IMG/VR virus record: IMGVR_UViG_3300030108_001346
Span: 1 to 26,373 of that record
DNA from: a virus
Direction: 5' to 3' (one strand)
Length of the DNA stretch: 26,373 nucleotides
The notes under the pieces were generated by a model. It was not told the DNA's origin and did no database searches. It saw nothing but the letters and a program-made list of their open reading frames with translations. The position numbers were made by a program, and so were the translations under genes. Below, one piece after another: positions 1-26,373 of the stretch (positions are counted from its first letter, which is position 1; each line of letters starts with the position of its first letter).

Positions 1-243
1 AAGTCTACGTCTAGGAACTTTTTTTGGATCATAGCCTCTTTGAATGAACGCAGATATCGGGAGACGATAGAAGATAGCTCCATTTTCCATAATACAATGA
101 AAAAGGATACTACGCCCTGTAAGAGCCGAAAGACCAAAAATAATACAGTCTTCAACTTCTCCATGATGTTTCTTAAGGTCATAAAGATATTCTCTTTTTA
201 TTTGTGCGTACTCTACTGGAATGTTTGCGTTTAAGTAAGCCAT
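1..243 (-). CDS. Conserved hypothetical phage protein, truncated by the window edge
   Basis: The minus strand is open from an ATG at 243 to base 1 (81 codons, no stop), so the gene continues beyond the left edge. The product begins MAYLNANIPVEYAQIKREYL and continues with a mixed alpha/beta sequence containing IIFGLSALTGRSILFH and FYRLPISAFIQRGY. I see no catalytic motif that I recognise. The start lies two bases after the polymerase stop codon (TAACTATG), which suggests translational coupling as the last visible gene of the replication operon; the only SD-like sequence is a weak GGAT. The wording of the N-terminus feels typical of small conserved proteins next to DNA polymerase in marine phages, but that is memory, not a search. 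The opposite-strand frame at 40-234 is a shadow of this gene. Confidence 0.75.
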   Translation of the reverse strand, partial: MAYLNANIPVEYAQIKREYLYDLKKHHGEVEDCIIFGLSALTGRSILFHCIMENGAIFYRLPISAFIQRGYDPKKVPRRRL

Positions 244-245
244 AG

Positions 246-2102
246 TTATCCATAAATATCACCCCAATTGTTTCCAAATTCATAATCAACTTTATTGGGA
301 ACTTCTAGTTTAACAGCCTCCTCCATAATCTCAATGATTTTTTTTGCCTCAGCATCATTTTTTATGGACAGGTCTAATTCATCATGTATTTGTATGTGTG
401 GTATGATTCCTTCTTTGTAAAGTTCTAGCATTGCTTTCTTTGTCATATCAGCAGCAGATCCTTGAATTAATTTATTCAATGCTTTGTATGTGTAAGCTCT
501 TCTGATTCCCGGTCCATGTTCCCTGAGTGCATCTTCGTGGGGCAATGCTTTATGCATACCGAATTGATTTGGCTCCCACAAATGAAACCTACATAGCCTG
601 CCTAGTAAAGTTCTTATCTGACCTCTATCTTGAGCTCTGTTAGAAGCTTTAGTCATCAATTGTTTTACAAAGGGAACTCTTGCGTGATACGTATCAAAAA
701 GTTCTTTTGCTTTTTCTTTAGACACTCCTAGCTCTGCTTGTAATTTAGCTTTACCCATGCCATAAAATAATCCAAGGTTAATTGTCTTAGCCTGTGATCT
801 AGGTATCTCTGCCATATCAGCAACAGTTTGGTGAAAGTCTGAGTTGGGATCATTGTTGTATGCATCAATTACATCGTAAACTGATGGTAGTTTATATAGC
901 GATGCATAATGAACTACGAGTCTAGGTTCTTGCTGTGAATAGTCAAAGCAACCCCATTTACATCCATTTTCAGGAAGGAATAGTGACCTAATTTTAGGGC
1001 CTAAATCCTTGTTTCTAGCAGGTATTTGCTGAAGATTAGGGTTTTGATAACTGAATCTTCCTGTAATAGTTCCGCCATTGTCTGATCGTAATTGGTTTAT
1101 CTCTGCGTGTATTCTACCATTGTGTTCGTATTTTATTATTGAGTCAATGAAAGTTGTGTGTGCTTTATTTATTTCTCTTGCTTGTGCAATCATTCTTACC
1201 ACAGGATGTTCATGTTCTTGTAAAAAGTTTTTAGTAAAAGATGGTGCAGAGGTTTTTAAAGTTCTTTCGTAAGGTATCTTGAGTGTATCAAAAACATTTG
1301 CTATGCTTCTAGCTGCCCAAATCTGTGGTCTTATGTTTGTTTCACCTTCTATCTTTGTTAATAATTCGTTTTCTTCTTTAATAAAATCTTTTTTCATTTG
1401 ATGTGCTTTTTCAATATCGACTCTGACACCTTTGAATCGCATATCAACAAGACAAGGAAACAACTCTGTCTCTAGATCAAATATATCTTCAAGATCTTGA
1501 TGTAGTATTTCTTTTTTCATTTCTTGCCACAAGCCAAATGTAATCTCTGCGTCTCGTTCTGCGTAACCACCAACGTGCATAGCAGGAAGTTTATACATTT
1601 CTGCTTTAGGATCGATACCCCAACTTTGTGCTGCTTCCGCTAAAGCTGATTCATTTTTACCATAACCAAGGTAGTGCCAAGATAAACTATTAAGATCATA
1701 TCTAAATCTATTCTCATCAGTTACAGCGGCTGCAATCATTGTACAAACAATATCGCCTTGTACCCTAAGTCCAAGTCTTTTTAACCAACAAACATCATAG
1801 ATTGCGTTATGAAATATTTTTGTTGATGGTGCATTTAATATATCTTGTAGCCAATTTAAAACTTGTTTACGATCCATGTTACCGCCACCTTCGTGTGCAA
1901 TCGGAAAGTATCCTTTGTAATGTGCTGTTGCTATAGCAATACCTACGACATCACCATTACCTATGACTGACCCTGATCCTAGCTCCTTAAGTCCTGGGTC
2001 TTTTGTCTCTAAGTCAATAGCGATTTCATCTACCTGTCTTAAATCAGGAAACTCTGTTGGTTTTACCCACTCTGTCTGTGCTTCAAACTTTGGTATTCGC
2101 AT
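246..2102 (-). CDS. polA: Family A DNA polymerase with 3'-5' exonuclease (Leu762 type)
   Basis: This is the replicative polymerase. The N-terminal proofreading exonuclease shows all three motifs: ExoI D30-L-E32, ExoII N99-x3-D103 and ExoIII Y180-x3-D184. The polymerase domain has motif A DYSQQEPR (D387, E392), motif B R435-x3-K439-x7-Y447 and motif C HDE (H573-D574-E575), plus IQGSAAD near 546-552. At 618 aa it has no 5'-3' exonuclease domain, like other phage family A enzymes such as that of T7. In motif B the residue matching E. coli Phe762 is Leu443. That variant is known to be common in marine virioplankton polymerases and has been linked, as a hypothesis, to slower or more faithful synthesis and to temperate life styles. 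The gene overlaps the DUF3310 gene by 20 bp and is co-transcribed with the helicase and primase genes. All catalytic residues are present, so it is probably active. Confidence 0.97.
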   Translation of the reverse strand: MRIPKFEAQTEWVKPTEFPDLRQVDEIAIDLETKDPGLKELGSGSVIGNGDVVGIAIATAHYKGYFPIAHEGGGNMDRKQVLNWLQDILNAPSTKIFHNAIYDVCWLKRLGLRVQGDIVCTMIAAAVTDENRFRYDLNSLSWHYLGYGKNESALAEAAQSWGIDPKAEMYKLPAMHVGGYAERDAEITFGLWQEMKKEILHQDLEDIFDLETELFPCLVDMRFKGVRVDIEKAHQMKKDFIKEENELLTKIEGETNIRPQIWAARSIANVFDTLKIPYERTLKTSAPSFTKNFLQEHEHPVVRMIAQAREINKAHTTFIDSIIKYEHNGRIHAEINQLRSDNGGTITGRFSYQNPNLQQIPARNKDLGPKIRSLFLPENGCKWGCFDYSQQEPRLVVHYASLYKLPSVYDVIDAYNNDPNSDFHQTVADMAEIPRSQAKTINLGLFYGMGKAKLQAELGVSKEKAKELFDTYHARVPFVKQLMTKASNRAQDRGQIRTLLGRLCRFHLWEPNQFGMHKALPHEDALREHGPGIRRAYTYKALNKLIQGSAADMTKKAMLELYKEGIIPHIQIHDELDLSIKNDAEAKKIIEIMEEAVKLEVPNKVDYEFGNNWGDIYG

Positions 2103-2307
2103 AATCCCTCTCTAGTATCATCTCTAAATAATGAATAGCTTTATGTATATCTTCTTCCTTTCCTTTTACAGCGTGCCTGCATACATATTTTATAGCTGAC
2201 CCCTCTGCAAAAGGCAACCTATTCTCATTTATAAATTGACTTGGTTGAATTTTCATATCTCTGTAGTGAGACCCTCCGACTTGTTTTTTATACGCCCTCG
2301 ATGTCAT
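2083..2307 (-). CDS. DUF3310 small phage protein
   Basis: A 74-aa protein with the DUF3310 signature. It has GGSHYRDMKIQPSQFI at the N-terminus, AIKYVCRHAVKGKEEDIHKA in the middle and a helix with HYLEMIL near the C-terminus. DUF3310 proteins are common in phage replication modules and are sometimes labelled nucleotide kinase from an old assignment, but there is no P-loop here and the function is unproven. The all-helical KYVCRH / K-x2-D-I-x-K-A pattern recalls MazG/dUTPase-like helical folds, which is only an impression. The gene overlaps both neighbours by about 20 bp (helicase upstream, polymerase downstream), so the three are almost certainly translated from one transcript. Confidence 0.88.
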   Translation of the reverse strand: MTSRAYKKQVGGSHYRDMKIQPSQFINENRLPFAEGSAIKYVCRHAVKGKEEDIHKAIHYLEMILERDYANTKV

Positions 2308-3766
2308 AACCTAATCTATCCTCCTTTGCTGCCATTATGTATAAATTTTGTTTAGTTCGTGTTACACCTACGTACCAAACTCTATGTTCTTCATCTGCTT
2401 TCTCAGGACTCTTCTCTATGCTTTCACGAATCTTATCTGTATTATCTAATATTAATAATACATTGTCAGCTTCTCCACCTTTAGCCGAATGAATCGTAGA
2501 TAGTTTTACTCTTGCTTCCTCAGAAAGTTTTTCTTTGTTGCTCAACATTTGCCTGATGTATAGAACTTGTTCAGGGTCTGCATTAAAAAGTTCATACCAT
2601 GTATCAGATGTATCAATATTAAAAGACTCACAACTGTAGCTCATATGATCTTCGCCATCAAACTCGTGTCCTGTGTAGTCAAATATATCTTTTATTTCAC
2701 TAGCCGTTAGTTGTGCACCCGATGTCCATTTTGAAAAATCTCTAATGGCTTTCCATAGTTTTGAGCTAAAACTTTTTCTTTCTTTGTATTCAAAGTATAT
2801 ACCTCGTTCCATTAAATATGGTTTCATTTTAATTAATCTGTAATTTGTTCTAGCAAGAATCAACCAATTACCTTGTGTTAGATCAACTTCATCAAAATCA
2901 TACACTTCTTCACAGTGTCCTTCATCTTCTCTTGGTTTCCATTCTTTTGGTATTCTTGTTTCAATTTGAGATATGATTGAGTCAGCAACTCTTTGAACTT
3001 TAATTGGGACTCTATATGATTTTGGTAATATCTTTTCTTTTGCAGGTTCGTCTTGAAATCTTTTTACATCTGCTCCTGCCCAACCATAGATCGCTTGATC
3101 ATCATCTCCTGCTAATATCATAATCTTTGTATTCTTTTTAATGATGTCATACATCTTCCATTGTATAGGTGATAAGTCTTGTGCTTCATCAATAAAGACT
3201 ACATCAAATTTGGGGCATAATTCTGACGAAACAAATTTTTCTATCATGTCAGTAAAATCATACAGCGCGAAAGAATTTTTATAATTTTTTAATTCAGCTT
3301 CTATAATCTCTACTAAATTGTAATCCATATCGTCTGAGTATAAATCTGTGTTGTATTCATCTTTGGGTGTAATGTTTTTAATTCTAGCTATGTTAATAAG
3401 ATTAAAGTATTCGCTGTCAGAATCTATGTATCCTGTTTCTTCTTCGCCTCCTCTGTAAACAGATACTTGAACACCAATAGTTCTACCTATCTCTTCATAG
3501 TGTTCGGGTTGCATAACATTATCTTTTTTCATTCCTAATGTATTAAATGCTAGAGAGTGCAATGTTTGAAAGTGATTAAGATCTCTGTATCCATACTGTG
3601 GAAATAATTTTAACATTCTTTCTTTTGCTTCTGTAGCTGCTTTCTTTGTAAAAGCAAAGTAACCAATTTTTTCTATAGGTGTTCCTAATTTTAAAAATGT
3701 CTGCACGTATTTCAACAGCTTTGTAGTTTTACCTGTTCCTGGTGGTCCTAATATTTTTCTCATCAT
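2288..3766 (-). CDS. UvrD/PcrA-like superfamily 1 DNA helicase
   Basis: An ATP-dependent 3'-5' type SF1 helicase, probably the replication or recombination helicase of the phage. Visible motifs, in order: Walker A GPPGTGKT (7-14), motif Ia FAFTKKAATEAKERM (about 37-51), Walker B/motif II DEAQD (193-197), motif III GDDDQAIYGWAGA (220-232), motif IV SYR (250-252), motif V TIHSAKG (424-430) and motif VI VWYVGVTR (463-470). At 492 aa it is shorter than cellular UvrD/PcrA (about 700 aa), so the 1B/2B subdomains must be reduced, as is common in phage versions. Its start overlaps the end of the primase gene by 4 bp and its end overlaps the DUF3310 gene. No DnaB-type helicase is visible in the window, so this protein or the SNF2 protein may carry the helicase function. 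Confidence 0.95.
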   Translation of the reverse strand: MMRKILGPPGTGKTTKLLKYVQTFLKLGTPIEKIGYFAFTKKAATEAKERMLKLFPQYGYRDLNHFQTLHSLAFNTLGMKKDNVMQPEHYEEIGRTIGVQVSVYRGGEEETGYIDSDSEYFNLINIARIKNITPKDEYNTDLYSDDMDYNLVEIIEAELKNYKNSFALYDFTDMIEKFVSSELCPKFDVVFIDEAQDLSPIQWKMYDIIKKNTKIMILAGDDDQAIYGWAGADVKRFQDEPAKEKILPKSYRVPIKVQRVADSIISQIETRIPKEWKPREDEGHCEEVYDFDEVDLTQGNWLILARTNYRLIKMKPYLMERGIYFEYKERKSFSSKLWKAIRDFSKWTSGAQLTASEIKDIFDYTGHEFDGEDHMSYSCESFNIDTSDTWYELFNADPEQVLYIRQMLSNKEKLSEEARVKLSTIHSAKGGEADNVLLILDNTDKIRESIEKSPEKADEEHRVWYVGVTRTKQNLYIMAAKEDRLGYDIEGV

Positions 3767-5379
3767 AATATGTCCTTTTTGTGTTCTGTAACTTTGTGAT
3801 AAATTTTTATTTTCTCGAACTGTTTAATTGAAATCATTACAACATTTTTAGTTGGACTATTGTGTTTACCTTTTTCTTTTGTAGGAAATCTTTTTTGATC
3901 TAAGAAATCTATTTCGCAATCCTTATATATCTTTAACATCATTGATCCTGTTTTATCTTCTTGATAACGCCAACCTTTATTTTTTAACTTTTTATAAAAC
4001 ACATCAAATTTAAAATAAGCATACCCATCTTGTATTAGTGTTGTTCCTGTTTTAAATGAGGCATCATTCTTAGCTTCGGGTCCTGTAATTTTTTGATAAA
4101 CATTATCGTGTAATTTTTCTCTTGGTGTTGTACCTACTGGTGGTGGCATAACTTTTTGTGTTTTAAATAAACCATCTAAAATTTTTTGATCGTCAGCACC
4201 TTTCTGAAGAGGTGGAACAAATCCTGCATACTTAGCTATTGAGTTTCTTCTTTTCCTTTGGTCGGTTAAGTGTTCTATTGTTTTACAATGTACAGATTTT
4301 ACAGTTTGTCCATCAGGTAATGTAACATCAAAATTATATTCTGGTTCTGGTTCAAGATCTACTTTCTCTAGATTTGCACACAGTGGATATGAATCTTGAA
4401 AGTCAGATGCAATACCATATGTTCTCTTAACACATAAACCTCTCATACAATGTTGTGCAATCGGATCTTGATTACATGTATAACCTTTATAGTTTTGTTT
4501 CCATGATCTAATCTTTTGTGTAAGTTTTTGTTTAGACCAAGCCACTGAGTCTTCGAAGTATAGTACAGGTGCACTCATTACTTTCTCTTCCCAATTGTCA
4601 GGGTATTTCTTTTTAGCAAACACCATATAGTTGTATAGAAATCTATCTCTACCATCTTTTAATTTATTTTTTGACAACGCTGCTAAACATGGTGGACCAT
4701 CACTAAACTCTGCATTTGATCCTTCTAAAACTTTTTTCTCTAGCTCGTCATCTATATCTTTTATTCTTTCTGCTGTTATAAAATTAGATTCAACGAGTTG
4801 TATAAATTGTTCAAAAGTAAATTCTGTTCCATCGTAATTTAGAGCTCTTCTTTCTGTTTTCTTAAAGTATGGAAGATTAATGAAATTTCCTTTGTTCATC
4901 TCTCCTGTCTCACTGTCTTTGACAAGTTCTGTCTGCTTTGGAAACACTTCTGTTTCAGGTTTCAAATTAAATATTGGAATTAAATTTGTTAAAAATGATC
5001 TTATAATTTTTGCAGGAATAAAATCTCTTGTAAATATGTAAAGATGAAGACCGCCACTTTTAGATAGTATTGGTATAATTGGTAAATCATATTCTTTTAT
5101 TTTGTCTAGATAAAATTTTCTGTCGAAGTCCACATACTCTTGTGGATCAATATCTATTGCACCAAAACGTGCGTGATTCTTTTCGTTACATGGTTGTACA
5201 CCAATAGATTTTGTTCCTGTTAAATGTGCTCTATAAGCTTCGTCTGTAAGTTTTTGCTGTGCCCATCTATATTCAGGTTTTTGTTTTTTAGATATAGGGT
5301 CTACTTCAAGCCTTTGCATGTCAGCTTGTCCATAGTTCTCAGAGAACCCACTAAATATATTTATAAATTTTTCTTCCAT
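3763..5379 (-). CDS. Archaeo-eukaryotic primase (AEP/PrimPol) with PriL-like four-Cys domain
   Basis: The N-terminal domain has AEP catalytic motifs: AIDID (D76, D78) for metal binding, SKSGGLH (106-112, H112) for nucleotide binding, then EVFPKQ (144-149) and GNFINLPYF (164-172), the pattern of the TOTE/PrimPol-type primases. Residues 228-316 show GPPCLAAL (C231), a KDGRDRFLYNYMVF segment, and three later cysteines C302, C311 and C316. That order (PPC-x-x-L, then G-x-x-x-R-F, then C-x8-C-x4-C) recalls the C-terminal Fe-S domain of the archaeal/eukaryotic primase large subunit PriL. The last 150 residues contain a likely winged-helix segment (YFKFDVFYKKLKNKGWRY). The protein probably makes primers for the neighbouring polymerase. 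The SD (AGGA) sits only one base before the ATG. The Fe-S reading is inference; the cysteines could bind zinc instead. Confidence 0.88.
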   Translation of the reverse strand: MEEKFINIFSGFSENYGQADMQRLEVDPISKKQKPEYRWAQQKLTDEAYRAHLTGTKSIGVQPCNEKNHARFGAIDIDPQEYVDFDRKFYLDKIKEYDLPIIPILSKSGGLHLYIFTRDFIPAKIIRSFLTNLIPIFNLKPETEVFPKQTELVKDSETGEMNKGNFINLPYFKKTERRALNYDGTEFTFEQFIQLVESNFITAERIKDIDDELEKKVLEGSNAEFSDGPPCLAALSKNKLKDGRDRFLYNYMVFAKKKYPDNWEEKVMSAPVLYFEDSVAWSKQKLTQKIRSWKQNYKGYTCNQDPIAQHCMRGLCVKRTYGIASDFQDSYPLCANLEKVDLEPEPEYNFDVTLPDGQTVKSVHCKTIEHLTDQRKRRNSIAKYAGFVPPLQKGADDQKILDGLFKTQKVMPPPVGTTPREKLHDNVYQKITGPEAKNDASFKTGTTLIQDGYAYFKFDVFYKKLKNKGWRYQEDKTGSMMLKIYKDCEIDFLDQKRFPTKEKGKHNSPTKNVVMISIKQFEKIKIYHKVTEHKKDIL

Positions 5380-5391
5380 ATCCTATCAGTA

Positions 5392-5446
5392 AAGGGCGGT
5401 TAAACTCTCGCCTCCCCGCCCTTGTTGCAACTATTCCCAAAGGAAT
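5392..5446 (-). promoter_or_regulatory. Tandem inverted repeats between SSB candidate and primase genes
   Basis: The 66-bp gap between the two genes is packed with dyads. A GC-rich stem AAGGGCGG/CCGCCCTT (5392-5399 with 5416-5423, loop 16) is followed by the perfect 8-bp palindrome GTTGCAAC (5424-5431) and a small stem ATTCC/GGAAT (5433-5437 with 5442-5446, loop 4) that touches the preceding stop codon. There is no T-run after the large stem in the direction of transcription (CCTTTACTGATAGG follows), so a simple intrinsic terminator is unlikely. It may be an attenuator, an RNA processing site, or a protein or replication start site; the sequence alone does not decide. Confidence 0.6.
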
Positions 5447-6207
5447 TAGAAGTGTGATGAATCCTTTTTATTAGTTTCACCACCGTGCTTTGCTTTAACA
5501 TTTCCTTTTGAAATGCTTTCAGCAAAAGCTTTAGCTTGTTGATACAGTTCAGAATTAGACACAGGTCCAATCTTCTGTACTTCCCAACCAAACCACGTGC
5601 CCTTATCGTTAGACTGTTGAACAGTTCTTAACCTATAAGCATGACTAAAAGATGCTGGCGTGAATAAACCATTCTTACCTTTCATCTTTATACCGGCCAT
5701 CATTGAGTTCCATTTTCTACTAATTTTTAATTGAGTAGATTTCATAGAAATCAAAGCAGTGGCTGCTGTAGGATTGGTAATCAATACAAAGTGAGATGCA
5801 GTTTTCTCGACATAATTACCATTTGGTAATCTGTCTTTGTAATTTGCATCGGTCTTTGTTTGACTCATGATGTCTGAAGAAGAGTCATGGATTGCAACTG
5901 GTGCACCTGATCCTTCCCCCCTATCTTTCCACTCTATGTATTCGAGTTTATAAAAACATGGAACGACTGTTATGCCTTTCATGCCATCATACAACTCTCC
6001 AGAAACAGAATTGAATATCATTCCTGGTTCTGCACCTTCCACATACTTACCATCCCTTTTATTTACTTCAGGTGATAACTGTCCTAGGATTTTTAGAAAT
6101 GGTAAAGCTAGATCTTCTTGACCTAGTTTACCAAGACCTTGACCTGCGTCCTGCTCAAATGTATTGGCAGGAAGAGATGCGGTCTTTTTTTCTGCTACTT
6201 GGTTCAT
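5446..6207 (-). CDS. Putative single-stranded DNA-binding protein (function inferred from place)
   Basis: A 253-aa protein that I do not recognise with certainty. It begins with a polar tail, then ALPFLKILGQLSPEVNK (about 34-50), GMIFNSVSGELYDGMKGITV (62-81) and a beta-rich core with many aromatic and basic residues (CFYKLEYIEW, ISRKWNSMMAGIKMKGKNG, GTWFGWEVQ), and ends in a Lys/Asp/Ser-rich low-complexity tail (KHGGETNKKDSSHF). A beta-rich core with an acidic or polar C-terminal tail and a place just before primase and helicase fit an ssDNA-binding protein, comparable in role to T7 gp2.5. The RBS is strong (AAGGAG, 8 bases before the ATG), in line with the high expression such a protein needs. 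The alternative is a recombination mediator or another replication factor. Confidence 0.5.
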   Translation of the reverse strand: MNQVAEKKTASLPANTFEQDAGQGLGKLGQEDLALPFLKILGQLSPEVNKRDGKYVEGAEPGMIFNSVSGELYDGMKGITVVPCFYKLEYIEWKDRGEGSGAPVAIHDSSSDIMSQTKTDANYKDRLPNGNYVEKTASHFVLITNPTAATALISMKSTQLKISRKWNSMMAGIKMKGKNGLFTPASFSHAYRLRTVQQSNDKGTWFGWEVQKIGPVSNSELYQQAKAFAESISKGNVKAKHGGETNKKDSSHF

Positions 6208-6208
6208 G

Positions 6209-6805
6209 TTACTTGCTCCTTGTTATTTTGGTTCGGTTGCCTGCGAACACGTTAAATAGATCAGAGGGCATTTCTTGTCCAGATTCAAGACGCTCTCTGA
6301 CCATTGCTTTTAGAGTCATAGGTTCAACCTTTAATTTCTGGATAGGTTCATATCCTTGACCCTGTGCAAGGTTAGCGTAAGCTATTGCCTTGTTATCTTC
6401 GTTACGACCAAAAGCAACAGTAATCTCATTTTTAATAAGATCACCTAAGCCGTTTTTACGAAGCCAATTAAATGCATCTTCCTTTTTAGCTGCAGGAATC
6501 GATGCACCGTAGACAGGTTTCACTTCAACAGCGGAACCGTCTGCTAATTTTAAAGTTGAGATGTTCATCTCAGTCATCATCGTAGGAATAACTTCTCCTG
6601 ATAACAACTCTTGATTTCTTTTCAACTCTTTAAGTTTTTTCTCTTGCTCATCAATCTCATCTTCTAGAGATTGAAGTTTCGTTACTTGATCAGAAAGAGC
6701 TTTGGCGTTGTTTACTTCGCCTAAACTTTCCTTTCTGTCTTCTTCGAAGTTAATTGATCCACTACCTGTGAATGACTTAACTACTATTTTTTGTTTAATG
6801 CTCAT
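6209..6805 (-). CDS. Hypothetical protein with N-terminal coiled coil
   Basis: A 198-aa protein. Residues about 38-70 form a clear charged heptad-like coiled coil (VTKLQSLEDEIDEQEKKLKE and following), then a beta-containing part STLKLADGSAVEVKPVYGA, a helical WLRKNGLGDLIKN segment, and a basic C-terminus ending in GNRTKITRSK. No enzyme motif is visible. The gene overlaps the preceding 121-aa gene by 11 bp and has a strong RBS (AAGGAG, 7 bases before the ATG). It lies one base before the SSB-candidate gene, so a DNA-replication or recombination accessory role is the contextual guess. I do not recognise the family by name. Confidence 0.8.
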   Translation of the reverse strand: MSIKQKIVVKSFTGSGSINFEEDRKESLGEVNNAKALSDQVTKLQSLEDEIDEQEKKLKELKRNQELLSGEVIPTMMTEMNISTLKLADGSAVEVKPVYGASIPAAKKEDAFNWLRKNGLGDLIKNEITVAFGRNEDNKAIAYANLAQGQGYEPIQKLKVEPMTLKAMVRERLESGQEMPSDLFNVFAGNRTKITRSK

Positions 6806-7160
6806 CTATTTCTCCTTTCTCATAAAGATTAACATTGATAGGATAATATTTTTTCTCTTGCTTATCCCATTTTAACAGCTTGTATTTACCGTTTGTTAAA
6901 TCCGATACAATCGAACAAGCCACACCGATTATAGCAGGATCTCCCGTTAATAAAAGATAATCATCACTTGTATAATCTTTCAAAGATTTTCTTAGTTTAA
7001 AAACTAATGGTCCTGGAGAGAATATAATTTGTGATAGCTCAGGTAAAAGAAATTTTAAATTACCATAATGAGAAGCCCCCATAATGTTAATCTTAGGCTT
7101 ACCCTCTCGAGTGCCTGCAATTTCTTGTATTACGTAAACTGTATTTTCTTTCATTGACAT
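6795..7160 (-). CDS. Hypothetical protein, first gene of the replication operon
   Basis: A 121-aa protein of mixed alpha/beta composition with NTVYVIQEIAG, KINIMGASHYGNLKFLLPEL and DDYLLLTGDPAIIGVACSIV. The last segment (D-Y-L-L-L-T-G-D-P followed by a small-residue helix) is typical of a nucleotide- or protein-binding alpha/beta fold, but I cannot assign a family. Two in-frame ATGs exist at 7160 and 7154. The consensus promoter just upstream would start transcription near 7155-7157, after the first ATG and right before the second, and no Shine-Dalgarno sequence precedes either. The second ATG (119 aa) on a leaderless mRNA is therefore a real possibility. This is the leading gene of the leftward replication operon. 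Confidence 0.75.
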   Translation of the reverse strand: MSMKENTVYVIQEIAGTREGKPKINIMGASHYGNLKFLLPELSQIIFSPGPLVFKLRKSLKDYTSDDYLLLTGDPAIIGVACSIVSDLTNGKYKLLKWDKQEKKYYPINVNLYEKGEIDEH

Positions 7161-7180
7161 TGGTTATAAATTAATATAAG
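7154..7180 (+). promoter_or_regulatory. Sigma70-like promoter for the SNF2 gene
   Basis: On the plus strand there is a perfect -35 TTGACA (7154-7159), a 15-nt spacer and a -10 TATAAG (7175-7180). It would start near 7187 and give a leader of about 22 nt before the SNF2 gene ATG at 7209, with only a weak purine-rich RBS (GAAAGAAG). The -35 lies within the first codons of the divergent gene. The spacer is one or two bases shorter than ideal, so confidence is lower than for its partner. Confidence 0.5.
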
Positions 7181-7190
7181 AGATTGTCAA
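7163..7190 (-). promoter_or_regulatory. Sigma70-like promoter for the replication operon
   Basis: On the minus strand there is a perfect -35 TTGACA (7190-7185), a 16-nt spacer, and a -10 TATAAC (7168-7163, 5 of 6 matches to TATAAT). It directs transcription left into the 121-aa gene and the replication operon. The predicted start point, 6-8 nt past the -10, falls between the two candidate start codons at 7160 and 7154. Confidence 0.7.
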
Positions 7191-7208
7191 CTAGAAAGAA
7201 GAAAAATT

Positions 7209-8636
7209 ATGAATTATAAATTTAAGACAAAACCCTATAAGCATCAAGTAACTGCTTTACAAAATTCTTGGATGAAAGAATATTACGCTTACTTTATGGA
7301 GATGGGTACGGGTAAATCTAAGGTATTAATAGACAATGCGGCAATGCTTTACGATAATGGCAAGATCGATGGTCTTTTAATTATAGCACCCAAAGGTGTG
7401 TATAAAAATTGGCACGAAGCTGAAATACCCACACATCTTGCAGATCATATTGAGAATGTGTCAGTTCTGTGGCAAGCCAATATTACTATGAAACAGAAAA
7501 GAAACTTAGATACTTTATTTAAAACAGATCACAGGTTGCATATTTTATGTATGAATGTCGAGGCTTTTTCTACTAAAAAAGGTGTAGACTTTGCACATAG
7601 ATTTTTATCGTGCCATAGAACAATGATGGTTATAGATGAGTCAACTACAATTAAAAATAAAGATGCTAAAAGAACTAAAAATATTTGTTCTTTGGCTCCT
7701 TATTCTAGATACAGAAGAATACTTACAGGATCACCTGTCACAAAATCGCCGCTAGATTTATTCAAACAATGTGAGTTTTTAAGACCTGAGCTATTGGGTC
7801 ATGTATCATTTTATACTTTTAGACAAAGGTATGCCGTTATGAAGAAGATGAATTTTAGTGGCAGATCTGTAGAGATTCCAATCGGTTATAGGAATCTTGA
7901 TGAATTAAGTGCTAAATTAAAGGCTTTTTCGTACAGGGTGTTGAAAGATGAATGTTTAGATTTACCTAAAAAAACTTTTATGAAAAGGATTATTCAATTA
8001 TCTCCTGATCAATTTAAATTATACGATCAAATGAAACAAATGGCCTTAGCACTACATAATGGCAAAAGTATGACGACAGCCACAGTTTTAACACAATTGA
8101 TGAGATTACAACAGATAACTTGTGGTCATTTTACGGCGGACGATGGAACACTACAAGACATTAAAAACAATCGGATTGAAGAACTAATTAATGTTTTAAA
8201 TGAAGTTGAAGGTAAGGTTGTTATATGGGCTCATTGGCAAAGAGATGTTCATAAAATTATTGAAGCTATTAAAAAAGAATTTGATGAAGACTGTGTAGAT
8301 TATTATGGTTTAACCCCTAGTGCAGATAGACAAAAAAATATTAAGAAGTTTCAAGAGGATTCTAATTGTAGATTCTTTGTAGGAACTCCACAAACAGGAG
8401 GTTATGGTATTACTTTGACAGCTGCATCAACAATGGTCTATTATTCTAATGGATATGACCTTGAAAAAAGAATGCAATCAGAAGCTAGAATTGATCGTAT
8501 TGGACAAACCAAACCTATGACTTATATCGATTTAATTTGTGAAGATACAGTTGATGAAAAAATTGTAAAATCTCTTAGAAAGAAAGTTGATATTGCAACT
8601 CAAATTATGGGAGAAGAGTTAAAAGATTGGATATGA
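7209..8636 (+). CDS. SNF2-family DNA-dependent ATPase/helicase
   Basis: A superfamily 2 ATPase of SNF2 type, 475 aa. Motifs in order: Q-like motif YKHQ (10-13), Walker A MGTGKS (32-37), motif Ia IIAPKGVYKNW (58-68), motif II DEST (143-146, in place of DEAH), motif III LTGSP (172-176), then in the C-terminal half VVIWAHWQRDV, DYYGLTPSADRQ, the motif V region GGYGITLTAAS and motif VI EARIDRIGQ (425-433). The family translocates on dsDNA and remodels protein-DNA complexes; in phages it is usually placed with replication or recombination. It is the first gene of a two-gene plus-strand island set against the rest of the window, divergent from the replication operon and probably under its own promoter. 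Confidence 0.96.
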   Translation: MNYKFKTKPYKHQVTALQNSWMKEYYAYFMEMGTGKSKVLIDNAAMLYDNGKIDGLLIIAPKGVYKNWHEAEIPTHLADHIENVSVLWQANITMKQKRNLDTLFKTDHRLHILCMNVEAFSTKKGVDFAHRFLSCHRTMMVIDESTTIKNKDAKRTKNICSLAPYSRYRRILTGSPVTKSPLDLFKQCEFLRPELLGHVSFYTFRQRYAVMKKMNFSGRSVEIPIGYRNLDELSAKLKAFSYRVLKDECLDLPKKTFMKRIIQLSPDQFKLYDQMKQMALALHNGKSMTTATVLTQLMRLQQITCGHFTADDGTLQDIKNNRIEELINVLNEVEGKVVIWAHWQRDVHKIIEAIKKEFDEDCVDYYGLTPSADRQKNIKKFQEDSNCRFFVGTPQTGGYGITLTAASTMVYYSNGYDLEKRMQSEARIDRIGQTKPMTYIDLICEDTVDEKIVKSLRKKVDIATQIMGEELKDWI

Positions 8637-8836
8637 GATATCCGTTTTATATTAGGATAGCCATACTACTATGTGTCGGTGCGTTCGCACCAATACTAAT
8701 TCATCACATTGTTTACAAACTGTGGGATGTAAGTATATTACAAGCAGCAGAAATAACTTTTATACTATGTATTCCAATAGCTTATTGGATATCTAACAAA
8801 ATTAATCAACGTTGGCACGACGACCGAGAGGATTAA
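8633..8836 (+). CDS. Small two-helix membrane protein (holin candidate)
   Basis: A 67-aa protein. I chose the ATG at 8633, which overlaps the SNF2 stop as ATGA (classical coupling), over the TTG at 8627. It has two likely membrane helices, about residues 7-27 (FYIRIAILLCVGAFAPILIH region) and 36-55 (ILQAAEITFILCIPIAYWIS), with a basic N-terminus and a highly charged C-terminus (NKINQRWHDDRED). Size and topology fit a class II-type holin, and the next gene, facing it, encodes another small membrane protein of XhlA type. No endolysin is in the window, so the lysis role is only inferred. Its stop codon overlaps that of the convergent gene by 4 bp. Confidence 0.7.
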   Translation: MRYPFYIRIAILLCVGAFAPILIHHIVYKLWDVSILQAAEITFILCIPIAYWISNKINQRWHDDRED

Positions 8837-9051
8837 TTAATTAGTTTTTCTAATGCGAAGAGTACGGCAGTTCCCGCTGCAGTTAAAAGAACCCAATAGA
8901 CTTTATCTATCTTACCGCCCAATTTTTCTACATCTTCGTGTATATGTTTTAAGTGGTTATTTTTTATTTGCGAAACGTCTCGTTTCAGGCCAGTAATATG
9001 GCCATACAAAGATATGATGTGTTCTCTAGTATTCTTGGGTTCTATTGGCAT
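8833..9051 (-). CDS. XhlA-like membrane-anchored protein (possible lysis accessory)
   Basis: A 72-aa protein with an N-terminal helical/coiled-coil part (HIISLYGHITGLKRDVSQIK followed by HIHEDVEKLGGKIDKV) and a single C-terminal membrane helix (VYWVLLTAAGTAVLFALEKL, about 51-70). This architecture, short coiled coil plus C-terminal TM, is that of the XhlA/hemolysin-associated family found beside holins and lysins in phages and prophages. It is the last gene of the leftward structural operon; its ATG overlaps the stop of the 1454-aa gene as TAATG. It may regulate or assist lysis, or anchor a virion protein to the membrane. The fold is well supported, the function is not. Confidence 0.75.
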   Translation of the reverse strand: MPIEPKNTREHIISLYGHITGLKRDVSQIKNNHLKHIHEDVEKLGGKIDKVYWVLLTAAGTAVLFALEKLIN

Positions 9052-12000
9052 TATATTCCTCTCATCGCTTTATCATATTCTATTTTTTCTGCAACAGTCA
9101 TTTGACCATAAGGTTTCATAGTCCCTGATGCCTGGGTCGTGTTACCTACAATATTTACATTGGGTGCACCACCTTGAACAGCTTGAGTATTAAAAGCTTG
9201 TGTTACTGAATCCATGATTCCTGGTGGAGATGGTACGTCTATATCTCTAAATGTTAATTCATCATCTAATAAATCTATATTTCTATTATCAGATATTATA
9301 TCTCCAATAAAAGGACTTGCTATAAAGTATGGATTTTCTATATCTCTATCTTCTGCTTCATTTAATTGATTATTAATTTCTCTCATTCTGTTTACAAAAA
9401 ATGCACTTGGTGGTTTTGGAACATATGTCCCTGACATAATTTGCCTTATGACATCTTTTTGTAAACCTTTTCTTTTCTGTAGTTCTTTTCTTATTAAGTT
9501 ATCAGACATTCCTAAAGCACGAGCTGCTTCAATGTCTTTATACATATCTCTCATAAAAGCAAATCTTCTTTGTTCTGAATACTTATATTGATCTACTATT
9601 TGTTTAGGACTTACACGACCACCTCTTAATAGTGGGGCAATAAATAAGTTGTCTGCTTTTTTTAAATTAGAACCAAATCTAGTTACCATATATTTCATAG
9701 CTCTTTCAGGATCAGAATTGATTGCTCTTAATCCAATCAAGCCTGGTAACTCATCAGATAGGTTAAATGTTTGTCCATATTTTTCATCAGTCTTACCTCT
9801 AACTGCATCTCCTATTCTTTTAAATTGAGCAATTGATCCTGGCTGTAATGATTTAGCCACATGCAAAGTGCCTTTTAACATTCGAACTCCAATATCGTCA
9901 GCTTCATTCCATACTCTTCTACCTTCTCTACCAATACCTTTTCTAATTGTAGAGTCAATTAATGCTTCTGTATAAATTGATTCTGTTGCGTAAGGTTTCA
10001 TAACTTCAGCTAGTGCATCAGTCATTCCTGTTCCAAGAGCTTTCATTAGAGAATCTTTATCACCTGCACCTGTATTAAGTGCATTTACCACAGCTTGAAA
10101 CGGTCTAATTAATGTATCGTATGCATTGTTATAACTAAAGTCAGTATATTTTAAATATCCATTTTCATCTCGACCTACAGGAATTAATGTAGAATTTTTA
10201 GACCACTCAGGAACCATTCTTCTGAGTGCTTGCATTTCTTCATCTGTTACATTATGCACTGCTTTTGCAGTTTGAACTAATGTATATGGCACACCACCTA
10301 CTGTCATACCAAAACTAAATAATCTTTTTAGTCCTAGTTTCATTAATCCAGGTATTTCAGGATTATCCAATGTGCCTTTACCAATACCTGCTGTAATTTC
10401 ATCAATAGCTGATGTATAAATATTATTACCTGTTCTCATAATTTCTAATGGGAATGCGATAAAGTTTCCAAATGGAGATTGTCTCAATGCTCTTGCAGTT
10501 CTTCCTACATAACCATAATTAGGCACATTGTTTCTAGTTAAACTGCCTGCAACTTCATCAAGTAAATTTGAAAAAGCCTGTTGATTATTTACAGCACCTT
10601 CTATGTATTCTTTTCTTTGAACTAATTTATTTAAGTATCTACCACCTGACGTATTACTTCTTAATACTTGTCTAAAATTATCTTGATTAACTCCTAGTTC
10701 TTTTAATACTTGTGAGTATCTATTTCTCTCTAAACTAAAGTTTACATATTTAAAAAAGTCATCTTCAGCAACATATGCATCTTGAAACTTACCGTATAAT
10801 TTGGCTGCACCAAGTTTAGCTCTTTCAGGTAAAGCCTTGTATGCTTTTATACTTTTATCGTTGTTAAGTAATTGTGTATAGGCTTTAGCTTCTGCTTGAC
10901 CTGGATTATTAATAACATCTTTTATAATTCTTTTAAACTCACCAATCTGTACAGATGAATCTACAACACCAACTCTTAATAATCTTTCATATAAAGCATC
11001 ATCTGCTTTAGTCATTGTTCCTAAAACTCTTCTACCTGTTAATCCATAGGCTTGACCTAATACACCTTCACCACCTAAAGATTTAGGCATTAACATTGAT
11101 ATATCACCATAGTTTGGAAAAGCAGCACCATTTGCTGCTACGAATGCACTTGCACTAATAAAATTTCTAGCGTGCGTTAGTGGAGATAAAATTGTTTTTG
11201 CAATTTGAGAAAGAGCTTTAGGCGCTAACACTCCATACTTATAAAACGTACCTACGCCACTTCGATTTAACCAATTACTTGTTGTATCAAATACAGCATC
11301 ATATATTGGAGCTCTCATATACATACCTTCTAATTTTGATAAACCATTTATCTGTCCGCTTGATTCTATTTTTTTAAACTTTAATGGGTTACCTGCTTCA
11401 AGGGGACTTAACTCATCAGGTTTAAATATAAATTTACCAGGACCATCTTCTGTACCAAACTTTAATACATCGTCCATGTACTTTAAGGTGTAATTTAAAT
11501 GAGCTTGTTTACTGACTGTATTTAAAAAAGTATATGACGGATCTTTAATAACACCAGCTATTTCTCTTTGCCAAGGTTTTAAAACTTTTTGTGTAAGTAT
11601 TTTATCTTGAACAGTAACATTATTTATTTGTTCTTTGTTTGGATTATTAATAACATCGCCCGCTTGATTTTTTAATTGTTCAACGTCTATTTCGTCTACT
11701 GTTTTTTTTCTTAAAAAATAATTTACCTCGTCATCGACAGATTTATTTAATTGTGCAAGTTCAGCTGATGTAGGATTACGACCAAGTTCTTTTACTTTGT
11801 CTGCTCTTAATAATTCTTTTGCTCTAGTAATTTGTTCGGCTGTTGGTTCATACTTTAACAATGGCATTTGTTTTTCAAATTGCTCGTACATTGTGGTCGT
11901 GTAAGAGCCTAATTGACCTTTAATATTAGTTGCAATCTCATCAGGCATTGTTCTTTGCAATAATCTAGCTGACATATTGTCAATAGATCTTCTCATATTA

Positions 12001-13415
12001 AATACAGCATCTTTTAATTTATTTGGATCACCACCATTTTTTCTAATTCTGTCCAATAAATTTTTAAACTCAGGCGATGTTCTGTAATCTTCTACTTGAA
12101 ATAAACCTTTTCGATCTATTTGTTTTGACAGTTCTGCAACGTTGGGAACTCTTTCAGTAAGCTTTGTAAAATCTTTATTTAACTGATAAAGTTTTTCTCT
12201 AATCTTTCCTGACTTGTCCATAAACTCAGCAGCAGTAATTTTGTTAGCTCTGTTAAGTTCTGCAAGAGTTCTTTGTTGTTCAGTTAATTCAAATACCTCA
12301 TCTGATATTTGTCTAAATTTAATTACATCATCTATTTGTTGTATACCTTTAACTTTAGATTGTGATTTTAAAAGTGATTTGGTAAATGGAACAGTCTTGC
12401 CACCTTTCTTAGTTGTTTCAATCGCAGGTGATATAATATCTATAAGTTCATCGTTTAATTTTTTAGCAGATACTGCACTATCATCTACATTATAAACTCT
12501 TTTTAAAACATCACCTAATTCTGATTTAGCTTTATCAAACTCTTGTACTGCTCTACCTGCTTGAAACTCCACTGATCTAATATTACCAATACCATATTGT
12601 CTAGATTCTAAAATTTGTTTAGTACCCATACCCTCAGGTTTTAATCCTGTAATTCCAAATCTTTGTAATGCTCTTCCTAATTTTGTTTCTGCATATTCTT
12701 GAACTCCGTATGTAGATGGTGTCCTAAGTTTCTTGAGCCCTGATCCTGCACCCACTAGTGCAAGACTAAATAATGCACCCTCTGTTCCAAACTTTAATCT
12801 GTTTTTTAATTTTCTATATGCGTCCGCTCTACCTTCTAAAGTTTCGTCACGATTCATCATTGTGATTGCAAAAGGTTCTAACGATGTGCCTCTAGCCATA
12901 TCAGCAAATGTTCCTATATCTTGATCAGCCACAAGTGCTTCACCAACTCCACCTCCGACAATACCGCCGATTAATTTACCTTTCTTTGTTAATTTTTCAG
13001 CACCCATTATCTTTTCACCGATACGAGCTAAGTTCATAACTTTGCCTGCTTTCTTAGCTGCGATTGCTGTCTGAGCCATTTTTCTTGCTCTGTCTGCAAC
13101 TAACACACCACCTATTGCACCACCAACTGCCATCGGTGCTACTTGAGTTATTGCTTGTAATACTTTACCAACTGTTCTTGCTTCAGCTTCATCATCAAAT
13201 GGATTGACATCATCAAACCATTCTTCTATTTCTTTTGCTGTATTGGTATCGCCGAGTAAATCAAATAATTCTGCACCAAATGAAAAAACACCTTTTGGAA
13301 TATTCCAAAGTCCTGTTGCTACACCTGCTAATGCTGATTCGAAAAAACCTACATCATCACCTGGTTTTCTTTTTGATCCTTCTTGGCTGTATAAATCTGA
13401 TACACTTTCAGGCAT
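9051..13415 (-). CDS. Very large internal virion / DNA-ejection protein (putative)
   Basis: A 1454-aa, mostly alpha-helical, Lys/Arg-rich protein. The N-terminal 220 residues alternate amphipathic helices with three Gly/Ala-rich hydrophobic stretches (APMAVGGAIGGVLVADRA near 93-110, LIGGIVGGGVGEAL near 147-160, FSLALVGAGSGL near 216-227). The middle is charged and helical, and the C-terminal third has further hydrophobic patches (LSPLTHARNFISASAFVAAN, GNFIAFPLEIMRTGNNIY) and a short Asn/Gln/Gly-rich linker before the end. Size, composition, membrane-seeking segments and place among tail genes fit the long ejection proteins of podoviruses (role of T7 gp16). I see no lytic transglycosylase or protease motif. 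The RBS is strong (GGGAGG, 5 bases before the ATG). The identity as ejection protein is inference. Confidence 0.75.
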   Translation of the reverse strand: MPESVSDLYSQEGSKRKPGDDVGFFESALAGVATGLWNIPKGVFSFGAELFDLLGDTNTAKEIEEWFDDVNPFDDEAEARTVGKVLQAITQVAPMAVGGAIGGVLVADRARKMAQTAIAAKKAGKVMNLARIGEKIMGAEKLTKKGKLIGGIVGGGVGEALVADQDIGTFADMARGTSLEPFAITMMNRDETLEGRADAYRKLKNRLKFGTEGALFSLALVGAGSGLKKLRTPSTYGVQEYAETKLGRALQRFGITGLKPEGMGTKQILESRQYGIGNIRSVEFQAGRAVQEFDKAKSELGDVLKRVYNVDDSAVSAKKLNDELIDIISPAIETTKKGGKTVPFTKSLLKSQSKVKGIQQIDDVIKFRQISDEVFELTEQQRTLAELNRANKITAAEFMDKSGKIREKLYQLNKDFTKLTERVPNVAELSKQIDRKGLFQVEDYRTSPEFKNLLDRIRKNGGDPNKLKDAVFNMRRSIDNMSARLLQRTMPDEIATNIKGQLGSYTTTMYEQFEKQMPLLKYEPTAEQITRAKELLRADKVKELGRNPTSAELAQLNKSVDDEVNYFLRKKTVDEIDVEQLKNQAGDVINNPNKEQINNVTVQDKILTQKVLKPWQREIAGVIKDPSYTFLNTVSKQAHLNYTLKYMDDVLKFGTEDGPGKFIFKPDELSPLEAGNPLKFKKIESSGQINGLSKLEGMYMRAPIYDAVFDTTSNWLNRSGVGTFYKYGVLAPKALSQIAKTILSPLTHARNFISASAFVAANGAAFPNYGDISMLMPKSLGGEGVLGQAYGLTGRRVLGTMTKADDALYERLLRVGVVDSSVQIGEFKRIIKDVINNPGQAEAKAYTQLLNNDKSIKAYKALPERAKLGAAKLYGKFQDAYVAEDDFFKYVNFSLERNRYSQVLKELGVNQDNFRQVLRSNTSGGRYLNKLVQRKEYIEGAVNNQQAFSNLLDEVAGSLTRNNVPNYGYVGRTARALRQSPFGNFIAFPLEIMRTGNNIYTSAIDEITAGIGKGTLDNPEIPGLMKLGLKRLFSFGMTVGGVPYTLVQTAKAVHNVTDEEMQALRRMVPEWSKNSTLIPVGRDENGYLKYTDFSYNNAYDTLIRPFQAVVNALNTGAGDKDSLMKALGTGMTDALAEVMKPYATESIYTEALIDSTIRKGIGREGRRVWNEADDIGVRMLKGTLHVAKSLQPGSIAQFKRIGDAVRGKTDEKYGQTFNLSDELPGLIGLRAINSDPERAMKYMVTRFGSNLKKADNLFIAPLLRGGRVSPKQIVDQYKYSEQRRFAFMRDMYKDIEAARALGMSDNLIRKELQKRKGLQKDVIRQIMSGTYVPKPPSAFFVNRMREINNQLNEAEDRDIENPYFIASPFIGDIISDNRNIDLLDDELTFRDIDVPSPPGIMDSVTQAFNTQAVQGGAPNVNIVGNTTQASGTMKPYGQMTVAEKIEYDKAMRGI

Positions 13416-13427
13416 CTGACCTCCCTA

Positions 13428-14588
13428 CTAGTTAAAACCTTTATCGGTTACCTTATAAAACGTGCCTTTTTTATGTTTTTTAATTACACCTTTGTCGATG
13501 TATATTCCACCCTCGATTAATTCAGTTTGATCGTCAGGTAACTTACCTATGATTTCATCAAATGATATACCGTATTTATCCATTTGTTTTGCAATTTTTC
13601 TAGCTTGGAATCCATCAGTAACTAAGTTACCAGCTAGTATTGCTTCTGCATCTTCATTTATAATTCTAGCTTTAGTTGCTTGTTTAGTTGCATCGCCACC
13701 TCTTCCCTCAACTATTTCTTTAATAGCTTGATCTTTTGTATAACCTAGTTTCATAAGATCTCTAACACTTTTACCTATTGAACCTGGTTCAGTTTCTCTA
13801 AGCGCTGCTTGTAGTGCAAGTTCTTTCGGTCTTCTTTCAGCTGCTCGTTTAGAAGCAACAATATCTCCAATGCCTTCTAAAGGTTTCTCAGCTGCTCTAC
13901 CTATAGCCGCTGTTAATGAACCACCTGGTTGTGCCATAAGGTTAGTTCCAAATCTAGCTAATTGTAGATATGCATCTTTTTTATAATCTTCATCATCAAC
14001 TCCTAATGTTTCTTTAAACATTGGAAGTAGATCAGCGTAAACAGTTTTAAGATCAGCCTCAGATAAGTCACCTGTGCCACCTGTGCCTTTACCTTTACCA
14101 TCTTTTCCTGCTGTGTCACCTTTATCACTATCTGCATCAGGATCAGCGTCAGGTTCAGGTTTTACATTTGTAGAAACAATATTACCTTTGTCATCTCTTA
14201 CTGTTCCTGAAAATCGATCTATTTGTCTTTCAACACTATCTATTTTATCAACCGTTCCTAACCCTTCATCACCAATACCAAATGTATAAGCACCTAAATT
14301 CAGTGCAGGTCTAACACCGTAATTATAAAGAAGATCGTTTACGTTGGTAAATAATCTTTTAGTGCCACCCATTAATGTATTAGGATATAAAAATTTTTCA
14401 GCTTCTGCCCTTGTCATGTTGTCAAAATTTTCAGGTACACCTATCATTTTTTCAAAAAAATTTCTGCTGTCTTCTTGAATGTTCCCACCCTCTCGATAAC
14501 CTGTTCTATCAACAAGGCCTGACATAATACCTTGATTCGCCATGCCTCCTCTTCGAAACATAGGTCTTTTTAAAATTCTGTTTGCCAT
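13428..14588 (-). CDS. Phage structural protein with Gly-Gly motifs at the N-terminus
   Basis: A 386-aa protein starting MANRILKRPMFRRGGMANQG, followed by IMSGLVDRTGYREGG. Such basic openings with repeated GG doublets recur in structural proteins of marine phages. Residues about 145-180 are a low-complexity linker of Asp/Gly/Lys (DADPDADSDKGDTAGKDGKG). The C-terminal half is helical (LKTVYADLLPMFKETLG, YLQLARFGTNLMAQPGGSLT, ASKRAAERRPKELALQAALR) and ends in a small beta part. No enzyme motif is visible. It lies between the Ala/Gln-rich protein and the large putative ejection protein, and its start overlaps the stop of the former as TAATG. It is probably an internal or tail-associated virion component. 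Confidence 0.7.
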   Translation of the reverse strand: MANRILKRPMFRRGGMANQGIMSGLVDRTGYREGGNIQEDSRNFFEKMIGVPENFDNMTRAEAEKFLYPNTLMGGTKRLFTNVNDLLYNYGVRPALNLGAYTFGIGDEGLGTVDKIDSVERQIDRFSGTVRDDKGNIVSTNVKPEPDADPDADSDKGDTAGKDGKGKGTGGTGDLSEADLKTVYADLLPMFKETLGVDDEDYKKDAYLQLARFGTNLMAQPGGSLTAAIGRAAEKPLEGIGDIVASKRAAERRPKELALQAALRETEPGSIGKSVRDLMKLGYTKDQAIKEIVEGRGGDATKQATKARIINEDAEAILAGNLVTDGFQARKIAKQMDKYGISFDEIIGKLPDDQTELIEGGIYIDKGVIKKHKKGTFYKVTDKGFN

Positions 14589-15427
14589 TATCTTAATGCT
14601 CCTAAGATTCCTGCTACACTAGTTCCGATTCCTAATGCACTTTGTAATGGGCTAGGACTAGGTTGTGTTTTAATAACATCACCGAAGTTTTGCATACCAC
14701 CCATTAATCCTGTTACACCTGAACCAAATACATTTAATCTTTGGAAAGGTTCATACGCTGCTGTTTGAGCCGCTTGTCTTTGTGCGTCTTCAATAGCTTG
14801 TTGTTGTGATTGTTGTATACCACCTACTGCACCTAGTGTTTGTATATCTGCTCTTTGTGCTGCTGGTAAAAATTGTCCAAGGCCTTGTTGTGCTTGTGCT
14901 AATGAGCCTTGTTGAGTAAACGCTCTATTAGCTGCTGCTTGCGCTTGACCAAAACCTGTTTGTAATAAACCTGAAAGTAGTGATGCCCGGTTCCTGTCGC
15001 TTGCTGCATCGTACTCTGCTTCAGCAACTCCTTGTCTACCACCACCAAAAGCTCCTGCTTGTAGTGCTCTTTGTCCAATGTTTTGTCTTTGCATCGCCGC
15101 TTGTCTATCAAAATCTTGTAGTGTTGCATCAATAACGTCTTGTTGATACGGCGACATAAAATCTTTGTAAGCTTGTGAACCTGTTAAGCCACCTGCTGTC
15201 GTCAATGCTTGTTGTGCAGCTGTTAAAAATGGTTGATAAGAACCAACACCTGATGCTGCTAGTTGAGCCGCTTGTGTTTGTAATGCATCTTGTGCTGCAA
15301 CTGTTGGTGCAAACTTAGATGTATCTACAGGTTTACCAACTTGTTTTGTTAATTGATCTGCATATGTTTTACCGAGTGCTTCTATGAACGGAGCTGGTAG
15401 TTGTCGTGTTTGTGTAATTTCAGCCAT
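14588..15427 (-). CDS. Ala/Gln-rich helical virion protein (ejection-protein candidate)
   Basis: A 279-aa protein extremely rich in Ala, Gln and Gly, predicted almost all helical, with stretches such as AAQDALQTQAAQLAASGVGS, RALQAGAFGGGRQGVAEAEY and QQSQQQAIEDAQRQAAQTAA, and a Gly/Leu-rich hydrophobic C-terminus (LGIGTSVAGILGALR). This composition is that of the smaller podovirus ejection or internal core proteins (roles of P22 gp7/gp20, T7 gp14), which are Ala/Gln-rich and poorly conserved. The start overlaps the stop of the upstream gene as TAATG. The MMQHYK... frame within 14899-15132 is a shadow. Function by composition and place only. Confidence 0.7.
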   Translation of the reverse strand: MAEITQTRQLPAPFIEALGKTYADQLTKQVGKPVDTSKFAPTVAAQDALQTQAAQLAASGVGSYQPFLTAAQQALTTAGGLTGSQAYKDFMSPYQQDVIDATLQDFDRQAAMQRQNIGQRALQAGAFGGGRQGVAEAEYDAASDRNRASLLSGLLQTGFGQAQAAANRAFTQQGSLAQAQQGLGQFLPAAQRADIQTLGAVGGIQQSQQQAIEDAQRQAAQTAAYEPFQRLNVFGSGVTGLMGGMQNFGDVIKTQPSPSPLQSALGIGTSVAGILGALR

Positions 15428-16635
15428 TATTTAATCCTATTTTCTAAACTTTTCATTGTGTCGTACATTCTTTGTGCACCTTTTTTGACACTTCCACCAC
15501 CTGCAGCTCTTACGGCATCAGCTGTAAATACAAATTCGTTTTTACTTAATCTTGCGGGTACGTCATCAGCCCGTTCTTTTTTACCTAGAGGTACAAAGCC
15601 ACCACTTCGTAAATCCATTTCTTTGCCACCTAGATTCATTATACCACCATCTTTTTTACCTTCAACCATTATTAATGTTTCACTCATCTCTTCATCATCT
15701 CCACCTGTCATTTCTCTACCCATATCATCAACAGCTTGTTTAGATATATCAGGTAATCTGTCATACATTGCTCTAGCCATTTTATAATTCATACCCATTG
15801 GCGTGGCTACTTTGTATAATGTAGTTGCGATATCTACTAATGTTGATGCAACTTTTTCTAGTCCTGAAGGTCTTACATCTTCCATCATAGACTCTTCCAT
15901 AACTTCTTCTTTACCTTTTGGTCCGACTTCCATCTCATCAACGTCAGCCATTATGATACCACCTTTTTCAGCCATGGTTCTTTGTTCTTTAACTTTTTGT
16001 CTTCTTTTAAATTCTTTATAATCGTCAAGTAATTTTTCTCTTCTCATTCTTTTCTCCTCTTTTCCTCTCCCTTCTAGATATTCTTTAAAAGTTATACCAC
16101 CATTTTTGTATCCTATGATTCCACCATCCTTTGCTCCCTGGTACTCGACGCTTTGTGATCTAACAAAATCTTCTACCTCACCTGGACTCAAAGCTTGATC
16201 ACCAAACGTATCACCAACATTACTGTAGTATTGTCTTAAGTATGGTTGTAATCTTACAATTCTGTCTTGATATTCTTCTTCAGTTTCTTCTTCTCCTTTT
16301 GCAAGCAAACCACCTAATAAACCTGCTCCTGCTCCAATACCTAATATACCTTTTGTTGTTCCTAAACCTTTTAGTTTATCAAGAAAACCTGCACTTCTTC
16401 CAAAATCTTGAGGTGCACCTAACATAAAATTTTTAGCTTTTAAAAAACCAGGTATTTTATTAAACGCAAAACCACCTGGACCAAAACCACCGCCTAAAGC
16501 ATAACCACCTAATCCTATAACAGCTGCTTTACCTATGGGGCTTTTAAGTACCTTTTTGATAGGTCTAGTAATCTTCTTTACGAGACTGCCTAGTCCGTAT
16601 AATTGTCTTGGTTCTTGCATTCTTGAAATTGCCAT
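15427..16635 (-). CDS. Phage structural protein with conserved ADDVPARLSKNEFV C-terminal domain
   Basis: A 402-aa protein. The N-terminus is basic and helical (LVKKITRPIKKVLKSPIGKA), followed by Gly-rich hydrophobic stretches (VIGLGGYALGGGFGPGGFAF, GILGIGAGAGLLGGLLAKGE). Short KDGGI/KGGII motifs recur at 169-173, 224-228 and 328-332. The C-terminal 50 residues (FVPLGKKERADDVPARLSKN, then EFVFTADAVRAAGGG, KKGAQRMYDTMKSLE) are a domain I recognise from many marine phage structural proteins; its function is unknown. No catalytic motif is seen. A tail or internal virion role is the contextual guess. Its start is preceded by a 31-bp gap with only a distant AGGA, so it may be weakly initiated or coupled. 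Confidence 0.75.
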   Translation of the reverse strand: MAISRMQEPRQLYGLGSLVKKITRPIKKVLKSPIGKAAVIGLGGYALGGGFGPGGFAFNKIPGFLKAKNFMLGAPQDFGRSAGFLDKLKGLGTTKGILGIGAGAGLLGGLLAKGEEETEEEYQDRIVRLQPYLRQYYSNVGDTFGDQALSPGEVEDFVRSQSVEYQGAKDGGIIGYKNGGITFKEYLEGRGKEEKRMRREKLLDDYKEFKRRQKVKEQRTMAEKGGIIMADVDEMEVGPKGKEEVMEESMMEDVRPSGLEKVASTLVDIATTLYKVATPMGMNYKMARAMYDRLPDISKQAVDDMGREMTGGDDEEMSETLIMVEGKKDGGIMNLGGKEMDLRSGGFVPLGKKERADDVPARLSKNEFVFTADAVRAAGGGSVKKGAQRMYDTMKSLENRIK

Positions 16636-16666
16636 AATCTTTTAAAATATCCTATTTTTAATCGTT

Positions 16667-16915
16667 TTACAACTCCTTCGATTGAGCACCAATATTGATT
16701 TGAGCGACCTTAACGTGCACATCTCTTCTTATATGTTCTCTTTGAGTAGCAGTATTAGGGTCATTTACATCAGCATCTGCCTCAGCGTCTGACATATATT
16801 CTTGTCCTGTCTGCATATTAGTTAAAGTAATCTCTACTTCAGGGGTAATAACCTTAGTTTTTTTACCCTCTATTATCTTAATTTCTTCCTTAGCTTCTTG
16901 TTCTATGAACGGCAT
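16667..16915 (-). CDS. Small hypothetical protein in structural operon
   Basis: An 82-aa acidic protein (PFIEQEAKEEIKIIEGKKTK, EVEITLTNMQTGQEYMSDAE, then ADADVNDPNTATQREHIRRD). The central ITLTNMQTGQEY segment suggests a short beta sheet, the rest is charged and probably flexible. It has a strong RBS (AGGAGG, 4 bases before the ATG) placed in the 7-bp gap after the 112-aa gene. I do not recognise a family. By position it is a minor structural or assembly protein. Confidence 0.72.
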   Translation of the reverse strand: MPFIEQEAKEEIKIIEGKKTKVITPEVEITLTNMQTGQEYMSDAEADADVNDPNTATQREHIRRDVHVKVAQINIGAQSKEL

Positions 16916-16922
16916 TTTCCTC

Positions 16923-17261
16923 CTATGATCGACTAATCTGTAATACAGAAGCGGTCATCTTTATTACATTAGTCTGTGTTGTTTGCATTTTTAATATATC
17001 TCCTGCTTCAAGTATAAGGATATTGTTAAATGTGAGTAAATCAACCCCATTACTTGCAAGAACATTTGATACTTCATATTCAAAATCAGTAGAACTTGAA
17101 GCATCAAAAACTTTAATTGTAACATCTAACGCACTCCCATGTGTGTTAAACAATTTAATTGTTTTAATAATACTAGTTGTAGCATCAGGTGAAGTGTACA
17201 TGCTAACATCACTTCCCGATGCGTTAACCACTGCTTGAATATTCTTGTATACATTAGCCAT
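16923..17261 (-). CDS. Small beta-rich structural protein (hypothetical)
   Basis: A 112-aa protein composed of predicted beta strands: NIQAVVNASGSDVSMYT, IIKTIKLFNTHGSALDVTIK, FEYEVSNVLASNGVDLLTFN, NILILEAGDILKMQTTQTNV. The pattern (IKTIKLFNTHGSALDVTIKV, ILEAGDILKMQT) matches small beta-sandwich virion proteins seen in marine phages, where such proteins attach to the head or tail. No active site is visible. The ATG overlaps the stop of the 54-aa gene as TAATG. A virion decoration or tail connector role is inferred. Confidence 0.72.
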   Translation of the reverse strand: MANVYKNIQAVVNASGSDVSMYTSPDATTSIIKTIKLFNTHGSALDVTIKVFDASSSTDFEYEVSNVLASNGVDLLTFNNILILEAGDILKMQTTQTNVIKMTASVLQISRS

Positions 17262-17425
17262 TACAATGAAAAGAAAGTAAATCTTTCTGTTTCCTCCTTT
17301 TGATTCTGTAAGAATGTTGAGTTTAATTGTTCAACGATTGCTCGTAGTGCTCTGTTGATTTGTCTTTGGTTATCAACTTCGTATTGTTCTTTTGGTTCTG
17401 GTAATCTTACTACTATCTTTGTCAT
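17261..17425 (-). CDS. Small conserved phage structural-operon protein, 54 aa
   Basis: This short gene, found by translating the interval by hand, fills the apparent 160-bp gap between its neighbours. It reads MTKIVVRLPEPKEQYEVDNQ, RQINRALRAIVEQLNSTFLQ, then NQKEETERFTFFSL and a TAA. Both ends are joined to neighbours by one-base overlaps (TAATG at 17423-17427 and again at 17259-17263), strong support that it is real. The sequence QYEVDNQRQINRALRAIVEQLN is a helical segment of the kind I associate with small conserved proteins next to tail genes in marine phages. No function is known; it could be a small tail or adaptor component. Confidence 0.85.
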   Translation of the reverse strand: MTKIVVRLPEPKEQYEVDNQRQINRALRAIVEQLNSTFLQNQKEETERFTFFSL

Positions 17426-18396
17426 TAAAAACTTCCCATTGTAGCTGTTGTTGCTCTACCACCGGCATTTGGATCACCTTCCATAAAGTCTGTATCTGAA
17501 GCAAAAGAAGATTGATAGCCTCCAGTTCCTGCAGCCCTGTTTGCGTCTTGTAGATTTTTAGCTTGTCTTTGTTGTTCTGCTGCAAGAGCCTCTTTTTCTG
17601 CTTTTAGTTTTGCTTGTAAATCCAACAACCCTTGAGTTACTTTACCTTTTTTCTTTGTTATTGTTCTAGCAATTCTAGCTAATCGTTTATCTATGGCAGC
17701 TGGAATACCTTTACCAAATGCAGAAGAAATATTATATCCTTGCATTGCACTTTCCACAAGTTCTCCTGTTATTGGATCTACATAAAAGCCTGGTGTGCCT
17801 TGATTACCATAAAAGTTCGATACAACTCTTTCAGCATCGGTAAGTCCTCGAGCCCCGAGCCCTAAAATACCACCACCTATTGCACCTGCTATCGCACCAG
17901 GAAAACCTAACAAATTAAATCCTAACTGTGCTCCACCCCTTGATAAGAGACTAGAACTTACTCCTTTAAGTCCAAGTTCTCTAGCTTTTTTAAAATTTAT
18001 ATTTTGCATTGCATTTTTAATATTAACTACAGGATCGAATACTCTAGGATTATTTTGTGCTAATCTAAGATCTACAGGAGCATCTTTAAAATTAATAGCA
18101 GGAATATCCATACCAGGAACTTTTCCTTGAAAAGATAATTCATTTTCATAAGCAACGGGTTGAGCTTGAAATAGGTTATCCGTTTGTCTAAAACCTTGTG
18201 GACTAATACTAGTAATACCTCCTCCATCTTCGCCTCCACCTCTTGGAATAAAAGGATTATACCTTGGGATACTAGCAGTCGTTGTTGTTGGCGTTCCTGT
18301 TGTAGGACCTATACCTTGATAATAATTATACAAATCGAATATTCGATTTGGCGTAGGTCTATAATTCTGCATAAGGTCTACTGCTGGTTTAACCAT
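17425..18396 (-). CDS. Hypothetical structural protein with hydrophobic Gly-rich centre
   Basis: A 323-aa protein. It has a Pro/Thr/Gly-rich N-terminal third (IGPTTGTPTTTTASIPRYNP, RGGGEDGGGITSISPQGF), a central Gly/Ala/Leu-rich hydrophobic stretch (GFPGAIAGAIGGGILGLGAR, about 165-184), then a helical, basic and coiled-coil-like segment (LLDLQAKLKAEKEALAAEQQ, about 256-275) and a Gly/Thr-rich end (DPNAGGRATTATMGSF). The domain layout (flexible N-terminus, membrane-seeking middle, coiled coil) recalls ejection or tail-needle-like proteins. The ATG overlaps the stop of the nozzle gene as TAATG. I do not recognise the family. Confidence 0.7.
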   Translation of the reverse strand: MVKPAVDLMQNYRPTPNRIFDLYNYYQGIGPTTGTPTTTTASIPRYNPFIPRGGGEDGGGITSISPQGFRQTDNLFQAQPVAYENELSFQGKVPGMDIPAINFKDAPVDLRLAQNNPRVFDPVVNIKNAMQNINFKKARELGLKGVSSSLLSRGGAQLGFNLLGFPGAIAGAIGGGILGLGARGLTDAERVVSNFYGNQGTPGFYVDPITGELVESAMQGYNISSAFGKGIPAAIDKRLARIARTITKKKGKVTQGLLDLQAKLKAEKEALAAEQQRQAKNLQDANRAAGTGGYQSSFASDTDFMEGDPNAGGRATTATMGSF

Positions 18397-20654
18397 TATC
18401 TTCTCCCGTCGGGTTGTAGATCGATTCTAACTGTTCCAAATCTCCAGCTTTCTGAAGTTCCTGTGTTAGCGATCTGAATATTTGCAAAACGTCCACGTGC
18501 TCTTGTATCTATCTTATCAGTAGATGAAGTTATAGTAAATGGACTATAAGTGCTTGTCGTATCTGATTGTGCAGGAAAATTTTTGATTCCTACTGTAACA
18601 ACAGCATTTCCTGTTAATACTTTAAAATTAGGTAATATTCTTCTCATTGCTAAAAAGAACTCACCATTACCTTGAACATCTAAATCAAAGTCATAAGATT
18701 TTATATTGGATGTAATAGCTGTAGTTGAACCATCAGGATTAATTTGATCAGTTCCAATCTCATGTTCAAAATAGGTTGTTTGACCTAGTCCACTTAGTCC
18801 TACAACACTAGGAAAAGTTCCATCCGATGAACTATCAAATTTAGTTGCAAAAGGTTTTGGATATACAATAGAGTCAACCCAAGTAGTTCTTGGTTCATTT
18901 CCTGTGTACCATATTAATCCATTTTGTGGATTAGACTCACCATAGTTGTAGACAACATATCTGTTATTATAAGTAGAACCTGATGTTGGATACCACCAAA
19001 TTACTTCTGAAAATAAATTGTTTATACCTGCACAAACTTGTTGTCCTTTAGTTGTATCAAAGTCATCATAAACATAATCTTCAACAGATGATAATAATGT
19101 TTTAACCGTACCATCAAAAGCAAAGAAACCATTATTACTTATCCAATAGGCAACACCATCAATTTCAACAGCAGCGTTCTGACCTATTAATCCACAGTTG
19201 GTACCTACTTGTTCAAAACCAAATGTAAATGGAGCTCCAACAAATTTCATTGTGTATAGTGCATTATCTGTCCACACTAAAATATTTTCTTTAGCAACTA
19301 AAGCACCTACAATTTTTGTACCGTCTTGTAATCTTTGTGTGCCTGCTGAGTTAATCGCTGTAGGTGTATAATCATTTATTGATTCTTGATCTGAGAATCT
19401 AATAAACATATCATCTTGCGTAGTTGGATCACCAATCGTTGTTTCTGTTCCAAAATGAATTAAGTGTCTTGTTGTAGGTGATATTAAAGTTGTTCTTGTT
19501 GCAGTAGGATTACCTAAGCTTCCACTAATTGCAGTAGAAAAATTAGTAGTAGTTTTTGATGCTCGTGTTGTAAAGTTAGTAGCAATAGAAGAATCCCAAG
19601 TAAAAGTTTCGCCATTAGCAATAGTTGCAACTAAAACTTGACCAAAGTTACTTAATGACCATAGCCCTGGTTCTAGTGTAATTGTTGATGCAGATACTGC
19701 ACTTCCAAAGCCTGCCCATAAAGTTGCATCTTGAACTGTTGTATTAGTAGAATGAGCTTGACCATTTGATGTCCCAGCAGTGGCTGTTCCTGATGCACCT
19801 CTAGTAATACTTAAAAAATTTGTAGAGTTAGTTGAACCGTAAGTAATTAATTCAGCAGTTGGAACTGTGCCTACTGCAATTGTTCCTGCTGATGCAAATC
19901 CTGCTGTGGCATCTACAGTTACCGCTGTACCCGATCCACCTGTACCTGCTGTGTCAGCATTGAGTGATCCATCTAATTCTGTGCTTTGCGAACCTGTAAC
20001 GGTTCCACCATAATTTCCAATACCAAAACCATAACCATAAGATTGTGCAGCAGGACCAACAGTTTGATAAGGTTGAACTACACAAGAACTTCCTGAGGTT
20101 AAATCAGAACCACCTCCATTAGCTTCTGCTGATGGTGATGTAATTGTAAAAGTAGTTGATGTAGGAACGGTTATAACTTGACAAAGTTTATCTTCAAAAG
20201 TTGAAGCGGCAATACTAGATCCCGTTGGCATTGTAACTGAATCAAGTATAATCATATCTCCAACTTCTAATCCATGATTTGTTGATGTTGTAATTGTGAC
20301 TGCTGTTCCTCTAGTTGTACTCGTCGTAATAGTAGAGCCTGTAAAAGTTGTTTGAGTTCCTGCGTTATTACTTCTAAATGGTGTAATATCATATAAAGCA
20401 CCTTCAAAATAAATTAATAAAAATTTATCTGTACCAATCGCTACATATCTATTACCATCAAGATCTACAAATGCGTGTTGTTTTCTAGCAACACCTACGA
20501 TAGTATCGGGAAGTAAAGAAGACCATCCTCCAACTTTTTCAGGAAGATTATATCTAAAACGAACATTATCAGAATCGATCCATCTGTTTTCTGCACCTAC
20601 AGGTGTATCTTGTTTATCTATTCCTGATCTAAATTTGAAATCAATTAGAGCCAT
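18396..20654 (-). CDS. Tail hub/nozzle protein (phage stabilisation-protein-like)
   Basis: A 752-aa beta-rich protein. It begins ALIDFKFRSGIDKQDTPVGA, then NRWIDSDNVRFRYNLPEKVG and later RKQHAFVDLDGNRYVAIGTD, the opening typical of the tail nozzle/stabilisation family of podoviruses (role of P22 gp10 or T7 gp12). Later segments (MFIRFSDQESINDYTPTAIN, GTQRLQDGTKIVGALVAKEN, YWISNNGFFAFDGTVKTLLS) are repeated propeller-like blades. P22 gp10 is about 470 aa; the excess here is a Thr/Ser/Gly-rich insert at about 100-370. It would form the lower tail tube that connects to fibres. It is co-transcribed with the fibre gene upstream (11-bp gap) and starts without a clear SD. Confidence 0.7.
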   Translation of the reverse strand: MALIDFKFRSGIDKQDTPVGAENRWIDSDNVRFRYNLPEKVGGWSSLLPDTIVGVARKQHAFVDLDGNRYVAIGTDKFLLIYFEGALYDITPFRSNNAGTQTTFTGSTITTSTTRGTAVTITTSTNHGLEVGDMIILDSVTMPTGSSIAASTFEDKLCQVITVPTSTTFTITSPSAEANGGGSDLTSGSSCVVQPYQTVGPAAQSYGYGFGIGNYGGTVTGSQSTELDGSLNADTAGTGGSGTAVTVDATAGFASAGTIAVGTVPTAELITYGSTNSTNFLSITRGASGTATAGTSNGQAHSTNTTVQDATLWAGFGSAVSASTITLEPGLWSLSNFGQVLVATIANGETFTWDSSIATNFTTRASKTTTNFSTAISGSLGNPTATRTTLISPTTRHLIHFGTETTIGDPTTQDDMFIRFSDQESINDYTPTAINSAGTQRLQDGTKIVGALVAKENILVWTDNALYTMKFVGAPFTFGFEQVGTNCGLIGQNAAVEIDGVAYWISNNGFFAFDGTVKTLLSSVEDYVYDDFDTTKGQQVCAGINNLFSEVIWWYPTSGSTYNNRYVVYNYGESNPQNGLIWYTGNEPRTTWVDSIVYPKPFATKFDSSSDGTFPSVVGLSGLGQTTYFEHEIGTDQINPDGSTTAITSNIKSYDFDLDVQGNGEFFLAMRRILPNFKVLTGNAVVTVGIKNFPAQSDTTSTYSPFTITSSTDKIDTRARGRFANIQIANTGTSESWRFGTVRIDLQPDGRR

Positions 20655-20665
20655 TAATTTAGCCC

Positions 20666-21391
20666 CTATGCTGTATTAGTCTTAAATGCCCAACCCCTTG
20701 TCGCATCAACATACACTAATGTAATTGACTGACCCGCTGTGCTTAAAGTTAAATCAGACGTTGACGAATTAATTGGTTGTCCATTTCTACCAATCGTGCA
20801 GTTATTTGAATTCCACGTGCCTCTTGTATCTAAAACACTGACCTCATCTCCAACAGAAGGGGATGCAGGCATATTTATTGTTATTGGGTTAGCTGTTGTA
20901 TTAGCAAAAATTTGAGCTCCTGCTACTGCTGTATAAGGACTATTAGAATCAGTAATTGTTGCATAACCTTTTTCAATAATAGATGTAACTGTTTCCGTAC
21001 CATTTGATTTACAAAGAACAGTTGATCCTGGAGGTATTGGTTGTGCAGTTCCACTAGCTGTTAACACACTTAAAGTTCTGTTTGATGTTCCTCTGACTGT
21101 ATCATCTTTAATAATCCAAACTCTAGTTACACCTGAACCACTTGGCATTGTTAAAGTTCTGTCTGCGGATAAAGTTCCAGTTAATCTTAAGTATGCATTT
21201 TTACCGTTTGATGTAGCACCATCTGTTAAACTCAGCGTAACACTAGCTCCTGCCATATCTATATCTAGAGCACCCGATGATCCTTGTTCCAAGATTTGTA
21301 AATTTGTATTAGTGATTCCGCCCCATTGTCCAGCTTTCTCACCTGTTGTGATTATTTCTAGTTTAAGGTCTGATGAAAATGTTGATGCCAT
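20666..21391 (-). CDS. Tail fibre / adhesion protein with module shared with the 437-aa fibre
   Basis: A 241-aa beta-rich protein. The N-terminus (LKLEIITTGEKAGQWGGITN followed by TNLQILEQG) is a short conserved element of marine phage fibre proteins. The middle carries strands typical of a beta-helix or prism (VTLSLTDGATSNGKNAYLRL). Residues about 158-237 (F-x-NT, P-x-SPS-x-GD-x-V, GR-x-G-x-x-IN, QS-x-TL-x-YVD-x-T-x-GW) align closely with residues 58-137 of the fibre protein encoded at 24976-26289. This is a receptor-binding or fibre-attachment protein by similarity and place. It ends right at that module (FKTNTA), unlike its partner, which carries an extra Gly-rich tip. Confidence 0.75.
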   Translation of the reverse strand: MASTFSSDLKLEIITTGEKAGQWGGITNTNLQILEQGSSGALDIDMAGASVTLSLTDGATSNGKNAYLRLTGTLSADRTLTMPSGSGVTRVWIIKDDTVRGTSNRTLSVLTASGTAQPIPPGSTVLCKSNGTETVTSIIEKGYATITDSNSPYTAVAGAQIFANTTANPITINMPASPSVGDEVSVLDTRGTWNSNNCTIGRNGQPINSSTSDLTLSTAGQSITLVYVDATRGWAFKTNTA

Positions 21392-21392
21392 A

Positions 21393-21854
21393 TTAATTTG
21401 TATCTATTGGTGTCCAGACCATAGTCACGCCTGGAACAATTTCACTCCATGTTATCGCTGCAACTTCGCCTGTGTCAACAGCAAATTGTGTTGTAGTTAA
21501 ACCACTATTTACGTCTATATTGCAGTCAGCAGTTATTGTAACACTTCCTGTAGCCAAGGTCAATTGGTTTACAGAAGGTGTAATATCAACGCTTACGTTT
21601 ACCTCTGGCGTGCCTGTTGTTAACGTAACCTGACTACCTGTAGCAGTAAAATTAGAATCTGCTGTAATGGTTAACGTTCCAGTACCAAGGGTTAATCTAT
21701 TTGGATCAGGTACCTCAGTAATCGCATCTGCTGTGATAGAAAAATTACCTATATTTATATCTAATTGATTGCCACTTACAGTTACTAGTACATCGCCAGC
21801 TGTTTGAGCTGTTGCAAATGGTAATGCTGATATTGCGTCAAATCCTAAACTCAT
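21393..21854 (-). CDS. Beta-repeat virion protein (five ~22-residue repeats)
   Basis: A 153-aa protein built of repeats of about 22 residues. NQLDINIGNFSITAD (29-43), NRLTLGTGTLTITAD (52-66), SQVTLTTGTPEVNVSVD (74-90), NQLTLATGSVTITAD (96-110) and a more diverged QFAVDTGEVAAIT (123-135). The C-terminus is WSEIVPGVTMVWTPIDTN. Repeats with alternating polar and hydrophobic strands indicate a beta-solenoid or a stacked beta domain, likely part of the tail or head fibre. It is preceded by a hairpin that contains its RBS (AAGGA, 5 bases before the ATG). I infer a virion role from place and fold. Confidence 0.75.
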   Translation of the reverse strand: MSLGFDAISALPFATAQTAGDVLVTVSGNQLDINIGNFSITADAITEVPDPNRLTLGTGTLTITADSNFTATGSQVTLTTGTPEVNVSVDITPSVNQLTLATGSVTITADCNIDVNSGLTTTQFAVDTGEVAAITWSEIVPGVTMVWTPIDTN

Positions 21855-21857
21855 ATA

Positions 21858-21915
21858 AATCCTTAAAAGGAGACAGTGAGGTATGTGGTGGAGTCACTGC
21901 CTCCATCTAAGGATT
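21858..21915 (-). promoter_or_regulatory. Long inverted repeat that encloses the RBS of the 153-aa gene
   Basis: A 58-bp inverted repeat fills most of the 64-bp gap after the 217-aa oxygenase gene. Outer arms AATCCTTA (21858-21865) and TAAGGATT (21908-21915) are perfectly complementary (8 bp). After a 3x3 internal loop come inner arms of 11 bp (21869-21879 with 21894-21904) with one G-U wobble in the minus-strand transcript, and a 14-nt loop. The AAGGA RBS of the downstream gene lies in the outer arm, so it would be hidden when the hairpin is closed. A TTTT follows the inner stem, so partial termination is also possible. Confidence 0.7.
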
Positions 21916-21918
21916 ATA

Positions 21919-22572
21919 TTACTTTTTAAACCAACTTGGAAGTCCTAAATGTGGTCTTCGATCGTTTATGTTCTTATCCGCATCTTTGGATTTTTGGTCG
22001 TTATAATGCAGAAATACTTGGGCGCAGTTATCACCTTGAAACTCTTCTCTCCAATGTTCTAATTCCATGCCCCTATAAACTAACATGTCTCCAGGTTTTA
22101 GATTTACTGTAATGCCTTTGTTTTGACTAGATGTAGTTATCTTTTTACCATCAGGTATACCTACATTTTTCTTTGGTTCTAGATGTATAGGCCAAGGGTC
22201 ACCACCCAAATTAAGAGTTGTAGATATTTCACAACTAAACCTGTCTTTATGTCTTTTTAATATATCTCCTGCTTTATATATCCTTGCATATGAATAAGTT
22301 GGGTTTAATTTTAAACCTGTATGCTTTTCCATAATAGGTAAAGTTCTTATAAGCAAAGTTTCCATAGCTATATCTGCATAGTGAGAATATGTATTTGGAA
22401 CTTGGTCATCATTCCACATACCAAATTCTGTTGTAAATTGAGATATATATCTTTGATCAAATAAAGTTCTTGCCACCTGTCTTTTGAGTAAAAAATAATT
22501 ATAGACAAACTCTGCTATTTGTTTTGGTACAGCTTCTTTAATTACACAGTATTTATTTTTTTTAAAACTCAT
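21919..22572 (-). CDS. 2-oxoglutarate/Fe(II)-dependent oxygenase (third of cassette)
   Basis: A 217-aa DSBH oxygenase. The iron-binding pair H108-x-D110 sits in RHKDRFSCEIS, and the distal histidine H173 in GMELEHWREEF; the DSBH strands around it are ITVNLKPGDMLVYRG (154-168) and AQVFLHYND (184-192). The family uses 2-oxoglutarate and O2 to hydroxylate a substrate that cannot be identified from sequence. The expected basic residue for 2OG binding some 10 residues after the distal His is not obvious. Its ATG overlaps the stop of the preceding oxygenase gene (ATGA). The C-terminus (NDRRPHLGLPSWFKK) is an extension. It is one of three distinct oxygenases in tandem. Confidence 0.85.
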   Translation of the reverse strand: MSFKKNKYCVIKEAVPKQIAEFVYNYFLLKRQVARTLFDQRYISQFTTEFGMWNDDQVPNTYSHYADIAMETLLIRTLPIMEKHTGLKLNPTYSYARIYKAGDILKRHKDRFSCEISTTLNLGGDPWPIHLEPKKNVGIPDGKKITTSSQNKGITVNLKPGDMLVYRGMELEHWREEFQGDNCAQVFLHYNDQKSKDADKNINDRRPHLGLPSWFKK

Positions 22573-23291
22573 TTTTTAAAGCTCGTTTCTTTTGATATCA
22601 TTGTTTCAACAACTTTAATATTAAAGTGTATAAATCTAAAAGGTTCTAGACCTGGATCCACCGCAAATTGATGTGGAACATAGCCTGGAAAAATAATTAT
22701 AGTTCCTGGTTTAGGTTTATAATGGATTTGATTAGCAGCTAAAGTTAATTTATCTGGTTCTTTTTGAAAAAGTTTAGTCATCTCTGCACCTGATCTTGGA
22801 TCATGAAATATTGGATAAGATGTTTTTTCAGAACATTTTAAAAAATAAAATCCTGACACATGTTGATTCCAATGCACATGAGTATCATGATGACCACCAC
22901 CTTTTTCACTAAACTCTTGCACCCAAAATTCTGTAAAGTGTAAACTGTGATTTTGTAAATTAAATCCTTGCCAATCTAAAAATTCATAAGATCTTTGTCC
23001 TATAAATTGAACAAACTCTTTTATTTTAGGATCATTAGAAAAACTCTCACTGTGTTTAGATAAACCGAATGTACCTAAATCTTTTTTCCATTTAGGTTCA
23101 TTTTTTAATTTATCTTTTAAAAGTTTTTCTGCTTTTTTAATATATTTGTCAGTTACTTTAATTGCATTTTTTAAAAACATTGGAGCCTCTGCAACCCAAA
23201 TAGGTGTTTGAAAATAAAATGCAGATTTAAAATCTACATGTCCTTTTGTTTTTTGTGGGGTGCTACTTCCGCCTTGTTTTATATTATTCAT
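22569..23291 (-). CDS. 2OG-Fe(II) oxygenase (2OG-FeII_Oxy_5-like, second of cassette)
   Basis: A 240-aa protein. The core has H138-x-H140 in DTHVHWNQHVSGFYFLKC, the His-rich signature of the putative 2OG-Fe(II) oxygenase family (H-x-H-x(5)-SG-x-Y-x-L), with the distal H207 in FPGYVPHQF and R217/R219 in EPFRFIHFN for 2OG binding. The N-terminus holds KSAFYFQTPIWVAEAP, typical of the family. In this group the usual HxD is replaced by HxH or nearby His/Asp (H134-H135-D136), so which residues bind iron should be modelled. Cyanophages and other marine phages carry many such genes of unknown substrate. It is transcribed between two other oxygenases with 1-4 bp spacing or overlap. Confidence 0.82.
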   Translation of the reverse strand: MNNIKQGGSSTPQKTKGHVDFKSAFYFQTPIWVAEAPMFLKNAIKVTDKYIKKAEKLLKDKLKNEPKWKKDLGTFGLSKHSESFSNDPKIKEFVQFIGQRSYEFLDWQGFNLQNHSLHFTEFWVQEFSEKGGGHHDTHVHWNQHVSGFYFLKCSEKTSYPIFHDPRSGAEMTKLFQKEPDKLTLAANQIHYKPKPGTIIIFPGYVPHQFAVDPGLEPFRFIHFNIKVVETMISKETSFKK

Positions 23292-23292
23292 A

Positions 23293-23937
23293 TTATTTAA
23301 ATGGATAACCTAGATTCCATATTACTAGACTATTTCTCTCTCCTTTAGTTACTGGTTTGACTCGATGCCATACAAAAGATGGAAACACAACCAACGAGCC
23401 TTTAGGTAATATTTCTGTACAAGTTCTGATTGCAGGTTTTTTATCGGGATCTAAATTTCTAAAATCAAATTCTAGTTCACCACCTTTGTATTCTTTTGGA
23501 TCTGTTAACGTTACAGTAACAGATAGTTTTCTTACTTTACCTTTTGTTGGACCTTCTTCGACATAAGGTTTATCCCAACTATCACAATGCCAGTCATAGT
23601 ATTGACCTTTTTTATATATTGTGAATTGACAAGATTCAGAAAAATCCCAATCAAAGTTCCAATCTGCATTTTTATTTGCCATATGAATGTAAGGTTGAAT
23701 TTCTTTATATATCCATGTATCGTTCATCCAAACAATATTTGAATCTCTTTTCTTTTGTAAATTTTTTATTTCATCTTTATTAAGAGGATTTTTTTTAATA
23801 TCTCTATCCCTACCATAACCTCCTGTAAGAGCCATTATCTCTCTTCTCTTTTCTGCTTTACCATACTGCACAATCATATCGCAAATTCGTGGTGGTATAG
23901 CAGATTGAAAAAACCAGTAGTAATTAGATATATTCAT
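23293..23937 (-). CDS. 2OG-Fe(II) oxygenase, prolyl-4-hydroxylase (PiuC/P4Hc)-like (first catalytic member of cassette)
   Basis: A 214-aa P4Hc-type oxygenase. Catalytic H117-x-D119 lies in YYDWHCDSWDK, the distal H191 in VVFPSFVWHRVKPVTKGERN, and R201 follows ten residues later, the 2OG-binding position of this family. The strand pattern VTLTDPKEYKGGELEF (142-157) is the usual core. All catalytic residues are present, so this is the best-supported active enzyme of the set. Relatives include prolyl hydroxylases and the PiuC/PKHD family. It overlaps the preceding 183-aa gene by 14 bp. Substrate unknown; a virion protein or a host protein are options. Confidence 0.9.
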   Translation of the reverse strand: MNISNYYWFFQSAIPPRICDMIVQYGKAEKRREIMALTGGYGRDRDIKKNPLNKDEIKNLQKKRDSNIVWMNDTWIYKEIQPYIHMANKNADWNFDWDFSESCQFTIYKKGQYYDWHCDSWDKPYVEEGPTKGKVRKLSVTVTLTDPKEYKGGELEFDFRNLDPDKKPAIRTCTEILPKGSLVVFPSFVWHRVKPVTKGERNSLVIWNLGYPFK

Positions 23938-24475
23938 AATTTATAACCAAAATTGTATTTAATTTTTTAGATGTATTTTCTGTAATCATATATCTTTGTG
24001 TAGCAGGAAACATAATGAAGTGATTATTTTTAACTGGAATATGCCATGTTCTGTTTTTTCTTCTGTTATCGTCATACTCAATAATACACTCACATGAATT
24101 AGGTTCTACGTCTACCACATATATCAATGTATAATCTGGTGAATTTCTTAAGTCAACTGGGTCTACATAGCATCTTAAAAAAGACTGTTCTTTAGGATGT
24201 AAAATTTTACCGTGTATGTCTTTTGTCACTAATGTATGATGATATTCTACTCTCCAATGGTCTCTTATATAATCTTGCATCCATTGTAATGGTTGTGAAA
24301 AAGGCACTTTATAATCTTTATAGGAATAAGCTTTAGGATTATTATTTATTCTGTTTTCAGTAACAAATGATTTAATAATATCGTTTTTAATTTTATTACG
24401 ATCAATTTCAAAGCCTTTCGGCATTGCTATCTCACCTGTATATAAGTCTACTTCTGTTAATACTTTCTTATGCAT
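23924..24475 (-). CDS. Hypothetical protein of possible jelly-roll/2OG-oxygenase-like fold
   Basis: A 183-aa protein leading the oxygenase cassette. The C-terminal half has strands typical of a double-stranded beta-helix (SCECIIEYDDNRRKNRTWHI, PVKNNHFIMFPATQRYMITE, KLNTILVINYEYI), with FPATQRYMI at the place where oxygenases of this type carry FP-x-x-x-H. The iron-binding HxD...H set is missing, so it is either a non-catalytic relative or another jelly-roll protein. HHTLVTKDIHGKILHPKEQS (about 80-99) is conserved-looking but unassigned. The ATG at 24475 has a very short predicted leader; an in-frame ATG at 24424 has a better RBS (AGGTGAG) and could be the true start. Confidence 0.65.
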   Translation of the reverse strand: MHKKVLTEVDLYTGEIAMPKGFEIDRNKIKNDIIKSFVTENRINNNPKAYSYKDYKVPFSQPLQWMQDYIRDHWRVEYHHTLVTKDIHGKILHPKEQSFLRCYVDPVDLRNSPDYTLIYVVDVEPNSCECIIEYDDNRRKNRTWHIPVKNNHFIMFPATQRYMITENTSKKLNTILVINYEYI

Positions 24476-24486
24476 ACCTGTTAAGA

Positions 24487-24515
24487 TATGTAATAAAATT
24501 CTCTTAAAATGTCAA
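24487..24515 (-). promoter_or_regulatory. Sigma70-like promoter candidate before the oxygenase cassette
   Basis: In the 45-bp gap before the 183-aa gene the minus strand holds a perfect -35 TTGACA (24515-24510), a 17-nt spacer and TACATA (24492-24487) as a weak -10; TATTAC two bases earlier is an alternative with a 15-nt spacer. This would let the oxygenase cassette be expressed apart from the structural transcript. The -10 is poor, so this is tentative. Confidence 0.4.
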
Positions 24516-24520
24516 TATGA

Positions 24521-24937
24521 TTATTTTTCTACTTTATCCCAGCTTTGTCCAGATTCATTCCAAACATATCTGTGAGTTTCTAATTCATCTTCAGATAATT
24601 CTGGTTCATCACCTATTGGTGATTGCCATCTAGCTTTTGCCACATTTAAAGTCCAACTAGCATGAGGTTTTTTACCAATAAAAATATCGTTATCTTCATC
24701 ATAAGTCATACCTATTCCTGCGTAGTTACCTCTTAAAGGTGTCCCACCTAATTTATGTTGTCCGCCAGATGTATTATAAGATGTTTTTTTCCAAAGAGGC
24801 CAGCTGTGGATTCTTTCCAAAAACTGTCTACCTACTTCTTCATCTTCAACACCATCAGCATTTTGACAATCTTTATCAGCTACAACTTCTACGCTGATAA
24901 CTTTATTGTTTGCTCCTAGTTTTGCATAATGTGCCAT
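24521..24937 (-). CDS. Conserved small phage protein, Trp-rich (hypothetical)
   Basis: A 138-aa protein starting MAHYAKLGANNKVISVEVVA, then DGVEDEEVGRQFLERIH, LRGNYAGIGMTYDEDNDIFI, GKKPHASWTLNVAKARWQSP and a C-terminal YVWNESGQSWDKVEK. The layout (AKL-x-x-NNKV start; RGNYAGIG-x-x-Y; FI-x-x-KPHASW; W near the end) is that of small proteins common in cyanophages and other marine phages, where they lie close to fibre genes; their function is unknown. It has a weak or no SD and sits 38 bp after the Gly-rich fibre gene. It may be a fibre-associated protein or chaperone, which is inference from place. Confidence 0.75.
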   Translation of the reverse strand: MAHYAKLGANNKVISVEVVADKDCQNADGVEDEEVGRQFLERIHSWPLWKKTSYNTSGGQHKLGGTPLRGNYAGIGMTYDEDNDIFIGKKPHASWTLNVAKARWQSPIGDEPELSEDELETHRYVWNESGQSWDKVEK

Positions 24938-24975
24938 AATGTTCTCCTTATATATTATTTTTAATTATCATTCAA

Positions 24976-26289
24976 CTATTGAAATTTATATCTTAATATT
25001 ACTATTCCTGATCCTCCAGCGCCACCAGCACCTGTTCCAGGTCCACCAATACCTCCACCTCCTCCACCACCACCAGTGTTAGTTGTTCCAGCAGTTGCCG
25101 CTCCTGGTCCTCCTGGTCCTGGTCCTGATCCACCAGTTCCACCACCTGCTGGTCCTGGTCCTCCGTTAGCGCAATTTGAACCTCCACCTCCACCACCACC
25201 GGCTCGTGCTGTTGGTGTGCCATTTATTGTAGAAGTTGCTCCAGTACCACCTGTACCAGCAACCGGCGCTGATCCATTTCCTCCTGCTCCTGTTGCACCA
25301 CCACCTGCACCTTGACCCTCTGGACCTTGTGTTCCTCCGTCATTACCTTGAGGAGGAGATACTGGTGGTACATTTCCTGAACCAGAACCTGGCACTCCAT
25401 ATGTTCCACCGCCAGATCCACCATCGGCACCGCTTATAGCTTTACCTCCACCGCCACCACCAGCAGAAGTTATTGTTGAAAAAGTTGATACACCTCCCGC
25501 AGCACCTGTTGTATTATTATTTGGTCCTGGTCCTGCAGCACCTCCTGCACCTACTGTAATAGGAAATGATCCAACACTCCCTTGTATAGCAGCTACACAA
25601 GCCCCTAAAGGGGAAACTGTAAAAGAACCAGTAGAAGTACCGGAAGATTCTCTATAGCCTCCTGCACCTCCACCTCCTCCTCCTGTAGCACCACCTGCAC
25701 CACCTGCTACTACCATATAATCTATTTTTGCTAATGGTCCTCCTCCTGCTGAAACACAAAAAGTACCACTACTTGTAAAAGTATGAACCTTAAAATTTGT
25801 ATCAACAGTTGTGATTGTACCACCTGTTGCAGTAATAAATCCTGAACCAGTTACGTTAGAAGTTGAATCATGTATGTCTTGCCAACCTTTAGTTCCATCC
25901 ACATAAATTAAAGTAACTGATTGAGATTCTGTGTTTAAAGTTGCACATAAACAGTTACCATTAATTTTTGATCCACCTCTACCTACCGTTACAGCATTTG
26001 TATCCCAAGTGTTTGCGTAGTCTTTAAAAGCTACTATATCTCCTGCCGATGGAGAACTTGGTAAAGTAACTGTTATCGCTCCACCACAAGTATTAACAAA
26101 ATATCCTTTACCACTTTCAGCAGTTAAAGGTGAAGTCTTGGCAGTCGTACACCAATCAACTGTGCCTGTTCTTCCAAATCCAGTTTGTGTTGCACCACAA
26201 GCTAACGTTACTGCTGTGCTCGGACCACCTAATGTAAGTGTTGATCCATTTTCTTTTTCTATTTTATTTACTTTAATTGTACTTGTCAT
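24976..26289 (-). CDS. Tail fibre with Gly/Pro-rich receptor-binding tip
   Basis: A 437-aa fibre. The N-terminus (MTSTIKVNKIEKENGSTLTL, 1-20) is the attachment element seen in marine phage fibres. Residues 58-137 are the module shared with the 241-aa protein (F-x-NT, LPSSPSAGDIV, GRGGSKIN, QSVTLIYVDGTKGW). Then comes the linker FKVHTFTSSGTFCVSAGG (166-183) and, from about 187, DYMVVAGG followed by some 240 residues of Gly-rich sequence with Pro/Ser/Thr/Ala and a hydrophobic end (GGSGIVILRYKFQ). Gly-rich polyglycine-type tips of this kind are known receptor-binding domains of phage adhesins and vary quickly. The complementary strand gives Pro-rich shadow frames. No SD precedes the ATG; coupling to the upstream gene over 7 bp is likely. 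Confidence 0.85.
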   Translation of the reverse strand: MTSTIKVNKIEKENGSTLTLGGPSTAVTLACGATQTGFGRTGTVDWCTTAKTSPLTAESGKGYFVNTCGGAITVTLPSSPSAGDIVAFKDYANTWDTNAVTVGRGGSKINGNCLCATLNTESQSVTLIYVDGTKGWQDIHDSTSNVTGSGFITATGGTITTVDTNFKVHTFTSSGTFCVSAGGGPLAKIDYMVVAGGAGGATGGGGGGAGGYRESSGTSTGSFTVSPLGACVAAIQGSVGSFPITVGAGGAAGPGPNNNTTGAAGGVSTFSTITSAGGGGGGKAISGADGGSGGGTYGVPGSGSGNVPPVSPPQGNDGGTQGPEGQGAGGGATGAGGNGSAPVAGTGGTGATSTINGTPTARAGGGGGGGSNCANGGPGPAGGGTGGSGPGPGGPGAATAGTTNTGGGGGGGGIGGPGTGAGGAGGSGIVILRYKFQ

Positions 26290-26296
26290 AATTTAT

Positions 26297-26373
26297 TTAA
26301 GGTGTAAATGTTCCACTTCCTGTAAATATTCTAATTGTATCAGAACCACAAGTTGCTGTTACATTACCACCTG
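26297..26373 (-). CDS. C-terminal end of a further fibre protein, truncated by the window edge
   Basis: The minus strand has an open frame from the right edge to a TAA at 26299-26297. The visible 24 residues are GGNVTATCGSDTIRIFTGSG followed by TFTP. The end F-T-G-S-G-T-F matches the linker FTSSGTF of the adjacent 437-aa fibre (about residue 171-177), so this is most likely the C-terminus of another fibre or adhesion protein of the same build, but lacking the Gly-rich tip. Most of the gene lies outside the window. Confidence 0.7.
   Translation of the reverse strand, partial: GGNVTATCGSDTIRIFTGSGTFTP

Follow-up and report, generated by a model that had tools for sequence, protein, structure and literature searches.

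The window, that is, the whole 26,373-nucleotide stretch analyzed here (positions 1 to 26,373 of IMG/VR virus record IMGVR_UViG_3300030108_001346), encodes an enzyme that probably (probability about 0.72) serves an HTVC023P-type pelagiphage as its replicative primase. This single chain, which has no helicase part, would join a TOTE/CAPP-type AEP domain to a PriCT-1 domain that is a homolog of the PriL C-terminal domain (CTD), with initiation occurring in cis and PolA being the polymerase served. The cellular primase owes its ability to start chains to the Fe-S domain of PriL, in which the part played by the cluster is a matter of dispute. A phage enzyme as compact as this (538 aa), with catalytic and initiation domains in cis, would be a simple system in which to probe that role, together with its natural relatives, some having the cysteines and some lacking them. 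The phage primase also speaks for the common origin that has been proposed for PriCT-1 and PriL, and indicates that archaeal/eukaryotic-style initiation domains are encoded by many phages alongside a bacterial-style PolA.

3763..5379, minus strand: AEP primase gene (PHROG 21866 "primase"), 538 aa, ATG start

The protein matched the full-length profile phrog_21866 over residues 3-523 of 538 (E = 7.7e-115), which by profile similarity makes it a member of the PHROG 21866 phage primase family. A tblastn search with the primase recovered relatives in 24 phage records, with Pelagibacter phage HTVC027P ranking first (40% identity), followed by roseophages, a cyanophage, and phages of Klebsiella, Acinetobacter, Salmonella, Pseudomonas, and Providencia; IMG/VR held hundreds more. 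The family is thus widespread among phages and already annotated as "primase," and the PHROG 21866 phage records that we examined made no mention of a cysteine or PriL-like domain. Conservation was assessed in a diverse alignment of 32 members (97% to 21% identity), in 75 near-full IMG/VR copies, and in 12 named phages.

4810..5379, minus strand: AEP catalytic domain, TOTE/CAPP type, residues ~1-190 (Pfam, NCBIfam, Foldseek)
5146..5154, minus strand: motif I, D76-x-D78, invariant in 32/32 members
5044..5064, minus strand: motif II, S106-K-S-G-G-L-H112 (residues 106-112), K107-G110 and H112 invariant in 32/32
4936..4950, minus strand: motif III, E144-V-F-P-K148, E144 and P147 in 32/32, K148 in 29/32

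The sequence-only reading had proposed a TOTE/PrimPol-like catalytic domain with the AEP motifs D76-x-D78, S-x-S-GG-x-H112, and E-x-FPK, and both proposals were confirmed. The motifs lie at exactly these residues, and D76, D78, K107, S108, G109, G110, H112, E144, and P147 are invariant in the 32 diverse relatives. Pfam AEP-TOTE matched residues 41-177 (2e-14; 54 bits against a cut-off of 27), and NCBIfam PrimPol_Msp matched the AEP domain at 4.7e-12. With the full-length AlphaFold2 model (mean pLDDT 84.9), Foldseek returned CAPP structures at E values of 4e-11 to 1e-9 (best, 7nqe, 4.2e-11), and the significant PDB matches covered the AEP part only. The catalytic domain belongs to the TOTE/CAPP group of the AEP superfamily. 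The protein did not qualify as a CAPP itself, scoring 45 bits against the curated cut-off of 200 bits for the equivalog model NF040561, and no CRISPR genes were seen among the window genes scanned.

4405..4707, minus strand: PriCT-1/PriL-CTD-like four-cysteine helical domain, residues ~225-325 (PriCT_1 in relatives, PriL spacing, HMMs, AlphaFold2)
4687..4689, minus strand: C231 (Cys1, in GPPC), 32/32 members
4474..4476, minus strand: C302 (Cys2), 32/32
4447..4449, minus strand: C311 (Cys3), 31/32
4432..4434, minus strand: C316 (Cys4), 31/32

Downstream of the catalytic core, C231, C302, C311, and C316 form the GPPC...C-x8-C-x4-C pattern noted from the sequence (C302-x8-C311-x4-C316 in the window protein), and all four were near-invariant: they were kept in 75/75 near-full IMG/VR copies, in each of the 12 named phages (HTVC027P and HTVC023P included), and in 31 of 32 diverse members. 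The other cysteines of the primase (64, 334, 365, and 488) were not conserved across the diverse set. In the one exception (L083), a clean in-frame deletion removes Cys3 and Cys4; this copy may be defective, or the enzyme may be able to do without the cluster. Family spacing is C-x68-76-C-x8(10)-C-x4-C, apart from R5C, R26L, and Pan1, in which an insertion of ~57 residues between Cys1 and Cys2 extends the first gap to x127-128. Judging from its presence in 75/75 IMG/VR copies and 12/12 named phages, the pattern is far beyond chance, and it is under strong selection.

PriCT is a domain reportedly defined in Iyer 2005. Residues 200-346 of the 32 members were scanned with Pfam member by member, and PriCT_1 (PF08708) was matched by 12 (best E = 1.4e-6; next best family, 0.0036), one of which (L092) scored above the Pfam cut-off at the position aligned with the cysteine domain. 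The window copy itself had no PriCT_1 match in Pfam, and the PriL family PF04104 was matched by 0/32 members. By family model, then, the cysteine domain would be a PriCT_1 domain, a relative of the PriL CTD rather than a member of Pfam's PriL family. PriCT-1 has been argued to be homologous to the PriL Fe-S domain (Kazlauskas et al., PMC5862659).

Comparison with 40 archaeal PriLs revealed PPC at Cys1 and four cysteines in every one, mostly spaced C-x70/71-C-x8-C-x6-C, and the FPPC...R...C frame recurs in human PRIM2. The phage domain carries its four cysteines in this PriL order with PPC at Cys1, with a last gap of x4 rather than x6. We also ran a PriL HMM and a phage-domain HMM reciprocally on 982 dereplicated ORFs. 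The seven best non-PriL matches of the former were all members of the phage primase family, and PriLs made up 11 of the 15 best non-family matches of the latter (best E = 0.0028); family members are not independent, so hypergeometric values for these ranks overstate the signal and were not relied on. For one PriL (L137; i-E = 0.005), the alignment ran the length of the phage domain and kept Cys1-3 in register. Profile-profile comparison of the phage domain with PriL in HHalign gave a weak signal (probability 7-10%), most of it from the PPC segment; the score was 20.9 against 11.0 ± 2.3 for shuffled columns (1-2 of 150 shuffles reached it). Raising the shift lifted the probability to 71% with the later cysteines out of register, so that this score was used only against shuffles; neither global mode nor raised shift gave a trustworthy Cys-to-Cys alignment. 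Searching PDB sequences with a profile of the cysteine domain returned 0 matches.

Taken together, the order and spacing of the cysteines, PPC at Cys1, an RF opening the second helix, and the reciprocal HMMs support, with qualifications, a resemblance of the cysteine domain to the PriL CTD. The earlier proposal of a PriL-like four-cysteine domain thus stands on these features, tempered by the 0/32 result for PF04104 and the low HHalign probability. The further proposal that one polypeptide holds both primase subunits applies to the C-terminal part of PriL only: the ~35-40 residues between the AEP core and Cys1 are too few for the PriL N-terminal domain (NTD), which is therefore absent.

3766..4344, minus strand: C-terminal region, residues 346-538, mixed alpha/beta (AlphaFold2 secondary structure)

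AlphaFold2 modeling of residues 200-346 alone (pLDDT 85.2, pTM 0.76) gave the PPC helix, the RF helix, two more helices, and then mostly coil with Cys2-4, a predicted helix order that fits the PriL-CTD sequence pattern. When this isolated domain was searched with Foldseek, PriX (4wyh) ranked first of 350,542 PDB chains, with a TM score of 0.50 by target length and an E value of 2.3 (probability 0.28) that is not significant; no PriL chains were among the matches. PriX is the equivalent of the eukaryotic PriL CTD in both structure and function (PMC5700102), and the modeled fold match is only suggestive. The C-terminal region matched no Pfam family, and we suspect that it ends in a winged-helix-like fold.

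Two other interpretations of the cysteines were weighed. They might bind zinc and do no more than stabilize the PriCT-1 fold, in which case the resemblance to the PriL Fe-S site would reflect shared fold ancestry with a different metal. AEPs often have zinc sites, at varying places (PMC3973330, PMC10345425), and the last gap is x4 in the phage family but usually x6 in PriL. We nevertheless consider zinc unlikely, given that the domain lacks the CxxC knuckles typical of zinc ribbons and that Cys1 precedes the other three by ~70 residues, just as it does in PriL, and lies within a PriL-type PPC segment. A zinc ribbon as such was rejected, with no ribbon among the fold and family matches and no CxxC pairs.

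Alternatively, an ordinary PriCT-1 domain could have gained its cysteines independently, making the similarity to PriL convergent. Such an origin would be in keeping with the detection of PriCT_1 but not PF04104, with the weak profile-profile signal, and with the helicase-fused AEP-TOTE relatives (L099 and L103), which have PriCT_1 and lack the four-cysteine pattern. The similar long AEP-TOTE proteins L098 and L100 also lack it. However, spacing, PPC, RF helix, and reciprocal HMMs agree jointly, the homology of PriCT-1 and the PriL Fe-S domain has been argued for in the work cited above (PMC5862659), and PriL-like cysteine domains are found elsewhere in the same AEP group, in CAPPs and in an archaeal AEP-TOTE protein, which makes convergence a distinctly improbable explanation. 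The archaeal protein (L111, 978 aa, from a Ca. Methanoperedens contig) joins AEP-TOTE to a clear PriL-type CTD (E = 6.6e-12 with our own PriL HMM) that the Pfam PF04104 model did not report. On the strength of L111 and the CAPP cysteine domains, a cysteine-bearing PriL/PriCT domain in cis looks old within this AEP group and not like a one-off fusion. Going further, we tentatively suggest, at somewhat less than even odds, that the phage family is a missing link uniting the PriCT-1 of mobile-element primases with the PriL Fe-S domain, having kept, in abundant marine and other phages, a full PriL four-cysteine cluster that was lost mainly on helicase fusion. If so, a true 4Fe-4S primase would be commonplace in phage replication, iron-poor oceans included.

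The genes surrounding the primase were as follows.

246..2102, minus strand: family A DNA polymerase with 3'-5' exonuclease (PolA; Pfam DNA_pol_A, 1.7e-66)
2288..3766, minus strand: UvrD/Dda-like SF1 helicase (Pfam UvrD-helicase, 6.8e-30), its ATG overlapping the primase stop by 4 nt
5446..6207, minus strand: Pam3_Gp34-like protein, the directly upstream partner of the primase (Pfam, 5.5e-74)
6209..6805, minus strand: DUF7307 (Pam3 gp33-like; Pfam, 1.2e-36)
6795..7160, minus strand: Pam3_gp32-like protein (Pfam, 2.6e-32)
7209..8636, plus strand: SNF2-type SF2 helicase (Pfam SNF2-rel_dom, 8.2e-24; Helicase_C, 2.1e-11)

The window order therefore runs from the SNF2 helicase, on the opposite strand, through the Pam3 gp32-, gp33-, and gp34-like genes to the primase, the UvrD-type helicase, and PolA. 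HTVC023P-type phages are recognized by a PolA at least 45% similar to those of cultured members (PMC9599517). Because the window PolA is 64% identical to that of HTVC027P and 55% to that of HTVC023P, we assigned the window as a fragment of an HTVC023P-type pelagiphage. The order primase-helicase-PolA is common to the cultured pelagiphage HTVC027P and DSL-LC04, and several phage groups have the primase in a conserved replication cluster together with PolA and/or a helicase.

DnaB_C was found neither in the window nor in four relatives of 37-61 kb, and Toprim_2 neither in these five nor in HTVC027P. The absence of DnaB is not an artifact of a short window, since the relatives of ~57-61 kb also lack it. 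These results bear out the sequence-only reading in placing the primase beside a bacterial-type family A polymerase, in a window without a TOPRIM-DnaB primase-helicase. Its description of an "unusual hybrid phage replisome" holds only in part: the hybrid is real, but "unusual" finds no support, as the hybrid already occurs in cultured, sequenced phages (the HTVC027P order) with a widespread primase family. That the enzyme is instead a repair or defense-like primase-polymerase, as in its CAPP/TOTE relatives, with host DnaG doing the priming, is very unlikely, for while its nearest structural relatives are CRISPR-associated CAPPs and its AEP family is named after TOTE conflict systems, the gene lies in that conserved replication cluster in several phage groups and the window genes scanned included none from CRISPR or TOTE systems.

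4642..4650, minus strand: R244-D-R246, predicted by analogy as initiating-NTP-binding arginine(s), at the N terminus of helix 244-258

The mechanism that we propose for a replicative primase starts from observed motifs, conservation, family membership, gene context, and a PriCT_1 assignment in relatives; its metal, NTP site, and primer hand-off are our inferences. The N-terminal TOTE/CAPP-type AEP domain would make the primer, and the PriCT-1 domain in the same chain would retain a metal site built from its four cysteines, whose likeliest occupant is a 4Fe-4S cluster. Reasoning from PriX and PriL, we expect this middle domain to grip the initiating (5') nucleotide with R244/R246, where its second helix begins, and to swing beside the catalytic site for the first dinucleotide. 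The AEP domain would bind the 3' nucleotide and extend the primer while the middle domain stays on its 5' end, after which the phage PolA would take over the primer. Unwinding would fall to separately encoded helicase(s), of which the UvrD-type enzyme is probably translationally coupled to the primase through the 4-nt overlap. An Arg occurs at 244 or 246 in 32/32 members, and D242-G-R244-D-R246-F forms the first turn of helix 244-258 in the AlphaFold2 model. PriX binds its initiating NTP with D70, R72, and R74, which lie in the first turn of the central helix and match human PriL R306 and yeast R355 (PMC5700102); from this likeness we predict that the phage middle domain takes the 5' nucleotide, with the 3' nucleotide bound by the AEP domain. 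Since the MpCAPP AEP core can prime alone (PMC10345425) and the S. solfataricus Fe-S cluster is dispensable for priming (PMC5700102), the putative cluster of the phage primase may be structural.

Among known systems, the closest are the other PHROG 21866 primases, including HTVC027P gp04 and those of vB_DshS-R5C, Pan1, DSL-LC04, and Klebsiella and Acinetobacter phages, which are full-length homologs (40% to 23% identity) that differ in nothing essential from the window protein. CAPPs such as MpCAPP provide the closest AEP structure, and in them, too, the AEP precedes a PriCT-like domain, one reported to contain "conserved cysteine residues" (PMC8211822), but they carry extra TPR, RT, or helicase parts and are located in CRISPR operons. 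Two Bacillota CAPP-type proteins were seen by eye, rather than by HMM score, to have four cysteines and an HxxR motif after Cys1; their spacing is roughly C-x67/68-C-x15-C-x1-C, compared with x70, x8, and x4 in the phage primase.

PolpTN2, from Thermococcus nautili plasmid pTN2, is also a single chain with an AEP, a PriCT-1, and a PriL-like four-cysteine domain, and it has a C-terminal winged helix and a brown color consistent with Fe-S (PMC3973330, PMC5862659). It differs in its AEP family, in the replacement of the motif II His by Gln, in its archaeal plasmid origin, and in a larger PriL-like region that includes the NTD. The phage primase has no room for a PriL NTD and so falls outside the PolpTN2-type PriS-PriL class (AEP + PriL NTD + CTD). 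The archaeal/eukaryotic PriL CTD shares with the phage domain PPC at Cys1, an Arg near the start of helix 2, and the cysteine spacing, but PriL is a separate subunit with a longer Cys1-Arg loop (+19, versus +13/+15 in the phage domain). PriX, the best PDB fold for the domain at a nonsignificant E value of 2.3, is without a cluster. Fused PriS-PriL chains occur in the Bacillus provirus phBC6A51 and in Nanoarchaeum equitans, the former a bacterial provirus (PMC3973330); we liken these to the phage primase by their published description. In the literature searched, with most subscription papers lying outside it, we found no paper describing the four-cysteine PriL-like signature of these phage primases. 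The arrangement is nevertheless not unprecedented, as single-chain PriS-PriL and AEP-PriCT(Cys) enzymes have been published, and the phage primase is a further, widespread variant.

The fusion of an AEP domain with a PriL-type domain is clearer in a protein from a Ca. Methanoperedens MAG than in the window primase. That protein and a primase homologue discussed below are encoded as follows:

7737-10670, + strand, contig of a Ca. Methanoperedens MAG: 978-aa ORF (L111)
4650-6233, + strand, contig binned as Thermoplasmatales: primase homologue (L083)

The 978-aa protein carries an AEP-TOTE domain at residues 81-231 and a PriL-type Fe-S CTD at 275-386 (our own PriL HMM, E = 6.6e-12), as well as a possible AAA/HTH part. 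Five Thermoplasmatota ORFs with a PriL CTD (L140, L145, L147, L150, and L151) are, at 496-748 aa, longer than ordinary PriL, and some of them might be further primase fusions.

In L083, a clean in-frame deletion of approximately 19 codons has removed Cys3 and Cys4, the remainder being intact. The primases of phages Pan1, R5C, and R26L (L170, L174, and L178) have an insertion of approximately 57 residues between Cys1 and Cys2, giving a gap of 127-128 versus ~70, with the remaining spacings unchanged.

Two other window genes, which overlap each other, matched PHROGs:

21919-22572, - strand: PHROG with the putative label "ferrochelatase" (1.1e-47)
22569-23291, - strand: 2OG-Fe(II) oxygenase PHROG

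Two Bacillota CAPP A1-type proteins (L155 and L154) have roughly C-x67/68-C-x15-C-x1-C, with HxxR after Cys1, a pattern that is PriL-like yet unlike that of the phage primases.
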